From: Algoriphagus yeomjeoni
GTDB lineage: Bacteria; Bacteroidota; Bacteroidia; Cytophagales; Cyclobacteriaceae
Length of the DNA stretch: 64,000 nucleotides
Direction of reading: 5' to 3'
Assembly (NCBI RefSeq): GCF_003259505.1
Contig: NZ_QLLK01000001.1
Coordinates: forward strand, 248,001-312,000
The notes under the pieces: model-generated
What the model saw: only the letters and a program-made list of their open reading frames with translations
Databases searched by the model: none
Told to the model about the DNA's origin: nothing
Made by a program: the position numbers and the translations under genes
Part shown: piece after piece, positions 1-64,000 of the stretch
How positions within the stretch are numbered: the first letter of the stretch is position 1
Layout: every line of letters starts with the position of its first letter

Positions 1-155
1 TGAAAAGAGAAGATAACAGCATTAAGGATAATCAATAGAACTGTGAATGCTATTAACCCAAAGGCTGCGCCTTTAAATGCGTAAGAACCCGGGGAGATAA
101 GTAATAACTTAGCTAATATCCAGTTTTTGGCATTTTTAAACCATCTCTTTATCAT
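1..155 (-). CDS. Partial membrane protein, cut by window edge
   Basis: An open frame starts at an ATG at 155 and runs off the left edge, so only about 51 N-terminal residues are visible. They begin with a basic, tryptophan-containing stretch (MIKRWFKNAKNW) and lead into a long hydrophobic segment rich in Leu, Ile, Val and Ala, typical of a transmembrane helix. An in-frame TAG lies about 30 bases upstream of the ATG, so the start cannot be much further out. It lies 82 bases downstream of the Trm112-like gene on the same strand and may be the last gene of the TPP-riboswitch operon, or have its own promoter. I do not recognise the family. Function unknown. Confidence 0.55.
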   Translation of the reverse strand, partial: MIKRWFKNAKNWILAKLLLISPGSYAFKGAAFGLIAFTVLLIILNAVIFSF

Positions 156-237
156 ATATGGATAAGTTTTAAAAGTATTCCTAAGCTACTTTTTTCCTTA
201 TAAATAATAGAACCATCCATACTGTTTTTCAATGACT

Positions 238-519
238 TCAAGTATTCGTCAGGCTTTCTTTCAGCCTAAAATTCTTTATTTCTCTACCTTCCAATTGATT
301 TTGCCATCTATCCAATACTGGCTGCTCCAAATGAGCCTCTCGATATTCATCTGGATTCATGATAGGAATACCTTTGATGATGGGATAAATTCTCTCGCAA
401 CTAGGGCAGTTTAGCCAACCTTCCAAGATATTTTCGTGGGTATCTTTCAGAATTATTTTTAAGGTTAAATCATGCTTATCAAATGGACAGCAGAGCTTTT
501 CTATCGTTTCTAGTTTCAT
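238..519 (-). CDS. Trm112-like (YcaR/UPF0434-type) small zinc-ribbon protein
   Basis: A 93-residue protein with the Trm112 signature: Cys10-Cys11-Pro near the N-terminus and NCPSCERIYPIIKGIP at residues 37-52, the usual YPI-x-x-GIP turn after the second cysteine knuckle. Trm112 family proteins are zinc-binding activators of SAM methyltransferases in eukaryotes and archaea; the bacterial members are mostly uncharacterised. Its ATG overlaps the thiE stop in an ATGA arrangement, so the two are translationally coupled. The operon also encodes a class I SAM methyltransferase (2212-2967), so a methyltransferase-partner role is a natural inference, but the sequence does not show it directly. The C-terminal 30 residues are longer than in the shortest family members. 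Confidence 0.72.
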   Translation of the reverse strand: MKLETIEKLCCPFDKHDLTLKIILKDTHENILEGWLNCPSCERIYPIIKGIPIMNPDEYREAHLEQPVLDRWQNQLEGREIKNFRLKESLTNT

Positions 520-1166
520 TTTTTTAAGTCATTAAGTAAATGTTGGTATTGAGAAATGGCTTTCCCCGGATCTGCAGCTTTCATGACCCCAGAGATCACA
601 GCAATGCCATCAAATTCTAAGGGCTTTAGGTGCGCGATACTTTGAGTAGAGATACCTCCTGCTAGGAAAATTGGGATGGAGGTGAGTTTCCTTGTTTTTT
701 GAACCGTTTCGAACTCCACCAAATCACAGCTATTTGCAGTGGATGATGGGAACATGGAGCAAAAGGAGAGGTAATCTACTTTGGCCTGAATAGCCTCTTG
801 GATCAGCTCTAAGTCATTATTGATCGTCATTCCAATGAGTTTTCGCTGCTGCTTTAGCTTTGGAAATAATTTATTATAATCGGGAGGCAATTCATCAAAA
901 TGCACTCCATCGAGATCAAGCAGTTCTGCCCATTCCGGATGGTTATTGATGAGAATAGGAATTTCTGATCCTTTTGAGCTCGCCTTAATTTTACAAATAA
1001 GTGGAAGGACCTGCTCAGGCGAGCTGAAATTATCCCAAATCTGAAGTGCACAAGGCTTCGCTGATACAGCTTTTTCTAATGATTCTATCAGTTGGCCCTC
1101 TTCCATAGAAGGATCTATCACCAAGTAAATTCCGGAATTTATTTTAGCTCCATGTATCATTTCCAT
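516..1166 (-). CDS. thiE: ThiE/TenI-like thiamine-phosphate synthase, divergent
   Basis: A 216-residue TIM-barrel protein of the ThiE/TenI family. ThiE joins HMP-pyrophosphate and thiazole phosphate to make thiamine phosphate; TenI is a thiazole tautomerase with the same fold. Recognisable landmarks are the strand PILINNHPEW (70-79), GVHFDEL (87-93), LAGGIS (168-173) and the phosphate-binding GIAVISGVM (187-195). The usual INDR segment reads INNH, and the usual G-x-x-x-x-T-x-T-K loop is replaced by serine-rich sequence near residue 137, so this is an atypical member. The ATG at 1166 overlaps the upstream gene by 10 bases. A second ATG at 1160 makes an ATGA overlap and is an equally good start. 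It is third in the TPP-riboswitch operon, which supports a thiamine role. Confidence 0.78.
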   Translation of the reverse strand: MEMIHGAKINSGIYLVIDPSMEEGQLIESLEKAVSAKPCALQIWDNFSSPEQVLPLICKIKASSKGSEIPILINNHPEWAELLDLDGVHFDELPPDYNKLFPKLKQQRKLIGMTINNDLELIQEAIQAKVDYLSFCSMFPSSTANSCDLVEFETVQKTRKLTSIPIFLAGGISTQSIAHLKPLEFDGIAVISGVMKAADPGKAISQYQHLLNDLKK

Positions 1167-2212
1167 CCCTCTTTTAGAGCATTAAAATAAGCAGCCCAAT
1201 AGGGGTCAGTTTCCAAATAGACTAAGGGAGAGGTGACTCCGGATTTTTGAATTTGAATACCAGCTTTAGCATCAGTGATTTTACCCACTTCGGTGCAGAG
1301 AATCCCTGTAGAAGCTAGCCTGCAAATTACATCAGTTGCTTTTTCGGGATCGCAAGCAATGATCATGGATCCAGCACCGACGCAGTATCTTGGATCCAGC
1401 CCAAACAATCCTGAAATGGCAGCCGCAACATTTCCGATAGGTATCTGATCAATGTCAATTTCACCGCCTTTTTCAGAAGCAACTAGCATTTCATAGATAG
1501 CTCCTAGCACGCCACCTTCAGTGACATCATGCATGGCGTGGATTTCCGGGTATTTCTTATCCGTTCCAGCTGCGCAAAGTGCATCTTGAAGCGAGGATGT
1601 TTGGTAAAACTGTTCGAATGCTGAATGGTAAATTTCAACCCCAAGTTTTTGCTTGATAGTTTCAGGAAAACTCATCCCCAAAATTGCAGTTGCTGTCAAT
1701 CCACATGACTTGGTTATAAGAATGGAATCGCCAACTTGGGCACCGGTAGCACAAACGATTTCTTCCTCCGGAGCAATTGTCAGCAAGGTACCTCCACCTG
1801 CAAAGGTGGAATTTTGACCTTTCACAAAACCTGTATGTCCCCCTGTGATTGCGACGCCTATTTCCTTACAGTATTGATCTATAAAACTCCAATAAGTATT
1901 GAAATCATCCTTAGAAAGTGTATCTGGAAGGTTCAAAACAAACTGTCCATATTGCGGCGCAAAGCCGGTTGTAGCCATATCGTTTGCCATCAGGTGTACA
2001 CTTAACCAAGCTGATTCCTGCAAACCCAATGAAGGAATCAACGATAGCGGGTCACTAGTCGCCGCCAAAGCCAAGCCTCCAGGAAGTGAAGTAATAGCAA
2101 CGTCCACACCAAATGCGGGTCCTTGTATTACCTCTTTGCGCGCAGCGCCAAACCTACCCGAGAGCAAATCCTCATATCCCTGGAAGTTGATTTTACCAAG
2201 TTGATCTGCCAT
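1157..2212 (-). CDS. AIR synthase-related (PurM/HypE/ThiL superfamily) protein
   Basis: A 351-residue member of the PurM/SelD/HypE/ThiL ATP-binding superfamily. The N-terminal half carries ATSDP (51-55), the acidic substrate/ATP segment, followed by a MANDMATTG helix and GGHTGF (124-129). The C-terminal half has the HDVTEGG motif shared by HypE and SelD. Overall it looks closer to the archaeal HypE-like 'AIR synthase-related' group than to ThiL or PurM. Its TAATG overlap with the methyltransferase gene and its coupling to thiE put it under the TPP riboswitch. Possible jobs are thiamine-phosphate phosphorylation (a ThiL substitute) or supply of an aminoimidazole precursor. Neither can be decided from sequence, so no gene symbol is given. 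Confidence 0.75.
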   Translation of the reverse strand: MADQLGKINFQGYEDLLSGRFGAARKEVIQGPAFGVDVAITSLPGGLALAATSDPLSLIPSLGLQESAWLSVHLMANDMATTGFAPQYGQFVLNLPDTLSKDDFNTYWSFIDQYCKEIGVAITGGHTGFVKGQNSTFAGGGTLLTIAPEEEIVCATGAQVGDSILITKSCGLTATAILGMSFPETIKQKLGVEIYHSAFEQFYQTSSLQDALCAAGTDKKYPEIHAMHDVTEGGVLGAIYEMLVASEKGGEIDIDQIPIGNVAAAISGLFGLDPRYCVGAGSMIIACDPEKATDVICRLASTGILCTEVGKITDAKAGIQIQKSGVTSPLVYLETDPYWAAYFNALKEGWK

Positions 2213-2967
2213 TATTCTACATCATTGAGTTTGACATATAATCCGAAAAAGTCACCATAGGGAACACTCCATTGCTGGACTGGAAACCACTTTGGAAGAC
2301 CAGTGCATGACCATTCAATCGTGTAATCTCTTCCAACCAAAGCTTCTTCAATAATCTTAATAAGCATCGCTGGGGTGTAAAAAGTAGCGGTGACGTAGAA
2401 CGGGTTTTTGCCAAAAACCTGCTGAACTCTTCTTCTAAGAACTTTCGGAGAATTACGATTCATCATTCCCATCGCAATACCATACTTGGCAACACGGGCA
2501 GATTCCCGAATCACTTTCACAGGATCTTTGTAATATTCGAACGTAGTGATGAAGGCAAGTGAATCGAACGTGTGGTCTTTAAATGGCATGTGATGGGAAT
2601 CTGCCATCACCAAATCACCGTCAAACAAATGAATAGCCTGCGAAAGCATCAGTGGAGAAATATCTCCTCCAGTTGCCTTGATGCCAATTTCCTTCCACCA
2701 GCGCGTAAAGCGAGTAGTTCCACAGCCGAATTCCAAAAGTGTTTTTACCCGCTTGTCTTTGGACACCAGCTGCTCCATGACTTTCTTTTGCCAGACTTCG
2801 GCCCGCTTATAACGCCCTTCATACCAAAGCTCATAAGTATCGGTGTGCGCACGATTAAAAAACCATTCAGGTCGATTTTGCCAGTTTTTCTGCGCATCAG
2901 GCAGTAATTCGAAGTTCTTTTTCTCTAATTCCATAGGAAGTTTTGGTTGCAAAAATGTTAACTGCAT
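2212..2967 (-). CDS. Class I SAM-dependent methyltransferase under TPP riboswitch
   Basis: A 251-residue Rossmann-fold methyltransferase. Motif I is LLEFGCGTT (77-85), the acidic end of the next strand is GGDIS, and a post-motif region reads GDLVMADSHHMPF, as in the Methyltransf_11 family. A tryptophan-rich N-terminal segment (about 28-60) precedes the fold. It is the first gene after the TPP riboswitch and its stop overlaps the next start (TAATG). I chose the first ATG (2967), which is preceded by AGGAA immediately upstream. The ATG 11 codons further in is possible. The substrate is unknown. The riboswitch and the neighbouring ThiE-like gene point to thiamine or thiamine-analogue metabolism, and the Trm112-like protein could be its partner. 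Confidence 0.75.
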   Translation of the reverse strand: MQLTFLQPKLPMELEKKNFELLPDAQKNWQNRPEWFFNRAHTDTYELWYEGRYKRAEVWQKKVMEQLVSKDKRVKTLLEFGCGTTRFTRWWKEIGIKATGGDISPLMLSQAIHLFDGDLVMADSHHMPFKDHTFDSLAFITTFEYYKDPVKVIRESARVAKYGIAMGMMNRNSPKVLRRRVQQVFGKNPFYVTATFYTPAMLIKIIEEALVGRDYTIEWSCTGLPKWFPVQQWSVPYGDFFGLYVKLNDVE

Positions 2968-3018
2968 TTCCTGCGGTCAGACAACCAAGAGAAAACAAAG
3001 GCGTTTTCTGGCTTTAGC

Positions 3019-3090
3019 ATCCCTACGTTGGCATGATCCAAATCAGGTAATTCGGGTATTTTCTCAGCCTCACCATAAGGAAGGCACCCC
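3019..3090 (-). promoter_or_regulatory. TPP riboswitch (THI element)
   Basis: Read on the minus strand, the leader contains the conserved THI-box elements in the right order: GGGGTGCC at 3083-3090, then the GGTGAGGCTGAGAAAATACC core at about 3055-3074, ACCTGATTTGGATCATGCC (about 3030-3048), and the closing CGTAGGGATG arm at 3019-3028. The P1 arms (GGGGTG.. / ..AGGGATG type) and the pyrimidine-sensor CTGAGA are intact. It lies about 50 bases upstream of the methyltransferase gene. TPP riboswitches repress thiamine biosynthesis or transport genes when thiamine pyrophosphate is plentiful, so the whole downstream operon is predicted to be thiamine-repressed. Confidence 0.93.
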
Positions 3091-3102
3091 GTGCAATTGG
3101 TT

Positions 3103-3134
3103 CAAATATAGGCTAATTCTATGGCCAAGAAAAA
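3103..3134 (-). promoter_or_regulatory. Putative promoter of thiamine operon
   Basis: On the minus strand TATATTTG (3103-3110) matches the Bacteroidota -7 consensus TAnnTTTG and sits about 13 bases before the first riboswitch helix, the right place for a transcript that begins with the riboswitch. A TTG lies roughly 15 bases further upstream, a little closer than the usual 19-base spacing. Confidence 0.5.
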
Positions 3135-3161
3135 TATATGGTTTGGTTCCACTACCCGAAA

Positions 3162-3196
3162 TCAAAAAAAAACGGAGGCTAGTTGCCTCCGTTTGG
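3162..3196 (-). terminator. Rho-independent terminator after the 37-residue peptide gene
   Basis: A 9-bp inverted repeat (AACGGAGGC / GCCTCCGTT) with a 5-base loop is followed on the minus strand by a run of T residues. It begins within a few bases of the small gene's stop codon. Confidence 0.8.
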
Positions 3197-3199
3197 TAA

Positions 3200-3313
3200 T
3201 TAATTATTTTTCTTACTTTCCTTTTTAGCGGCCTTTGCAGCACGCTTTTCTTTTAACGTTTTGGTAGCCGCAGTCTTGTCGTTCTTTGGTTTACCTTCTG
3301 GTTGCTTAGCCAT
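3200..3313 (-). CDS. 37-residue highly basic small protein
   Basis: A very short frame starts at ATG 3313 and ends in TAA at 3200. The product is 37 residues, with about a third lysine or arginine plus many alanines (ending ..AAKKESKKNN). It has no hydrophobic segment and no cysteine. It has its own intrinsic terminator immediately after the stop, which argues that it is a real transcribed unit rather than chance. The composition resembles small nucleic-acid-associated or ribosome-associated peptides, but I do not recognise a named family and assign no function. Confidence 0.6.
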   Translation of the reverse strand: MAKQPEGKPKNDKTAATKTLKEKRAAKAAKKESKKNN

Positions 3314-3523
3314 AGTTCATGGGAGAAATGTTGTAACTGATTCCTGTTAAGTTAGGATGAATTTTTTATCTCTCAATCAGCTTGGAGAACTATTTCATTG
3401 CGATAAAAATATCAATACAAAAACTATCTCCTTACTCAAATTCCAACAATTTTGAATGGCTCTATAAAATCCTTTTCTGCCTTATTCACTATTCTGTTCT
3501 TAGTTCTTAAAGATTGAAATTAT

Positions 3524-3562
3524 AGAAAAAAGCCTCCGAAATGGTATATTCGGAGGCTTTTG
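3524..3562 (-). terminator. Rho-independent terminator of DUF3500 gene
   Basis: Perfect 9-bp arms GCCTCCGAA (3532-3540) and TTCGGAGGC (3549-3557) are flanked by A-runs on one side and T-runs on the other. It lies directly downstream of the leftward gene ending at 3574. The rest of 3314-3523 shows no gene or structure that I can support. Confidence 0.85.
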
Positions 3563-3573
3563 TAAGGTTTAGA

Positions 3574-4581
3574 TTAATGTGAATGTGCTTTAGCCATATG
3601 CTCCCGAATCAGGTCTCTACCAAAATCGCTTTCGAAATCCCGCCAAACCGTATGGATATGATTGGCATTGTTCTGAGAATTATCAAATTCGATCAAAAAG
3701 GTCTTCGCCTGGATTCTATAGTAATGAGCTGATCCTAAAGCCTTAGCACCAACCCATCCAAAATACAAATCTGACAAGTCCTCATCCATTACTTTTTGCC
3801 TTCTTTCACTAGCTATTTTACTCGGCATATTCGACAAATACAGATCTATGATTCCAATCAACTGTTTTTGCTGGTCTGGTTTTAACTCAGAATAGTTGAT
3901 TCCCACAGGCTTCATTGGATCTATTTCCGGCAAATTTCCAGACACGATGTCTTTGAAAGATTCAGTTTGAAAAATCGCTTTTTGTTGCTGAGAAGCATCA
4001 AGAGCGTTGATCAATTCAAACCCAAGATCTTCTTCAGTTGCTAATGTTCTGTCGCCTTTTCTAGGTCCTTCAGGAATCATCGCAGGATTGGCACCAAAAA
4101 ATCTAGGTGAAGCAATCACTTCATCGCCACTGACGGTAAAATTCAACGAAAGATGATGCCCTTCAAATGACATTGACCAAAGGTCTTCATTAATAGGATC
4201 TCCGTAAAAACTCATAAAATATTTGCCTGGATCACGCATAACGGTATCCTGACCCATACTTCTAAGGACATTTTCCAACTCCATTATTTCCAACGTTTTC
4301 TCATATCCAGATTTTGAAAGCATAGATTTCAATACAGAATGAGCAAGTTTTTTCTGTGCAGCATTCATCTCTTTAAGTGGCAAACCCTCACGATTGAACA
4401 TGGTACTTGGGAAAAAATGCCATTCTTGTTTCTTGGGATCATCCAAGTCATAGATCACTTTCCCTTTTTGCTCAGGGCTTAAAGAATTTAATAAATCTTT
4501 TACCGGATCAGGTTTCAATAGCTGCATTGCAACCACCAGTCCAACAAATCCTAGGATAATCACCAAATAGACTCTTTTCAT
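3574..4581 (-). CDS. DUF3500 domain protein, membrane-anchored or secreted
   Basis: A 335-residue protein. Residues 1-21 form a signal/anchor segment (MKRVYLVIILGFVGLVVAM). The rest matches the DUF3500 pattern as I know it: a helical N-terminal part, then GDP..W....GHHLSLNF around residues 125-150, a segment discussing FFGANPA, a mid-region LGFELINALDASQQQKAIF, and a C-terminal HYYRIQ..TFLIEFDN..N.ANHIHTVWRD block rich in histidine. DUF3500 proteins are widespread in Bacteroidota, and their biochemical function is not established. The gene is alone between two intrinsic terminators, so it is probably monocistronic. Confidence 0.8.
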   Translation of the reverse strand: MKRVYLVIILGFVGLVVAMQLLKPDPVKDLLNSLSPEQKGKVIYDLDDPKKQEWHFFPSTMFNREGLPLKEMNAAQKKLAHSVLKSMLSKSGYEKTLEIMELENVLRSMGQDTVMRDPGKYFMSFYGDPINEDLWSMSFEGHHLSLNFTVSGDEVIASPRFFGANPAMIPEGPRKGDRTLATEEDLGFELINALDASQQQKAIFQTESFKDIVSGNLPEIDPMKPVGINYSELKPDQQKQLIGIIDLYLSNMPSKIASERRQKVMDEDLSDLYFGWVGAKALGSAHYYRIQAKTFLIEFDNSQNNANHIHTVWRDFESDFGRDLIREHMAKAHSH

Positions 4582-4653
4582 TTCTTTAGGGTTTAAAGTC
4601 TTATTTATTGAATTTCAATAGTTTAGAAGATTTATAAGTTACACTTTTTTGTA

Positions 4654-4689
4654 TAAAAAAAGCCTCCGAACTCTTTCAATTCGGAGGCT
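4654..4689 (-). terminator. Rho-independent terminator of fatty-acid degradation operon
   Basis: Arms GCCTCCGAA (4662-4670) and TTCGGAGGC (4680-4688) with a 9-base loop and a T-run on the minus strand, 24 bases after the fadE-type stop. The arms are identical to those of the terminator at 3532-3557. Confidence 0.85.
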
Positions 4690-4711
4690 TAGGTACTCAA
4701 CTTATCACAAC

Positions 4712-6499
4712 TTAGAATGGATATTTCCCCTGATCGATCATATAATCAGCAATTTGTCTTCTCAGCTCTTTGGTATTATACAGTTCTGATTTTGTAAATC
4801 GCTTCAATCCCATCAGCATCACTTTTTGCTCATCGCCTTTGGTGAAGCTACCTATAGCCTCTTTCGCGGCAGTATTTATTTTGTCAACGGCTTCTGAAAG
4901 ATAGATCTGAGCCATCGCAATTTGATTCTTGCAAGCCTCTTCGCCTTTTATAGAAACCAATTTCTCGGTACGAAGAATCGCTGATTCACTCGCATAGATT
5001 TCGATCATCACATCAGCAAGGTTCATCATGATTTCCTGCTCATCTTCGATTTTATCCTGTAAAGCCATTGCTGCTTTTCCTCCTACCATCAGGAATACTT
5101 TCTTCAGCTTTTTCAGCACTTCTTTCTCCGCTGCGAAAAGCTCTGAAGTATCAATAGTCTCAAAGGATGGAACAGACGTCAGTTCTTTGGAAACGGCCAT
5201 CGCAGGATCGAAAATGTTGATCTCCCCCTTCATCGCACGCTTCAACAGCATTCCAACCATTAGCATGCGATTGATTTCGTTGGTACCCTCATAAATCCTA
5301 GAAATTCTGGCATCCCGATATGCACGCTCCATAGGCGCATCTGCAGAATAGCCCATACCTCCGTATATCTGTACCCCCTGATCAACCACGTAATCCAACA
5401 CTTCAGAGCACTGCACCTTTGCGATAGCACATTCAATCGCAAAGGCTTCCACGCCTTTCAGTTTGGCTTCGTTTACATCAATGCCCTCTTCGATTAGCGC
5501 ATCTATCTTGTTTTCAATGTCCTGACCAGCTCTATAGCAAAGTGCTTCGGAAACATAGGATTTGGTCGCCATCTCGGCAAGTTTGGATTTGATGGCACCG
5601 AATGAATTGATGCTTACTCCAAATTGTTTTCGCTCAGTTGAGTACTTCACCGCGTTAGTAGTCACGGTTCGAACTCCTCCAAGAACTCCTGCTCCAAGTT
5701 TTACTCTACCGATGTTCAGGATATTCACGGCGATTTTGAAACCGTTCTGACGGTCAGAAAGCATATTCTCAACCGGAACTGGACAATCGTTGAAGAAAAC
5801 CTGGCGAGTAGATGAACCTTTGATTCCCAGTTTTTTCTCCTCCTCATTCATCGTGATTCCACCAAAAGACTTCTCTACGATAAAACAAGTCAAGTTTTTA
5901 TCGTCTCCTATTTTTGCAAAAACAATGAACAATTCCGCAAAACCTGCATTTGAGATCCACATTTTCTGACCATTCAAAAGATAGGTTTTACCATCTTCTG
6001 AAAGTGTAGCTTTAGTCTTGCCGCTATTGGCATCTGAACCGGCGTCTGGCTCTGTGAGGCAATAACAAGCCGCCCATTCGCCAGTAGCAAGCTTTGGAAG
6101 GTACTTTTTCTTTTGCTCTTCTGTGCCATAGTACAAAATCGGTAGTGTACCGATTCCGGTGTGTGCACCATAAGTCGTAGAGAATGATCCTGCAGCACCG
6201 ATGATATCGGCGATCAGCATAGAGGTATTGAAACTCATACCCATTCCTCCGTATTCTTCTGGAACAGTAATTCCCAGAAGACCAAGATCTCCTGCTTTTT
6301 TGAAAATAGTAGGAACCAAATTAGGATCTTTCATACTATCGATCTCCTGCGCAAACGGGGTGATCTCTGTGTCAATGAAATCCTGACAGGCTTGAGCCAT
6401 CATTCGTTGTTCTTCGGTAAATTCTGCAGGAATAAAGATGTCTTGTGCATCCGTTTCCTTGATGAGGAATTCTCCTCCTTGGGTTGATTTTGTGGCCAT
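4712..6499 (-). CDS. fadE: Acyl-CoA dehydrogenase (FadE type), long form
   Basis: A 595-residue flavoprotein catalysing the first, FAD-dependent oxidation of acyl-CoA in beta-oxidation. The N-terminal helical domain is followed by the FAD-binding CLTEPDAGSD (147-156), the WISNAG strand, and RIYEGTNEINR (401-411), where Glu404 is the expected catalytic base. It is about 200 residues longer than classical medium-chain enzymes; the extra C-terminal helical domain resembles the very-long-chain/FadE types that act on longer substrates. It lies downstream of fadA and fadN homologues, the same gene order as the Bacillus fadNAE operon. A 150-base repeat-rich spacer separates it from fadA, and a strong terminator follows it. 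Confidence 0.92.
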   Translation of the reverse strand: MATKSTQGGEFLIKETDAQDIFIPAEFTEEQRMMAQACQDFIDTEITPFAQEIDSMKDPNLVPTIFKKAGDLGLLGITVPEEYGGMGMSFNTSMLIADIIGAAGSFSTTYGAHTGIGTLPILYYGTEEQKKKYLPKLATGEWAACYCLTEPDAGSDANSGKTKATLSEDGKTYLLNGQKMWISNAGFAELFIVFAKIGDDKNLTCFIVEKSFGGITMNEEEKKLGIKGSSTRQVFFNDCPVPVENMLSDRQNGFKIAVNILNIGRVKLGAGVLGGVRTVTTNAVKYSTERKQFGVSINSFGAIKSKLAEMATKSYVSEALCYRAGQDIENKIDALIEEGIDVNEAKLKGVEAFAIECAIAKVQCSEVLDYVVDQGVQIYGGMGYSADAPMERAYRDARISRIYEGTNEINRMLMVGMLLKRAMKGEINIFDPAMAVSKELTSVPSFETIDTSELFAAEKEVLKKLKKVFLMVGGKAAMALQDKIEDEQEIMMNLADVMIEIYASESAILRTEKLVSIKGEEACKNQIAMAQIYLSEAVDKINTAAKEAIGSFTKGDEQKVMLMGLKRFTKSELYNTKELRRQIADYMIDQGKYPF

Positions 6500-6651
6500 T
6501 ATTTTTAAGACTTAAGATTTTAGACGTAAGACATGAGACTTAGCATCGGATTTCATTATTCATCATTTCTCATTCATCATTCGATATTGAAAAGTTCAAA
6601 AATTCAGAATGTCGAATGCTGAATTTTGAATGATGAAGTGGGTAGGACTTT
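6500..6651. repeat. AT-rich inverted-repeat spacer between fadA and fadE
   Basis: The spacer contains short degenerate repeats (CATTCATCATT- and AAGACTTAAGA-like). One imperfect hairpin pairs TTCATCATTCGATAT near 6570-6585 with ATTTTGAATGATGAA near 6622-6638. No reading frame is present. It resembles the other intergenic repeat tracts in this window (7863-8334, 41040-41130). Confidence 0.45.
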
Positions 6652-7827
6652 CTATTTAAGCAGTTCGTACACCCCAGCGACACCCTGGCCGCCGCCAACA
6701 CAAGCTGTGACCAAGCCATACTTTTTATTCTGGCGTCTGAGTTCGTTGAACATTTGCACGGAAAGCTTTGCTCCGGTACATCCCAGTGGGTGACCTAATG
6801 CTACAGCTCCACCGTTCACATTCACGATGTCTGGATTGAGATCCAACGCTTTGATCACTGCCAAGCTTTGCGCAGCAAAAGCCTCGTTCAGCTCGATCAA
6901 ATCAATATCATTCAGACTTAGTCCCGCTTGATCCAATGCTTTTGGAACGGCTAGTTTTGGGCCTATTCCCATGATTCTCGGATCAACTCCAGCCGCACTG
7001 TATGACATCAACCGTGCAATTGGGTCAAGATTCAAAGACTTCATTAATCGCTCAGACATCACAACCACGAAAGCTGCTCCATCCGAAGTCTGGGAAGAAT
7101 TTCCCGCGGTCACTTGTCCTTTATTTTTAAATGCTGGTTTCAATCCCGAAAGCACATCCATAGTCGTCCCAGGTCTTGGGCCTTCATCCGTATCGATTAC
7201 TTGCTTTCTGGTTTTCTTTTTGCCTTTTTCATCCAGGTAAGTTTCCTCGACTTCCACAGGCACGATTTCATCCTTGAATTTGCCTGATTTGATAGCTTCA
7301 ATAGCTTTCTCATGAGACTTTACAGAAAAGGCATCCGAATCCTCACGGGTAATGCTATACTCAGCTGCAAGTTCTTCAGCTGTTAATCCCATGCTGATGT
7401 AATACGAAGGATGCTCAGTCGCTATTTTGTAATTCAATACGGTCTTATATCCCATCATCGGCACCATGGACATAGATTCTGTCCCACCGGCAATGATGCA
7501 ATCTGCCATTCCAGCTTTCACTTTTCCTACTGCCAAGGCTATAGCTTCGATCCCCGACCCGCAATAACGGTTGACGATAAAACCTGGGTTTTGTACTCCC
7601 AAAGCAAGAAGAGAAATCATTCTGCCCATTTGCATTCCTTGTTCTGCCTCGGGAACAGCGTTTCCGACAATGAGGTCATCCACCATTTTGGTTTCCAGAC
7701 CTGGCGTGTTAGCTACCAAATGCTTGATTACATCTGCAGCGAGATCATCCGGTCGGTAGAATCTAAAGCCACCTTTTTTGGCTTTTCCAACCGCTGATCT
7801 ATATCCATTTACTATATATGCTTCCAT
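6652..7827 (-). CDS. fadA: Acetyl-CoA C-acyltransferase (thiolase)
   Basis: A 391-residue thiolase, the last step of the beta-oxidation cycle. The nucleophilic cysteine is Cys89 in NRYCGSG, and the C-terminal catalytic pair is His346 in GHPLG and Cys376 in ACVGGGQG. Length and motif spacing match the trifunctional-complex type of degradative thiolase. It follows the fadN-type gene, from which it is separated by an inserted four-helix-bundle gene, and precedes fadE. ATG 7827 matches the usual N-terminus ([16 protein letters not shown]). Confidence 0.93.
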
Positions 7828-7862
7828 GTTTTTTTGTATTAATTAGTTATTTGGGAATAAAG

Positions 7863-7892
7863 AGTATCAAGTATCAAGTAGTTAGTATCAAG
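7863..7892. repeat. Left flanking repeat of the four-helix-bundle gene
   Basis: Iterations of AGTATCAAGTA / GTTAGTATCAAGA overlap the stop codon of the 7888-8247 gene. The same motif appears in opposite orientation on the other side of the gene (8271-8334). Confidence 0.6.
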
Positions 7893-8247
7893 ATTTTGCT
7901 TCGATTGAAGTTTTAAGACCCATAATCATTCTTTGAACTTCTGTAAGATCATTTTCCATTTCCTTTGCAGTCTCTGCATCAAGAATTCCGACACGCTGTG
8001 AAATGATCATTTGAGTTTCCAATTCAAAACTTTCACCAAGACTGATTTCCAAAGAGTTGACGAACGATTTCCCTGAAGTCTTTGCGCAGCCTTCGGCAAT
8101 ATTTGAAGGTATGGATACACCAGCCCTCCTCATTTGAGAAACCAAGCCAAACTTTTCTTCAGTCGGATATGCCTTTGTGACCGAGTAGATTTTTACAGCA
8201 AAATCAACTGACTTCTGCCATACTTTGAGCTCTTTGAAATTGTGCAT
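7888..8247 (-). CDS. Four-helix-bundle protein (23S rRNA intervening-sequence protein family)
   Basis: A 119-residue protein with the family hallmarks: FKELKVWQKSVDFAVKIY at the N-terminus, then FGLVSQMRRAGVSIPSNIAEG (about 53-73), and a FELETQMIIS helix. This family (related to bacterial Avd and to proteins encoded in 23S rRNA intervening sequences) forms pentameric four-helix bundles. Its cellular role is unclear, and in Bacteroidota it is usually found scattered between unrelated genes. Here it sits inside the beta-oxidation operon between fadN and fadA, with short inverted repeats on both sides, suggesting a later insertion. Nothing indicates a role in fatty-acid metabolism. Confidence 0.88.
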   Translation of the reverse strand: MHNFKELKVWQKSVDFAVKIYSVTKAYPTEEKFGLVSQMRRAGVSIPSNIAEGCAKTSGKSFVNSLEISLGESFELETQMIISQRVGILDAETAKEMENDLTEVQRMIMGLKTSIEAKS

Positions 8248-8270
8248 AGTTTCTTTGTTTATATCTAAAG

Positions 8271-8334
8271 TCTTGATTCTACAATCTTGCTACTTATGTC
8301 TTGCTACTTGATACTTAACTCTTGCTACTTAATT
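8271..8334. repeat. Right flanking repeat of the four-helix-bundle gene
   Basis: Four imperfect copies of TCTTGCTACTT(GATACTT) lie in tandem, the reverse complement of the AAGTATCAAGTAG-type motif at 7863-7892. The tract overlaps the 3' end of the fadN gene. Confidence 0.6.
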
Positions 8335-10734
8335 CCTAAGCGGTTTGCCTTTGAACAATATGCTATGGATTCTCTCTAGTGTTTTCTTTTCACCGGTAAG
8401 ACTCAAGAATGCTTCACGCTCCAAATCCAATAAGTATCGCTCTGATACCTCAGTTGGTGAGGATAAATCTCCTCCAGACATTACGTATGCTAGTTTTTTA
8501 GCAATTAAGGCATCATGCTCCGAGATATATGCACCATACCTCATTCCTGTGATACCTGCTTCGAAAAGTGCCAGCGACTCTTTTCCGAGAACTCGAATAT
8601 CTGTCTGCTCAATTGGCTGAGTGTAGCCCGCTTCGTGCAAGGAAAGAACCTTAGTTTTTGCTTCTGCTAATTGACGCATACGATTCAAAGTAATCCCGTC
8701 GTCTTTTCTCAAATAACCCAAACTCCTAGCTTCCTCAGCTGAGGTAGAGACTTTCGCCATCGCGATATTCATAAATGCATCCTGCAAGCGATTCAACTCA
8801 ACATCTCCGGATTTCACGGCATTGGAAAATCTCAATGTCATCTCTTTGGTACCGCCACCAGCAGGAATCAATCCTACTCCTACTTCCACCAATCCCATGT
8901 ACAATTCTGCATGCGCCTGAATGTGATCTGAGTGGAGTGAAAGTTCACAACCACCTCCCAAAGCCATATTGTGTGGCGCAACTACAACAGGAACTGAGGA
9001 ATACCTCGCCCGCATCATCGTGTTTTGGAATTGCGCAATCATCAAATTGATCTCATCGAAATCCTGATCTCCAGCGAACATAAATAGCATAGCTAGGTTT
9101 GCTCCTGCAGAGAAATTTGCGCCTTCATTTCCTACGACGAGACCTTTGTGAGATTTCTCAGCCATTCCTATTGCTGTGTTAATTCCTTCAATGACCTCTT
9201 GTCCCATGGAATTCATTTTGGTATGGAATTCCAAGCCAATTACATCATCACCCAAGTCATAAACAGAAGCTCCTGCATTATTCCAAATTACTTTTCCAGC
9301 AGATTTGAGTGTGTCAAGGATAATGAAATCGTCCATGCCTGGCACTTCCTTATAGGACTTGCTCGGAATGTCGTAGTAGTGCTTCTTGCCGTTTTCTACT
9401 TTGTAGAAGGTTTCATTTCCAGCTTCAAGCATTTCATAAACCCAAGCAGCCGGCTTTTCCCCAGCAGCTTCCATTTTCTCTACAGTTTCCTTGACACCGA
9501 GTAAATCCCAGTTTTCGAAAGGTCCAAGCTCCCATCCGAAACCAGCACAAACGGCTTGGTCAATTCTGAATAATTCATCTGCTATTTCTGGAATTCGATT
9601 TGAGCAGTATCTGAACAAATCATAAAAAGTAGCTCTATAGAACTCACCAGCTTTATCCTCAAAATTCACCAAGAATTTGATACGCTTTTTCAAGTCTTCA
9701 AACTCCTTCGCTGCTTCTAATGCTTTGAATTTTGGTTTTTCTAAATCCTTGTACTCAAAGGTTTCAAAATCGATTTCCTTCAGTTCCTTCGATCCATCTT
9801 TGTGACGGATCATATTGAAGTATCCAGATCCAGTCTTGTCACCCAGCCATTTTTTCTCATAAAGAACCTGCATGATTTTCGGAAGCTTGAACTTCTCCCG
9901 AGACTCATCATTAGGTAAGGCTTTGTATAAGTTATTAGCCACATTTACCGTCGTATCCAAACCAACGACGTCCATGGTTCGGAATGTGGCAGATTTCGCT
10001 CTACCTATTAGCGTACCAGTCAATTTATCGACTTCTGATACACCTAGGCCCATTTTTTCAATGGTATGCATACCGGAAATAATCGCGTATACGCCTATTC
10101 TATTGGCAATAAAGGCGGGTGTATCCTTACATAGCACTGTTTCTTTCCCAAGGAACTTGTCTCCATATTCCATGAGGAAATCAATGTTTTCCTGCTTGGA
10201 TTTTGGACCAGGAATGATTTCTAATAAGCGTAAATAGCGCGGAGGATTGAAAAAGTGTGTCCCGGCAAAATTCTCCTGAAAGTCTTCTGATCTGCCTTCG
10301 CACATCATGTGCATTGGAATTCCTGAGGTATTTGAAGTAATTAGTGTGCCTGGCTTTCTATGTTTCTCTACTTTCTCAAAAAGTGACTGCTTGATATCCA
10401 GTCTCTCGACGATGACTTCCATCACCCAATCGTAATCTTTGATTTTCGGCAGGTCATCATCAAAATTTCCAGTAGTAATTCTGGAAGCAAATGACTTATC
10501 GTAAATCGCAGAAGGATTAGATTTCAATGTGGAAGCTAAGGCCTCCGTAACAATTCTATTCCTGACCATAGGATCTTCTTTGGTCAGTCCTTTTTTCTGT
10601 TCTTGCTCGGTAAGTTCAAAGGGTACTATGTCCAATAAAAGCACCTGCACGCCTATATTGGCAAAGTGACAAGCAATTCTGGATCCCATAACACCCGAAC
10701 CTAAAATGGCAATTTTCTTAATGGTTCTCTTCAT
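8329..10734 (-). CDS. fadN: 3-hydroxyacyl-CoA dehydrogenase / enoyl-CoA hydratase fusion (FadN type)
   Basis: An 801-residue bifunctional beta-oxidation enzyme. The N-terminal half is the NAD-dependent 3-hydroxyacyl-CoA dehydrogenase: the Rossmann motif is GSGVMG (12-17), followed by the GTHFFNPP segment and a FIANRIG helix. The C-terminal part is a crotonase-fold hydratase with NFSAGANL and ALGGGCELSLHSD oxyanion segments and a GLVEVGVGLIPAGGG block. Dehydrogenase first and hydratase second is the FadN order, opposite to proteobacterial FadB, and the length matches FadN (about 790). It is the first structural gene after the MarR regulator, with fadA and fadE downstream. Confidence 0.9.
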   Translation of the reverse strand: MKRTIKKIAILGSGVMGSRIACHFANIGVQVLLLDIVPFELTEQEQKKGLTKEDPMVRNRIVTEALASTLKSNPSAIYDKSFASRITTGNFDDDLPKIKDYDWVMEVIVERLDIKQSLFEKVEKHRKPGTLITSNTSGIPMHMMCEGRSEDFQENFAGTHFFNPPRYLRLLEIIPGPKSKQENIDFLMEYGDKFLGKETVLCKDTPAFIANRIGVYAIISGMHTIEKMGLGVSEVDKLTGTLIGRAKSATFRTMDVVGLDTTVNVANNLYKALPNDESREKFKLPKIMQVLYEKKWLGDKTGSGYFNMIRHKDGSKELKEIDFETFEYKDLEKPKFKALEAAKEFEDLKKRIKFLVNFEDKAGEFYRATFYDLFRYCSNRIPEIADELFRIDQAVCAGFGWELGPFENWDLLGVKETVEKMEAAGEKPAAWVYEMLEAGNETFYKVENGKKHYYDIPSKSYKEVPGMDDFIILDTLKSAGKVIWNNAGASVYDLGDDVIGLEFHTKMNSMGQEVIEGINTAIGMAEKSHKGLVVGNEGANFSAGANLAMLFMFAGDQDFDEINLMIAQFQNTMMRARYSSVPVVVAPHNMALGGGCELSLHSDHIQAHAELYMGLVEVGVGLIPAGGGTKEMTLRFSNAVKSGDVELNRLQDAFMNIAMAKVSTSAEEARSLGYLRKDDGITLNRMRQLAEAKTKVLSLHEAGYTQPIEQTDIRVLGKESLALFEAGITGMRYGAYISEHDALIAKKLAYVMSGGDLSSPTEVSERYLLDLEREAFLSLTGEKKTLERIHSILFKGKPLRN

Positions 10735-10778
10735 AATTTTGGGCTTTTGGTAGTGGCTACCTTGTGGTCTTATATGGT

Positions 10779-11249
10779 TTATAGTTCAAATATTGGTTTG
10801 TTGACATCTATTCCTTTGGCGGTCTGAACTTGATCGATCACCAGCTGAATTTTCTCAAATACTTTGAAGAAATCCTGAAGCTCTTCTTCGCTTACGATTT
10901 CTCTGACCTGTTCGTTAAATTCCCGAATAGTATTAACTGAAATTTGCTTCTTCCTTTTCCCTTCGTCTGTAAGAAAAATCCGCACAGAACGCTTATCAAC
11001 TGGATCAGGCATTTTATAAATCATACCTTTTTCCTCCATTGTTTTAAGCATTCTAGTCAAACTTCTAGTCTCAAGACCTAGTTTTGGGGCAATTTTGGTG
11101 GCAGGCGTACCCTCTGTAGAATTGATATTGATGAGTACAAAGCCAATGGCTGTGGTAAATCCCTCCTCTGCAGCTTGCTGATTGTACATTCTTGAGATCG
11201 CATGCCAGGCACTTTTAATATGGTAATCAACTGTTTCTTCTCTTTTCAT
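10779..11249 (-). CDS. MarR family transcriptional regulator
   Basis: A 156-residue winged-helix regulator. The DNA-binding part runs from about residue 45 to 100 (TKIAPKLGLETRSLTRMLKTMEEKGMIYK, with the beta-wing DKRSVRIFLTDEG), flanked by dimerisation helices. It is the first gene of the fadN-fadA-fadE cluster, 44 bases upstream of fadN, and two matching palindromes lie about 50-90 bases before its start. This fits an autoregulated repressor responding to fatty acids or acyl-CoA. A longer frame would need a TTG start at 11267; I chose the ATG at 11249. Confidence 0.88.
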   Translation of the reverse strand: MKREETVDYHIKSAWHAISRMYNQQAAEEGFTTAIGFVLININSTEGTPATKIAPKLGLETRSLTRMLKTMEEKGMIYKMPDPVDKRSVRIFLTDEGKRKKQISVNTIREFNEQVREIVSEEELQDFFKVFEKIQLVIDQVQTAKGIDVNKPIFEL

Positions 11250-11592
11250 CTCTACAGAATTCTTCAATTAATGAGGAATACTAATCTACAAAAAATATTG
11301 TATGCATGCATACTATATTGGAAAAAAGTTATGCATGCATCACAAATTATTTAAGCAAATATTCAAGTATCACAGAATATTATAAATGAAAAAGTGCGCT
11401 ATTTCCAGATATTCCGAATTATTGAGATAAAAAGCCTTTTTTTGTAAAACGATCTACTAATGTTAATAGAAGTAGACAGACCTGTAATTGGTGATCGAAA
11501 TAGTCACTTTACAAGTGTTTTGCACACAACAAACCAATTTCAATCACTGAAAAGGCAATCTCGAATAATCAGAAATAAAAAAATCATTGGCT
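11250..11592. other. Intergenic region upstream of marR
   Basis: The left part (11250-11345) holds the marR leader and the double palindromic operator. From 11346 to 11592 I see AT-rich sequence with no convincing reading frame, RNA gene or terminator. The fadD gene ends at 11593 and is transcribed toward this region. Confidence 0.5.
11300..11341. promoter_or_regulatory. Double palindromic operator, probable MarR binding site
   Basis: GTATGCATGCATAC (11300-11313) is a perfect 14-bp palindrome. A second copy of its core, TATGCATGCAT (11330-11340), follows 30 bp away, about three helical turns centre to centre. They lie 51-92 bases upstream of the marR ATG, where the promoter should be. MarR dimers usually bind such palindromes and repress their own operon, so autoregulation is the simplest reading. 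Confidence 0.7.
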
Positions 11593-13341
11593 TCAATCTT
11601 GGTAGATAGCCTCAATCTCTTTTCCGAATTTCTGAAAAATCACTTTTCTCTTTAATTTCATTGTTGGGGTCAATTCTCCTGATTCTATTCCCCAAGGTTC
11701 TGCCAAAAGCTTGAAACGCTTGATTTGCTCCCATTTACCAAAGTATTTATTGATTTGCTCGATCTCTCTATCATACTTTTCAATGATTTCAGGTTTTTGG
11801 ATCATTTCCTCATCTGTGGTGTATGGAATGCCTTTATGCTTGCAATAATCCTTCAATCCTTCAAAACCAGGCACGATCAAGGCACTTGGATAATTTTTAT
11901 TTTCACCGACCACCATCAACTGGTCTATCAGCGTGGATTCCTTGAATTTATTTTCCATTAGCTGAGGAGCTATGTATTTGCCTCCAGAGGTTTTGAACAT
12001 CTCCTTCTTGCGATCGGTAATTTTCAGGAATTCTCCATCTAGCTCTCCTATATCTCCAGTATGAAACCAGCCGTTTTGAAGTACCTCATCAGTCATATCA
12101 GGTTGCTTGTAGTAACCTAGCATCACATTGGGTCCTTGAACGAGGATTTCACCATCTTCGGCGATTTTTACTTTTACATCTTTCACTAATTTTCCAACCC
12201 AACCTATCCTCATTTCTTCATTTGTACAGATAGATGCTGAGATTACCGGGGAAGTCTCGGTCAATCCATAGCCTTCACATACTTTGATCCCTGCAGCCCA
12301 AAAAACCCGAGCTAGCCTTGGTTGTAAAGCAGATGCACCCGAATTAATTTGAAGTACTTCACCTCCTAAAGCTTCTCTCCATTTACTGAAAATAAGTTTA
12401 TTGGCCAATTTCAACTGAAAATCATACCAAAATCCCATATGGCCACCTGGATCATAATCCAAACCAAGATTTAAAGCCCAAAAGAAAAGCCCTTTTTTTA
12501 TTCCTGTAAGCTCATATCCTTTGGCTACAATTTTATCATAAATTTTCTCAAGAAGTCGAGGAACTGTGTTAAAAGCATGCGGTTTGACTTCTTTCATATT
12601 TTCCCCCAAAGTTTCCAAGCTCTCTGCATAGTAAATGGAAAAACCCAAGTACATAAAGCAAAAAGAACCGGTTCGCTCATAAATATGACAAAGTGGAAGA
12701 AAACTAAGTACCCGTGAAGTCCCTCTTTCTGGAGTCATAATAGCGGCAATAGAAAGAACATTCGAAAGAACATTTGTATGTGAAAGCATCACCCCCTTTG
12801 GCCGACCAGTAGTTCCGGAAGTATAAATAATGGTAAACATGTCATCAGGCTTTACAGTCTCTTTTAACAGTTCAAGTGGCTCTATACTTTCATTTACTCC
12901 AATCGCCAAGAAATCCTCCCAGAAAATCGCACCTTCAATTGTTGAAAAACTGTAAATAAATCGATCTCCACATACCTCTTTGGCTTTATCAAAAATCACC
13001 TGATCACCAACGAAAATCATTTTGACTTCGGCATGGTCAAAAATATACTCGAAATCTGAGGAGGTTATAGTAGGATAAATGGGTACGGATATTCCACCGA
13101 TCTGCTGCAGTGCTAAATCAATGAAATTCCATTCTGGACAGTTTTCGGAAATGATAGCGACTTTCTCTCCTTGCTTTAGTCCAGCTTTTAAAAAAGCCAA
13201 GCTCAAATTATCAACTATTTCTTTTATATCTCTGGATGAAAATGATTTCCATTGACCAGCTTCTTTTTTGGAAAGTGCAATCTCTTTATCATAAGTAGCG
13301 ATCTGATAGGGAATCAAATCAAAAAGTCTCGAAGGCTCCAT
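11593..13341 (-). CDS. fadD: Long-chain fatty acid--CoA ligase (AMP-forming)
   Basis: A 582-residue adenylate-forming enzyme that activates fatty acids to acyl-CoA. The phosphate-binding loop is TIIYTSGTTGRPKG (about 168-181), followed by GYGLTETSP (about 357-365) and the HTGDIGELDG hinge region. The length and the C-terminal ELTPTMKLKRK, carrying the catalytic lysine, match the long-chain/bubblegum type rather than short-chain synthetases. It lies just upstream of the marR-fadNAE block on the same strand but is separated by 343 bases, so it likely has its own promoter. Its 5' side borders the candidate replication origin. Confidence 0.9.
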   Translation of the reverse strand: MEPSRLFDLIPYQIATYDKEIALSKKEAGQWKSFSSRDIKEIVDNLSLAFLKAGLKQGEKVAIISENCPEWNFIDLALQQIGGISVPIYPTITSSDFEYIFDHAEVKMIFVGDQVIFDKAKEVCGDRFIYSFSTIEGAIFWEDFLAIGVNESIEPLELLKETVKPDDMFTIIYTSGTTGRPKGVMLSHTNVLSNVLSIAAIMTPERGTSRVLSFLPLCHIYERTGSFCFMYLGFSIYYAESLETLGENMKEVKPHAFNTVPRLLEKIYDKIVAKGYELTGIKKGLFFWALNLGLDYDPGGHMGFWYDFQLKLANKLIFSKWREALGGEVLQINSGASALQPRLARVFWAAGIKVCEGYGLTETSPVISASICTNEEMRIGWVGKLVKDVKVKIAEDGEILVQGPNVMLGYYKQPDMTDEVLQNGWFHTGDIGELDGEFLKITDRKKEMFKTSGGKYIAPQLMENKFKESTLIDQLMVVGENKNYPSALIVPGFEGLKDYCKHKGIPYTTDEEMIQKPEIIEKYDREIEQINKYFGKWEQIKRFKLLAEPWGIESGELTPTMKLKRKVIFQKFGKEIEAIYQD

Positions 13342-13389
13342 AGTATCTCATTTTGGGTTTGTATAATATTACCAAAATGTGCGGCCATT

Positions 13390-13803
13390 ACAAAGAGTTA
13401 TCCACGCTCTCTTTTTATAATAGTTGTAAAATAGATTTTTAAAAAAATTCTTTACTAAGGTTATTAGGACTGTGGATTTGTTGAAAAGAATCTGTTTTAT
13501 TCTTCTCCACTTTCTAGGACAGTGAAGATTTGAGTTTCCCACGGGTTATCCTCTTTTTGTCCACATGTAAGTCTTTGAAACTTATTGGACTAATTGAATA
13601 TTCCAATTTTTGTGGATTAGGCTTTACTTATTCACTGTTGGGAAAAAGCTTGTGGATAGAATGATTTTGGTTGGTGGATAAGTGTCGGCTTTTCCCCAAT
13701 ATAGGTGGTTGGTAGAAAAGGTAGTAAATGTTAAGTTGATAAGCGTTGAGTTATCTATCGGTTATCCTTTTTTATCCACAGTTAAATTGACACTTATCCA
13801 CTG
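13390..13803. other. Candidate chromosomal replication origin (oriC)
   Basis: This 460-base gene-free stretch holds a dense set of DnaA-box-like 9-mers. One is perfect: TTATCCACA (13772-13780). One-mismatch copies are TTATCCACG (13398-13406), TTATCCACT (13794-13802), TTGTCCACA (13557-13565) and, on the other strand, at 13611-13619, 13651-13659 and 13673-13681. A weaker one lies at 13471-13479. Next to the leftmost box is a very AT-rich tract (about 13410-13460) that could be the unwinding element. mnmG and two parS sites lie 3-5 kb away, a neighbourhood typical of origins. No dnaA gene is in the window. Confidence 0.72.
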
Positions 13804-15477
13804 TTAATTTTCGCTACTTTTTATACCTGTTTTTGGTGTTGTAGTTATCACAAGGTCTTCAACTATCCAGCCTCCTCTAACCAGAATGTTACCATTTCCT
13901 GTTTCAGGATCTATGAAATTGAAAGTGCGCTCTGCATATCTTCTTTCTTCGAAGTTTGCTGGATCCCAACGGTGATTCATATTTGTATCTTCTATTACCC
14001 TGATTTGATAGCTTGCGGCTTCGATTAGCCTGAATGAAAATTGGTTGCTATTTTCTAAATAAGACTCCCTTTTCAGTTCTCCTTTACTATCTAACAGCTG
14101 TACTATAAATGGCCCTTCAGAGCCTTCTATTCTCCCTGAAATTTCATCAGTTAGGGTTTCTTTTTTCAACTTTTTATAATTCGCTGATAAGGCCACTTCA
14201 TTGTATTGGCCTTCTATATCTCTGAAGGTAGAATCTGCGGCTTTTACGGAAAATATCTCAAACGGTATAGAGTCAGGCACAAGAAGATTAATTTCTAAAA
14301 CATCCCTTCGTAGTGAATCCTTGAAGCTTAACATTTCTGGAGAAATATTAATAATAGAAGCTGTGTCGTACGATAGGTATAGAGAATCAAAATTGATGTT
14401 TGAGATTGGTTTATTAAAGGTTAGTTCTATGGGTAGATCTTGGTAAAAACTTTTACCTGAATTAGCGGAAATGGTTAGTTTTTCTGGTTTTCGATCCGAT
14501 TCTTCAAATTTTGCCCATATTAAGGAATCAATTTCATGTCCAACTGAATCCTTAAGGTTAACATTGATCGGTATGCTATCAGCAAATACTGATTGTGAAT
14601 AAAGATTTACTCTTTTGTCTCCTAATGTGTAAAATATTTCACTTCCCATTTTTTCATTTTCTAGGACTACTTCATTTGGAGTCTTGTTCAATACAATAGT
14701 ATAATTCGATCCAAGTGTTGAAGACCTCAGTAAGTTTATGGGGTTTTGATCTCCTTTTGAAAGATTGAAATGTAAGCCTGCTATGTTTTGATCAATGGTA
14801 ATTGTATCCTTTATGAAATCAAATGCTTCGGATTTATATTCTGCTTTTAGGCTATTATTGTCATCCTGCCACGCATAGGCTAAGTATTTTCCAGCTTTAA
14901 TATTTGAAATGTTAAAATTACCGGCTGTATCTACTTGACTTAAGTAATATGGAGGAGCGATAAATACATTAGTTGTGTCATCAATTGGATATAAACCCAC
15001 TATGGCATCTTCTATTTTGTCATTTCTGCCTGGAAAATATCTATTCACTGATCCTGATACTTTAAGGCTATCTATACTTGCGCCAGTTGAAAAAACCAAT
15101 TTTAGGTTCTCAGCTGGATTCCCCTCTGATAAATCTTGAATTGATTTTTGGAAGTTGAATACGTAGGTGGTACTGTCTTCCAGTTCCTGATTAAGTTCTA
15201 TTATAAGCGTGTTTTTTAATGCCGTAATGATCACCTCATCCTTATTTATTCTTGGAGTGATCAGGATGTTTTTGTTGGCATTATCCAGTTTAATGTATTC
15301 ATTAAATGTTAAGATGATTTCTTTTGGTTTTGTATTTAGGCTTTGGTCCTGCGGAATCATTTCTAGGACGATCGGTGGATCTTCGTCTGGAGGTCCTCCC
15401 ATAGGCGTGCTTTGCTTGGCACAGGAAAAAGCGAATATGCTTATAACTAATAGTATGATTAAATTTGATTGTTTCAC
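13804..15477 (-). CDS. Ig-like domain (Big_5/SbsA-type) lipoprotein
   Basis: A 557-residue exported protein. Residues 1-19 are a lipoprotein signal ending in the lipobox FAFSC, with Cys19 as the acylation site. Next come a GGPPDEDPP linker, then an Ig-like Big_5 domain recognisable by the pattern MIPQDQSLNTKPKEIILTF..YI (about 40-65) and NTLIIELNQELEDSTTYVFNF. Further beta-rich repeats and a C-terminal domain with NMNHRWDP follow. Such proteins are common outer-membrane or periplasmic lipoproteins in Bacteroidota with unknown function. The GTG start overlaps the upstream methyltransferase stop (GTGA). The stop lies at the edge of the candidate origin. Confidence 0.8.
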   Translation of the reverse strand: MKQSNLIILLVISIFAFSCAKQSTPMGGPPDEDPPIVLEMIPQDQSLNTKPKEIILTFNEYIKLDNANKNILITPRINKDEVIITALKNTLIIELNQELEDSTTYVFNFQKSIQDLSEGNPAENLKLVFSTGASIDSLKVSGSVNRYFPGRNDKIEDAIVGLYPIDDTTNVFIAPPYYLSQVDTAGNFNISNIKAGKYLAYAWQDDNNSLKAEYKSEAFDFIKDTITIDQNIAGLHFNLSKGDQNPINLLRSSTLGSNYTIVLNKTPNEVVLENEKMGSEIFYTLGDKRVNLYSQSVFADSIPINVNLKDSVGHEIDSLIWAKFEESDRKPEKLTISANSGKSFYQDLPIELTFNKPISNINFDSLYLSYDTASIINISPEMLSFKDSLRRDVLEINLLVPDSIPFEIFSVKAADSTFRDIEGQYNEVALSANYKKLKKETLTDEISGRIEGSEGPFIVQLLDSKGELKRESYLENSNQFSFRLIEAASYQIRVIEDTNMNHRWDPANFEERRYAERTFNFIDPETGNGNILVRGGWIVEDLVITTTPKTGIKSSEN

Positions 15478-16373
15478 TTCTTTTTGAACACAAATAAGTT
15501 ACTAGAATAATTTCCTGCGGTCTTCCGCGCTTCACTGTTAGACTTTTTGCCTGTCATGATAGCCTTCCAATATCTTTGTACTATGGATTGATTAGGATTT
15601 GTATAGCCTTCAGACAATAATGAAACGTAATAGCTATCAAAACTCATTGGCATTTCATTCACTAGTTGTAAATCAAAGAGCTCTGAGAAGCTTTCAATAG
15701 ACTTATGATTAAAGTGGTAAAGGTGTCTCGGAACGTCCCATCCAGCCCAGCGATCTTTATACTTTATAGCATCATAGCTTTCTGGATTTGGGACAGCTAT
15801 TACTATATAACCATCTGATTTTAAGATGTTTAAGAGTTTTTTTACTGTTTTTCTAAGTGAATGAATATGCTCCAGTACATGGTAAAGTGTAATGATGTCA
15901 AATGAACTTCCTTCAGGTAGTTCATCAATGGATTCATATACTTTTCCGTTTACTTTAGACTTTGCTTGATTTCTAGCTTTTTCATTTGGTTCAATACCTT
16001 TTACCTTCCATCCGGTTTCTTTGGCTTTGGAAAGAAGTTCTGCCGTACCACAGCCATAGTCTAAGTATTTTCCTTTCGAGGGTTTTAGACTATTCAAATG
16101 TTTTACTTTTTTTGAGACAGCGTATTTCCTTACTTTTTGGTAAACAAATTGGGTTAGATTTTTTGCTTTATCCTCATGTGAGAAATATTCCGGGAAATCG
16201 TAATATGGAGCTATAGCTTCAACTTTTGGTCTAGGGTTAGTGAATTTTAGACCACATTTGATGCAATTACAAATAATAAAAGACTCTTGGCTAACTGCGA
16301 AATCTTTGATCAGTTCAGAATTAAGAAAATGTCCACTTTTGCAAAGTGGACATTTAGTAAGTCTTTCTAACAT
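15474..16373 (-). CDS. SAM methyltransferase with N-terminal zinc knuckles (Methyltransf_23 type)
   Basis: A 299-residue protein. The N-terminal 45 residues hold zinc-binding cysteine pairs (CPLCKSGHF, then CNCIKCGLKFTNPRP), followed by a Rossmann methyltransferase domain with YLDYGCGTAELLSKA near residue 100 and a FDIITLYHVLEHIHSL motif. This layout (zinc ribbon plus Methyltransf_23) is common among methyltransferases acting on sugars or surface polymers; the substrate is unknown. The ATG at 16373 lies one base from the mnmG stop (16375); a longer frame would need a TTG. It forms a tight chain between mnmG and the Ig-like lipoprotein. Confidence 0.8.
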   Translation of the reverse strand: MLERLTKCPLCKSGHFLNSELIKDFAVSQESFIICNCIKCGLKFTNPRPKVEAIAPYYDFPEYFSHEDKAKNLTQFVYQKVRKYAVSKKVKHLNSLKPSKGKYLDYGCGTAELLSKAKETGWKVKGIEPNEKARNQAKSKVNGKVYESIDELPEGSSFDIITLYHVLEHIHSLRKTVKKLLNILKSDGYIVIAVPNPESYDAIKYKDRWAGWDVPRHLYHFNHKSIESFSELFDLQLVNEMPMSFDSYYVSLLSEGYTNPNQSIVQRYWKAIMTGKKSNSEARKTAGNYSSNLFVFKKK

Positions 16374-16374
16374 T

Positions 16375-18240
16375 CTATCTTCCAAGGTAAACAGTGATTA
16401 TAGATAAATCTGCTGGTGTGACTCCGCTTATCCTAGAAGCTTGACCCATAGTTTCAGGTCTTATTTTATTCAGTTTCTGTTTTCCTTCTGCAGAGAGTGC
16501 TGGAATTCCTATATAGTCAAATTTCAATGGAATTTTGAAGTTTTCCATATTGCTTAGCTTCTCTACCATCTGCTGTTCCTTTTCAATATAGCTGTCATAT
16601 TTGATCTGGATCTCTGCTTGTTCTAATACTTCCGTAGGATATTTAGAAAGGTAAGCTTCGATTTCAGAATTAAATGTTTTTAGATTTTGAAGACCTATTT
16701 GAGGACGTTTTAATAGTTTTTCAGCAGATATTTTTTCCTTGATCACAGCAGAACCAATTTCTTCGAGACCATCATTTATACTTTCTGGAGAGAATTTCTT
16801 TTGCTTGAGATCGTTAATGAGCTTAGCAGTTTCCTCCCGCTTATGGTTCATTTTTGCTAGACGCTCATCTGATGCCAACCCAATATTATGTCCTTTTTGA
16901 GTTAACCTTAGATCTGCATTATCCTGACGTAATAAGAGTCTGAACTCAGCTCTTGAAGTAAACATTCTATATGGCTCTTCAGTACCTTTATTTATAAGAT
17001 CATCAATTAATACTCCTATGTATGCATCTGATCTTTTTAGCAAGAAAGGGTCTCTTTCCTGAACTTTCAAGCTAGCATTTATACCTGCTACTAATCCTTG
17101 AGAAGCGGCTTCTTCATATCCCGTAGTGCCATTTATTTGACCTGCGAAATACAGATTTTCTATTAACTGCGTTTCTAAGGTTAATTTCAATTGAGTAGGC
17201 GGAAAATAATCGTATTCAATGGCATACCCAGGTCGGAACATTTTGGCATTTTCAAAACCAGCTATTTTTCTAAGTGCTTTGAATTGTACGTCTTCAGGAA
17301 GTGAAGTAGAAAAGCCGTTTATATACATTTCCACCGTGTTCCATCCTTCAGGTTCTACGAATATTTGATGCCTATCTCTTTCTGCAAATCGATTTATCTT
17401 ATCCTCAATAGATGGGCAATATCTTGGCCCCAAGCCTTGAATTCTACCATTAAACATAGGAGATCTATCAAAGCCTTCTTCTAGACTTGAGTGTACTTCT
17501 TTGTTAGTATAGGTAATCCAACAAGTTTTTTGATCTTTTAGAGTTGTTGTTGTATCAGAATAGCTGAATTTCTCAGGGTTTTCGTCGCCATGTTGCACCT
17601 CCATTTTTGAATAGTCTAGACTTCTTCCGTCGACTCTTGGTGGAGTTCCGGTTTTCATTCTCCCAGACTCGAATCCTAATTCTACTAGTTGCTCGGTTAT
17701 ACCTCGAGCTGCGGCTTCCCCAGTTCTTCCGCCGCCAAATTGTTTTTCGCCAATATGAATTAAACCGTTTAGGAATGTTCCGTTAGTTAAAACGACACTT
17801 TTTCCTTGGATTTCCAATCCTATACTAGTTCTTACTCCTTTTAGCTCTCCGTTCTTCACTAGAAGGCCTGTGATCATTTCTTGCCAGAAATCCACATTGG
17901 GAGTGTTTTCCAATGCCAATCTCCATTCTTCAGCGAATTTCATTCGATCGTTCTGAGATCTTGGCGACCACATTGCTGGACCTTTTGATCTATTTAGCAT
18001 CCTAAACTGGATCATGGATTTATCAGATATAATACCTGACTTTCCACCCAGTGCATCAATTTCACGTACTATCTGCCCTTTAGCCACTCCACCCATTGCT
18101 GGGTTACATGACATTTGAGCAATTGTATTCATGTTCATTGTACATAGTAAAACTTTGGAGCCCATGCTAGCTGCTGCATGTGCCGCTTCGCATCCAGCGT
18201 GCCCTGCCCCTACTACTATCACATCGTATATTGGAAACAT
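16375..18240 (-). CDS. mnmG: tRNA uridine-5-carboxymethylaminomethyl modification enzyme MnmG (GidA)
   Basis: A 621-residue FAD-dependent protein that, with MnmE, installs carboxymethylaminomethyl groups on wobble uridines. Clear motifs are the FAD-binding VVVGAGHAGCEAA close to the start, CNPAMGGVAKGQ, and GTPPRVDGRSLDYS. The C-terminal SRISGVTPADLSII matches the family end. The longest frame begins at a GTG inside a parS site (18267). The ATG at 18240 gives the normal N-terminus (MFPIYDVIVVGAG), so I use it. mnmG is often close to the chromosomal origin, in agreement with the nearby DnaA-box cluster and parS sites. Confidence 0.96.
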   Translation of the reverse strand: MFPIYDVIVVGAGHAGCEAAHAAASMGSKVLLCTMNMNTIAQMSCNPAMGGVAKGQIVREIDALGGKSGIISDKSMIQFRMLNRSKGPAMWSPRSQNDRMKFAEEWRLALENTPNVDFWQEMITGLLVKNGELKGVRTSIGLEIQGKSVVLTNGTFLNGLIHIGEKQFGGGRTGEAAARGITEQLVELGFESGRMKTGTPPRVDGRSLDYSKMEVQHGDENPEKFSYSDTTTTLKDQKTCWITYTNKEVHSSLEEGFDRSPMFNGRIQGLGPRYCPSIEDKINRFAERDRHQIFVEPEGWNTVEMYINGFSTSLPEDVQFKALRKIAGFENAKMFRPGYAIEYDYFPPTQLKLTLETQLIENLYFAGQINGTTGYEEAASQGLVAGINASLKVQERDPFLLKRSDAYIGVLIDDLINKGTEEPYRMFTSRAEFRLLLRQDNADLRLTQKGHNIGLASDERLAKMNHKREETAKLINDLKQKKFSPESINDGLEEIGSAVIKEKISAEKLLKRPQIGLQNLKTFNSEIEAYLSKYPTEVLEQAEIQIKYDSYIEKEQQMVEKLSNMENFKIPLKFDYIGIPALSAEGKQKLNKIRPETMGQASRISGVTPADLSIITVYLGR

Positions 18241-18259
18241 TGTATCCTTTTTTGTGTAC

Positions 18260-18275
18260 TGTTTCACGTGGAACT
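18260..18275. promoter_or_regulatory. parS-like ParB binding site 1
   Basis: TGTTTCACGTGGAACT matches the widely conserved parS sequence TGTTTCACGTGGAACA at 15 of 16 positions. It lies 20 bases upstream of the mnmG ATG, so it is also part of the mnmG leader. Confidence 0.9.
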
Positions 18276-18303
18276 GTTGTATTATCCTTCTTTAAGAAAA
18301 TGC

Positions 18304-18319
18304 TGTTTCACGTGGAACG
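18304..18319. promoter_or_regulatory. parS-like ParB binding site 2
   Basis: TGTTTCACGTGGAACG again matches the parS consensus at 15 of 16 positions. It lies in the same orientation, 44 bases from site 1, immediately after the ybeY stop codon. Confidence 0.9.
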
Positions 18320-18320
18320 T

Positions 18321-18746
18321 TTAAATCTCTTCGAATAAATTTATTGCAAATTCCTCTTTACTTCTCATCAAGCTAGCTTCTGCTTTTGTTTTATCCTTGT
18401 AACCTAGGAGATGAAATAGCCCATGGCTTATCACTCTGCTCAACTCTTTTTCTTCTGTTACATTAAGCGTTTCTGAGTTTTCTTTTACTCTTTCTATGCT
18501 TATGAAAATATCTCCCTCTATGATTCCTTCATCTTCTGAATTGTCAAAAGTGATAATATCTGTGTAGGTATCATGATCTAGATATTCTACATTCATGCTG
18601 TGTAAATACTCGTCAGAGCAAAAAACATAATTGAGATCTTCAATTTTATGGTTTTCTGATTCTGCAATTTTTTTTAGCCAAGCTTTTCTTTTTCTCTTTT
18701 CTTTCAGTGAAAAAGGGACTTCTTCAGTAAAGAAATTAATAGGCAT
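18321..18746 (-). CDS. ybeY: Endoribonuclease YbeY (rRNA maturation factor)
   Basis: A 141-residue protein of the YbeY/UPF0054 family, a zinc metalloprotein needed for 16S rRNA 3'-end maturation and ribosome quality control. The metal motif is HGLFHLLGYKDKTKAE near residues 109-124. Two histidines (HGLFH) are present, while the third, normally in GYDH, is replaced so that an aspartate (GYKD) sits near that position; I believe this is usual in Bacteroidota. The upstream DTYTDIITF segment is also typical. It lies between the HATPase gene (gap of 3 bases) and mnmG, from which the parS sites separate it. Confidence 0.9.
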   Translation of the reverse strand: MPINFFTEEVPFSLKEKRKRKAWLKKIAESENHKIEDLNYVFCSDEYLHSMNVEYLDHDTYTDIITFDNSEDEGIIEGDIFISIERVKENSETLNVTEEKELSRVISHGLFHLLGYKDKTKAEASLMRSKEEFAINLFEEI

Positions 18747-18749
18747 AGT

Positions 18750-19154
18750 TTAATTCATGTAAAATGATAAAACCGTTTTAGTGCCATTTTCTTCAAACTT
18801 AACATCATCTGAAAGGTGTTTTATAAGAAAAATACCTCTTCCCCCGATTTTCTCGATGTTTTCCGGTTCCGTGGGATCTTTTAACTCATTATAGTCAAAA
18901 CCATTTCCTTCATCCTGAATAGTGAATAAAAGCAATTCGTCTTCTAGCGTTAGCTCCAAATGAACAAGCTTGTTTTTATCACCTTGATTCCCATGGATTA
19001 TTGCATTACTGATGCATTCAGTCACTGATATCATAATATTACCGTAGATATCATCATTGATTTCAAAATTTTCTCGCGCATTGTCGATGAAACTTTCAAT
19101 TATTTTTATGTTCTCAATTAGAGAAGGAATAGAAATTTTTATGCTTTTCATCAT
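18750..19154 (-). CDS. RsbW-like serine/anti-sigma kinase ATPase domain protein
   Basis: A 134-residue single-domain GHKL ATPase of the RsbW/SpoIIAB type. The N box is ECISNAIIHGNQGD, the G1 box DEGNGFDYNEL, and the G2 region GGRGIFLIKHLSDDV. Such proteins phosphorylate anti-anti-sigma factors or sequester sigma factors in partner-switching systems; no partner (STAS domain protein or sigma factor) is adjacent here. The longest frame needs a TTG; two ATGs at 19154 and 19151 are equally possible starts. It is followed closely by ybeY, so the two are probably co-transcribed. Confidence 0.85.
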   Translation of the reverse strand: MMKSIKISIPSLIENIKIIESFIDNARENFEINDDIYGNIMISVTECISNAIIHGNQGDKNKLVHLELTLEDELLLFTIQDEGNGFDYNELKDPTEPENIEKIGGRGIFLIKHLSDDVKFEENGTKTVLSFYMN

Positions 19155-19184
19155 AATTGTTTTCAATGAGTAGTATCTACTGTT

Positions 19185-19946
19185 TTATTCTATTTCAATT
19201 AGTATTGGACAATGATCTGAATGCTTTGCATCGGCTAAAATGATTGAGCTTTTAAGTCGATCATTCATCGGCGCTGTTGCCATATGGTAATCAATTCTCC
19301 ACCCTAAATTCTTTGCTCTGGAGTTTGCTCTGTAGCTCCACCAGGTATAATTGTCTGGTTGCTCATTAAATTTTCTGAAACTATCAATAAAACCAGATTC
19401 TGTAAATTTATCCATCCAAGCTCTCTCCTCTGGTAAAAACCCTGAAGTGTTCTTATTGGACTTTGGGTTATGTATATCAATTGCTTTGTGACAGATGTTA
19501 TAATCCCCACTCAAGATAAAATTTGGATTGCTTTTTCTTAAATCTTGGGTGTAGCCATATATATCATCTAGAAATTCATATTTGAATGCTTGTCGGATAT
19601 CTCCAGTTGTTCCCGATGGGAAATAGGCAGTCAAAAAAGAGAAGTTTTCAAAATCAACTTGGAGCAACCTTCCCTCATCGTCATATTTGGAGTATTGCAT
19701 TCCATGTTTTACTGATTTTGGCTTAATTTTCGTCAAAATTGCAACACCACTATATCCTTTTTTTACAGCTGGATACCAAAATATTTCGTAACCTAAATCT
19801 TCGAAAATAGTAGCGTCTATCTGGTCTAAATTTGCCTTAACCTCCTGTAAACCAATTATATCTGGGTTTACCTCTTTCAGCCAGTCAATAAAACCTTTGT
19901 TCATTGCGGCACGAATGCCATTTACGTTATACGATACTATCTTCAC
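19185..19946 (-). CDS. xth: Exodeoxyribonuclease III (AP endonuclease family 1)
   Basis: A 253-residue DNA-repair nuclease of the ExoIII/APE1 family. The first residues carry VSYNVNGIRAA, followed by the metal-binding glutamate in IIGLQEVKA. The mid-protein SGDYNICHKAIDIHNP holds active-site Asp/Asn, and the C-terminal SDHCPILIEI has the catalytic Asp-His. Length (about 250) matches bacterial enzymes acting at abasic sites. It lies between a hypothetical gene (gap of 3 bases) and the RsbW-like gene. Confidence 0.93.
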   Translation of the reverse strand: MKIVSYNVNGIRAAMNKGFIDWLKEVNPDIIGLQEVKANLDQIDATIFEDLGYEIFWYPAVKKGYSGVAILTKIKPKSVKHGMQYSKYDDEGRLLQVDFENFSFLTAYFPSGTTGDIRQAFKYEFLDDIYGYTQDLRKSNPNFILSGDYNICHKAIDIHNPKSNKNTSGFLPEERAWMDKFTESGFIDSFRKFNEQPDNYTWWSYRANSRAKNLGWRIDYHMATAPMNDRLKSSIILADAKHSDHCPILIEIE

Positions 19947-19949
19947 GAT

Positions 19950-20312
19950 TTATTCAATTATTATTTCGTATTCTTTTTCAAAATATTCCAATACTTGAAT
20001 CTTTAAAAGCTTCTCCTGATCTAATAAATCAAAATGAGGAAGTTCTTTTGTTAATTTCCAATGAGGCCAACCTTCTTGATCTACATAATCAAGTTCATAA
20101 AACCCATCATAGCTCAACACCTTGCAGACAGCTATGTGCATTAAATCTTGCTTTTGCTCTTTACTAAATATCCTGTTGCCTTGACCAAGTTCTTGAACGC
20201 CAATAAGAAAGAGTACGCCATTTAAGTCCGCAGGTTTTTTTCCTATGGTTTCTTTTAGGCCTTCTAATAGTTTTGACCAACGTTTTTCTAATTCTAGATC
20301 GCGTTTGAACAT
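19950..20312 (-). CDS. Conserved hypothetical protein
   Basis: A 120-residue acidic, soluble protein with no signal peptide or membrane segment. It has a charged N-terminal helix (FKRDLELEKRWSKLLEGLKE), a hydrophobic central strand (GVLFLIGVQELGQG), then a YDGFYELDYVDQEGWPHW region and an acidic C-terminus. I do not recognise a characterised domain. It is packed between xth and the carboxymuconolactone-decarboxylase-like gene (spacings of 3 and 6 bases), so it is probably translated from the same transcript. No function is assigned. Confidence 0.75.
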   Translation of the reverse strand: MFKRDLELEKRWSKLLEGLKETIGKKPADLNGVLFLIGVQELGQGNRIFSKEQKQDLMHIAVCKVLSYDGFYELDYVDQEGWPHWKLTKELPHFDLLDQEKLLKIQVLEYFEKEYEIIIE

Positions 20313-20318
20313 TGTAAG

Positions 20319-20660
20319 TTATTGATTTTCAAGTGTTTCCCAATATTCTGCTGCTCTTCTTAAGTGTGGGATTACTATGGTCCCTCCTATTAAAGTTGCA
20401 ATTGAGAATACTTCAAATATTTGCTCTTTTCTTAATCCAACTTCGTGGCACTTTCCTAAATGGTATTTTATACAGTCATCGCATCTCAATACCATAGAAC
20501 AAGCCAGGCCAATCATTTCTTTAGACTTAATATCTACAGAGCCATCTGCATATGCATTTGTATCAAGATTAAATATACGCTTGATTACTTTATTGTCTTC
20601 AGCCAAAATCTTATTGTTCATTTGGCTGCGATACTCGTTGAATTCTTCTATGAGATTCAT
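20319..20660 (-). CDS. Carboxymuconolactone decarboxylase (AhpD-like) family protein
   Basis: A 113-residue AhpD-like protein. The diagnostic motif is CDDCIKYHLGKCHEVG (near residues 59-74), a CxxC pair followed by a histidine, as in AhpD-type thiol peroxidase partners. The following helix EVFSIATLIGGTIVIPHLRRA is also typical. Members act in peroxide reduction or as decarboxylases; the CxxC favours a redox role. It is the promoter-proximal gene of the leftward block toward mnmG, with a TATATTTG box upstream. Confidence 0.85.
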   Translation of the reverse strand: MNLIEEFNEYRSQMNNKILAEDNKVIKRIFNLDTNAYADGSVDIKSKEMIGLACSMVLRCDDCIKYHLGKCHEVGLRKEQIFEVFSIATLIGGTIVIPHLRRAAEYWETLENQ

Positions 20661-20692
20661 TAACTTAACTGTTTAGGAAAGAATTAAGTAGC

Positions 20693-20700
20693 AAATATAC
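20693..20700 (-). promoter_or_regulatory. Possible -7 promoter box of the AhpD-like gene block
   Basis: TATATTTG on the minus strand fits the Bacteroidota TAnnTTTG consensus, 33 bases before the ATG of the gene at 20660. I see no clear -33 TTG, so confidence is moderate. Confidence 0.4.
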
Positions 20701-20741
20701 CACTATTTGCCCTTGGCAGATAGGAACAAGCCTTTTTCACA

Positions 20742-21434
20742 ATGCGTTTATTTTTTGTCAAAGATTTTTTGGATTTAGTTTTCCCACGCAATTGTTTGCT
20801 ATGTGGTAGGTCTTTATACGATCATGAAAATAATCTATGTAGTATTTGTAAAGGCACACTTCCGGTGACTAGCTACCATCTAAGGCCAACTGACAATGAT
20901 TTATGTGATAAGGTGAAGGGATTAAGTACTGTTGGAATGGTTATGGCCTACCTTAAATTTACCAAAGGAGGGAATAGTCAGAAGCTCCTTCATCAGCTCA
21001 AGTATAGAAATAAGCCTCAGTTGGCGAAGGAATTGGGAAGTTTGTATGGAAAAATTCTCAACGAAAATGGCTATTCAAAATGCTGGGATGTCATAGTACC
21101 AGTGCCATTGCACCCATTGAAGCAAAGTAGAAGAGGTTATAATCAGAGTGAGTACTTTGGACTTGGGCTAAGCGAGGCGCTTTCGTTAAAGTTAGAAAAT
21201 AGCTTACAGCGAAGAAAATTTACAGAAACTCAAACTCAAAAATCCCGTCTAGAGCGAATGTTTAATATGGATGATGTATTTGAAGTATCTAATTACTCTA
21301 CATTATCAGGCAAATCAATTTTGCTTGTAGATGATGTCATGACTACGGGTGCTACTTTGTGTGCCTGTGCAAATGTCCTTTTGGGGAATGGGGCAAAAAA
21401 TGTAGATTTGGTTACCATCGCAGCAGGAGGATAA
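20742..21434 (+). CDS. comF: ComF family phosphoribosyltransferase-like protein
   Basis: A 230-residue ComF-type protein. It starts with two CxxC zinc knuckles (CLLCG at 18-22 and CSIC near 33), followed by a phosphoribosyltransferase fold with the substrate loop VPVPLHPLKQSRRGYNQSE and the PRPP-binding motif SILLVDDVMTTGAT near residue 197. ComF proteins are involved in natural transformation in several bacteria; in others their role is not established. It is divergent from the leftward block and is followed after 5 bases by the YfiT-like gene. Confidence 0.88.
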   Translation: MRLFFVKDFLDLVFPRNCLLCGRSLYDHENNLCSICKGTLPVTSYHLRPTDNDLCDKVKGLSTVGMVMAYLKFTKGGNSQKLLHQLKYRNKPQLAKELGSLYGKILNENGYSKCWDVIVPVPLHPLKQSRRGYNQSEYFGLGLSEALSLKLENSLQRRKFTETQTQKSRLERMFNMDDVFEVSNYSTLSGKSILLVDDVMTTGATLCACANVLLGNGAKNVDLVTIAAGG

Positions 21435-21439
21435 ATAGT

Positions 21440-21973
21440 ATGATAGATATAGAATTATTAAAGTACCCAATCGGTAAATTTTTGAAACCAAATGATGTTT
21501 CAGATCAACACTTACAAGAAGCTAGCGCATATCTAGGTTCATTTCCTCAGTATTTGAAAGAAACAGTACAGAGTTTTTCTGAGGGGCAGTTAAACACCCC
21601 ATATCGACCGGGTGGTTGGACTGTAAGGCAAGTTGTCCATCATCTCGCAGATTCTCATATGAATGCACTGACACGCTTCAAATTGGCTCTTACTGAGGAA
21701 AATCCAATAATTAAGCCTTATGATGAAGCTGCTTGGGCAAAGATGCCTGATTATTCCTTGCCGATTGGAGCATCTCTTAATTTGATTGATGGAATACATT
21801 TTAAGTGGGCTGTTTTACTTGAAAGCATGGATTCATCAGATTTTGAAAAGACCTATTTTCATCCGGAATCTCAATCTGCAGTGCCTCTTTCCGATGTTAC
21901 TCTGATGTATCAGTGGCATTCCCAGCATCATTTGGCACATATCCAGCATTTGGTGCTTAGGGAAAAGTGGTAA
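21440..21973 (+). CDS. YfiT/DinB-fold metal-dependent hydrolase (putative bacillithiol transferase)
   Basis: A 177-residue DinB-superfamily protein of the YfiT type. Metal-ligand histidines are visible in VRQVVHHLADSHMN (near 61-74) and WHSQHHLAHIQHL near the C-terminus, the two-part His pattern of this four-helix fold. Firmicute relatives (BstA) are bacillithiol S-transferases, and Bacteroidota often use bacillithiol. The YtxJ-like gene at 50128 fits that. A longer frame begins inside comF; the ATG at 21440, 5 bases after comF, gives the expected N-terminus. Confidence 0.83.
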   Translation: MIDIELLKYPIGKFLKPNDVSDQHLQEASAYLGSFPQYLKETVQSFSEGQLNTPYRPGGWTVRQVVHHLADSHMNALTRFKLALTEENPIIKPYDEAAWAKMPDYSLPIGASLNLIDGIHFKWAVLLESMDSSDFEKTYFHPESQSAVPLSDVTLMYQWHSQHHLAHIQHLVLREKW

Positions 21974-22034
21974 CTATCCTCTTCTGACTAAGTATTTTAA
22001 ATGAAGTAATAGGTTTTAGCTTGTAATTTCTTTC

Positions 22035-22793
22035 ATGAATATCTCCCTAAAAAATCAACGAATTCTAGTTACTGGCGCTTCTAGAGGTATAGGAAGAGCT
22101 ATCGCAAAGCAGCTTTCCGAATCGGGTGCTGAAGTGATCATTCATTGTAATAGCAATGTGCCTGAGGCAGAAAAGCTTAAAGGGGAGTTGGCCAACCCTG
22201 CTTTTGTGGAGCCTTGTGATCTTGCTAAATTGGAAGAAGTCATGGGTTATATCCCCAGGTTAGTCCAAGAGTATGGGGTTATTACTGCAATTGTTAACAA
22301 TGCTGGAATTTCCAAGTCAGCCGCTGATAACCTTCCGACAGGAGAATGGGTTAAGATTTGGCATGAAACGATTCAAGTGAATACCACTGCTCTTGGCATT
22401 ATTTGCAAGGAGTTTGTGGAGCATGCCTTGGAACAGCAAAGTGGGAGAATAGTCAATATCTCTTCGAGAGCTGCTTTTCGGGGTGATACTACCGATTATA
22501 TTGCCTACGCTGCTTCTAAAGGCGCCGTAGTCAGTTTGACTAGATCCATTGCTAGGCACTATGGAAAGCAAGGGATCAAGGCGTTTCTTATAGCTCCAGG
22601 TTTTACTCGTACTGATATGGCCGAAGAAATCCTGTCAGCCTATGGGGAGGACTTTGCACTTAATGATATTGCGTTGCCAGAACTGACTAAGCCTGAAGAT
22701 ATTGCTCCTATGGTGACGCTTCTCTGCTCTGGGCTAGCTGATCATGCCACAGGGGCAAGTATAGATATCAACGCAGGATCGTATGTGCATTGA
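22035..22793 (+). CDS. SDR family oxidoreductase
   Basis: A 252-residue classical short-chain dehydrogenase. The NAD(P)-binding motif VTGASRGIGRA lies near residue 13, the NNAG strand near 88, the catalytic Ser in VNISSRAAF near 145, and Tyr/Lys in YIAYAASKG near 158-166. Length and motif spacing resemble FabG or related 3-oxoacyl/sugar dehydrogenases, and the substrate cannot be told from sequence. It stands between the YfiT-like gene and a gene of unknown function. Confidence 0.88.
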   Translation: MNISLKNQRILVTGASRGIGRAIAKQLSESGAEVIIHCNSNVPEAEKLKGELANPAFVEPCDLAKLEEVMGYIPRLVQEYGVITAIVNNAGISKSAADNLPTGEWVKIWHETIQVNTTALGIICKEFVEHALEQQSGRIVNISSRAAFRGDTTDYIAYAASKGAVVSLTRSIARHYGKQGIKAFLIAPGFTRTDMAEEILSAYGEDFALNDIALPELTKPEDIAPMVTLLCSGLADHATGASIDINAGSYVH

Positions 22794-22823
22794 CACTTCT
22801 TTCACTGTTAACTACGCATACCT

Positions 22824-23417
22824 ATGCCACATAGGCAAAAGACCGACGATATTTTATCACCAGAGCTTATAAGAATTCTAAAAATCTTTGGCTTAGTGTC
22901 CATAGGTTTGGTGTTCATACTTTCATTTTTTAATACTAAAAGAGCAAATAATACAGGAGATGATCTCACTTTTCGCATGTCGTCTTCTAGCCGCTTGTAC
23001 TTTTTGAACGTGCGGGCAATCAGGTACGATAGAGAAACAAGGTCTGATGCCGGAATGCTGCTCTTTAGGCATGGAAGCAGAACAGTTGCTAAGACGGATC
23101 CTTTACTGAATCTGGTACTAATTCTCAATAGCCGAAAGGATGAGGCTTACCTTTATTTAGAGCCGGTGAATGTGGATTGGCCACTCGAGCTGAGGGTTAC
23201 AAATGAGGGTGAGACCCAAAACATCTTGCTTGAAAACGGGAATAACACTCAATTTCTAGCGCAAGTGAGGCAACTTGAGCCATGGATAAAGGCAGATGCT
23301 GACTTTGAGGTGAAAGTGGGCTCAGCTTGGGTGAGTATTTGGGAAGATCCTAAGGAACGGGAGGCGCTACAAGCTATCTTGGGCGATTATTTTAGATTGA
23401 TAAATGAACGAGAATAA
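22824..23417 (+). CDS. Hypothetical membrane-anchored protein
   Basis: A 197-residue protein with one predicted transmembrane helix near residues 20-38 (LKIFGLVSIGLVFILSFF) and a probably extracytoplasmic C-terminal part containing many charged residues and beta-type segments. I recognise no domain. Its stop is followed after 2 bases by the thioesterase gene, so the two are likely co-expressed. No function is assigned. Confidence 0.72.
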   Translation: MPHRQKTDDILSPELIRILKIFGLVSIGLVFILSFFNTKRANNTGDDLTFRMSSSSRLYFLNVRAIRYDRETRSDAGMLLFRHGSRTVAKTDPLLNLVLILNSRKDEAYLYLEPVNVDWPLELRVTNEGETQNILLENGNNTQFLAQVRQLEPWIKADADFEVKVGSAWVSIWEDPKEREALQAILGDYFRLINERE

Positions 23418-23419
23418 CC

Positions 23420-23875
23420 ATGGAAAAGATGAATAAAGCCTTAGATCAATTTAAACAATTAGAGGGGAAAAAGCTCGATAAAATGCCATCCAAAGCTGGT
23501 AATTGGCTGGCTGGAACCTTGCTTGAAATTGAAGAAGATAGGATCAAAGTATCTTATACCGTCTCATCAGAAATGTGCAATCCTGCCAAAATCTTGCACG
23601 GAGGAGTTGCTTCGCTGATGATGGACGATGTGATCGGAATGGGCAATTTTGCGACAGGTTCAGAATACCTGATGACTAGTATCAATCTGAATGTGGATTT
23701 TTTGTCATCTGCTCACAATGGAGAAAAAATAGAGGTTTCTGCAAAATTAGTTCGATCTGGGGCAAACCTAAATCATTGGGACGCCGTAATCACTAAAGAA
23801 TCAGGTAGAATTGTCGCTAAAGCCAGCTCTAACATGATCAAAACGCACGTAACGCTTAGTGATCTTGGATTTTAA
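23420..23875 (+). CDS. PaaI-type hotdog thioesterase
   Basis: A 151-residue hotdog-fold protein. The signature is KILHGGVASLMMDDVIGMG near residues 56-74, with the HGG turn and the catalytic acidic residue in the following helix, as in PaaI/YbgC-type acyl-CoA thioesterases. A beta strand with YLMTSINLNVDFL follows, as expected. Such enzymes hydrolyse small aromatic or medium-chain acyl-CoAs. The gene follows the preceding one after only 2 bases. Confidence 0.85.
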   Translation: MEKMNKALDQFKQLEGKKLDKMPSKAGNWLAGTLLEIEEDRIKVSYTVSSEMCNPAKILHGGVASLMMDDVIGMGNFATGSEYLMTSINLNVDFLSSAHNGEKIEVSAKLVRSGANLNHWDAVITKESGRIVAKASSNMIKTHVTLSDLGF

Positions 23876-23901
23876 ATTTTAGCCAACTTAATTTTATACA
23901 A

Positions 23902-24315
23902 ATGAAAAAAATAGTACTCATTGCTTGTTTTAGCCTATTTTCTTTATTCGCATTTTCACAAACTACCATTACTTTCCACCAAAGTAACCTTCCCTTTATA
24001 GGAGTTAATTACCAGTTTGGAGAGAAGTTTATCCCTGAATTTAGATTGGGTACTGATCAATACATTGAAGACCTTTCAGCAGAACTTGTAGCAAACTACA
24101 TTTTTAAAAAGGCAGATAGTTTTGAATTTTATGGAGGAGCAGGGCTAAGAGTTGGGAGTTTTGACGGAATCGTAATTCCTGTAGGGTTAAATATTTATCC
24201 TTTCGATCAAAAGGATTTTGGGTTTCATATAGAAGGAGCGCCAATTTTAGGTTTCAGTGATGATTCCTTATTCCGAGGCTCCTTTGGTATTCGCTACCGT
24301 TTTGCCAAAAACTAA
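23902..24315 (+). CDS. Small secreted outer-membrane beta-barrel-like protein
   Basis: A 137-residue exported protein with a signal peptide (MKKIVLIACFSLFSLFAFSQ, cleavage near residue 19), followed by alternating hydrophobic strands, a YQFGEKFIPEFRLG segment and an aromatic C-terminus (IRYRFAKN) typical of an outer-membrane barrel. I cannot name the family. Its stop overlaps the end of the convergent SpoU methylase gene by 4 bases. Confidence 0.75.
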   Translation: MKKIVLIACFSLFSLFAFSQTTITFHQSNLPFIGVNYQFGEKFIPEFRLGTDQYIEDLSAELVANYIFKKADSFEFYGGAGLRVGSFDGIVIPVGLNIYPFDQKDFGFHIEGAPILGFSDDSLFRGSFGIRYRFAKN

Positions 24316-24845
24316 AACTGTTCCATTTTCACCATCAGATCCCAAACCGCTATTCCTAGCGATACGGAGATATTCAAGGAGTGCTTAGTCCCTAGCTGTG
24401 GGATTTCCAACACTGCGTCACAGGCATTGAGCACTTCTTCTTCCACACCAAAGACCTCATTCCCGAATACTAGGGCATACTTTTTACCTTTTTCGGGCCT
24501 GAATTCATTGAGCATCACCGAGCGATCTACCTGTTCTAGCGCACAGATTTGATAGCCTTCAGCTTTCAGTTTTTCCATCGCCTGCATGGTATTCAGGCAA
24601 TATTCCCATTCTACAGATTCTGTTGCGCCCAAAGCCGTTTTCTGAATATCACGATGAGGAGGGGTGCCCGTAATTCCGCATAGGTAAATTTTTTCTATTC
24701 CAAAAGCATCTCCAGTTCGGAAAGAAGATCCCACGTTATTTAAACTGCGAACATTATCCAGAACGAGCACAATCGGCGATTTATCCATTTCCTTGAACTC
24801 CTCTACCGATACTCTTTCGAGCTCTTCCATACTTAATTTTTTCAT
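24312..24845 (-). CDS. SpoU/TrmH family RNA 2'-O-methyltransferase
   Basis: A 177-residue SPOUT methyltransferase. Motif 1 is NVRSLNNVGSSFRTGDAFG, motif 2 LVFGNEVFGVEEE and motif 3 IPQLGTKHSLNISVSLGIAVWDL, where the knotted SAM site lies. It lacks the N-terminal RNA-binding domain of RlmB-type members, so it is the short TrmH-like form acting on tRNA or rRNA; the target is undetermined. It is convergent with the preceding gene and divergent from mutS. Confidence 0.88.
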   Translation of the reverse strand: MKKLSMEELERVSVEEFKEMDKSPIVLVLDNVRSLNNVGSSFRTGDAFGIEKIYLCGITGTPPHRDIQKTALGATESVEWEYCLNTMQAMEKLKAEGYQICALEQVDRSVMLNEFRPEKGKKYALVFGNEVFGVEEEVLNACDAVLEIPQLGTKHSLNISVSLGIAVWDLMVKMEQF

Positions 24846-24934
24846 CCTTTTTTGTTCTGCTTTGTGAATGGCTTATTTTCGACTTTCTTACCCGATTCAG
24901 TTTCCAAAAATAGTATTAAAAGTAAGCACACCCC

Positions 24935-27541
24935 ATGAGTAAGTCTAAAGACGGCAAAGAAACGCCTTTAATGAAGCAATACAATGCCATCAAAGCCAAG
25001 CATCCTGGTGCATTGTTGCTTTTTCGGGTTGGGGATTTCTATGAGACATTCGGTGAGGATGCCGTTCGTGCGAGCAAAATTCTTGATATAGTTCTGACAA
25101 AAAGAGCCAATGGGTCAGCCTCTCACATTGAATTAGCAGGATTTCCACATCATTCTTTAGATACTTATTTGCCGAAATTGGTGCGTGCAGGAAATCGGGT
25201 TGCGATTTGTGATCAGCTGGAAGATCCTAAATCTGTCAAAGGAATCGTAAAGCGTGGTGTGACAGAATTGGTGACGCCTGGACTTTCGTTTAACGATCAG
25301 GTTTTAGACACGAAGAAAAACAATTACCTCGCTTCTATATACTTTGGGAAGGAAAAGCACGGAATAGCTTTCCTAGACCTATCCACGGGCGAATTTATGT
25401 GCGCGGAGGGGAATGCTTCTTATCTTGAAAAGTTGATTCAGAGCTTTGCACCAGCTGAGATTATTTTCTCCAAAGCTGCGAAGAAGTCCGCAGCCGAGTT
25501 ACTCAAAAATGATTTCATCACTTTTCACTGTGAAGATTGGGTATATCAATATGACTTTACTTATGAAAAACTCAAGACACATTTTGGCACTGCAAACCTC
25601 AAAGGCTTTGGAATAGAAGACCTGGAGTACGGAATCGTGGCTGCAGGAGCGATTTTGTATTATTTGGAAGAGACGGAGCATAAGGAAATACAGCATATCT
25701 CTTCAGTTTCGAGAATTGCGGAGGAGAAATACGTCTGGCTTGACAAATTCACTATCCGAAATCTTGAATTGGTATTTCCACAGCATGAAGGGGGAGTGCC
25801 TTTGATCAATATCTTGGACCAGACGGTGACCCCTATGGGCTCCAGGATGATGAAAAAGTGGATGGTGCTTCCACTGAAAGAGAAAAAAACAATTGAGGAG
25901 CGATTGAATGTGGTTGACTTTTTCTTCCAAAACCAAGAGTTGATTGAGGAGATGGTTGATCCATTGAAGCATATCGGCGATTTAGAGCGGTTGATTTCCA
26001 AGGTAGTAGTAGGTCGGGCAAATCCCCGCGAGATCAATCAAATCAAACGTGCGCTGATAAATATTCAACCAATCAAAGAGCTTCTCAAGAATCAGAAGAA
26101 TCCGACATTGAAACGTCTTTCTGATCAGCTTCATCCCTGTGAGTTTCTATTGGAGAAAATTGATAAAGAGCTTAAGGAAGATGCACCCATGCTCACTCAT
26201 CAAGGTGGAATAATCATGGATGGAGTCGATCCCGAGTTAGATGAATACCGGGGCCTAGCGAATACTGGAAAGGATTTTTTGGTGCAAATCCAGCAGCGGG
26301 AAGTACAGAAGACTGGGATCACTTCGCTAAAAATCGCCTTCAACAAGGTTTTTGGCTACTATCTTGAAGTTACCCATTCACACAAAGACAAAGTACCTGC
26401 GGAGTGGATTCGTAAGCAGACACTCGTGAATGCAGAGCGATACATCACGCCAGAACTCAAAGAATACGAGGATAAAATCCTGAATGCTGAAGACAAGATG
26501 ATTGCGATTGAGCAACGGTTCTTTCTAGCACTGGTACAGGAAACGGCTCAGTATGTGACACAAATCCAGCAAAATGCAAGAGTGCTTGGTACTTTGGATG
26601 TTCTTCTTTCTTTTGCCCAGATTGCACTTTCCAACGGGTATTGTAGACCGAAGATTTCCGAAACAGAAACGCTTGAAATCAAAGATGGTCGTCATCCGGT
26701 GATTGAAAAACAGCTGCCTCCTGGCGAAGACTATGTGCCAAATGATATCTATCTGGATCACGATTCTCAACAGATCATGATCATCACGGGTCCTAATATG
26801 GCAGGTAAGTCTGCCCTGCTTCGACAAACAGCCTTAACGGTACTTATGGCTCAGATGGGTAGTTTTGTGCCAGCATCATTTGCAAGAATAGGCATTATAG
26901 ATAAAGTTTTCACCCGTGTAGGAGCTTCGGATAATCTCTCCAAAGGGGAATCTACCTTTATGGTGGAAATGACTGAGACCGCCAGTATTTTAAATAATCT
27001 GTCTGATAGAAGCTTGGTGTTGATGGATGAAATAGGCAGAGGAACTTCCACTTATGATGGAATTTCTATCGCCTGGTCAATTGTTGAGTATTTGCATAAT
27101 CATCCTACTTTCCGAGCAAAAACACTTTTTGCTACACATTACCACGAATTGAACCAATTGGCTTCTGATTTTCCTAAAATCAAGAACTTTAATGTGTCAG
27201 TGAAAGAGGTGGGAAATAAAGTCATATTCATGAGAAAACTGAAAGCAGGGGGCAGTGAGCACAGCTTTGGTATTCACGTCGCTCAGATGGCGGGTATGCC
27301 AAACCCTATTGTCCTGAGAGCGGCAGAGATTATGTCACATCTGGAAAAGGATAAAGCCGTAGCTGAGCAGAAAAAAAATATCAAATCAATTCCTAAGAAT
27401 AATTTTCAGTTGAGTATGTTCGAGATGGATCCTAAGTTTCAAGAGGCAAAAGAACTAATTGAAGGGATTGATATCAACGCGATTTCTCCAATTGAGGCAC
27501 TTTTGAAATTGCATGAGATCAAAAAGAAAATTGAAGCATGA
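24935..27541 (+). CDS. mutS: DNA mismatch repair protein MutS
   Basis: An 868-residue MutS. The mismatch-reading Phe-X-Glu appears in GDFYETFGEDA near residue 32-42. The ATPase domain has Walker A GPNMAGKSALLR, the STFMVEMTETASIL signature, and Walker B VLMDEIGRGTSTYDG, with the ATHYHEL histidine after. Full length and domain order are normal for MutS1. It is monocistronic or followed by the PAS-LuxR regulator after 44 bases. Nothing unusual is seen. Confidence 0.97.
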   Translation: MSKSKDGKETPLMKQYNAIKAKHPGALLLFRVGDFYETFGEDAVRASKILDIVLTKRANGSASHIELAGFPHHSLDTYLPKLVRAGNRVAICDQLEDPKSVKGIVKRGVTELVTPGLSFNDQVLDTKKNNYLASIYFGKEKHGIAFLDLSTGEFMCAEGNASYLEKLIQSFAPAEIIFSKAAKKSAAELLKNDFITFHCEDWVYQYDFTYEKLKTHFGTANLKGFGIEDLEYGIVAAGAILYYLEETEHKEIQHISSVSRIAEEKYVWLDKFTIRNLELVFPQHEGGVPLINILDQTVTPMGSRMMKKWMVLPLKEKKTIEERLNVVDFFFQNQELIEEMVDPLKHIGDLERLISKVVVGRANPREINQIKRALINIQPIKELLKNQKNPTLKRLSDQLHPCEFLLEKIDKELKEDAPMLTHQGGIIMDGVDPELDEYRGLANTGKDFLVQIQQREVQKTGITSLKIAFNKVFGYYLEVTHSHKDKVPAEWIRKQTLVNAERYITPELKEYEDKILNAEDKMIAIEQRFFLALVQETAQYVTQIQQNARVLGTLDVLLSFAQIALSNGYCRPKISETETLEIKDGRHPVIEKQLPPGEDYVPNDIYLDHDSQQIMIITGPNMAGKSALLRQTALTVLMAQMGSFVPASFARIGIIDKVFTRVGASDNLSKGESTFMVEMTETASILNNLSDRSLVLMDEIGRGTSTYDGISIAWSIVEYLHNHPTFRAKTLFATHYHELNQLASDFPKIKNFNVSVKEVGNKVIFMRKLKAGGSEHSFGIHVAQMAGMPNPIVLRAAEIMSHLEKDKAVAEQKKNIKSIPKNNFQLSMFEMDPKFQEAKELIEGIDINAISPIEALLKLHEIKKKIEA

Positions 27542-27585
27542 GAAATTTATTTTCGTGTCTTATCTTTAAATAAAATGATTTTTTT

Positions 27586-28383
27586 ATGAATAAAGTATTG
27601 CTAAAAGATTTACGCAAGCAAAATAAATACACTCAATTTTTTCAGGAGTGGAAGGAGCAGGAATTTCAAGACCATCCTGAAGAAGACCGAAAGATGGAGC
27701 AACTTGAACAGTTGAGCCAGAATATTGGTATGCAAGAAGGACTTACGATTGCCTGCTTTGACTATAGAAAATTGAATTTGGCATTTTTTACAGGCAATGT
27801 AGAGGAGCTGACAGGCTATCCAGCAGATATGTTTCGCTCACAGGGAATGGAAACATCCTTTGCGATGATACATCCTGAGGATAGAGAAGAGCTTTTTCGA
27901 TTTCAGAAAATTGTATTCGATAGCTTCCACCAACTCACTTTGGCTGAGAAGCATACCTTTGAATTTTCATATACCACGCGCTGGGTTCATCGTAAAACGA
28001 ATGAAATCTCTTGGATGCTTGGAAAAGTAAGACCTTATTTAATTGACTCAGCGGGTAATTTTGCCATGGACCTGCACATCATAGTGCAATTGCATACTCC
28101 TCCCAAATCTGTAGGGTACGATTGGAATTATTCCTATCAAAAAGTAGATGAATCTCGAGTTTTTGTAAGTAAAAACTCTCCAAATAGTCGTGTGGTTTCC
28201 CTCACCAAAAAGGAAAAGGAGATTGTAAAGTTGATTCTGGATGGGAAAGAGTCTAAGGAAGTTGCAGCGCACTTAAATATTTCAGTGAATACAGTAGGCA
28301 CTCATCGAAAAAACATCCTTAAAAAGCTCAATGCTCGAAATTTGGGTGAAATGGTAAAAATTTTATCCTCGTATCCATTTTGA
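27586..28383 (+). CDS. PAS-fold LuxR-type transcriptional regulator
   Basis: A 265-residue regulator. The N-terminal two thirds has a PAS-like sensor: ACFDYRKLNLAFFTGNVEELTGYP and MIHPEDREELFRFQ near residues 55-110. The C-terminal LuxR helix-turn-helix is SLTKKEKEIVKLILDGKESKEVAAHLNIS..TVGTHRKNIL near 204-245. There is no receiver domain, so it probably senses a ligand or small signal directly rather than through phosphorylation. It lies downstream of mutS and upstream of the tRNA genes; no target is apparent. Confidence 0.85.
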   Translation: MNKVLLKDLRKQNKYTQFFQEWKEQEFQDHPEEDRKMEQLEQLSQNIGMQEGLTIACFDYRKLNLAFFTGNVEELTGYPADMFRSQGMETSFAMIHPEDREELFRFQKIVFDSFHQLTLAEKHTFEFSYTTRWVHRKTNEISWMLGKVRPYLIDSAGNFAMDLHIIVQLHTPPKSVGYDWNYSYQKVDESRVFVSKNSPNSRVVSLTKKEKEIVKLILDGKESKEVAAHLNISVNTVGTHRKNILKKLNARNLGEMVKILSSYPF

Positions 28384-28452
28384 TAGTTGTCTGAAAACCA
28401 ACGATAAACTCTGGTTTTTAAAGACTGCATGAAAAAAATAACGAATGAATGC

Positions 28453-28482
28453 TTGCGATTTTATTAATGACGCTTACCTTTG
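28453..28482 (+). promoter_or_regulatory. tRNA-Gly promoter (Bacteroidota type)
   Basis: TTG (28453-28455) and TACCTTTG (28475-28482) are separated by 19 bases, an exact fit to the Bacteroidota -33 TTG / -7 TAnnTTTG promoter. The tRNA-Gly gene starts 39 bases downstream. Confidence 0.8.
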
Positions 28483-28520
28483 CATCCACAATTCAACTGG
28501 ATCACGTTTCAGTTAACAAC

Positions 28521-28593
<73 letters not shown>

Positions 28594-28594
28594 C

Positions 28595-28621
28595 AAAAAG
28601 CCCTTGATTCAAGGGCTTTCT
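28595..28621 (+). terminator. Terminator after tRNA-Gly
   Basis: A hairpin AAGCCCTTG / CAAGGGCTT is followed by T-rich sequence directly after the tRNA. The downstream tRNA-Leu may therefore be transcribed separately. Confidence 0.7.
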
Positions 28622-28660
28622 TGTTTAAAGAAAACAGTAGCTCCGATAAGCTGGAGTGAA

Positions 28661-28744
28661 GCCGGGATGGTGGAATAGGTAGACACGCAAGACTTAAAAT
28701 CTTGTGGCCGTAAGGCCGTGCGGGTTCGATTCCCGCTCCTGGTA
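28661..28744 (+). tRNA. tRNA-Leu (anticodon TAA)
   Basis: An 84-base class II tRNA. The anticodon stem GCAAG/CTTGT encloses loop ACTTAAAAT, giving anticodon TAA. A long variable arm GGCCGTAAGGCC is followed by T-loop GTTCGATTC. Acceptor stem GCCGGGA pairs with TCCTGGT using two G-T wobbles. No CCA is encoded. Confidence 0.93.
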
Positions 28745-28747
28745 CAT

Positions 28748-28775
28748 AAGCCTCGTAGAAATACGGGGCTTTTTG
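28748..28775 (+). terminator. Terminator after tRNA-Leu
   Basis: A hairpin AAGCCTCGTA / TACGGGGCTT with a GAAA loop is followed by a T-run, 4 bases after the tRNA. Confidence 0.78.
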
Positions 28776-28842
28776 TTTTCTGCACAGTAATCAAAATTTT
28801 ACAAATCCTTCTCTCGGTGCATTTTTTTGTATTTTGCCCATC

Positions 28843-29694
28843 ATGATTGATTTTGAAAATTTTACAATAGACTGGGCTGAGGTTCAGAACTGGCTGATTC
28901 TGTTTGGTATAGCGCTGGGTACCTTTCTCTTGTTTTTATTTCTTTCTCGTAAGTCCAGAACGTTCCTCAGGAGAAGGCTGACTCGAAGAATGGACGATGA
29001 TCTTCTGGCAAACTTCCTAGCTGGGATCTTTGCTACGCTGGTGATTATCGTAGGGATCATGATCATTCTCAGGATTATAGGACTTACCGGGGTGGTATCT
29101 GGGATGCTAGCTGGAGCTGGAATATCTGCATTCATCATAGGCTTTGCACTCAAAGACATCGGTGAAAATTTCCTGGCGGGAATTCTACTTGCCTTCAAAA
29201 GGCCTTTTAAAGTTGGGGATATTGTAGATATAGGTGGAGTCCGTGGACAAGTGCTTAGCCTGAACCTCCGCGATACTCAGATCAAGACGTTGGATGGAAA
29301 GGATGTTTTTATTCCCAACTCTATCCTGATCAAAAACCCACTTGTCAATTATACAATTGATGGGTATTTGAGGTATGATTTTATAGTGGGACTGGATTAT
29401 GGATCCGATTACAAAGGCGCTATGCAGGTGATTGACCTCGCTCTCAGGGGAATTCCAGGTATTTTGGAAGAACAGAAAAAAGTGACCGTCAGGGTAAATG
29501 AGTTGGCAGAAAGTACGCTGAATATAGAAATCAACTTCTGGGTGGATACCTTGGACGACTCCATTGGCGACTTGGATATTAAGAGCACAGCGATTCTCAG
29601 CGTCTTGACTTCATTAGAAAAGGCAGGCTTCAATCTGCCTGCCAAAATCATTGAGCTCAAAACGCACAAGGGCGATAGTTTGAAGACTTCTTGA
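28843..29694 (+). CDS. MscS-type mechanosensitive ion channel
   Basis: A 283-residue small-conductance mechanosensitive channel. Two or three hydrophobic helices lie in the first 110 residues; the pore helix is MLAGAGISAFIIGFALKDIG, followed by the conserved beta domain LAFKRPFKVGDIVDI and PNSILIKNPLVNYT. Such channels release solutes on hypo-osmotic shock. I moved the start to the ATG at 28843; the longer frame begins with TTG. The 3' end is convergent with the MazG-like gene. Confidence 0.9.
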   Translation: MIDFENFTIDWAEVQNWLILFGIALGTFLLFLFLSRKSRTFLRRRLTRRMDDDLLANFLAGIFATLVIIVGIMIILRIIGLTGVVSGMLAGAGISAFIIGFALKDIGENFLAGILLAFKRPFKVGDIVDIGGVRGQVLSLNLRDTQIKTLDGKDVFIPNSILIKNPLVNYTIDGYLRYDFIVGLDYGSDYKGAMQVIDLALRGIPGILEEQKKVTVRVNELAESTLNIEINFWVDTLDDSIGDLDIKSTAILSVLTSLEKAGFNLPAKIIELKTHKGDSLKTS

Positions 29695-29695
29695 T

Positions 29696-30163
29696 TTACT
29701 TTCCTAAAATTCCAGCTAGGTCTGCAGGCGAATAGGCTACCGATTTTAGTGTTTTTCTGTCACCTTCTCTAAAGACTAGGAATAAATCCCCTTCTTTTTC
29801 GTAGAAGCATTCCGTTCCTTTTGCATTGTAGTGTGCGACGGTTGCTATGGCTTCGTCTTCAGTTTTACAGGCTTTACTCATGTTGGAGCGCTGCACTTCG
29901 TCGAAGAGTGTTTTGAATTTTTCTCCCAAGCCAAACTCCAAAATCGCCCCTGAAAGCACGTATTGTAGATCACATAGCGCGTCAGCCACTTCGACCAGAT
30001 CATTATTTGCGATAGCTTCTTCCAGTTCTCTTAGTTCCTCAGCCAAAAGAGAAACACGTAAATCACATCGTACTTTCTCAGGAATAGCAGGAGATGGCAA
30101 AACAGGGTGTTTGAACGTTTCGTGAAATAGGGAGACTGATGTAAGTGATTTAGGATCTTGCAT
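29696..30163 (-). CDS. MazG-like all-alpha nucleotide pyrophosphohydrolase
   Basis: A 155-residue protein with the all-alpha NTP pyrophosphatase motif EELRELEEAIANNDLVEVAD (near residues 42-61), the EExxE..ExxD metal-binding pattern shared by MazG, HisE and dUTPase families. A C-terminal segment with ECFYEKEGDLFLVFREGDRKT is unlike short MazG domains and may be a substrate-recognition extension. It probably hydrolyses non-canonical or modified nucleoside triphosphates; the substrate is unknown. Convergent with mscS. Confidence 0.8.
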   Translation of the reverse strand: MQDPKSLTSVSLFHETFKHPVLPSPAIPEKVRCDLRVSLLAEELRELEEAIANNDLVEVADALCDLQYVLSGAILEFGLGEKFKTLFDEVQRSNMSKACKTEDEAIATVAHYNAKGTECFYEKEGDLFLVFREGDRKTLKSVAYSPADLAGILGK

Positions 30164-30198
30164 GATTTTAGAATAAATGAAAGACTGAAATAAATGAA

Positions 30199-30225
30199 AA
30201 AGACCGGTAAATCCGGTCTTTTTGT
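30199..30225 (-). terminator. Terminator downstream of lipoprotein gene
   Basis: An AAGACCGG / CCGGTCTT hairpin with flanking A- and T-runs, 20-45 bases after the stop of the gene ending at 30244. Confidence 0.75.
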
Positions 30226-30243
30226 TGAATAATAAAGTCTGAT

Positions 30244-31011
30244 TTATCGTTTTTTCAGCACTACTGAGCTTTCTAAGTTTGCTTCTATCTTTGCTAAAAG
30301 CTCAGCGTTACCATCTGGACTGTTTGGACGGATTTCAATTTTACCATCATTGTTAGCATCTATAGCATTACTAAAATCAACTCCAGCAAAAAGCTTCTCC
30401 ATCTCAAAAGAAAGTAATAATTCAGTATTGTTTTGTACTTCAATACCAGAAGCTGATTCTGATGTAGCCTCTATTACCTTTTCCGTTTCAGTCCAAAACT
30501 GAGTTGATTTGCCATTAATTTCCCCAGTGATGAACAAAGATTTTTGGTACATAGGATCACTACTTGTTTCATTTGAATAGAGTGAAAAAGAAACTTGTTT
30601 GTAATTTCCTTCCGGAGTACTCCCTTGACCTACTAAAGAAACCTTTGTTTCTCCATTTGATACCAAATTAAGGGATTTTCTCTCTGATGATGAGGTTTGT
30701 AATTCTGCATTTAAAGTCGTCTTAAGCTGTATACCGCCTAAATCAATTCCTCCAACTAAGTCTGCAGAAGCATAGTATTTCATAGCTACATCTTGCGTAC
30801 CAACCGTAAATTCATTGACAGTAAATCCGCTGATGGTAAACCTTCCGTTTTCGGAAGTGCCTGAAGAAGACGTTGTAGCGGTGGCTTTTAAGGAAGCCTG
30901 AGTTTCAGATTCAGAAGTTGGGTTTTCATCTTCTGATTCACAAGAAAGTAGACCTAAACTTGCTGGTAATACTAGAGCAGCAAAGGCTATTTTTGCAATA
31001 TTCAATTTCAT
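30244..31011 (-). CDS. Hypothetical lipoprotein
   Basis: A 255-residue protein with an N-terminal lipoprotein signal (MKLNIAKIAFAALVLPAS..LLSC, lipobox cysteine near residue 24). A serine/threonine/glutamate-rich linker follows (SEDENPTSESETQ), then a beta-rich domain including a DANNDGKIEIRPNS segment near the C-terminus, with spacing like an acidic EF-hand-type loop. I do not recognise the domain. It is probably exposed on the cell surface or in the periplasm, and it is monocistronic with its own terminator. Confidence 0.75.
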   Translation of the reverse strand: MKLNIAKIAFAALVLPASLGLLSCESEDENPTSESETQASLKATATTSSSGTSENGRFTISGFTVNEFTVGTQDVAMKYYASADLVGGIDLGGIQLKTTLNAELQTSSSERKSLNLVSNGETKVSLVGQGSTPEGNYKQVSFSLYSNETSSDPMYQKSLFITGEINGKSTQFWTETEKVIEATSESASGIEVQNNTELLLSFEMEKLFAGVDFSNAIDANNDGKIEIRPNSPDGNAELLAKIEANLESSVVLKKR

Positions 31012-31614
31012 AAGCTTTAAAATTTTGGTTCCGGTTGCTAGTTCAACACAGATGCCATTTCAACACTTTTCTGCCTAGCCAAATAGTTTCAGTAGGATTG
31101 AAAAAACATTTTTATACAAGTAGAAAAGGAGAAGGGAGCCCTATTTGGGGAAAAAATAAATCTCTGTGAGTTTTATTTTGCAAGAATAAGTGGTTGATAA
31201 AAAGAATAATAGATCAAATAGTGCGGTTAGATTTTACTTTTTAGGCCTTTTTTATGTAAGGACAATTCTTGGTTCTTACAGCTATCAAATGAATGAATTT
31301 CCTACGGCATGGAGGTATAGCTACATAAGATTATGCCGCGAAATTATTGTAGAAGTTTTTAACAGGGTGTTGCATTTGAGGGCAAAACTGAGCGGTATTT
31401 GAATATGAAAAGTCAGAATCCAAGTTTTTTCTAAGGCTTAGGTCTACGAACTATTTGTGTTACGATTGGTTGATGATTTTGATAAAACAGAATTATCCGA
31501 TCAATTTTCAATTGAGAATCAGACAATAAGTCTGATTTTGTGACAAGATGTTTAAGTTTGTGGTTAGACTCTGGCTTGGATGGGTTTTTGTCCCCATGTA
31601 CACAATTATTTTCC
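31012..31614. other. 603-base intergenic region
   Basis: AT-rich sequence upstream of dapF and divergent from the lipoprotein gene. The one longish open stretch (31190-31402, GTG start) has no recognisable domain, and I do not consider it a gene. It must contain promoters for both neighbours, but I see no convincing -7/-33 pair, terminator or RNA structure. Confidence 0.5.
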
Positions 31615-32388
31615 ATGGAAATTTCATTTTATAAATATCAAGGAACTGGCAATGACTTCGTCATGATCGATGATCGTGACCAGAAGTTTGACGGATCTGA
31701 TTTGAATCTAGTCTCGAAACTATGCGACAGAAAGTTTGGCGTAGGAGCTGATGGATTGATTTTGATTCGAAATCATGTGAAATATGATTTTGAGATGATC
31801 TATTTCAATGCTGATGGAAGTCAGAGTATGTGTGGAAATGGTGCGAGATGCGCGGTAGCCTTTTCTGCCTTTCTTGGTATTTTGGATGAAAAGACGAATT
31901 TCTTAGCTATCGATGGTGCCCATGAAGCGATTTTGAAAGATGGATTGGTGCAATTACTTATGGGCGATGTAGCTGGGGTCGATGAAAAGGGGAGTGATTC
32001 CTTTGTAAATACAGGCTCTCCGCATCATGTTCGATTTGTTGAGGATGTTCAGAATTATCCCATTTTCGCAGAAGGAAAAAAAGTACGCTACGATCAGATG
32101 TATGCGCCATCCGGAACTAATGTTAATTTCGTGCAGAAACTAGGTGAGAATGAAATATTTGTTCGCACCTACGAAAGAGGCGTTGAAGACGAGACGCTTT
32201 CCTGTGGAACTGGAGTAACTGCCGCCGCAATAGCATTTGGCAAAAATCTTCCAGCAGCTACCATCAAAATAAAAACCCTTGGCGGTCAATTATCAGTGAA
32301 ATTTAAAGCTTCTGAAAATGGAGCTTTCAGAGAAGTCTGGTTGATTGGCCCTGCGAAGCAAGTTTTTGCAGGGAAAATAAGCGTTTGA
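31615..32388 (+). CDS. dapF: Diaminopimelate epimerase
   Basis: A 257-residue enzyme interconverting LL- and meso-diaminopimelate for lysine and peptidoglycan synthesis. The two catalytic cysteines are in SMCGNGARCAVAF and LSCGTGVTAAAI. The start region YKYQGTGNDFVMIDD also fits. The longer frame begins 25 codons upstream with non-conserved sequence; the ATG at 31615 matches the family N-terminus. Confidence 0.93.
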   Translation: MEISFYKYQGTGNDFVMIDDRDQKFDGSDLNLVSKLCDRKFGVGADGLILIRNHVKYDFEMIYFNADGSQSMCGNGARCAVAFSAFLGILDEKTNFLAIDGAHEAILKDGLVQLLMGDVAGVDEKGSDSFVNTGSPHHVRFVEDVQNYPIFAEGKKVRYDQMYAPSGTNVNFVQKLGENEIFVRTYERGVEDETLSCGTGVTAAAIAFGKNLPAATIKIKTLGGQLSVKFKASENGAFREVWLIGPAKQVFAGKISV

Positions 32389-32486
32389 CCAATGTTTGAG
32401 TTCTTTTCAGATGAACTCGTTTTATTATCAATTATAACAAAAAGGGCTTAATTTTGAGCCCCAAAGTAGAATTACAACAAGCTAGC

Positions 32487-35400
32487 ATGTTAGATATAAT
32501 AGCAAAAGGACTTGCAAAAGTATTTGGAACCAAGTCCGATAGAGATATTAAAGAACTTCTCCCAATCGTCAGTAAGATCAACGATGTTTTTTCTGGATTA
32601 AAGAACCTCAGTGATGATGAATTGCGAGCTAAAACAGAAGAAATCAGGACTGAGATCAATGCGCACCTGAAGGATTTTGACGATAAGATTGTTAGTATCA
32701 GGTCAAAGGTAGACGAGTTGCCAGTAAAGGCAATTCATGAAAAAGACCAGCTTTTCAATCAGATCGATCAAATCGAAAAGGATCGAAATGAAGCATTGGA
32801 AGTCATTTTGGAGAAAGTATTGCCCAAAGCTTTCGCAGTGGTGAAAGAAACTGCAAGACGATTCAAAGAAAACGGAAAGCTAGTTGTAAAAGCTTCCGAC
32901 CGGGATCGCGAGCTCTCAGCTTCCAAACAGAATGTAGAAATCCAAGGCGAAGAAGCAATCTGGCACAACCGCTGGATGGCTGCAGGCACTGAAGTCGTAT
33001 GGGACATGGTTCACTACGATGTGCAGCTTATCGGTGGTATGGTACTTCACAAAGGTAAAATTGCAGAGATGGCAACTGGTGAAGGTAAAACGCTGGTTTC
33101 TACCCTACCGGCTTACCTTAATGCACTTGCTGGACGAGGTGTCCATATCGTTACGGTGAACGACTACTTGGCAAAGCGTGACTCCGAATGGAATGCGCCA
33201 CTTTTTGAGTTCCACGGATTGACGGTGGATTGTATCGATAAATTTACTCCGAACTCTGCCGGACGAAAGAAAGCCTATAAATCTGATATCGTATACGGAA
33301 CCAACAATGAGTTTGGCTTCGATTACCTTCGAGATAATATGGCTCGTGAAGCTGGAGACTTGGTTCAGGGGAAGCATCATTTTGCAATGATTGATGAAGT
33401 CGATTCAGTCCTGATTGATGATGCTAGAACACCATTGATTATTTCTGGACCAGTTCCAAAAGGCGATGTTCATGAGTTTGACGATATGAAGCCTAGAGTT
33501 TCAACATTGGTTGAAGAGCAGCGTAAGTTGGTTCAGGGCTTCTTGACATCAGCCAAGAAAATGCTTGCCGATGGCAATGATAAAGAAGGTGGTCTTGCTC
33601 TTTTCCGCGCTTTTCGTGGAATGCCGAAATACAAGCCATTGATTAAATACCTTTCTGAGCCAGGAATTCGAGTGATTCTTCAGAAGACTGAGAATTTTTA
33701 CTTGCAGGATAACAAGCGACAAATGCCAGAGGCAGATGAGCCGCTTTTGTTTACCATAGATGAAAAAACAAACGTAGTCGATTTGACCGATCGTGGTATC
33801 GAGACAATGACTACCAAGAATGAAAATACTGAATTCTTTATCCTTCCTGATATCGGAATTGTTATCGCTGACTTGGAGAAGGAAGAAGGAATTTCAGACA
33901 CTGAAAAGCTTGTGCGTAAAGAAGAAGCAATCAAGGATTATAGCGTAAAAGCACAACGTATTCATACAGTAAATCAACTGCTTAAGGCATATTGTATGTT
34001 TGAGCGGGACACTGAATACATCTTGGTGGATGGCAAAGTGAAAATCGTTGATGAGCAGACGGGTCGTGTGATGGAAGGTCGTCGTTATTCTGATGGACTA
34101 CACCAAGCGATAGAGGCGAAAGAAAATGTGAAGGTGGAAGATGCTACGCAAACTTACGCTACGATTACTCTTCAAAACTACTTCAGAATGTATCATAAGC
34201 TGGCTGGTATGACTGGTACAGCGGAGACAGAAGCTGGGGAATTCTGGGAAATCTACAAATTGGATGTGGTAGTTATCCCAACCAATAAACCAATTATCCG
34301 AGCAGATCGTGAGGATAAAGTTTACAAGACAGTTCGTGAGAAATTCAATGCTGTAGGAGACGAAATAAATGAGCTAGTAGCAGCAGGAAGACCAGTTTTG
34401 GTGGGTACTACTTCGGTAGAGATCTCTGAAGTACTCAGTAGAATGCTGACACTGAAGAAAATTCCACACCAAGTTTTGAATGCAAAACAGCATGCTAGAG
34501 AAGCAGACGTGGTTGCCATTGCGGGTCAAGCAGGCACAGTAACTATCGCAACCAACATGGCTGGACGTGGTACAGATATTAAGCTTTCTCCAGAAGCCAA
34601 AAAAGCTGGAGGTTTGGCAATTATTGGTACCGAACGTCACGAATCTCGTCGTGTTGATAGACAGCTTAGAGGTAGATCTGGTCGTCAGGGAGATGTGGGT
34701 TCTTCCCAGTTCTTCGTGTCACTAGAGGATAGTTTGATGCGTCTTTTTGGATCTGATCGTATAGCCAAGCTCATGGATAGAATGGGTCTAGAAGAAGGAG
34801 AAGTGATTCAGCACAGCATGATCTCGAAGTCTATTGAGCGTGCTCAGCGAAAGGTGGAGGAAAACAACTTTGGCACAAGAAAGAGACTTCTTGAATATGA
34901 TGATGTGATGAACTCCCAACGTGAGGTAGTTTATAAAAGGAGAAGAAATGCACTTAAAGGCGAAAGACTAGAACTGGATATATTAAACATCCTTTACGAT
35001 GTTTGTGAAGGGTTAGTGGATATGGGTAAATCAACCACAGATCCGGAGGATTTCAGAATGAATGTGTTTACTACGTTAGGCTTAGATTATAATGTTTCTG
35101 AAAATGATCTAAAGACAAAAGAAGCGAGTCAAATGACTCAAGAACTTTATACAGCATCATTTGAGGCGTATCAGAAGAAAAGTGAGATGATGATGAACAC
35201 TGCTCTTCCTATCTTTAAGAAAGTTCAGGTGGAAAGAGGAGCTACAGTTAAGGATATCATGGTTCCTATTTCGGATGGGATCAAACAAATCGGCGTAGTT
35301 GCTAATCTTGAGGCTACGATCGACACTGAAGGACGAGAACTAGTACGAGCGATAGAGAAAAATGTATCCCTTGCTATCATTGATCAAAACTGGAAAGAGC

Positions 35401-35867
35401 ATCTACGAGATATGGATGATCTAAAGCAGTCGGTCCAAAATGCCGTTTATGAGCAAAAAGATCCGTTATTGATCTATAAGTTTGAGGCGTTTGAAATGTT
35501 TAAGCGTTTTATCGGTAAACTGAATGAGGACATGACGACTTTCTTGACTAGAGCAGATTTGCCAAAGCAAGATCCAAATCATGTACATGCAGCCGCACCT
35601 CAACATACTTCAGAACCTCAGGTCCAAGCATCAAAGGCTGAGGCTGGTAGCACACTTAACCCTGGTGCAAACCGTGCTGCAGTAGCTGCTTCCAATGCAG
35701 GAAGACCAGCCCCACAGGTAGTTGCTCCAAGAAAATCTGACAAGGTTTATGGCAGAAATGACAAAGTTTCTGTGCAATACACAAACGGAACTACAAAATC
35801 TGACGTGAAATATAAAAGTGTGGAACAGGATGTGCAGGATGGAAAGTGTGTAATCATTGATAATTAA
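32487..35867 (+). CDS. secA: Preprotein translocase ATPase SecA
   Basis: A 1126-residue SecA, larger than the E. coli protein (901), as is usual in Bacteroidota. Walker A is MATGEGKTLVSTL, the DEAD-type box is DEVDSVLIDDARTPLIISG, and the second helicase domain has ATNMAGRGTDIKL and QLRGRSGRQGD. The C-terminal region (HAAAPQHTSEPQVQA...) is low-complexity and lacks the cysteine-rich zinc finger found in many SecAs. The longest frame starts with TTG at 32454; the ATG at 32487 (MLDIIAKGLAKVFG) is the natural start. A small SPOR lipoprotein gene follows. Confidence 0.96.
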   Translation: MLDIIAKGLAKVFGTKSDRDIKELLPIVSKINDVFSGLKNLSDDELRAKTEEIRTEINAHLKDFDDKIVSIRSKVDELPVKAIHEKDQLFNQIDQIEKDRNEALEVILEKVLPKAFAVVKETARRFKENGKLVVKASDRDRELSASKQNVEIQGEEAIWHNRWMAAGTEVVWDMVHYDVQLIGGMVLHKGKIAEMATGEGKTLVSTLPAYLNALAGRGVHIVTVNDYLAKRDSEWNAPLFEFHGLTVDCIDKFTPNSAGRKKAYKSDIVYGTNNEFGFDYLRDNMAREAGDLVQGKHHFAMIDEVDSVLIDDARTPLIISGPVPKGDVHEFDDMKPRVSTLVEEQRKLVQGFLTSAKKMLADGNDKEGGLALFRAFRGMPKYKPLIKYLSEPGIRVILQKTENFYLQDNKRQMPEADEPLLFTIDEKTNVVDLTDRGIETMTTKNENTEFFILPDIGIVIADLEKEEGISDTEKLVRKEEAIKDYSVKAQRIHTVNQLLKAYCMFERDTEYILVDGKVKIVDEQTGRVMEGRRYSDGLHQAIEAKENVKVEDATQTYATITLQNYFRMYHKLAGMTGTAETEAGEFWEIYKLDVVVIPTNKPIIRADREDKVYKTVREKFNAVGDEINELVAAGRPVLVGTTSVEISEVLSRMLTLKKIPHQVLNAKQHAREADVVAIAGQAGTVTIATNMAGRGTDIKLSPEAKKAGGLAIIGTERHESRRVDRQLRGRSGRQGDVGSSQFFVSLEDSLMRLFGSDRIAKLMDRMGLEEGEVIQHSMISKSIERAQRKVEENNFGTRKRLLEYDDVMNSQREVVYKRRRNALKGERLELDILNILYDVCEGLVDMGKSTTDPEDFRMNVFTTLGLDYNVSENDLKTKEASQMTQELYTASFEAYQKKSEMMMNTALPIFKKVQVERGATVKDIMVPISDGIKQIGVVANLEATIDTEGRELVRAIEKNVSLAIIDQNWKEHLRDMDDLKQSVQNAVYEQKDPLLIYKFEAFEMFKRFIGKLNEDMTTFLTRADLPKQDPNHVHAAAPQHTSEPQVQASKAEAGSTLNPGANRAAVAASNAGRPAPQVVAPRKSDKVYGRNDKVSVQYTNGTTKSDVKYKSVEQDVQDGKCVIIDN

Positions 35868-35874
35868 CTGCAGC

Positions 35875-36420
35875 ATGAGAATTTTCTGGATTTTAGGATT
35901 GGTATTGATTATAGCAAGTTGCAAAACCACTAGCAAAACGTCTAGCACAGCTTCTAGCTATGCAAACTATCAGGAGAATCTGAATTCTTCCCTTCCTGTA
36001 TATCCGGATTACCGTGCCCAAATGAATGCAAAATCATCCATTGAGACCTCGGTATCTACAGAGGCAATTGATGATCAATTAGACCAGATTCAGGCAAGTT
36101 TAGTCAGTAAGAATAAATCTGAGCCTTATTTTAATGGGTATTCAGTTTTGGTTTATTCGGGAATCGATCGTGAAAAAGCGTTCAAAACCCGGGATGATTT
36201 AGCCATGAATTTTCCAGACCTTACTCCCCAAATGCAATATGAGCAGCCTAGATATTTGGTGAAAGTTGGAAAATATGCACACAAAATAGAAGCTCAAAAG
36301 AGTTTCGCTGAAGTAAAAACAGAATTCCCAACAGCGAGAATTATTCAAGATCGCTTCCAGCGTGAAGAATTCAAAACGCTAAATGAACTCAATCAAGAAG
36401 ATGCTGAAGGACAAAATTAA
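35875..36420 (+). CDS. SPOR domain lipoprotein
   Basis: A 181-residue exported protein. The N-terminus is a lipoprotein signal with lipobox IIASC near residue 16, followed by a Ser/Thr-rich linker. The C-terminal half is a SPOR domain: GYSVLVYSGIDREKAFKTRDDLA (about 85-107) and RYLVKVGKYAHKIEAQKSFAEVK. SPOR domains bind denuded peptidoglycan strands, mostly at division sites. The gene begins 7 bases after secA, and its end overlaps the M20 gene by 20 bases. The longer frame overlapping secA is rejected. Confidence 0.82.
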   Translation: MRIFWILGLVLIIASCKTTSKTSSTASSYANYQENLNSSLPVYPDYRAQMNAKSSIETSVSTEAIDDQLDQIQASLVSKNKSEPYFNGYSVLVYSGIDREKAFKTRDDLAMNFPDLTPQMQYEQPRYLVKVGKYAHKIEAQKSFAEVKTEFPTARIIQDRFQREEFKTLNELNQEDAEGQN

Positions 36421-37591
36421 ATTTCTGGCTAAGGCCTATAAAGAAGAAGTAATTGCAAATCGTCGTCATCTTCATGCCAATCCTGAGCTATCCTACCAAG
36501 AGTTTAATACTGCAAAATTTGTAAAGGAAAAGCTTCAGGAAATAGGAATCACCACCATAGAATCCAAAGCTGACACAGGCTGGGCCGCTTTGATTGAAGG
36601 TAAAAATCCGAGCAAGAAAGTTGTTGCTCTTCGTGCTGATATGGATGCTTTGCCGATTATTGAAGCCAATGAAGTTTCCTACAAATCTCAAAACCCAGGT
36701 GTAATGCATGCCTGTGGACATGATGCACACACAGCATCTTTACTCGGTGCTGCCAAAATCCTTAATGAAGTCAAAGATGACTTTGAAGGTACTATCAAAT
36801 TGATTTTTCAACCCGGCGAAGAAGTTGCTCCAGGCGGAGCTTCTTTGATGATTGCTGATAAAGTGCTTGAGAACCCAAGACCAAATGGTATCATCGGTCA
36901 GCACGTCATGCCATTCATTGAGGTGGGAAAAGTTGGATTCCGACCAGGCATCTACATGGCAAGCGCTGATGAAATCTATGTAACAGTGAAGGGAAAAGGC
37001 GGTCATGCTGCCATGCCTGAGACCTTGATCGATCCCGTATTGATTGCTTCTCATATGATTGTTGCATTGCAGCAAGTAGTAAGTAGAGCCGCTAGCCCAA
37101 AGATTCCTTCCGTCCTTTCTTTTGGTAGAGTGGAGGCATTGGGAGCTACGAATGTGATTCCAAATGAGGTGAAGATTCAAGGTACTTTCCGTACGTTAGA
37201 CGAGGATTGGAGAGCAAAAGCCCATGAGAAAATGCTATCTATTGCTAAAGGAATAGTAGAAGGAATGGGTGGAGAAGTGGATTTTGAAATCAAAAAAGGA
37301 TACCCATTTTTGAAAAATGATCCTGAGCTGACACATAGATCACATCAGGCAGCAATTGCATATCTGGGCGAAGAGAATGTCCTTGACCTGGATATTTGGA
37401 TGGCAGCAGAAGATTTTGCTTTCTATTCACAGGAAGTAGAAGGTTGTTTCTACAGATTGGGAACTAGAAATGAAGCCAAAGGAATTACCTCTGGAGTGCA
37501 CACCCCTACATTTGATATTGATGAAGATGCCTTAGAAATCGGGTCAGGTTTGATGGCTTTCCTTGCTATATCTGAACTCGAAAAAGCTTAA
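36401..37591 (+). CDS. M20 family amidohydrolase (IAA-amino-acid hydrolase type)
   Basis: A 396-residue zinc peptidase-like amidohydrolase. Metal-binding landmarks include ALRADMDALPI, the ACGHDAHTASLLGAA loop, QPGEEVAPGG and a C-terminal AAEDFAFYSQ glutamate/histidine region. Members cleave N-acyl amino acids or hippurate-like substrates. I chose the ATG at 36401, which overlaps the SPOR gene by 20 bases; an ATG at 36383 would overlap by 38. The next gene starts 63 bases downstream. Confidence 0.9.
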   Translation: MLKDKIKFLAKAYKEEVIANRRHLHANPELSYQEFNTAKFVKEKLQEIGITTIESKADTGWAALIEGKNPSKKVVALRADMDALPIIEANEVSYKSQNPGVMHACGHDAHTASLLGAAKILNEVKDDFEGTIKLIFQPGEEVAPGGASLMIADKVLENPRPNGIIGQHVMPFIEVGKVGFRPGIYMASADEIYVTVKGKGGHAAMPETLIDPVLIASHMIVALQQVVSRAASPKIPSVLSFGRVEALGATNVIPNEVKIQGTFRTLDEDWRAKAHEKMLSIAKGIVEGMGGEVDFEIKKGYPFLKNDPELTHRSHQAAIAYLGEENVLDLDIWMAAEDFAFYSQEVEGCFYRLGTRNEAKGITSGVHTPTFDIDEDALEIGSGLMAFLAISELEKA

Positions 37592-37654
37592 TTTTTCGAT
37601 AACTTTTGCTCAGGTTTTTTGATGTAACTTTCCACCTTCTTAGCCATTTCTAAC

Positions 37655-38422
37655 ATGAAAAAACTCCTTACAACTACAGTATTTGTTTTTCTTATTGCCA
37701 CCCAAAGCTTTGCTTGGGGTCAATTAGGCCACTATTTGATTGGCTACATGGCTGAAAAGCAGATGAAAAAGTCGGTGAGAAGAAAAGTAGAAAAAGTACT
37801 TTATCCCATGTCTATTGGAAGAAGTGGAACATGGATGGATGAGATCAAGTCTGACAGATCCTTTGATTATGCTAATTCCTGGCACTACATGACTAGTGTA
37901 GCCGGAGAATATAACGAAGAGATCCAAGAGAAAGGTGGTAATGTCTATGCTGAAATCAATCGGATCAAAAGCGAACTGAAGGCTGGCGGTCTTGACCCGA
38001 ATAAGGAAGCTGAAATGCTTAAAATGCTCATTCACATGGTAGAGGATATTCATCAGCCATTGCATGTCGGAACTGGTGAAGATCGAGGTGGAAACGACAT
38101 TAAAGTGGACTATTTCGGTAGAGCTACCAACCTCCATGCTGTCTGGGATACGAGTGTCATAGAAGGTTGGAATATGAGCTATACAGAAATTGGTAATGAG
38201 CTTTCTCGTAGATTAAATAAGGACCTAATTGCAGGATATCGCGCCGGAGGAATAGATACTTGGCTTGCAGAGGCAGTGGCAGCAAGACCATTGATTTACA
38301 ATCTTCCCGAAAATAAGAAGTTGTCGTACAATTATGGATATGATACCAGAAGTACCATAGAGGAAAGATTAATTGCCGCAAGCGTTCGTTTAACTCAGAT
38401 TTTAGAGGAGATTTACGGTTAA
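37655..38422 (+). CDS. Secreted S1/P1 nuclease
   Basis: A 255-residue zinc-dependent nuclease. After a signal peptide (MKKLLTTTVFVFLIATQSFA) the mature protein begins WGQLGHYLIGYMAE, giving the N-terminal Trp and His used as metal ligands in this family. MVEDIHQPLHVGTGEDRGGND and NLHAVWDTSVIE carry the other zinc ligands and the HxxxD pattern. It probably degrades single-stranded nucleic acids outside the cytoplasm or nucleotides for phosphate scavenging. A strong terminator follows. Confidence 0.9.
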   Translation: MKKLLTTTVFVFLIATQSFAWGQLGHYLIGYMAEKQMKKSVRRKVEKVLYPMSIGRSGTWMDEIKSDRSFDYANSWHYMTSVAGEYNEEIQEKGGNVYAEINRIKSELKAGGLDPNKEAEMLKMLIHMVEDIHQPLHVGTGEDRGGNDIKVDYFGRATNLHAVWDTSVIEGWNMSYTEIGNELSRRLNKDLIAGYRAGGIDTWLAEAVAARPLIYNLPENKKLSYNYGYDTRSTIEERLIAASVRLTQILEEIYG

Positions 38423-38434
38423 AAAAGAAAAACT

Positions 38435-38477
38435 TAAAAAATGCCGTTGGTCTATTGACGACCAACGGCATTTTTTA
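38435..38477 (+). terminator. Terminator of S1/P1 nuclease gene
   Basis: Arms ATGCCGTTGGT (38441-38451) and ACCAACGGCAT (38461-38471) form a perfect 11-bp stem, followed by a T-run. Confidence 0.85.
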
Positions 38478-38504
38478 TATTTTACTATCCGTAAATTCTT
38501 GTGA

Positions 38505-40361
38505 ATGAGTAAAACCCTTACCCTAAGTCTAATTTTCTCGCTTTTTAGTACCATTTCTTTTTCTCAAGATCTGAGGAATAGACTAGGGAGAACTTATAGC
38601 AATCCCGACTCCGTAGATATCATTTTAGAACTCGAAAAAAAGAATTTGCATACTGCAAACGACAGTGGCATATATTATTTTTTTGTAGCAGAAAAGTATA
38701 ATAGAGCTTTTGAGAACGCACTTGCTCACGAGACTTTTTTGAAATCTGCCTCCCTGCTTGATCCGAAGAAAAGCAATGATTTAATCAGCTTATGTTACAT
38801 TCGGCTAAATCGACTGGAGGCGAATTCTGGCAACTGGGATCAAGCGCTGTTCTACTCTCAAAAGGGGTTGGAAAATGCCATCGCAGGACTAGACAGCAAC
38901 TACATGGGTTATGCACTGCTGGATATTTCTGTGGTCTATCATGACATGGAGGATTATGCCAAAGGTGTGGAATATGGTAAGAAAGCACATGAATTACTTA
39001 CTCATTTCACTAAATCAAATCCTACTTTTATTGCATTTGCACTTAACGCGATTGGGATCAATTTTGATGACTGGGACAAGCCAGACTCAGCACTTTTTTA
39101 CCACTACAAAATCTTTGAAAACATAGATAAACTTGACAGCGCTAGGATTACATTCACCTTTAACAATATCGGCAATACACTTCTAAAGCAGGAAAAATAC
39201 GCTGAAGCAGCAACTTGGATTCAGACCGCGGTGAGTTTAAACAAGAAAGATCAGGACCAATACAGTTTGGCTGCCAACTACACCAACTTGGCAACGATTG
39301 CCTATAAACTACGTGACTTTTCGAAAGCGGAAATAATGATGGATTCTGCCTACAAATATGTGCAGGAAAGCCAGTCTACAGAGAAAAAAAGGGATTATCT
39401 GGAAGAGCAGTATCGCTTTCATAAAGCTAAAGGCGAGCTTGCAACTGCAATGGATTACCTAGAGCAATACTCCACGTTGAAAGATTCCATCTTTAAGGAA
39501 GATCGAGTGAAAATGCTAGGTGAATTGGAAGCAAAGTATCAGGTACAAACGAAGGAGCGAGAGCTGGCTGAATCACGTGCAGCCTTGGTAGAAAATGAGC
39601 TATTGGTCAAAAGCCGTAACAACCAGATTTTGCTTTTGGTGGTCTTTCTACTCATTTTATTGGGCGTAGCATTTTTCATTTATTACAGACAGAAAACCAA
39701 AAATAGGCACTTAGAGCAGGAGGCGAAATTGCAGCAAATCTATGCCGAGCAGGAAACTCAAAAGCAGCTTAATGAGCAGAGAAACAGGATTTCTTCTGAC
39801 CTCCACGATAATATCGGCGCCCAATTAACATTCATTGTTTCTTCTTTGGACAACTTGAAATTTTTTGATTTGAATAAAGATAAAATGGCCGGGAAAATTG
39901 ACCAAATATCTGCCTTTACGGTGGAAACCGTGAATGAACTGAGAGATACTATTTGGGCGATGAACAAGGATAATATCAGTTTGGGCGATTTGAAGACCCG
40001 TTTGGCGGGATTGATAGCAAAAGCAAAAACAGCTTGTCCTCAGATTGATTTTGAGCTTGAAATCGAAGATGGCTTGGAAGAAGACCGGTTGCTCAATTCT
40101 ATGGAAGGCATGAATTACTATAGAGTAGCTCAAGAAGCGCTGAATAATGCAATCAAGCACTCCGGAGCTAGTCAGATTAAAATTGTTTTTTCTAAGCAAA
40201 ATGAGCTCGTCCGTGTTTGCATCGAAGATAATGGCAAAGGCATAGATCAAAAAGTTATTGGAAATGGCTTAGGTAATATGCGTAACCGTGCCGAAAGGAT
40301 TGGTAGAGATCTTAAAATAGAATCAAATCTTGGTCAGGGCACACAAGTTTGTATCTTTTAG
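38505..40361 (+). CDS. TPR-containing sensor histidine kinase (HisKA_3 type)
   Basis: A 618-residue sensor. A signal peptide (1-20) precedes a periplasmic region of tetratricopeptide repeats (up to about residue 350). One transmembrane helix follows near 372-392 (NQILLLVVFLLILLG) and then a coiled-coil. The phospho-acceptor His434 is in RISSDLHDNIGAQLTF, and the ATPase shows GNGLGNMRNRAERIG and a GxGT end. This class (HisKA_3) partners with NarL/LuxR regulators, and such a gene lies 23 bases downstream. The stimulus read by the repeats is unknown. Confidence 0.9.
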   Translation: MSKTLTLSLIFSLFSTISFSQDLRNRLGRTYSNPDSVDIILELEKKNLHTANDSGIYYFFVAEKYNRAFENALAHETFLKSASLLDPKKSNDLISLCYIRLNRLEANSGNWDQALFYSQKGLENAIAGLDSNYMGYALLDISVVYHDMEDYAKGVEYGKKAHELLTHFTKSNPTFIAFALNAIGINFDDWDKPDSALFYHYKIFENIDKLDSARITFTFNNIGNTLLKQEKYAEAATWIQTAVSLNKKDQDQYSLAANYTNLATIAYKLRDFSKAEIMMDSAYKYVQESQSTEKKRDYLEEQYRFHKAKGELATAMDYLEQYSTLKDSIFKEDRVKMLGELEAKYQVQTKERELAESRAALVENELLVKSRNNQILLLVVFLLILLGVAFFIYYRQKTKNRHLEQEAKLQQIYAEQETQKQLNEQRNRISSDLHDNIGAQLTFIVSSLDNLKFFDLNKDKMAGKIDQISAFTVETVNELRDTIWAMNKDNISLGDLKTRLAGLIAKAKTACPQIDFELEIEDGLEEDRLLNSMEGMNYYRVAQEALNNAIKHSGASQIKIVFSKQNELVRVCIEDNGKGIDQKVIGNGLGNMRNRAERIGRDLKIESNLGQGTQVCIF

Positions 40362-40384
40362 GTGCTTTTTAAAACCTATTATCT

Positions 40385-41035
40385 ATGTCAATAAAAATTG
40401 CAATCGCAGAAGACAACAGTTTTTTGCTAAAGGCTATCTTGGATAAACTTTCTTTTTTTGAAGAAATAGAAGTGAAATTCTCCGCCGTAAATGGATTGGA
40501 GCTCTTGGAGAAATTGGAAAGGGATTCGAATATTCACCTGATTTTGATGGATATAGAGATGCCTAAAATGAACGGTATCGATGCCGTCGCTCAGGTGTCA
40601 CAAAAGTACCCTCAGATCAATACAGTTATGTTGACCGTCTTCGATGACGATGAGCATATTTTCAAAGCTATTCAAGCAGGAGCAAATGGCTACTTTCTAA
40701 AAGAAGTAGATCCGAAAACCTTGTATCATGGAATCATAGACACGATGGAAGGAGGCGCGGCGATGACTCCATCAGTAGCAATGAAGGCTTTAAAACTCCT
40801 CCGCAATCCACCGGATTTTTCAGAACCGGTGGAGGATATCAAGCTGACGGCACGGGAAATCGAGATCTTGGAGCAGACATCAAAAGGGCTGAATTACAAT
40901 CAGATAGGTGAAAATTTGTTTATCTCTCCGAAAACTGTCCGAAAGCACACGGAGAATATCTACCAGAAATTGCAGGTTCACAGCAAGTTAGAGGCTGTGC
41001 AAAAGGCGGTGAAGAATCGGATTATTGAGGGGTGA
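40385..41035 (+). CDS. NarL/FixJ-type response regulator
   Basis: A 216-residue regulator. The receiver domain has the acidic pocket EDN near residue 10, phospho-acceptor Asp56 in LMDIEMPKMNG, and the conserved Lys in GYFLKEVDP. The C-terminal LuxR helix-turn-helix spans LTAREIEILEQTSKGLNYNQIGENLFISPKTVRKHTENI. It is the cognate partner of the preceding histidine kinase, and the two form one operon. Its regulon is not visible here. Confidence 0.92.
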   Translation: MSIKIAIAEDNSFLLKAILDKLSFFEEIEVKFSAVNGLELLEKLERDSNIHLILMDIEMPKMNGIDAVAQVSQKYPQINTVMLTVFDDDEHIFKAIQAGANGYFLKEVDPKTLYHGIIDTMEGGAAMTPSVAMKALKLLRNPPDFSEPVEDIKLTAREIEILEQTSKGLNYNQIGENLFISPKTVRKHTENIYQKLQVHSKLEAVQKAVKNRIIEG

Positions 41036-41039
41036 ATGG

Positions 41040-41130
41040 AATGTAAAATTGAAAATGAAGGAATTTAAAATTAGTACATGCGCTGTTCCTTCAATTTTCT
41101 AATTCTTCATTTTAAATTCAATCATTATTT
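41040..41130. repeat. AT-rich inverted-repeat spacer
   Basis: An imperfect hairpin pairs AATTGAAAATGAAGGAA (near 41050) with TTCCTTCAATTTTCTAA (near 41087-41105), followed by further similar AATTC/ATTTTAAATT motifs. It fills the convergent space between the response regulator and ruvB and could serve as a bidirectional terminator. No gene is present. Confidence 0.45.
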
Positions 41131-41132
41131 CC

Positions 41133-42167
41133 TCACATCCCTTCAAACAACCCCCCCATTCCCTGCGCAGGTTTAATTTTCAAGTGTTTATACGCTAACT
41201 CTGTCGCCATTCTGCCTCTGGCAGTTCTTTTCAAATAGCCTTCTTGGATCAAAAAAGGCTCATACACTTCCTCGATTGTCTCCGCTTCCTCACTGCATGC
41301 GGTAGCGATCGTGCTTAGTCCAACTGGTCCACCTTTGAATTTTTCGATGATCGTCAGCAAGATTCTGTTGTCCATTTCGTCCAAGCCATTCATATCGACA
41401 TCCAGTGCATCCAAGGCGATTTTGGAGATTTCCAGTGTAATCGTTCCGTTGCCTTTTACTTCAGCAAAATCACGCGTTCTGCGAAGAAGCATGTTTGCAA
41501 TTCTTGGTGTTCCACGACTCCTTCTGGCTATTTCATAGGCTGCAACTTCATCGATTGGCGTATTCAAAATCCCTGAAGAGCGCATGACGATATCAGTCAA
41601 TAGTTTGGAGTCGTAATATTCCAATCGGGAATTGATCCCGAATCTGGCACGGAGCGGAGAGGTCAGCAAACCAGAGCGAGTGGTCGCGCCGATAAGGGTA
41701 AATGGACTGAGAGAAATCTGGACTGAACGGGCATTAGGGCCAGAATCCAACATGATATCTATCCTGAAATCCTCCATCGCTGAATACAGGTATTCTTCTA
41801 CAATTGGGTTTAGCCTGTGGATCTCATCTATAAATAGCACGTCGCCTTCATCCAGATTGGTAAGCAAACCTGCCAAGTCCGATGGTTTATCGAGAACTGG
41901 CCCGGAAGTTATTTTTAGGCCAGCATTCAGCTCATTTGCGATAATGTGACTCAGCGTAGTTTTGCCCAAGCCAGGAGGGCCATGTAGCAATACGTGATCC
42001 AAGGGCTCATTTCTATTTTTTGCAGCCAGCACAAACACGCGCAAATTCTCCACGATCTTGAACTGTCCCGTAAAATCCTCAAAGCTCAAAGGCCTGAGCG
42101 CTTTTTCAAAATCCTTGTCCTTTGGGCTTAGACTTTCATCGTCACCACTTAAATAATCTTCTCTCAT
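41133..42167 (-). CDS. ruvB: Holliday junction branch-migration ATPase RuvB
   Basis: A 344-residue AAA+ ATPase. Walker A is [10 protein letters not shown], Walker B FIDEIHRL, and sensor/arginine segments include [18 protein letters not shown]. The start ([11 protein letters not shown]) and the C-terminal winged-helix [11 protein letters not shown] fit the family. It acts with RuvA in recombination repair. It is transcribed convergently to the two-component genes and divergently from apbE. Confidence 0.95.
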
Positions 42168-42289
42168 AGTTTATCCGTACGCTCACAAATATAGAAAAAT
42201 ACGAACGCCTTCTTCTCCCTTTTTGAATTGCTAGCTTTCCTGCGAAACCAAAAAATAAGCCTTAAATTCGCCCACAAATTCACAAGCTC

Positions 42290-43360
42290 ATGCGCCCGAA
42301 CGCCCGTAAAAACATCATTTATTCCATTGTTCTTCTAGTTGCAATAATGCTGGTTTACTCCTGGCGAAATCGTGACAAGACCGAGACAGAATTAACGGAA
42401 ACGACAGTTGCTGTGGCCGGTAAAATAACCCTTTCTGGAAATACGATGGGCACGACGTACAACGTCACGTATTTGGATGAAGAAAGCCGTGACTTGCAAG
42501 CATCCATTGATTCACTTTTGATAGTCTTCAACCAAAGTCTTTCTACCTACATCCCGGACTCCGAACTTAGCCAATTTAACTTGGGAGATACCTTGGATTT
42601 CAACTTACCTTATTTATTACCCGTTCTAGAGGCTTCACAAAAAGTCTATGAAAACACAAACGGAGCTTTTGATCCGACCGTCGGTCCCTTGGTCAATATC
42701 TGGGGTTTTGGCCCAAGTGGCCCTGAGCTGAAGGACAGCGTCGACATTAAGAATCTGCTGACGACTGTTGGCTTCTCTAAAATCGAGTTTGATCAGGAGC
42801 AGCTTCGCAAAAAAGTCCCTGGTATCTACCTGGATTTTTCTGCTATCGCAAAAGGTTATGGGTCCGATGTGGTTGCTGAGTTTTTGAAAAATAAGGGAGT
42901 CTCAAATTACCTGGTGGAAATCGGAGGCGAGCTAGTAGCTAATGGAACCAATGAGAAAGGTGAACTTTGGAAAGTCGGTGTCAATCGCCCAGAGGAATCT
43001 GCCAATGCCTCAGACTTGATCAGCATCATAGCTTTGCAGGACCGTGGAATGGCTACTTCGGGTAATTACCGAAACTTCTACGTGCGTGATTCAGTGAAAA
43101 TTTCGCATACCATCAATCCCGCTACAGGCTACCCGGTTAATCATACTTTACTTAGCGCTACTGTTCTAGCCAAGGATTGCATGACCGCAGATGCATATGC
43201 CACGGCTATGATGGTGATGGGAGTAGACCGCGCGATACAATTAGATTCCACCTTAAATCAAATTGAGGTATTTCTGATTTACGATGATGGAAAAGGTGGA
43301 TTTAAGACTTATGCGAGTGAGAGTCTGAAGCCTTTCTTGTCTTTCCCGCAAGAAAATTAA
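42290..43360 (+). CDS. apbE: FAD:protein FMN transferase (ApbE family)
   Basis: A 356-residue exported flavin transferase. Residues 1-25 include a single membrane anchor without a lipobox. The FAD-binding region has GNTMGTTYNVTY, then GPLVNIWGFGP, the DFSAIAKGYGSDVVAEFL metal/flavin segment, YLVEIGGELVANG and the C-terminal HTINPATGYPV. ApbE attaches FMN covalently to membrane proteins such as NqrB/NqrC. No target gene lies beside it here. Start ATG is at 42290. Confidence 0.92.
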   Translation: MRPNARKNIIYSIVLLVAIMLVYSWRNRDKTETELTETTVAVAGKITLSGNTMGTTYNVTYLDEESRDLQASIDSLLIVFNQSLSTYIPDSELSQFNLGDTLDFNLPYLLPVLEASQKVYENTNGAFDPTVGPLVNIWGFGPSGPELKDSVDIKNLLTTVGFSKIEFDQEQLRKKVPGIYLDFSAIAKGYGSDVVAEFLKNKGVSNYLVEIGGELVANGTNEKGELWKVGVNRPEESANASDLISIIALQDRGMATSGNYRNFYVRDSVKISHTINPATGYPVNHTLLSATVLAKDCMTADAYATAMMVMGVDRAIQLDSTLNQIEVFLIYDDGKGGFKTYASESLKPFLSFPQEN

Positions 43361-43388
43361 TTTTAAATGCAACATTATTGAATTTTCT

Positions 43389-43448
43389 TACCTTTGCCTG
43401 AGTTATCACTTTCTCCTTTTCACCAGAAAAAAGAAAAGTAACTCAGGC
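43389..43448 (+). promoter_or_regulatory. Promoter and inverted repeat upstream of ZIP transporter
   Basis: TACCTTTG (43389-43396) fits the -7 consensus. The G of that box begins a perfect 10-bp inverted repeat: GCCTGAGTTA (43396-43405) and TAACTCAGGC (43439-43448), whose right arm ends 2 bases before the ZIP start codon. It could be a leader hairpin controlling translation or a pair of operator half-sites. No clear -33 TTG is present. Confidence 0.55.
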
Positions 43449-43450
43449 CG

Positions 43451-44206
43451 ATGGAATTCAAATTTTTGCTTCTATTTCTCACAGCGATGATCTCCGGATC
43501 ATTAGTGTTTTTTGCTCCTAACTTCAGAGAGAAATATTTCCGTCTGGTCCTGGTGTTTGCTGGTTCTTATCTCTTTGCGATTACCATTCTTCATATTTTG
43601 CCCGAACTCTTTGACAGTGGATTTTCCAGCAAAAGAATGGGGCTGTACATTCTGATCGGTTTTTTGCTACAGCAATTGCTGGAATTTTGGTCCAGTGGAG
43701 TTGAGCATGGGCATATTCATGCACATGAGCATCAGGGTAGCAAAGCGATGACTACTATTATGCTTGGTTTGTTTATTCATGCTTTTCTGGAAGGGACTTT
43801 ACTTTCGCATGGAGAACTGATGGATCAGGACGAGCATGTTCTTGGTCATGTGCATAATAGCAAAACAGTTTTGCTAGGGATAATTCTACATAAAGGTCCT
43901 GCGGCATTTGCGCTAGCAGCAGTACTTTCCAGTTCTTTGAGTAAAAAGACAACTTTACTATTACTGACGCTTTTTGCCTTGGCTTCTCCGCTTGGGATGA
44001 TGTCAAGTTCATTTTTATTCGAAAGCGGTATGCTGGAAAAACAAGGAATAGGCATTCTATATGGTTTAGTAGCAGGAGGGTTTTTGCATATTTCTACCAC
44101 GATCTTTTTTGAAAGCAGCCCTCATCACAAGTTCCAGCTCAACAAATTGTTAGTGAGTTTTCTAGCGGCTGGACTGGCGATTCTGTCAGAGTTTTTCATG
44201 AAATGA
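43451..44206 (+). CDS. ZIP family divalent metal transporter
   Basis: A 251-residue membrane protein with about eight hydrophobic segments. The histidine-rich cytoplasmic loop is GHIHAHEH (87-94). The ZIP core histidine signatures are HAFLEG (110-115) and LHKGPAAFALA (146-156), where a lysine replaces the more usual residue after the first His. ZIP proteins import zinc, iron or manganese. The leader has a notable inverted repeat, so metal-dependent control is a reasonable guess but unproven. Confidence 0.87.
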   Translation: MEFKFLLLFLTAMISGSLVFFAPNFREKYFRLVLVFAGSYLFAITILHILPELFDSGFSSKRMGLYILIGFLLQQLLEFWSSGVEHGHIHAHEHQGSKAMTTIMLGLFIHAFLEGTLLSHGELMDQDEHVLGHVHNSKTVLLGIILHKGPAAFALAAVLSSSLSKKTTLLLLTLFALASPLGMMSSSFLFESGMLEKQGIGILYGLVAGGFLHISTTIFFESSPHHKFQLNKLLVSFLAAGLAILSEFFMK

Positions 44207-44235
44207 TTGGCCTTTTTGTAACAATCATTTTTGAA

Positions 44236-44278
44236 GGATTAATCCATAATGGTATCGGCTAAGTATGTCAATACTTAG
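44236..44278. promoter_or_regulatory. Palindromes upstream of acetate-uptake operon
   Basis: GGATTAATCC (44236-44245) and the IR CTAAGTAT-GTCA-ATACTTAG (44259-44278, 8-bp perfect arms) lie together in the 188-base spacer between the ZIP gene and the DUF4212 gene. They are good candidate binding sites for a transcription factor controlling the acetate genes. Confidence 0.5.
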
Positions 44279-44394
44279 TTATTTTCTTGGAATACGGCTA
44301 GTTTTTGAATATTTCATAGAAAACAGTTTGCATTCCTACGGTTGCATTGACTAGTTTCAAGGGATTATTACGTTCTCAACCTAAATCCCAAAAT

Positions 44395-44658
44395 ATGCCC
44401 TCACACAATGACAAAATGAAAGCTTACTGGAGGAAAAACCTCCAAACACTTTTTATACTCTTACTCGTCTGGTTTGTCGTTTCTTTCGGTTGCGGCATTC
44501 TTTTCGTCAATGAGCTCAACGAAATTCGACTCGGAGGCTATAAACTCGGTTTCTGGTTTGCTCAACAAGGGTCTATCTTCGCTTTTGTAATTTTGATTTT
44601 TGTCTATGTAGTTCGAATGAACCGACTAGACAGGGAATTTGATGTGGACGAGGAATAA
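44395..44658 (+). CDS. DUF4212 small membrane subunit
   Basis: An 87-residue membrane protein with two hydrophobic helices (residues about 18-40 and 55-78; NLQTLFILLLVWFVVSFG and WFAQQGSIFAFVILIFVYVV). DUF4212 proteins are encoded immediately before VC_2705-family sodium:solute symporters and are believed to be their small subunit. The symporter gene starts 19 bases downstream. The longer frame would begin at a TTG; the ATG at 44395 is preferred. Confidence 0.88.
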   Translation: MPSHNDKMKAYWRKNLQTLFILLLVWFVVSFGCGILFVNELNEIRLGGYKLGFWFAQQGSIFAFVILIFVYVVRMNRLDREFDVDEE

Positions 44659-44677
44659 CTTTTTAAGCTAAAAAACT

Positions 44678-46363
44678 ATGGAAATTTTAACCTGGACCTA
44701 CATTCTGGTAGGCTTATCATTCGCACTTTATATTGGCATTGCTATCTGGTCTAGAGCTGGATCTACCCAAGAGTTTTACGTCGCCGGTGGAGGCGTTTCA
44801 CCTTTGGCAAACGGTATGGCAACTGCCGCAGACTGGATGTCCGCTGCCTCATTTATCTCTATGGCGGGTATCATTTCCTTTGCAGGATATGATGGATCCG
44901 TTTATCTTATGGGCTGGACTGGAGGGTACGTTTTGCTCGCACTGTTGCTTGCTCCTTACCTTCGGAAATTTGGCAAGTTTACCGTTCCTGACTTCGTTGG
45001 GGACCGCTATTATTCTAAAACCGCCAAGGTGGTTGCAGTGATCTGTGCCCTTTTTATCTCCTTTACCTATGTGGCGGGGCAAATGCGGGGAGTTGGAATC
45101 GTATTTTCCAGATACTTGGAGGTGCCTATCGAATGGGGAGTGGTCATCGGAATGTGTATCGTATTCTTCTATGCTGTTTTGGGTGGAATGAAAGGAATCA
45201 CGTACACGCAAGTAGCTCAGTATTGCGTGTTGATCTTCGCTTATATGGTGCCTGCGATCTTCATTTCCATGCAATTGACAGGAAATGCGATCCCTCAACT
45301 TGGACTAGGTGGATCAGTGGCAGATGGAACTCCGCTTTTGGATAAACTGGATGGCGTGCTTACTGAGCTTGGTTTTGCGGCTTACACTTCTGGAAGGAAA
45401 AGCATCACCGACATGTTTATGATCACGCTGGCTTTGATGGTGGGTACGGCTGGTTTGCCACATGTGATTGTTCGCTTTTTCACAGTCCCTAGAGTAAAAG
45501 ATGCAAGACTTTCTGCGGGCTATGCTTTGGTATTTATTGCTATTCTATACACCACAGCTCCTGCGATTGCAGCTTTCGGGATTTACAATGCAATCGAGAC
45601 TACCTCCGAAAAAGAGATTTCTGAGCTTCCCGAATGGATTTCTACTTGGGAAAAAACAGACCTGATCAAAGTAGACGATAAGAATGGTGACGGCAAAGTT
45701 CAATACGTCGCTGACCCTGCTGCAAATGAGCTAACAATAGACAGAGATATTATGGTGCTGGCAAGTCCAGAGATCGCCAAACTCCCAAATTGGGTGGTTG
45801 GCTTGGTTGCTGCAGGAGCAATGGCAGCGGCGCTTTCTACAGCTGCGGGATTGCTTTTGGTGATTTCTACTTCGGTTTCAAGAGATTTGTTTAAAACTTT
45901 CAGACCTGAGATTTCAGATAAAAAGGAGCTGAGAATTGCGCGTTTTGCGGCTGCAGGAGCTGTACTTCTTGCAGGATATTTTGGAGTGAATCCTCCAGGG
46001 TTTGTCGCACAAGTGGTGGCTTTTGCTTTTGGATTGGCAGCCGCTTCCTTTTTCCCTGTCATTATTATGGGGATTTTCTCTACCAGAATTAATAAGGAAG
46101 GAGCCATCGTTGGAATGATCACAGGTCTAGTTTTTACAATCGGCTACATCGTCTATTTCAAATTTATCAGCCCGGAATTGAATACTACCGAAAACTGGTG
46201 GTTCGGAATTTCTCCAGAAGGAATTGGATCGCTTGGCATGATCCTTAACTTTCTAGTATGCGGGATTGTCTCCCACCTTACGCCAGCTCCGCCTCAAGAA
46301 GTGCAGGACATGGTCGAGGAAATAAGGATCCCTCGTGGTGCTGGAAAGGCACAGGATCATTAA
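44678..46363 (+). CDS. Sodium:solute symporter (VC_2705/acetate permease type)
   Basis: A 561-residue SSS-family transporter with about 13 helices. Family landmarks include GGGVSPLANGMATAADWMSAASFISMAG near residues 37-64 and AAALSTAAGLLLVISTSVSRD. A soluble loop near residues 330-345 contains DDKNGDGKVQY, a DxNxDG acidic loop like a calcium-binding site. The gene is paired with DUF4212 and followed by acetyl-CoA synthetase, so acetate (or a similar carboxylate) uptake is likely. Confidence 0.88.
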   Translation: MEILTWTYILVGLSFALYIGIAIWSRAGSTQEFYVAGGGVSPLANGMATAADWMSAASFISMAGIISFAGYDGSVYLMGWTGGYVLLALLLAPYLRKFGKFTVPDFVGDRYYSKTAKVVAVICALFISFTYVAGQMRGVGIVFSRYLEVPIEWGVVIGMCIVFFYAVLGGMKGITYTQVAQYCVLIFAYMVPAIFISMQLTGNAIPQLGLGGSVADGTPLLDKLDGVLTELGFAAYTSGRKSITDMFMITLALMVGTAGLPHVIVRFFTVPRVKDARLSAGYALVFIAILYTTAPAIAAFGIYNAIETTSEKEISELPEWISTWEKTDLIKVDDKNGDGKVQYVADPAANELTIDRDIMVLASPEIAKLPNWVVGLVAAGAMAAALSTAAGLLLVISTSVSRDLFKTFRPEISDKKELRIARFAAAGAVLLAGYFGVNPPGFVAQVVAFAFGLAAASFFPVIIMGIFSTRINKEGAIVGMITGLVFTIGYIVYFKFISPELNTTENWWFGISPEGIGSLGMILNFLVCGIVSHLTPAPPQEVQDMVEEIRIPRGAGKAQDH

Positions 46364-46411
46364 ATTAGTGGGTATTTTACCCGGAATTGAAAACAATAAA
46401 CCAAGATTATC

Positions 46412-48304
46412 ATGAGTGACAGAATACATACCCTCAGCGGATATCTCTACGAATACCAAAAAAGTGTAACCCAGCCAGAAGAGTTTTGGGCGAGAATTGC
46501 AGATTCATTTCATTGGAGAAAACGCTGGTCTAAGGTATTGAAATGGAACTTCGACGAGCCTGATGTTAAGTGGTTTCTCAATGCAAAACTCAACATCACA
46601 GAAAATATTTTTGAACGCCACCTGTTTACAATTGGAGATCGGCCAGCAATAATCTGGGAGGCAAATGATCCTAATGAAGCAGGAAGAACACTTACTTACC
46701 GAGAACTTTTTTACGAAGTAAACCGCTTTGCAAATGCACTGAAAAGCAAAGGAATAGGCAAAGGTGATAAGGTAATTATCTACATGCCAATGGTGCCAGA
46801 AGCTGCTATAGCAATGCTTGCCTGTGCCAGAATCGGTGCGATTCACTCCGTTGTATTTGCTGGATTTTCCAGTTCTGCATTGGCAGATCGAGTGATTGAC
46901 TGTGAAGCAAAAGCAATTTTAACTTCGGATGGTAACTTCCGCGGAAGTAAGAAAATCGCAGTAAAAGCTGTCGTGGATGAGGCTTTAGAGAAATCATCAG
47001 TAGAAACAGTAATTGTTTACGAGCGTACCAAGCAAGAAGTGACGATGAAAGAAGGACGTGACTTCTGGTGGCATGATGTGATAGCTGAGGAGTCTCAGGA
47101 ATGTGCTGCGGAAGAAATGGACAGTGAAGACATGCTTTTCATACTCTATACTTCTGGTTCTACTGGTAAGCCAAAAGGCGTGGTTCACACGACGGGTGGA
47201 TACATGGTTTATTCTCAATATTCCTTTGACAACGTATTCCAATATTCTGAAGGAGATGTGTATTGGTGCACTGCGGATGTAGGCTGGATTACTGGACATT
47301 CCTACATAGTTTATGGGCCACTATTGGCTGGGGCTACTACGCTAATGTTTGAGGGAGTTCCTACTTTTCCTGATGCAGGTAGATTTTGGGCTGTCGTGGA
47401 AAAGCATAAAGTGAATGTCTTTTATACCGCTCCTACGGCAATCAGGGCACTTCAAGCTTATGGAACCGAACCAATCCAAAAATACGATTTAAGCTCGCTG
47501 AAAGTCTTGGGTTCTGTAGGTGAACCGATCAATGAAGAAGCCTGGCATTGGTACCACACGCATATCGGCAAAAATAAATGTCCTATCGTGGATACATGGT
47601 GGCAAACAGAAACAGGCGGAATCATGGTTTCTCCTATTGCTGGAATCACTCCTACCAAACCAGCTTACGCGACCTTGCCACTTCCGGGAGTGCAGCTTTG
47701 TATTGTAGATCCAGAGGGGAATGAGCTTACAGGAAACTCAGTGGAGGGAAATCTCTGCATCAAGTTCCCATGGCCATCCATGATCCGAACTACCTATGGT
47801 GATCATGATCGCTGCAAGCAAACTTATTTCTCTACTTACAAAGGAATGTATTTCACAGGTGATGGCGTGAAGCGCGATCATGACGGATATTATAGAATTC
47901 TTGGCCGTGTGGACGATGTGATCAATGTTTCTGGTCATAGAATGGGCACTGCTGAAGTTGAAAATGCGATCAACGAACACCCGAAAGTGATTGAGTCTGC
48001 CGTGGTTGGTTATCCGCACGAGGTGAAAGGTCAAGGAATCTATGCCTATGTAATCGCCGATTTGACTAATCGTACGGAGGATAATCTAATCAATGAGATT
48101 AAAGAAATGGTTTCGAAGATCATCGGACCAATTGCCAAACCAGATAAAATTCAATTGGTTTCAGGATTACCAAAAACACGCTCTGGTAAGATTATGCGTA
48201 GGATTTTACGAAAAGTAGCAGAAGGTTCGCTTGATAACATGGGCGACACAAGCACGCTGCTTGATCCGGATGTGGTGACAAAGATTATTGAAGGGAAAAA
48301 GTAA
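46412..48304 (+). CDS. acs: Acetate--CoA ligase (acetyl-CoA synthetase)
   Basis: A 630-residue AMP-forming ligase activating acetate to acetyl-CoA. The phosphate loop is LYTSGSTGKPKGVVH, WWQTETGG is the acetate-pocket signature, and the C-terminal PKTRSGKIMRRILRK holds the lysine that is acetylated in related enzymes. Its length matches Acs. It lies 49 bases after the symporter gene, so uptake and activation are co-expressed. A strong terminator follows. Confidence 0.95.
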   Translation: MSDRIHTLSGYLYEYQKSVTQPEEFWARIADSFHWRKRWSKVLKWNFDEPDVKWFLNAKLNITENIFERHLFTIGDRPAIIWEANDPNEAGRTLTYRELFYEVNRFANALKSKGIGKGDKVIIYMPMVPEAAIAMLACARIGAIHSVVFAGFSSSALADRVIDCEAKAILTSDGNFRGSKKIAVKAVVDEALEKSSVETVIVYERTKQEVTMKEGRDFWWHDVIAEESQECAAEEMDSEDMLFILYTSGSTGKPKGVVHTTGGYMVYSQYSFDNVFQYSEGDVYWCTADVGWITGHSYIVYGPLLAGATTLMFEGVPTFPDAGRFWAVVEKHKVNVFYTAPTAIRALQAYGTEPIQKYDLSSLKVLGSVGEPINEEAWHWYHTHIGKNKCPIVDTWWQTETGGIMVSPIAGITPTKPAYATLPLPGVQLCIVDPEGNELTGNSVEGNLCIKFPWPSMIRTTYGDHDRCKQTYFSTYKGMYFTGDGVKRDHDGYYRILGRVDDVINVSGHRMGTAEVENAINEHPKVIESAVVGYPHEVKGQGIYAYVIADLTNRTEDNLINEIKEMVSKIIGPIAKPDKIQLVSGLPKTRSGKIMRRILRKVAEGSLDNMGDTSTLLDPDVVTKIIEGKK

Positions 48305-48329
48305 CGAAAGAACCAAAACTTCAGAGCCA

Positions 48330-48370
48330 AGAGCCAAGACTTTAGAATTATGAGTCTTGGCTCTTTTTTA
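48330..48370 (+). terminator. Terminator of the acetate operon
   Basis: A 12-bp inverted repeat (AGAGCCAAGACT / AGTCTTGGCTCT) with an 11-base loop is followed by a T-run. It overlaps the end of the small convergent gene at 48368. Confidence 0.85.
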
Positions 48371-48541
48371 TTCCTTTGGAGAAGAATCGTCCTGCTCTTC
48401 GTCCATTTGAATAGATGACACAATAGAATCTGCAGAGTCCATCTCTTGCTTGTAAAAATTGTGAATGCCAACCATAAATGCGACTATCAATGACCATAGG
48501 AATCTTCGTATGTGCCGTATTATTGGATGATAGTTCTTCAT
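48368..48541 (-). CDS. Small membrane-anchored hypothetical protein
   Basis: A 57-residue protein: a basic N-terminus with several histidines (MKNYHPIIRHIRRF), one hydrophobic helix (LWSLIVAFMVGI, residues about 15-26), and a strongly acidic tail (DEEQDDSSPKE). The longer frame (start 48562) is less likely because its first residues are not shared with this pattern. I do not recognise the family. Its coding status rests on its plausible composition only; it is convergent with acs. Confidence 0.5.
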   Translation of the reverse strand: MKNYHPIIRHIRRFLWSLIVAFMVGIHNFYKQEMDSADSIVSSIQMDEEQDDSSPKE

Positions 48542-48655
48542 AAATAACACTTTACAAATCATAGTCCTTTTCTGCTTTTTGACAGAATGTCATCAATTTG
48601 TTTTTATAACTCTTAATCAATCCAAGAGACAAGTCTGTTAGAGAAGACTACTTTA

Positions 48656-50056
48656 TTATTTCCATTTCACGTCAATTTTTCCCTCGGCCTTCATATGAAT
48701 GACTAGCTCTTTTCCCATAGGATAAAATCCTGAAGGCTCAATGGTAAGATCAGTGACTTTTAAATCCATAATCGGCGTATTTAATCCTAGACGTTCAGTG
48801 ATATTTCCCAAGCTTTCAGTTAGCATTTCACCAATTGGGAAAACGGCCTTACTCTCTATACTTTTAATGATTTTCCGCTTTTTCAGTCCTACGCCAGTTT
48901 GAGCACCAAGGCTTCCACTTTCCATTTTGAAATTAACATCTTCAAAAATCAAACTTTGAGTAGAGGTGTTATATTCTGGTTTTCCCACAATGAATAGCGT
49001 TCCGCTCAACGTTTTCCCGTTAGTTTGCTCGGCATCAAAATCCAAGTTGATTGCTACCAAATCACCGAAAGCTCTGGTTTTGATGTTTGAAGGAATCATT
49101 GTTGTCTTTTTATCCACTCGTATGGGAATGCCTTCTAAATTTTGCTTCAAAAGCTCATTAAGGCTAGTGTAACTTACTGCTAAAGGAAACAACAGGTCTA
49201 ACTCATTTTTAGAATTTTCATTTGGACTAAGCTCCGGAAGTGGAAAAGCTCTTGATGGTGCAGCGTTAGCAGGGTGGGAATTTACCTTGCCATTCATTCC
49301 TAACCAGAGATTATAGTTCTGATCTGTATCAAAAAATTCTGTGAGTTTTACTTGTTGTGGTTGGATGGAAAAGGCGGTGTTTCCTCCAATCCAATCTATA
49401 TTAATAGGCTTGCCGACCTGAGCCCAGGCAAGATCTACCAAGGTTTTCAAACTTGCTATTTCTTTTCCTCCCGTTAGGTTGTCATTCCCCCATTTTCTCA
49501 ATTCTTTGCTGAGCAAACCACTCAAGTCAACCTTCATCCCCAATACATCTACAGCTAAATTTCCTCCCAACTCTACCAGTTCGAAACTCTCAGCGCCAAT
49601 TCCCCAATTTGAATTTATTACCGGGTCAATTACAAATACAGGTGAAAAATTCTCATCTAATGGTAATTTGGACTGAAAGAGACTCCCCAGACCTTTAGGC
49701 TTTAACCCTACCTCACCCAAGACATTGATTGGTACAGTTAATTGAATTCGCTGACTATCCAACGCTGTCCATGTAATCGTTCCATTTCTCTTTAACTGCA
49801 AGTCACCGGTAATTCCACTTCCCATATCCAATCCTTTCTCTTGAAGTAACGTCGTAGGAATCTGACCATTTAGAAGTTTACTTAATGTTTCTTTAGGAAT
49901 TTTCAGAGGCATATTGACTCCAGCCAAAGCATTTGGAGGAGGGGATGATTTTGGGTTAGCGGCAGGATTAATGCTTTTACATCCGGATGAAAAAAGGATG
50001 ATAAAAACTGTGACTATTGGAAAATTTATAAATCGCCTCAGGAACTGTATTTTCAT
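48656..50056 (-). CDS. DUF4403 family lipoprotein
   Basis: A 466-residue protein with a lipoprotein signal (VTVFIILFSSGC, lipobox cysteine near residue 26). The body has the repeated beta patterns of DUF4403, for example VNMPLKIPKETLSKLLN near 48-64 and ITWTALDSQRIQLTVPINVLGEVG near 93-116, with a NLEGIPIRVDKKTTMIPSNIKTRAFGD region later. The DUF4403 fold resembles TULIP/BPI-like lipid-binding domains in my understanding, which would suggest an outer-membrane or lipid-handling role; that is inference. The gene is divergent from the YtxJ-like gene. Confidence 0.78.
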   Translation of the reverse strand: MKIQFLRRFINFPIVTVFIILFSSGCKSINPAANPKSSPPPNALAGVNMPLKIPKETLSKLLNGQIPTTLLQEKGLDMGSGITGDLQLKRNGTITWTALDSQRIQLTVPINVLGEVGLKPKGLGSLFQSKLPLDENFSPVFVIDPVINSNWGIGAESFELVELGGNLAVDVLGMKVDLSGLLSKELRKWGNDNLTGGKEIASLKTLVDLAWAQVGKPINIDWIGGNTAFSIQPQQVKLTEFFDTDQNYNLWLGMNGKVNSHPANAAPSRAFPLPELSPNENSKNELDLLFPLAVSYTSLNELLKQNLEGIPIRVDKKTTMIPSNIKTRAFGDLVAINLDFDAEQTNGKTLSGTLFIVGKPEYNTSTQSLIFEDVNFKMESGSLGAQTGVGLKKRKIIKSIESKAVFPIGEMLTESLGNITERLGLNTPIMDLKVTDLTIEPSGFYPMGKELVIHMKAEGKIDVKWK

Positions 50057-50127
50057 AAATGAAGTTTGGTTTTCGATGGGTAGTTTTTCTTCTACAACTA
50101 TTGCCCCAAAGATATAAAATCAAGAAA

Positions 50128-50463
50128 ATGAATTGGAATAAACTCACTGAAGCTGGCCAAATACAGGAAATCAAGACATTGAGCGAAGAAAAACCAGTCT
50201 TGATTTTCAAGCATAGTACACGTTGCTCTATCAGTAGCATGTCTTTGGATCGCCTACTTCGTAAATGGCAAGATTCAGACACTGAAAAGGTAATTCCATA
50301 TTTTTTGGATTTGATAGCCAGTCGGGATTTATCAGATTTGGTGGCAAGAGAATTTCGTGTTCCACACGAATCACCGCAGGTGTTGCTAATCAGAAACGGT
50401 GAAGCGATCTATGACAACAGCCACTTTGGGATCTCGTATGTGGACTTGATGGGAAAAATTTAG
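50128..50463 (+). CDS. YtxJ-like bacillithiol-system redox protein
   Basis: A 111-residue thioredoxin-fold protein of the YtxJ (DUF2847) family, a monothiol protein linked to bacillithiol metabolism. The reactive cysteine is in FKHSTRCSISSM (residues about 31-42), with a single cysteine as in bacilliredoxin-type proteins. A longer frame starting at 50059 overlaps a neighbouring region; the ATG at 50128 gives the usual start NWNKLTEAGQI. With the YfiT-like gene at 21440 it suggests that this organism makes or uses bacillithiol. Confidence 0.87.
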   Translation: MNWNKLTEAGQIQEIKTLSEEKPVLIFKHSTRCSISSMSLDRLLRKWQDSDTEKVIPYFLDLIASRDLSDLVAREFRVPHESPQVLLIRNGEAIYDNSHFGISYVDLMGKI

Positions 50464-50589
50464 TTTATCTGATTTTTAAATGGTTTTTATACCATTTATC
50501 CGCTTCAACATCCATTCTTATTTTTCTTAAGATGCAGAATAAACCTTTGATATTGCTTATCGGTCAAAGTGGTAGAAATTCGCATAATT

Positions 50590-53439
50590 ATGAAAAAACA
50601 CTACCCAGTTATAGTTCTGATTTTTAGCCTATTATTTAGCTATACAGCCTACGGTCAGAGACCTACAGGAGAAGATCGTCCGGAGAGAAAATTCACTGGT
50701 ACCGTCATGGATGGTGCCACCAACACTCCCATGGCAGGAGCCAATGTCCTGATCAAAACCGTTACTGATTCACTTTTGGCAGGGACGGTAACTGATGCAA
50801 AAGGAATGTTTGAAATCGCTAGACCAAGAATACCTTCGGTAAAAATCGAAATTAAGTTTATCGGATACGAGACAATTTCTAAGGTACATACAGGAAGGGA
50901 GCCAGTGGAATTGGGAGTCTTGACCTTAGTGGAAGATGCTCAGGTCTTAGGCGAAGTCATTATCGAAGGTCAAAGTCCATTGGGAGAAATGAGAGGCGAC
51001 ACTACTTCTTTCAATGCCAGTGCATTTAAGACAAAAGAAAATGGCATGGCAGAAGATCTTGTGAGAAAATTACCAGGTGTTACCATCCAAAATGGTCAGG
51101 TGCAAGCCCAGGGAGAGAACGTTCAGAAAATTCTGGTTGATGGGCGAGAATTTTTCGGATCTGACCCAAATATAGCATTGAGAAACTTGCCAGCAGATGC
51201 TATTGATCGAGTGGAAGTATTGGATCAGAGATCAGACCAAAGTCGATTGACTGGCTTTGATGATGGTACTTATACCAAGACGATCAACATTATCTTGAGA
51301 GAGGATAGAAAAAATGGACAATTCGGAAGAGGATATGCTGGCTACGGGACCGATGATAGATATAATGCAGGTGGAAGTTTAAACCTTTTCAACGGGGATA
51401 GAAGAATGTCCATTTTGGGCTTATTTAACAATATCAATCAGCAAAACTTCTCCAGTGATGACCTAGCAGGTGTAAATGCTAATTCAGGAGGAGGAGGAAG
51501 AGGCCGCGGAGGTTTTGGCGGAGGAGGTAACAATTTCTATGGAGGAAATGATATCGGGACAATTACTACCAATGCTATGGGATTGAACTACAGTGACAAA
51601 TGGGGTTCTAAAGTCAATTTCACAGGTAGTTATTTCTTCAACAACACACAAAATACCTTAAGACAGATCACAAATCGCCAGACGGTAATTAATGAAACTA
51701 CTACACAGAATTATCAGGAAAACCTGATCAATTCAGTGGAAAACTTCAATCACAGAGCAAATGCCCGAATCGAAGCAGATCTAAATGAGAAAAATTCCTT
51801 GATCATTACCCCGAATATTTCATTTCAGACTAGCAACACATTTAATGACAGAGACGCATTGACTTTAGCGAATGGTACGGATTCCCTTTCTTCACTTCGC
51901 TCGATTACCAATGCTACTAACAGCTCGTACAGTTTCGGCAATAACATTACTTATCGATACAAGTTTGATAAAAAAGGCAGGACGCTATCTACTGACATCA
52001 ATACATCTTGGAGCAATAGAGACCAAAACTCGGAGCTTTCTGCCGCTAGTGAAGACTATCGTAGAAATCAATTAGATACGACCCTACAAGAAACTTATCT
52101 GCTATCCAAGGGATTCAATTACAGAGTAAATGCAACCTTAACTGAACCGCTTAGCGAAAAGTCTATAGCAACACTAGGATATCAGGTCGGTAACAATAAA
52201 ACTGATTCCGATCAAAAAACCAGAGTCCTAAACGCTGAAAATATTCCAGTATTGGATACCGCATTGAGTAATGAATTTAACAACAAATTCATTACTCAGA
52301 GGCTACGAACTGGCTATGCTTACAATAGCTCTGGTTGGAATTTGAGTGCAAACCTGGATTATCAATATGCCAAACTGGATAATGAGGCTTTTTTCCCAAC
52401 AGAAGGGGTATTCGTACGTGATTTCAACAATCTACTGCCAAGCGCAAGTGTCAGTTACAGAAATAGAGAGACTGGCATGAACTTTCGGGTGAGGTATAGA
52501 ACCAGCACGGATGAACCATCTGTAAGCCAGCTTCAGAATGTGGTAAATAATCAAAACCCACTGAACCTTAGCGTAGGTAATCCTAATCTTGCTCAGAGCT
52601 ATCAGAACAGCATTTTCGCCAATATCGGTAGATTCAATATGGAGAAAAATAAAAGCTTCTTCATGTTTGTAAACCTATCTACTACTAAGAATAACATCGG
52701 TAACAGTACCTATATTGCTTCTCAGGATACCTTGATCAATAACGAAATTCTACTACGTCCAGGCGGGCAAATCTCCATGCCTGTCAATTTGGATGGGGCT
52801 ATGAATAGTACTGTTTTTGTGAGCTATGGTACGCCTTTAAAGGGAATCAAAACCAATATGAACTTGAACACGCGTATTGGATTTAACAGATCTCCTGGTA
52901 TGATCAACGGTGAGAAAAACATCAATGACAACATCAACTTGGGTCAGGGAATCACCTTTACTTCCAACATCAGTAAGAACTTAGATTTTACAATTAGCAC
53001 TACAGGTACTTATACTATTGTAAATTCAAGCTTACAGGCGGCCTTAGAGAACAATTATTATGTTCAAGAGTCAAATCTTCGCTTGTATTACTCACCAAAT
53101 GACGGAAAGCTGTTTATGGGAAATACTGTTAGCAATAGCTTGTATAGCGGACTTTCTGAAGGATTTGATCAGTCAGTTTGGCTTTGGAATATGGAAGCTG
53201 GTTACAGATTTGCCAAAAACAACAAAGCTGAGCTAAAAGTGGTCATTTTCGATTTGCTTAATCAGAACAACAGCATCTCACGTTCAATCTCCGATGTGTC
53301 TATTTCCGATGTTTACACCAACGTCCTGACTCGCTATGGCTTGCTGACCTTCACGTATATCTTGGGTAATTTCAAACAACCTGAGCAATCAGACCAACCG
53401 TGGAGAGGCGGACCTCCTAGAGGCGGCAGAACATGGTAA
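50590..53439 (+). CDS. Outer-membrane beta-barrel protein with plug and carboxypeptidase-like domain
   Basis: A 949-residue outer-membrane protein. After a signal peptide (residues 1-22) comes a carboxypeptidase-regulatory-like beta domain (KFTGTVMDGATNTPMAGANV), then a TonB-dependent-receptor-type plug (LVRKLPGVTIQNGQVQ, ILVDGREFFG, RVEVLDQ), then a long barrel. A Gly/Arg-rich patch (about residues 299-316; RGRGGFGGGG) sits in one loop, and the C-terminus ends GGPPRGGRTW. No SusD partner gene is next to it, so it belongs to the receptor-like barrels without a companion lipoprotein. Cargo is unknown. The ATG at 50590 avoids a longer frame without a signal peptide. Confidence 0.85.
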   Translation: MKKHYPVIVLIFSLLFSYTAYGQRPTGEDRPERKFTGTVMDGATNTPMAGANVLIKTVTDSLLAGTVTDAKGMFEIARPRIPSVKIEIKFIGYETISKVHTGREPVELGVLTLVEDAQVLGEVIIEGQSPLGEMRGDTTSFNASAFKTKENGMAEDLVRKLPGVTIQNGQVQAQGENVQKILVDGREFFGSDPNIALRNLPADAIDRVEVLDQRSDQSRLTGFDDGTYTKTINIILREDRKNGQFGRGYAGYGTDDRYNAGGSLNLFNGDRRMSILGLFNNINQQNFSSDDLAGVNANSGGGGRGRGGFGGGGNNFYGGNDIGTITTNAMGLNYSDKWGSKVNFTGSYFFNNTQNTLRQITNRQTVINETTTQNYQENLINSVENFNHRANARIEADLNEKNSLIITPNISFQTSNTFNDRDALTLANGTDSLSSLRSITNATNSSYSFGNNITYRYKFDKKGRTLSTDINTSWSNRDQNSELSAASEDYRRNQLDTTLQETYLLSKGFNYRVNATLTEPLSEKSIATLGYQVGNNKTDSDQKTRVLNAENIPVLDTALSNEFNNKFITQRLRTGYAYNSSGWNLSANLDYQYAKLDNEAFFPTEGVFVRDFNNLLPSASVSYRNRETGMNFRVRYRTSTDEPSVSQLQNVVNNQNPLNLSVGNPNLAQSYQNSIFANIGRFNMEKNKSFFMFVNLSTTKNNIGNSTYIASQDTLINNEILLRPGGQISMPVNLDGAMNSTVFVSYGTPLKGIKTNMNLNTRIGFNRSPGMINGEKNINDNINLGQGITFTSNISKNLDFTISTTGTYTIVNSSLQAALENNYYVQESNLRLYYSPNDGKLFMGNTVSNSLYSGLSEGFDQSVWLWNMEAGYRFAKNNKAELKVVIFDLLNQNNSISRSISDVSISDVYTNVLTRYGLLTFTYILGNFKQPEQSDQPWRGGPPRGGRTW

Positions 53440-53490
53440 GAGTTGAATTACGAATTTTGATTTAGGATTTTCGAGATCTAAAGATCCTCA

Positions 53491-53521
53491 AACCGGCTGG
53501 AGAATTTCAGTCGGTTTTTTT
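53491..53521 (+). terminator. Terminator of outer-membrane barrel gene
   Basis: AACCGGCTG / CAGTCGGTT hairpin with an 8-base loop, followed by seven T residues, 52 bases after the stop. Confidence 0.82.
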
Positions 53522-53530
53522 GTGGAGTTT

Positions 53531-53570
53531 TTTACCGCTGAGTGCGCGGAGATTGACACAGAGAACACAG
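53531..53570. repeat. Dispersed intergenic repeat, copy 1
   Basis: TTTACCGCTGAGTGCGCGGA followed by ACACAGAGAACACAG. It resembles the other copies at 55054-55089 (inverted) and at the two ends of 57069-57383. Confidence 0.6.
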
Positions 53571-53634
53571 TTTGGTTATTGATCTCCAAGGGTGAAAAAT
53601 ATGGCTATTAAGACTAGACAGGTCTATTTCTTAA

Positions 53635-53796
53635 ATTTCCATAAATGAAGAGACCAATGAAATCTATGGACTGACCACCGATGAACATCCAGGGTTTGTT
53701 TTTTTTCAGATACCGAAGGAGCTTTTGGGGAAATGGAAATCACTCAAGAAATTGCTTATTGAAAAAGTATTTTGGATTTTGACCACTTTACTTTAA
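53635..53796 (+). pseudogene. Remnant of a 6-bladed beta-propeller gene
   Basis: A 54-codon open remnant with an upstream in-frame stop. Its residues EIYGLTTDEHPGFVFFQIPK align with KIYGLTTDEDPGIAVFDIPE at the C-terminus of the intact protein encoded at 53962-55041. A short extension (ELLGKWKSLKKLL...) follows, then TAA at 53794. Upstream of it the homology stops abruptly, so this is the surviving 3' end of a duplicated propeller gene. It could instead be a chance-preserved short frame, but about half the residues match. Confidence 0.7.
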
Positions 53797-53822
53797 TTAT
53801 TAACCACTAAAAATTCGTAATA

Positions 53823-53900
53823 ATGAGAAGGATTAAAAAATTACTTACCGGAGGGCTTTTCTGTATGGGAGTTGCCTTTATTTTAGATATCTGGCTATAA
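53823..53900 (+). CDS. 25-residue hydrophobic peptide
   Basis: A 25-residue frame (ATG 53823, TAA 53898) encoding a basic start (MRRIKKL), a Gly-containing stretch and a hydrophobic tail (GVAFILDIW). The shape resembles a leader-peptide N-terminus. In Bacteroidota, propeller lipoprotein genes are often preceded by short NVEALA-type secreted peptide genes; this one lacks that motif and may be a truncated relative. It sits between the propeller remnant and the intact propeller gene. Confidence 0.4.
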   Translation: MRRIKKLLTGGLFCMGVAFILDIWL

Positions 53901-53961
53901 TTAATTCCTTAAAAAGTTAATCAGGTGAATCCTATTTTCAAGTGTTTACTTACTTATTCGA

Positions 53962-55041
53962 ATGAAAAGATCACTTACATTTTTACTTTTAACCCTCATC
54001 CTGAGTATATGGGGATGTACCAATAATGAACCTTATACTAATTTCGATTTTGAAAGGAATGGTAAACCTATATTTCAACTCAAAGGGGAAAAAGTTTACT
54101 TTCCTGAAATACTTAATCCTAGAAAGATTGACCAGAAAGGCGAGTTTTTAATCATTCAGGAGAGCTACAGGATTTCTTCGGATAAACCCTTGATTCATAT
54201 AATTAGAAAAAACCCTCTTTCACTTTACTCCTCCAAAGGAATTATTGGCGAGGGGCCAGGTAAAATCTCAGACTCCGACATCTTCGACCCTGGACTATCT
54301 GATTCTACTTTTTGGATTAATGCGGTGATGAGTAAAAAAATGTCTCAATTTAATCTATTCGATACATCAAGATTATCAATTCGAGAGTTTCGACAACCTG
54401 AAAATATGGTCCTAGCATATACTATTTATCTGACTAATAATGGCACATTTCTAGGTTTGATGGCAGATAGTCCAAATAAACTGACCGAGTTTGACTTTGA
54501 TGGTAATCGTCTTGCAGGGTATGGTGAATGGCAGCAAATTCCTGAGCGACCAGAAATGGACAATTTTCTTTTAAGCACCTATAATAAAGGAAAGCTGAAA
54601 TCAAATTCGGCAAAAAAAGTTTTCGTTAAAGCCAGTTTGTATCGTGATAGAATAGAGGTCTTTGATTATGAAACCAAGTCATTTACTATTGTAGATGGTC
54701 CGCGATTGGAACTTCCGCCTGCGATTATTTCCGGATCAGCATCAAATTCAACCTTGGTGATTTCAATGGATCAAAAATATGGGTATAAAGATATCTCAGT
54801 TGGGGAAAATCTTATTTATGCTCTCTACAGTGGACAAAGTCAACAGGAAATACAATTAACAGGTAAAGATTCTGAAACAGTATATATAATTTCTCAGAAA
54901 GGTGAAATGGTAGCCAAAATTGAACTTGATATATCAATAAGGGGAATAGCTGTGGACGAAGCCCTTGGCAAAATCTATGGACTGACCACAGACGAAGATC
55001 CAGGGATAGCAGTTTTTGATATTCCTGAGGAGCTTTTGTAA
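53962..55041 (+). CDS. 6-bladed beta-propeller lipoprotein (DUF4221/BF-type)
   Basis: A 359-residue exported protein. The N-terminus is a lipoprotein signal with lipobox SIWGC (Cys19). The body is made of repeating beta-propeller units with aromatic and acidic turns; for example FLGLMADSPNKLTEFDFDGN and KIYGLTTDEDPGIAVFDIP. Such proteins are frequent in Cytophagia and Bacteroides, of unknown function, and may bind ligands on the cell surface. A damaged relative of its C-terminus lies 170 bases upstream. Confidence 0.78.
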   Translation: MKRSLTFLLLTLILSIWGCTNNEPYTNFDFERNGKPIFQLKGEKVYFPEILNPRKIDQKGEFLIIQESYRISSDKPLIHIIRKNPLSLYSSKGIIGEGPGKISDSDIFDPGLSDSTFWINAVMSKKMSQFNLFDTSRLSIREFRQPENMVLAYTIYLTNNGTFLGLMADSPNKLTEFDFDGNRLAGYGEWQQIPERPEMDNFLLSTYNKGKLKSNSAKKVFVKASLYRDRIEVFDYETKSFTIVDGPRLELPPAIISGSASNSTLVISMDQKYGYKDISVGENLIYALYSGQSQQEIQLTGKDSETVYIISQKGEMVAKIELDISIRGIAVDEALGKIYGLTTDEDPGIAVFDIPEELL

Positions 55042-55053
55042 GCTCGTATTCAA

Positions 55054-55089
55054 TACACTTTGCGAACCTTTGTGTTCTTTGCGGTTAAA
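55054..55089. repeat. Dispersed intergenic repeat, copy 2 (inverted)
   Basis: Plus-strand ACACTTTGCGAACCTTTGTG followed by TTCTTTGCGGTTAAA; on the other strand it reads TTAACCGCAAAGAACACAAAGG, clearly the same family as copies 1, 3 and 4. It sits between the propeller gene and the fasciclin gene. Confidence 0.6.
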
Positions 55090-55100
55090 AAAAATCACAA

Positions 55101-55129
55101 AAAAAGCCGACCCCTTTCGGAACCGGCTT
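55101..55129 (-). terminator. Terminator of fasciclin gene
   Basis: On the minus strand, AGCCGGTTCC and GGGGTCGGCT form a 10-bp stem (with G-T pairs) around a GAAA loop, followed by a T-run, 25 bases after the stop at 55153. Confidence 0.82.
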
Positions 55130-55152
55130 TGCAATTGGGTAACAAGCAACTA

Positions 55153-55719
55153 TTACATTTTAGGAAGAACCACGGTATCAACAGAGTGGATCACACCATT
55201 TGATTGCCATACATCCGCAATAGTAACTTTAGATTGTCCACCGTTTTCGTCAGTGATGTAAAGGTCTTTACCTTTCATCCAAGCAGTCAATTTTCCGCCC
55301 TGAACTGTAGTAAGTACAGCTTTGCCATCTCCTTTTTTGATCGCAGCTGCGATTTCTTTGGATCCCATTTTACCTGCTACTACGTGGTAAGTAAGAACTC
55401 CCTGAAGTGTAGCCTTGTTTTCTGGCTTCAAAAGTGTCTCTACCGTTCCAGAAGGAAGCTTATCGAAAGCCATGTTGTCTGGTGCAAAAACAGTAAATGG
55501 ACCTTTTCCTTGTAGTGTCTCTACCAAGCCTGCTGCTTTTACCGCCGCTACTAATGTGGTGTGATCTGCAGAATTCACTGCATTTGCCACGATGTTTTTG
55601 GAAGGATACATTTCTGCTCCACCTACCATTTTTGTTTTTTCCATTTGAGCAAAAGCCAGGTTTGCAGAAAGAAAAATGAAGGCTGCTAAAGCCACTTTGA
55701 AGAAATTTTGAATTTTCAT
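55153..55719 (-). CDS. Secreted fasciclin domain protein
   Basis: A 188-residue exported protein. A signal peptide (MKIQNFFKVALAAFIFLSANLAFAQ) precedes one FAS1 domain: VETLQGKGPFTVFAPDNMAFDKLP near residue 92 and LTYHVVAGKMGSKEIAAAIKKGDGK near 129 match the H1 and H2 regions. A VDTVVLPKM end fits the family. Fasciclin domains mediate adhesion; the ligand is unknown. Confidence 0.9.
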   Translation of the reverse strand: MKIQNFFKVALAAFIFLSANLAFAQMEKTKMVGGAEMYPSKNIVANAVNSADHTTLVAAVKAAGLVETLQGKGPFTVFAPDNMAFDKLPSGTVETLLKPENKATLQGVLTYHVVAGKMGSKEIAAAIKKGDGKAVLTTVQGGKLTAWMKGKDLYITDENGGQSKVTIADVWQSNGVIHSVDTVVLPKM

Positions 55720-55995
55720 GATCTTGTTAGTTTGATGATTTTTTTTGGTTTCTTATTTGGAAGGAGATACGGGAGGTACTGAGAGATTGGATTTAGTGAG
55801 GTGGAGAAAATTATGAATTACGATATTGGATTTACGAGATCAACGGAACTTCAGTCCTTGTTTTATCTTCAGTCCTTTTGCTCAATAGACTTATCAGCGT
55901 ATAGTTTTCTAGCTTTTCAAAACCTAAAGTCAGCCTTCAAGCTTTCCAAAAGACCTCAAAATTGGTAGCTTTGCCCATCGAATAATTTGAATCCC

Positions 55996-57024
55996 ATGTA
56001 CCAAGAGAAAATCGAAGCGATCAAAACTGCTATTGCGGCAGCAGATGCCAGTAATCCAGAAGAATTGGAAGCCTATAGAATGGAGTATATCTCCAAAAAA
56101 TCTGTGGTGGGTGAGCTTTTTGCAGGCATGGGAAAAGTGCCAAATGATGAGAAAAGAGCCTATGGACAGTTGGTCAATGGCGTAAAGCAACTGGCTGAGG
56201 AGAAATTCCAGGAGCTGATCGAGAAAGTTAATCAAGCAAATAAGAAGTCAAAATCTGCCGATATTGATTTGACCCTTCCTCCTTCCAATCAAAGTCTGGG
56301 AGGAATCCATCCACTGACTGCTACCCGTCAGCGTATTATCGATATTTTTGAGAGAATCGGTTTCAACCTTTCTGAAGGCCCGGAAATTGAAGACGATTGG
56401 CATAATTTCACTGCTCTGAATTTCCCTGAGAATCACCCGGCTCGTGAAATGCAGGATACTTTCTTCATCGAGAAAAACCCTGATATCGCGCTAAGAACGC
56501 ATACTTCTTCTGTACAGGTGAGAGTGATGGAAAATCAGAAACCTCCGATTCGTACCCTTTCTCCTGGAAGAGTTTATAGAAATGAAGCCATTTCGGCTCG
56601 GGCACATTGTATTTTCCATCAAGTGGAAGGATTGTATGTGGATGAGAATGTAGGTTTCGCAGATTTGAAAAACACCCTTTATCACTTCGCTAAAGAGATG
56701 TTTGGTAAGGAAACCAAAGTACGTTTTAGACCATCTTACTTTCCATTTACAGAGCCTAGTGCAGAGATCGACATCACCTGCCTGATCTGTGGAGGCAAAG
56801 GCTGTAATGTCTGCAAAGGCAGCGGCTGGGTTGAAATCGGCGGATCCGGAATGGTAGATCCTAATGTCTTGGAAAACTGTGGAATTGATTCCAAAAAATA
56901 CACCGGTTTTGCTTTCGGGATGGGCATAGAGCGAATCGCGATGCTGAAATATCAGATCAAGGATTTGAGATTATTTACGGAAAATGATGTGCGATTCCTG
57001 AGGCAATTCAGGACGGTTTTATAA
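55996..57024 (+). CDS. pheS: Phenylalanine--tRNA ligase alpha subunit
   Basis: A 342-residue class II synthetase subunit. It starts with a coiled-coil N-terminus, and motif 2 is RVYRNEAISARAHCIFHQVEGLYVD. A CLICGGKGCNVCKGSG cysteine-rich segment follows, as in many Bacteroidota, then motif 3 GFAFGMGIERIAML. pheT is not adjacent, unlike in E. coli. The ATG at 55996 is used; the longer frame starts with TTG. Confidence 0.95.
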   Translation: MYQEKIEAIKTAIAAADASNPEELEAYRMEYISKKSVVGELFAGMGKVPNDEKRAYGQLVNGVKQLAEEKFQELIEKVNQANKKSKSADIDLTLPPSNQSLGGIHPLTATRQRIIDIFERIGFNLSEGPEIEDDWHNFTALNFPENHPAREMQDTFFIEKNPDIALRTHTSSVQVRVMENQKPPIRTLSPGRVYRNEAISARAHCIFHQVEGLYVDENVGFADLKNTLYHFAKEMFGKETKVRFRPSYFPFTEPSAEIDITCLICGGKGCNVCKGSGWVEIGGSGMVDPNVLENCGIDSKKYTGFAFGMGIERIAMLKYQIKDLRLFTENDVRFLRQFRTVL

Positions 57025-57030
57025 AAATCA

Positions 57031-57059
57031 AAGGCGTTGAGAAATCAGCGCCTTTTTTT
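57031..57059 (+). terminator. Terminator of pheS
   Basis: AAGGCGTTGA / TCAGCGCCTT arms around a GAAA loop, followed by seven T residues, 7 bases after the stop. Confidence 0.85.
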
Positions 57060-57068
57060 GACATTTGA

Positions 57069-57383
57069 TTAACCACGGAGTGCACGGAGGGTCTCGCAGA
57101 GAGCGCAAGAAGAGTTTTTTGTTATCTTGCTTCTCCAGAAGCTATATCATTTTTTGCAAAGACATCCTATTTAAATTGAAGAACCTCTCTCATATCTCAA
57201 CATTTTTTTTGGAGATGGCATTTAATTGCTGTTCGTGTGACACGAACATCGGCGGAAGCAATCTAGGTCCAAGTCTGAAGACTTGAACAAAACTATTTAA
57301 TTGCCCTCCTAGGGCATTTCCTTCCAGAATTTAAATTAGGAAAACAGTGACCTCTGCGAAACCTCTGTGCGCTCCGTGGTTAA
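57069..57383. mobile_element. Palindrome-rich element with inverted terminal repeats (MITE-like)
   Basis: The left end TTAACCACGGAGTGCACGGA (57069 on) and the reverse complement of the right end TTAACCACGGAGCGCACAGA (57383 leftward) agree at 18 of 20 positions and stay similar for about 33 bases. Inside are TGTTCGTGTGACACGAACA (57230-57248), nested within ATTGCT...AGCAAT (57225-57262), AAGTCTGAAGACTT (57271-57284), and TGCCCT/AGGGCA (57302-57316). No open frame. It could be a non-autonomous transposable element or a structured repeat; the ends match the dispersed repeat at 53531 and 55054. Confidence 0.5.
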
Positions 57384-57385
57384 AT

Positions 57386-57412
57386 ACAAAAAAAGCGATC
57401 TGATTAGACCGC
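57386..57412 (-). terminator. Terminator of kmo, overlapping its stop codon
   Basis: On the minus strand GCGGTCT / AGATCGC arms (one G-T pair) enclose AATC and end in a T-run; the left arm overlaps the kmo stop region. Confidence 0.7.
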
Positions 57413-58756
57413 CTTAGCTGTTTCCATTTTATAGATAATATCCTCGTAGTCGAGTTTATTCCAGTTTTCTGTAATTAGCGGATCGGCCATGACTTTATCC
57501 ATTATTGCGTTCTGCAGCTTTCCTTGGGCATAAGCCTCAGAATATCGCATATCTGTGAAAGTCACCATAGAATACAACGGAACCCAATCATTTGGATACA
57601 ATTCATACAGTTTAGCCTCGATTTTTTTCCGAAGGATAAATTTTGGGTCGGCAACAGAATCACTCATTTCTTCAAAATTCTCCATCGCCAATTGGCAGAT
57701 AGCATCTGTATCTACTTTACGCTTTTTCTGGAATTTCTCAAAAACCAAATCCCAGGAGTTCGTCCCGAACTTATCGATCAAACCATTCAAAATGGAGCAA
57801 TCCTCGAAGCCACAATTCATGCCTTGACCATAGAAAGGAACCATCGCATGACTTGCATCTCCCATCAATAAACTCGTTCCTTGCACCCAAGGGAAGCATT
57901 CCACATTAATCAACGCCGAAGTTGGGTTAGCAAAAAACTCCGTCATTAAGTCTGGCATCAACTGATATGCATCATCAAAGTAATTGGAGAACAAGATCTC
58001 CAGGTCATGCTCGTCATTGATTTTGTCAAAACATACTTTGGTACCACTATGTGGTAAAAACAAAGTACAAGTAAACGTCTTATCAGGATTTGGAAGGGCA
58101 ATTAGCATAAACTTGCCTCTAGGCCAAATATGTAGGGCATTTGGATCCATCGCAAACTCTCCATCAGCAGTTGCGGGTATTGTTAGCTCCTTATATTCAT
58201 GCGTGATGTATTCCTGCTTATAGTTGAAGCGGATTTGCTTTTGCATCGCTAATCGAAGCGATGAGTATGCGCCATCAGATCCAAATAAGATTGGAGCTTT
58301 AATCTTATCTTCTCCTGATGGTGTTTGGAATGTAATTTCTTGTGAATTGAAATTTACTTCTAGGCATTTATGCTCGAAGTGATAATTTGCACCAAGCTTT
58401 TCACCTTCTTCTACTAAGAGCTGATTAAATTTTCCTCTAGAAAGCGAATATATTGCTTGGTTTTCTTTACCGTAGGAAATAAACGTAGTTACTCCATGTT
58501 CATCATGAACCTTGCGACCATACATAGGTATAGCCAAAGGCATCACTTTATCTTTCAATCCAACTTCCTCTAATGCCTTCCAACCGCGGTGACTAAGCGC
58601 CATATTGATGGATCTTTTGCCTTCCTCGAAAGTTGATTTACGTTTGTCAGGCCTCTTGTCGTAGACATCCACTTCTAAGCCTTGACGTTTCAGATATATA
58701 GCCATAAGGGATCCGATTAATCCGGCTCCTAATACGGTAACTTGGTTCTTTTCCAT
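57404..58756 (-). CDS. kmo: Kynurenine 3-monooxygenase
   Basis: A 450-residue FAD-dependent hydroxylase turning kynurenine into 3-hydroxykynurenine in tryptophan degradation. The FAD motif VLGAGLIGSLMAIYLKRQG lies just after the start, and LLMGDASHAMVPFYGQGMNCG near residue 300 is a hallmark of KMO-type hydroxylases. The longer frame starts with GTG; the ATG at 58756 is preferred. Together with kynU (25 bases upstream) and haaO it forms the kynurenine pathway to quinolinate. Confidence 0.92.
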   Translation of the reverse strand: MEKNQVTVLGAGLIGSLMAIYLKRQGLEVDVYDKRPDKRKSTFEEGKRSINMALSHRGWKALEEVGLKDKVMPLAIPMYGRKVHDEHGVTTFISYGKENQAIYSLSRGKFNQLLVEEGEKLGANYHFEHKCLEVNFNSQEITFQTPSGEDKIKAPILFGSDGAYSSLRLAMQKQIRFNYKQEYITHEYKELTIPATADGEFAMDPNALHIWPRGKFMLIALPNPDKTFTCTLFLPHSGTKVCFDKINDEHDLEILFSNYFDDAYQLMPDLMTEFFANPTSALINVECFPWVQGTSLLMGDASHAMVPFYGQGMNCGFEDCSILNGLIDKFGTNSWDLVFEKFQKKRKVDTDAICQLAMENFEEMSDSVADPKFILRKKIEAKLYELYPNDWVPLYSMVTFTDMRYSEAYAQGKLQNAIMDKVMADPLITENWNKLDYEDIIYKMETAKAV

Positions 58757-58781
58757 TTGGATTGTTTTATCCACGCTTCCT

Positions 58782-60059
58782 TTAAGCGAATTTCTTCAGA
58801 GAATGTTCCAAAATCTGTGCAAATCGGAACACGTCTAGGAAGCTGTTATAGAGCGGTGTAGGTGCCAAGCGAATCACATTTGGATTGCGCCAGTCTCCCA
58901 CGACTCCGTGTTTATACCATTCATCGAAAACGGCCTTGCCTCCGCGATGAATCAGCAAAGATAACTGACAGCCTCTTTCCGCAGGATTTTTAGGAGTAAT
59001 AATTTCCAAAACCCCTGATTTTCCACTGATTTCTTCAATTAAATCGGTTAAATATGCTGTCAGTTGTTCAGATTTTGCTCTTAAATTCGCCATTCCTGCT
59101 TCCTGAAAAATATCCAAGGATGCCTGATGAACAGCCAAACCTATGATATCTGAATTGGAAAGTTGCCAACCATCCGCCCCATGCATAGGGATAAATCCCT
59201 TTTCCATTTTGAAGCGCTGCTCCTGATCATGTCCCCACCAGCCAGCAAAACGATTCATATCTGGGCGCTCCGCAAAACGCTCATGGATAAATACCCCTGA
59301 AACGTTTCCTGGGCCTGAATTCATGTATTTATAACTGCACCAGGTAGCGAAATCCACATCCCAATCGTGGAGGCTCAGAGGTGCGTTTCCCACTGCGTGA
59401 GCCAAGTCAAATCCCGCATAAGCTCCTACTTCATGAGCCGCAGCCGTAATTGCTTGCATATCAAAAACCTGCCCGGTATAATATTGCAAACCCGACATAT
59501 TCACCATCGCCAGGGAATCACCCTGATTTCTTATTTCTGCCAAAATATCCTCGGTACGAAGCGTATGCTCACCTTTTCTTGGACTAAGCTCCACGATTGC
59601 TGTCTCTGGATCTAAGCCATGAAATTTCACCTGAGTTTCCAGCATGTATTGATCTGAGGGAAAAGCTCCTGCTTCTACGATGATCTTATAGCGCCCCTTA
59701 GTTGGCTGGTAAAATGAAACCATCAGCAAATGAAGGTTTACGGAAAGGTTATTCATGGCTACCACTTCATGCTCATGAGCTCCCACGATTTCAGCTAAAG
59801 CTGGTTTTGATTTTTGCTTAACAAACATCCAAGCATCTTCTCCATGAAAATGCCCATCCACTGCCATTTCAGCCCAGTTTGCCAATTCTTTGACTATATA
59901 ATCTTTAGCTGATTTGGGCTGCAATCCCAGCGAATTTCCACAGAGATAGATGGCATCATTTCCATCTACCTTAGGAAAAAGAAACCTGTCCCGAAAATGT
60001 GAAAGAGGATCTTTCTCATCCATTTCACGAGCAAATTCAGCTGAATATTGGTAATTCAT
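58782..60059 (-). CDS. kynU: Kynureninase
   Basis: A 425-residue PLP enzyme cleaving 3-hydroxykynurenine (or kynurenine) to 3-hydroxyanthranilate (anthranilate) and alanine. The PLP lysine is in CSYKYMNSGPGNVSG, with PLP-binding residues in DFDLAHAVGN-like sequence (GFDLAHAVGNAPL). Length (about 416-465 in the family) fits. The longest frame extends to 60119, but the extra part is non-conserved; the ATG at 60059 (MNYQYSAEFAREMDE) is the natural start. It is followed by kmo. Confidence 0.94.
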   Translation of the reverse strand: MNYQYSAEFAREMDEKDPLSHFRDRFLFPKVDGNDAIYLCGNSLGLQPKSAKDYIVKELANWAEMAVDGHFHGEDAWMFVKQKSKPALAEIVGAHEHEVVAMNNLSVNLHLLMVSFYQPTKGRYKIIVEAGAFPSDQYMLETQVKFHGLDPETAIVELSPRKGEHTLRTEDILAEIRNQGDSLAMVNMSGLQYYTGQVFDMQAITAAAHEVGAYAGFDLAHAVGNAPLSLHDWDVDFATWCSYKYMNSGPGNVSGVFIHERFAERPDMNRFAGWWGHDQEQRFKMEKGFIPMHGADGWQLSNSDIIGLAVHQASLDIFQEAGMANLRAKSEQLTAYLTDLIEEISGKSGVLEIITPKNPAERGCQLSLLIHRGGKAVFDEWYKHGVVGDWRNPNVIRLAPTPLYNSFLDVFRFAQILEHSLKKFA

Positions 60060-60283
60060 TTTTGAAATATTTGGGTTATAGAACTTTTCTATGATTATCC
60101 TCAATAATGCCAGTACCATTATTCTCTTTGGATAACAGACTGGGAGACGGGTGGCCGATGTGGCCTCAATTCAAGTGTTTAGCTTCTAATCTAGGCACAT
60201 TTTAGCCTTAACTGCTGCATAGGAGGATTTACATAATCTTTTAACTAGATGCGTTAAAGACAAAAACAACCTAGGAATTGTTC

Positions 60284-60299
60284 AAAGCTAGCTTTGACG
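60284..60299. promoter_or_regulatory. 16-bp perfect palindrome upstream of kynU
   Basis: TCAAAGCTAGCTTTGA is a perfect 16-bp palindrome, 225 bases upstream of the kynU start and 32 bases after the haaO stop. It is a good candidate binding site for a regulator of the kynurenine genes, or part of a terminator-like structure; there is no T-run. Confidence 0.45.
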
Positions 60300-60330
60300 G
60301 TACATCGGTCATCAGGCATCCGGCATCATG

Positions 60331-60843
60331 TCACTTTTCCATTACTGTTCCGCAATTCTTGCATGTCGTGTGCTCTGGATTTCCCCAGAATCTCTCCTGC
60401 ACGGGAGGCAGCTGGGTGACAATGTCTGTTACTTCGAAAAACTCCTCATAAAGCTTTTCCCCGCAGTTTTCACAGTGCCAAATAAACCCATCCACTTCAC
60501 CAGGTCTTCTGTACCTCTCGATCACCAAACCTATGGTATTAGCCGGGCGACGAGGGGAATGCGGCACTTTGGCAGGCAATAAGAAAATCTCGCCTTCCCG
60601 GATATTGATATCCTTTGGCTTGCCTTCTTCTATTACCTTCAGCACGATATCGCCCTCCACTTGGTAGAAAAACTCCTCTCCCTCATTGGAATGATAATCT
60701 TTTCTGGAATTTGGACCACCTACGACCATGACGATGAAGTCATCATTGCCTTTGTACACCTGTTGGTTTCCAATAGGTGGCTTGAGTAGATGTCTATTTT
60801 CATCGATCCATTTTTTGAAGTTGAACGGTTGAGCTATGGCCAT
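60331..60843 (-). CDS. haaO: 3-hydroxyanthranilate 3,4-dioxygenase
   Basis: A 170-residue cupin enzyme opening 3-hydroxyanthranilate to the precursor of quinolinate, used for NAD synthesis. Iron ligands are in DYHSNEGEEFFYQVEGD (about 49-65) and PHSPRRPANTIG. The C-terminal two CxxC pairs (Cys124/127 and Cys161/164) form the rubredoxin-like site seen in bacterial members. It is one gene of the kynurenine set with kynU and kmo; here it is upstream of kynU on the same strand with 271 bases between. Confidence 0.94.
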   Translation of the reverse strand: MAIAQPFNFKKWIDENRHLLKPPIGNQQVYKGNDDFIVMVVGGPNSRKDYHSNEGEEFFYQVEGDIVLKVIEEGKPKDINIREGEIFLLPAKVPHSPRRPANTIGLVIERYRRPGEVDGFIWHCENCGEKLYEEFFEVTDIVTQLPPVQERFWGNPEHTTCKNCGTVMEK

Positions 60844-60961
60844 ATTGCTTATTTTTCTGGTGAAATTAAAAATCTATTTGATGATTACTATCCTAGTAAT
60901 ACACCCTAAAAGTATTAAAAAACATACGTTTTTTTGGCTTACTTTGCCATAACCCCCAAAA

Positions 60962-61954
60962 ATGATGAGCCTCCCCATAATCGATACACATTGTGATTTG
61001 CTGTCCTATCTGGCAAAAATTCCTAGTGCAAATCCTTACGAAAAAGGCGAAATCGCATGCGCTATTCCTTGGCTTCAAGAAGGAAATGTACGGATGCAGA
61101 TTTTAGCCATCTACACAGACGTGAGACCAGAAAGTATGGATTTGGCAAAGAGACAGGCTCAGATTTTCTCTGAATTATTAGAGAAACTTGAGAGTGATTT
61201 AGCCTTTGCTGACGCAGAGTTTTTAGAGAATTGGGACAAACAAAACCGGATTGGGATCAAAGCTGCTGTAGAAAATGCAGCTGGTTTCGGAAATGAAGAT
61301 GCGAGTTGGGGTGAGATCTACAAGCAGTTCGATGCTATTTTAGAGAAAGTAACATCTCTTGCCTATATCAGCCTCACGCATCATACTGAAAATCGCTTTG
61401 GTGGAGGAAATTACACCAAAGGAATAGGATTGAAGGATGATGGAAAAAAGCTTTTGGATTATATGGCTGGGAGAAGGATTCCGATAGATTTATCCCACAC
61501 TTCTGACATGCTAGCTGAGGGGATTTTGACTCATATTGATGGCAATAAGTTGGATATTCCAGTGATTGCCAGTCATTCTAATTTCCGGGAAATTTGGAAT
61601 CATCCACGTAATTTGACCAATGAATTTGCAAAGGAAATTATTCATCGAGGAGGAATAATTGGTGTGAATTTTCTTAGAGCATTTCTGGATCCAGAAGTCC
61701 CAGAGCGTTTATTTGATCATATATTTCATGGCTTCCAGATTGGGGGAGAAAAATCCATCTGCTTTGGTGCAGATTACTTTTATACCAAGGATTTTGGAGA
61801 TCCATCACGTATACCTTTCTATTTTCCACTAGTGGAGAATGCGGGGAAATACCCTTCTCTGCTGAAAAGTATGGAAGACAAATTAAGCGCTGAAAACCTG
61901 GAAGACCTAGCCTACAGAAATGCGTTTGAATTTTATCGTAAAATCCAATCTTAA
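60962..61954 (+). CDS. Membrane dipeptidase-type (M19) dipeptidase
   Basis: A 330-residue M19 metallopeptidase-like enzyme (renal dipeptidase family). Metal ligands are in IIDTHCDLLSYL at the start and in the SLTHHTENRFGGG, IDLSHTSDM and IASHSNFREIWNHPRNL segments. It has no signal peptide, so it is probably cytoplasmic; the natural substrate is a dipeptide of unknown type. Its TAATG stop-start overlap with the next gene shows tight coupling. It diverges from haaO. Confidence 0.88.
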   Translation: MMSLPIIDTHCDLLSYLAKIPSANPYEKGEIACAIPWLQEGNVRMQILAIYTDVRPESMDLAKRQAQIFSELLEKLESDLAFADAEFLENWDKQNRIGIKAAVENAAGFGNEDASWGEIYKQFDAILEKVTSLAYISLTHHTENRFGGGNYTKGIGLKDDGKKLLDYMAGRRIPIDLSHTSDMLAEGILTHIDGNKLDIPVIASHSNFREIWNHPRNLTNEFAKEIIHRGGIIGVNFLRAFLDPEVPERLFDHIFHGFQIGGEKSICFGADYFYTKDFGDPSRIPFYFPLVENAGKYPSLLKSMEDKLSAENLEDLAYRNAFEFYRKIQS

Positions 61955-62568
61955 TGTCCTCTCATCATTTCGTTAAAGATAAACAGGAGCCGGCAGTGCT
62001 TATTTTGGAAGTGGGTCAGATAAGCTTTGATCAAGTCTCTCCTCTTTTAGAATGGGTTCCAACGGTACTTGTGAGCGAAAACGTACTTGATCAAGTTTTA
62101 AGCTGGGGAATTAAAATCGATGTTATCTTAGCTTCGGAGTCATTTGAAGCAGAAAATCAATATTTATTGGAAGAGCAATATCCAGTGAAATTCATCAACA
62201 CAGTAGATGAGGCATATCTGCAAACTGGACTTGATTATCTAATTTCCACGGATCATAAAGCCGCGAATTTGGTAGGAATCTCACATGTAGAAGTGCTAGA
62301 GCTTCATGGCCCACTAGAACAGATCAACGTGACAATTCTTGATGGTGACTGGAAATATTATCCTGTCAAATCCGGTGAATTCAAGAAGTGGTTTGCGCAA
62401 AGCAGTATCCATATTCACGGCAAAGAAGGGATGCCAGTGCAGATTCAAAATGAAAATGGGGAATTGATCCTGCCGATTACTTATGTGACGATGCTGGAAG
62501 TGCCAGAGGGAATTACTACGATTAAAGCGCCGGGGATTTTTTGGATTGGGGAACAGGTTTATTCATAA
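61954..62568 (+). CDS. Thiamine pyrophosphokinase-like protein, probably degenerate
   Basis: A 204-residue protein whose start (MSSHHFVKDKQEPAV) matches what I remember of Bacteroidota thiamine pyrophosphokinases. The fold resembles the TPK N-terminal Rossmann domain (WVPTVLVSENVLDQVLSWGIKIDVIL near 34-60). The usual magnesium/ATP motif GDFDS after this strand reads ASESF here, so the key acidic residues are missing, and the usual ADGG segment is not evident. It may have lost catalytic activity or have another role. It is coupled to the M19 gene. Confidence 0.55.
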   Translation: MSSHHFVKDKQEPAVLILEVGQISFDQVSPLLEWVPTVLVSENVLDQVLSWGIKIDVILASESFEAENQYLLEEQYPVKFINTVDEAYLQTGLDYLISTDHKAANLVGISHVEVLELHGPLEQINVTILDGDWKYYPVKSGEFKKWFAQSSIHIHGKEGMPVQIQNENGELILPITYVTMLEVPEGITTIKAPGIFWIGEQVYS

Positions 62569-62908
62569 ATTTTAGGAACACAAGCGTTCCAACTCCATAG
62601 CAAAGCACATCAAGCGGGTCAGCAGTATAAGTCTTTGAGATCAGCGGCAGAGCAATTTCAAAAACTATTGAAAAGTACGCCAGTCCAATCATTACCTGCT
62701 TTGTGCTAAAAGTCAATTGACTACTATGAGGATGAAACCAGCGCATCACTTGCAGGCAAATTCCAAAAACTACAGGCATAGCCATCAAGTCATCTCCATA
62801 AGCATGGTAGAAAGGAATAAAGATTCCCAGAGATTTCTCGAGGTATTGATTTACCCAGAAGGCTATAGAAGCAAAAATGAAAATGGGGGTTTTGAAAATA
62901 TCCATCAT
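62522..62908 (-). CDS. Hypothetical multi-helix membrane protein
   Basis: A 128-residue membrane protein with about four hydrophobic helices (FIFASIAFWVNQYL, YGDDLMAMPVVFGICLQVM, TKQVMIGLAYFSIVFEIALPL and PLDVLCYGVGTLVFLKFM). I do not recognise a named family. ATG 62908 overlaps the stop of the upstream zinc-ribbon gene as ATGA, indicating coupling; a longer GTG start (62932) is less likely. Its 3' end overlaps that of the convergent TPK-like gene by 47 bases. Confidence 0.75.
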   Translation of the reverse strand: MMDIFKTPIFIFASIAFWVNQYLEKSLGIFIPFYHAYGDDLMAMPVVFGICLQVMRWFHPHSSQLTFSTKQVMIGLAYFSIVFEIALPLISKTYTADPLDVLCYGVGTLVFLKFMNKPVPQSKKSPAL

Positions 62909-63189
62909 CCCGGCAAGGCAGCTATCAGCCACATGATGAAAGTTATGATGGCCATGAAAACAGTGTAAAAGAGGTTGCCGGATTTCTTAAAGAATTTGGT
63001 TAATCCAGAGTCCTCTGGATTGATGTAAAACATCCACTCTTTTTCCTGTCGGTCTTTTTCCGCCTCTTTTTTTGAGTGACGATCTAACTCCACAGGAGAC
63101 AAGATCTCCCCGCAATGCTCGCATCTATCTTCGTAATTGTTGGTCCAGTTTGACCATTCCCCACAATTGGGGCATTTTTTCTGGCTCAT
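62905..63189 (-). CDS. Zinc-ribbon membrane protein
   Basis: A 94-residue protein. The N-terminus holds a zinc ribbon with two CxxC pairs (CPNCGEWSNWTNNYEDRCEHCG, residues about 6-27). A charged, coiled-coil-like middle follows (ELDRHSKKEAEKDRQEKEW), then one C-terminal transmembrane helix (FYTVFMAIITFIMWLIAALPG). I cannot name the family. The longer frame begins earlier with non-conserved residues. It is the first of a coupled pair with 62522-62908. Confidence 0.8.
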   Translation of the reverse strand: MSQKKCPNCGEWSNWTNNYEDRCEHCGEILSPVELDRHSKKEAEKDRQEKEWMFYINPEDSGLTKFFKKSGNLFYTVFMAIITFIMWLIAALPG

Positions 63190-63218
63190 ATTTCTACTAA
63201 AGTATTTGATACTCAAAT

Positions 63219-64000
63219 CTAACGTCTCCCTGCTGCTATTCTTTCTTTCCCATTCAAATCCCTCAAAACCTTTACCTCAGTGTACCCCAACTCATTCATC
63301 AATTCTGCGACTTGAATTCCATATTTTTCATTGATTTCAAAATACAGTTTACCTCCTAACTTTAATAGTTGTTTCCCTTTTTTGGCTATTTCTTTATAAA
63401 AAATCAAGGGATCGTCGTTGCTGACGAACAAGGCAAGCCCAGGCTCAAAATCCAGTACATTTTTATGCATTTCTGCTTTCTCTTGTTCAGGAATATAGGG
63501 CGGATTGCTGACCAAAATATCCAATGGTGTCACTTCTGGAGTTTGAGTTAAAATATTGCAGGTAGAGAAAGTCACTTTCGCATTTAAAGCTTCAGCATTT
63601 TTCTTGGCTACTTCCAAAGCTTCCTCAGAAATATCCACTGCGAAAACTTCTGGATTATTCATCTCCAGCGCCAATGAAATAGGAATGCACCCCGTTCCCG
63701 TCCCTATGTCCAAAATTCTTAACCCAGCTTCCGGATTCTCTTTGATGATCAGATGCACTAGTTCCTCGGTTTCATTTCTTGGGATCAAAGTAGCTGCTGA
63801 GACAAAAAAATCTCTTCCGTAAAATGGACCTTTTCCCATAATATACTGAATAGGCTCGCCGGTTTTCAATCGCTCGAAATCACCAAAAAGCTGTTGTGGA
63901 AATGAAGAAACATCGGCCTCATCCAAAATCTGCGTTCTTCTCCATCCCAGATGATGCTCCAACAGCCAGCTCACCACTGATTCGGCCTCCTGCTTTTCAT
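63219..64000 (-). CDS. prmC: Peptide chain release factor N5-glutamine methyltransferase (PrmC), partial
   Basis: A protein methyltransferase that modifies the GGQ glutamine of release factors RF1/RF2. The SAM motif is LDIGTGTGCIPISLA, and the catalytic NPPY motif is in LVSNPPYIPEQEK. The frame continues past the right edge: upstream of residue 1 of the longest in-window frame the sequence stays open, in line with the family's start about 10-30 residues further out, so the N-terminus is missing. Confidence 0.93.
   Translation of the reverse strand, partial: EKQEAESVVSWLLEHHLGWRRTQILDEADVSSFPQQLFGDFERLKTGEPIQYIMGKGPFYGRDFFVSAATLIPRNETEELVHLIIKENPEAGLRILDIGTGTGCIPISLALEMNNPEVFAVDISEEALEVAKKNAEALNAKVTFSTCNILTQTPEVTPLDILVSNPPYIPEQEKAEMHKNVLDFEPGLALFVSNDDPLIFYKEIAKKGKQLLKLGGKLYFEINEKYGIQVAELMNELGYTEVKVLRDLNGKERIAAGRR

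Follow-up and report, generated by a model that had tools for sequence, protein, structure and literature searches.

A recurrent four-gene cassette behind a TPP riboswitch in Bacteroidota and its possible role in thiamine salvage

Described thiamine systems and the layout of the locus

The accessible part of PMC5613172 treats gut Bacteroidetes only and gives ThiE or YjbQ for the condensing step of thiamine synthesis. In the accessible part of PMC3766115, which deals with TPP regulons, the table has only Bacteroidaceae under Bacteroidae, with Chlorobiales apart, and the main text does not contain the word methyltransferase. For ThiE itself, the accessible part of PMC3144219 concerns another species and gives no usable residue roles. 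Among the literature matches listed (titles and abstract openings, most subscription papers being outside the coverage), no description of the four-gene unit presented here was found. The classical thi operon of the phylum is represented in the same genus by genome G289, with thiC, tenI, thiD, thiE, thiG, thiH and thiF (thiH and thiF being named by eye). The cassette resembles this operon by the TPP riboswitch at its head and by a gene of the ThiE family, but no other gene is common to both; the AIR-synthase-superfamily gene of the cassette was not found in G289, where thiC, thiD and thiG are present.

The window, i.e. the whole stretch of 64,000 nucleotides of Algoriphagus yeomjeoni that was analysed, carries the unit near its start. 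The riboswitch matches RF00059 over its full length (E = 2.5e-11; gathering score 54.3 bits) and is the sole riboswitch above its gathering score within these 64 kb. The stop codon of MT and the start codon of AIRS have one base in common (TAATG), AIRS and the ThiE-like gene overlap by 10 bases, and the ThiE-like and Trm112-like genes by 4 bases (ATGA). For MT, relatives suggest an in-frame ATG at 2934 as the start. The leader folds only slightly better than shuffled sequences (z = -1.19), and no clear expression platform was seen in it.

Features of the cassette in the Algoriphagus yeomjeoni window
Feature	Position	Strand	Evidence
TPP riboswitch aptamer (RF00059)	3003..3101	minus	cmscan 68.4 bits, full model
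MT, class I SAM-dependent methyltransferase, 251 aa from the ATG at 2967	2212..2967	minus	Methyltransf_11 2.8e-16
AIRS, AIR-synthase-superfamily protein, 351 aa	1157..2212	minus	AIRS_C 6e-19
ThiE-like, ThiE/TenI-fold protein, 216 aa	516..1166	minus	TMP-TENI 5.5e-28
Trm112-like zinc protein, 93 aa	238..519	minus	Trm112p 3e-08, 33.9 bits, cut-off 22

Recurrence of the cassette and its neighbours

The earlier note had described a TPP riboswitch ahead of a chain of overlapping genes. We confirmed this arrangement, and the four-gene unit was found in 32 distinct cassettes across Bacteroidota, with an identical gene order in 31 of them (the contig of the remaining one ends early). In 31 of the 32 cassettes the riboswitch immediately precedes MT; 30 of these elements score above the gathering score and one, with 47.8 bits, below it. 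The same gene order without riboswitch, which the earlier note would have expected in many genomes if it was wrong, therefore concerns a single cassette in which no riboswitch was detectable. The recurrence of both riboswitch and gene order across 32 distinct cassettes shows that the arrangement is not due to chance. In a sample of the phylum, all 13 MT matches at E ≤ 1e-25 carry the cassette. The distribution of the cassette is patchy and mobile, and the cassette itself is mosaic. No MT match at E ≤ 1e-10 was detected in the plasmid collection, and the cassette was not found in viral contigs.

A membrane protein had been put forward as a possible operon member: the corresponding gene encodes 803 aa with a hydrolase-type domain and starts 82 bases past the Trm112-like gene, but it adjoins only 3 of the 32 cassettes and was rejected, four loci (L040, L045, L054 and L175) ending within about 1 kb of the cassette, where such a neighbour is not fully visible. 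No fifth conserved partner gene was identified within the stretches fetched around the cassettes, and no conserved hydrolase, exporter, resistance or pyrimidine hydroxymethylase gene was found beside them. The larger neighbour clusters were opposite-strand ORFs of the cassette genes or were confined to close relatives. An ABC-type cluster present at seven loci was also rejected as a partner, as it consists of mixed ABC proteins, with 28–33% identity between families and with differing places and strands.

A divergent ThiE-family protein and two predicted protein pairs

The ThiE-like protein had been considered the one standard thiamine enzyme of the unit. It has the TMP-TENI fold (Pfam, 98 bits), and its predicted model (pLDDT 92) has 1xi3, 1g69, 2tps and 1yad (ThiE, TenI) as best PDB folds with Foldseek. 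In its fold and length, and in its thiazole-phosphate loop (GGI ... S192), it agrees with ThiE and TenI. Nevertheless, it reaches 90.1 bits against a thiE cut-off of 145.1 and 45.4 bits against a TenI equivalog cut-off of 251, and its pyrophosphate residues are lost. From the roles in B. subtilis ThiE, we take QxRxK, ND and TK to be the pyrophosphate/magnesium residues. The Arg of QxRxK is replaced by W in all 31 aligned proteins and the Lys column holds D or N in all of them (QxRxK thus becoming Q-W-D/N), the TK lysine is missing from 31/31, and the second Asp (ND), mostly Asn or Glu, is kept in only 5/31. W44, F135, C136 and C147 are new invariants (W44 in 31/31, both cysteines in 31/31); position 45 is D or N in 31/31, position 47 is W or F in 30/31, and D91 is present in 30/31. 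The protein therefore does not qualify as a standard ThiE.

AIRS has both AIRS domains, as do SelD, HypE and ThiL, but scores below the cut-off of each: 67 bits for hypE (cut-off 251.6), 61.8 bits for thiL (cut-off 184.15) and 51.7 bits for selD (cut-off 125). The 22 members tested all give weak matches to the thiL model, 4.6e-24 being the best, and have G6-K7, N77-D78, GGHT and HDVTE invariant. Like SelD, AIRS has GGH[S/T] and DVT motifs, and in the alignment K7 falls on the GCGCK lysine of SelD. SelD and HypE each have a residue with a role of its own, an N-terminal Cys/Sec and a C-terminal Cys, respectively. The former is absent from AIRS at the aligned place, where the lysine is kept, and the latter is missing from its C-terminus, which ends in ...KEGWK. 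AIRS also differs from the ThiL of the same genome, with GGHT vs. GGDT.

MT stands out as much the best conserved of the four proteins (mean pairwise identity 0.743 over 32) and lies far from any named family, with a best NCBIfam score of 43.5 bits for a cut-off of 158.35. Its best PDB match is 3l8d, a methyltransferase of unstated role, and it also matches 7wtw_q, a chain of the 18S rRNA guanine-N7 methyltransferase (1.3e-06); its AlphaFold model is poor (pLDDT 67.4, from a sequence starting at residue 13). The Trm112-like protein has 6zxw_H and 6f5z_C (chains of 60 and 61 aa) as closest solved relatives, ahead of eukaryotic TRM112. Trm112 partners, such as Bud23, Mtq2, Trm9 and Trm11, are mostly translation methyltransferases. 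As in these systems, the cassette pairs a small Trm112-like protein with a coevolving class I methyltransferase; unlike Bud23, Mtq2, Trm9 and Trm11, MT belongs near no named family. Coevolution reaches r = 0.87 for MT with the Trm112-like protein and 0.87 for AIRS with the ThiE-like protein; of 500 row bootstraps, 498 and 499, respectively, give these pairs as best partners. The Trm112-like protein is probably the partner of MT.

We also searched for thiamine genes elsewhere in the genomes. Among the 26 cassette genomes, ThiC, ThiD and ThiE/TenI were searched for in 16 and ThiG in all 26. Neither ThiC nor a full-strength ThiD was found in any of the 16, and ThiG was absent from the 26, weak matches in G062 and G556 being FabK-like. 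The ThiD search gave 28 matches, of which 27 were lesser ones, 20 of them in cassette genomes, with at most 56.4 bits. Eight lesser matches (from seven cassette genomes) were examined and proved to be sugar kinases or NAD(P)H-hydrate dehydratases; the others reach at most 51.7 bits, vs. 176.3 bits for the ThiD of G289. At E ≤ 1e-5, each of the 16 genomes has one ThiE/TenI homologue, namely the cassette gene (presumed in G025, across a contig break), while 11 of 12 non-cassette relatives have none. In these 12 relatives, ThiC was found once and a full-strength ThiD once. ThiC and ThiD are thus rare in the group anyway, and their absence alone does not tie the cassette to salvage.

Apart from any match at the cassette, all 16 cassette genomes scanned have a TPP match at E ≤ 1e-4. 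In all 10 genomes inspected for it, such a match precedes a TonB-receptor-like gene (judged by eye, the one of the window genome being confirmed by Pfam). Thiamine uptake is therefore likely, and this second riboswitch with its receptor suggests that the cells import thiamine itself. The window genome also encodes a YjbQ (TIGR00149, 125.7 bits, cut-off 67.75) near its TPP-controlled TonB receptor.

Possible functions of the cassette

The earlier note had considered an alternative precursor branch, and this part of its proposal is still the best reading, while its alternative kinase is not supported. We propose, with a probability of about 0.4, that the unit is repressed by TPP and serves in salvage or assembly, providing ThiL with thiamine phosphate by a route that does not need HMP-PP. 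We infer the direction of regulation, thiamine phosphate as the product and every reaction step as follows. In this horizontally mobile cassette, low TPP would let the riboswitch allow the four proteins to be made. MT with the Trm112-like protein as zinc partner would form one module, and AIRS, as an ATP-dependent enzyme, with the ThiE-like barrel a second one. Together they would take a precursor or breakdown product of thiamine that has been imported and turn it into thiamine phosphate, from which the housekeeping ThiL would make TPP. The ThiE-like enzyme would keep its thiazole-phosphate loop and not use HMP-PP, since its pyrophosphate site has been lost and, in the cassette genomes tested, ThiC is missing along with any recognisable ThiD to provide HMP-PP. 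AIRS probably supplies the phosphorylated partner. In favour of this reading are the riboswitch and the fixed gene order, the missing ThiC, ThiG and full-strength ThiD, the single ThiE/TenI homologue, the ThiL of all genomes tested, the altered ThiE residues, the two coevolving pairs and the thiamine genes beside the Haloarcula relative of AIRS (see below). Against it are the import of thiamine itself that the second riboswitch suggests, YjbQ as another candidate for the coupling step, and the AIRS relatives that have no thiamine neighbourhood. Rules that deduce vitamin B1 supply from known genes would class bacteria with the cassette as plain auxotrophs, or mistakenly assign ThiE to them. Should the cassette permit life on B1 breakdown products, predictions of dependence in sea and soil would change and the textbook vitamin pathway would gain chemistry.

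The repair or disposal of damaged thiamine (oxidised or ring-opened) or of its analogues (toxic mimics) is an unlikely alternative to this salvage. MT would tag or detoxify such compounds, and the ThiE-like protein would cleave or recycle them in a thiaminase-like manner, for which its two invariant cysteines, the patchy, mobile distribution of the cassette and the likely uptake of thiamine are favourable points. Induction by low TPP, as deduced from the riboswitch, suits supply better, and a conserved neighbouring hydrolase or exporter gene was not found.

Two further readings appear quite doubtful to us, to a similar degree. The cassette could make a modified thiamine or antimetabolite (cf. 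bacimethrin/methoxythiamine), with MT as tailoring enzyme, as a TPP-controlled unit that includes a methyltransferase and is mosaic and mobile would allow. However, a toxin pathway turned on by the TPP starvation of its own maker would be odd, and conserved exporter, resistance or pyrimidine hydroxymethylase genes were not found beside it. Alternatively, the cassette may make or activate only the two precursors, and YjbQ could be the enzyme that couples them to thiamine phosphate, in line with its place near the TonB receptor and its condensing role in gut Bacteroidetes (PMC5613172, accessible part). Yet YjbQ was examined in the window genome only, its main role may be another, and a separate function would then be needed for the ThiE-like barrel. 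YjbQ is a widespread protein.

A thiamine phosphate synthase independent of HMP-PP, acting through a methylated pyrimidine leaving group, is improbable in our opinion. MT:Trm112 would methylate a pyrimidine vitamer (e.g. AmMP or an HMP thioether) to a quaternary ammonium or sulfonium, i.e. a cationic leaving group. In the ThiE-like barrel, the anion-binding Arg/Lys/Mg site is now aromatic and acidic (W44, D or N at 45, W or F at 47, D91). The ThiE-like enzyme would displace this group with thiazole phosphate made by AIRS as a kinase, perhaps via a pyrimidine bound to C136. If true, this would be a further chemistry joining the B1 halves, with use of AmMP without TenA and ThiD.

It is very improbable that MT and the Trm112-like protein modify a macromolecule (tRNA, rRNA or protein), the unit tuning translation to thiamine status. 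The usual Trm112 partners, the 7wtw_q match and the high conservation of MT point in this direction, but AIRS and the ThiE-like protein are left unexplained, and a different methyltransferase, 3l8d, ranks first among the PDB matches. Finally, AIRS hardly stands as an alternative thiamine-phosphate kinase or as PurM, despite the weak thiL matches of its 22 members, given its sub-threshold thiL score, its GGHT motif, the canonical thiL (323.8 bits, cut-off 184.15) and the purM found elsewhere in the window genome (purM and a selD named by eye from translations). ThiL exceeds its cut-off in every one of the 28 genomes tested, whether or not they carry the cassette, and AIRS therefore does not stand in for it. 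According to the earlier note, its proposal would be refuted by a normal thiL outside the cassette together with a thiamine status left unchanged when the cassette genes are deleted; of these two, the thiL was found.

The nearest relatives of AIRS in the plasmid collection are haloarchaeal proteins and a single 'AIR synthase family' protein from a cyanobacterium, with 27–32% identity in the 20 of 22 records listed. In the records of Halobacterium, Haloferax and Acaryochloris that were inspected, one of each, AIRS has no thiamine neighbourhood. The nearest by E-value among the matches listed, from Haloarcula (31%), adjoins genes for thiamine binding and thiamine transport on all three Haloarcula plasmids.

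The cassette and its recurrence

The window (G000:C1:248001-312000) belongs to a genome of 4.97 Mb, the nearest named relatives found being Algoriphagus species. The cassette consists of four genes, encoding a class I SAM-dependent methyltransferase (MT), an AIR-synthase-superfamily protein (AIRS), a ThiE-like protein and a small Trm112-like zinc protein. The gene overlaps (TAATG, 10 bases, ATGA) agree with the earlier note. The hydrolase-type protein that follows is outside this unit. Immediately 5' of the aptamer, TATATTTG is a candidate promoter matching the Bacteroidota -7 consensus, which we take to be TANNTTTG.

Features of the cassette locus and of the further TPP elements in the window genome
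Feature	Location	Strand	Remarks
Candidate promoter TATATTTG	window 3110-3103	-	
TPP aptamer, full length		-	68.4 bits vs. gathering 54.3
MT, AIRS, ThiE-like, Trm112-like		-	overlapping, 3' of the TPP aptamer
803-aa protein			next gene after the cassette; hydrolase-type domain; membrane-like by eye
Second TPP riboswitch	G000:C1:211500-219500 (locus L176); L003:2-505 (-)		64.7 bits; 5' of a TonB receptor (Pfam-confirmed)
YjbQ gene (TIGR00149)	same loci as the second TPP riboswitch	opposite to the TonB receptor	upstream of the TonB receptor, one gene between
TPP element, sub-threshold	G000:C4:195000-201000 (locus L177)		41.8 bits; 5' of a PnuC-family transporter

In a sample of 291 genomes from the order, 16 carry AIRS, and one scan of species genomes gave eight named cassette records, two of which are, by length and range, the same contigs as two of these 16. 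A sample of 395 genomes from the phylum yielded MT in 13, of which ten were new (one from the same class and nine from the distant family f43). This makes 32 distinct cassettes in total. The order MT-AIRS-ThiE-Trm112 is kept in 31 of them; in the exception, L040, the contig stops after AIRS and the sole ThiE homologue of the genome begins another contig. A TPP riboswitch lies directly 5' of MT in 31 of the 32 cassettes (that of L036 being counted via L053, the same contig, which was scanned). Thirty of these score above gathering and one, in L169, below it (47.8 bits), while L045 gave no riboswitch match up to E 1.

The ThiE-like protein and AIRS

The predicted structure of the ThiE-like protein is confident (pLDDT 92), ThiE and TenI being the nearest folds. 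We aligned 31 ThiE-like sequences (L040 copy excluded) using MAFFT, with only three reference sequences. The arginine position of QxRxK is W in all 31, the lysine column is D (16) or N (15), and the TK lysine position is always A, V or S, two members having a lysine two columns ahead of it. Only 5 of 31 sequences keep the second Asp of the ND motif. At position 47, 18 sequences have W, 12 have F and one has M. All 31 retain the thiazole-phosphate loop (GGI and S192), W44, S134, F135, C136 and C147 are new invariants, and D91 is found in 30 of 31. From their role in the B. subtilis enzyme, the lost residues presumably handle pyrophosphate. Their loss suggests that HMP-PP would not be the substrate, in agreement with the missing ThiD.

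AIRS matches the hypE, selD and thiL models, none of them close to the cut-off. By alignment, it resembles SelD in K7, at the lysine position of GCGCK, and in GGHT and HDVTE, but the SelD cysteine is absent. Its relatives in the plasmid collection are mostly haloarchaeal, with 27-32% identity among the 20 of 22 records listed. On three Haloarcula plasmids (L184, L187 and L188), the relative adjoins, in divergent orientation, genes encoding a thiamine-binding protein and the substrate-binding protein of a thiamine transporter. This is one syntenic observation from one genus, and the neighbourhood was not seen in Halobacterium, Haloferax or Acaryochloris (one record each).

Thiamine genes and the proposed role of the cassette

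Among 28 genomes, ThiC was found in one, G289, a relative of the same genus without the cassette, and it is absent from all 16 cassette genomes examined. As ThiC is rare in non-cassette relatives too, this absence is context and not proof of a link with the cassette. All 16 cassette genomes have exactly one ThiE/TenI homologue apiece (E ≤ 1e-5), which is the cassette gene; at the same threshold, 11 of the 12 non-cassette relatives have none and G289 has two. The only full-strength ThiD match (176.3 bits) is also in G289, as is ThiG; with two FabK-like matches discounted, none of the 26 cassette genomes has a ThiG. Cassette genomes gave 20 lesser ThiD matches; the eight inspected, from seven genomes, are other enzymes. 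ThiL, the canonical thiamine-phosphate kinase, is encoded in 28 of 28 genomes, even in the 11 relatives with neither ThiC nor a ThiE homologue.

Riboswitches of this class normally shut down supply genes at high TPP levels. The unit is best explained as a salvage/assembly cassette (probability about 0.4), given the riboswitch class, a ThiE relative whose donor site is altered, a member of an ATP-using enzyme family, a methyltransferase for which the Trm112-like protein is probably the zinc partner, the presence of ThiL downstream in all genomes tested, and the lack, among the routes tested, of another source of the two thiamine halves. A bolder version, in which a methylated cationic leaving group would replace pyrophosphate, is a proposal that seems improbable to us; it would account for the presence of a methyltransferase and for the change from Arg/Lys to Trp and Asp/Asn. 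The vitamers AmMP and FAMP have been found in seawater, and TenA provides a known way of using AmMP (PMC10470507), so that a suitable substrate exists.

Two TPP elements other than that of the cassette were found in the window genome. The YjbQ gene near the first of these is the finding hardest to reconcile with the ThiE-like step. An additional TPP element lies 5' of a TonB-receptor-like gene in all 10 cassette genomes inspected (of 16), these genes being judged by eye except in the window genome. At L177, an acyl-CoA-dehydrogenase/flavin-monooxygenase-like protein comes after the transporter, and a similar pair, by eye, stands behind a weak TPP element in genome G119 (L182). One idea is an oxidative enzyme for a thiamine vitamer.

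Modules and mobility

Distance correlations are highest for MT-Trm112 and AIRS-ThiE (r 0.87 for both), the remaining pairs ranging from 0.65 to 0.78. Trm112 is the best partner of MT in 31/31 jackknives and 498/500 row bootstraps, and ThiE that of AIRS in 499/500 row bootstraps, procedures that leave shared ancestry in place. When 11 rows were dropped (near-copies and the Parapedobacter cassette, L057), the MT-Trm112 lead shrinks (0.76 vs. 0.70 and 0.54) and AIRS-ThiE remains at 0.85. The plain reading of these distances is two modules, MT-Trm112 and AIRS-ThiE.

The cassette is mobile and mosaic. The AIRS and MT trees require four changes for family f1 and two for f11. In L057 (Parapedobacter sp. 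SGR-10), MT is 88% identical to that of the window; the AIRS branch is very long (2.3) and its placement in the tree is unsure. This contrast suggests gene replacement or fast change within one cassette. Averaged over all pairs, sequence identity amounts to 0.743 in MT, 0.543 in AIRS, 0.524 in Trm112 and 0.441 in the ThiE-like protein.
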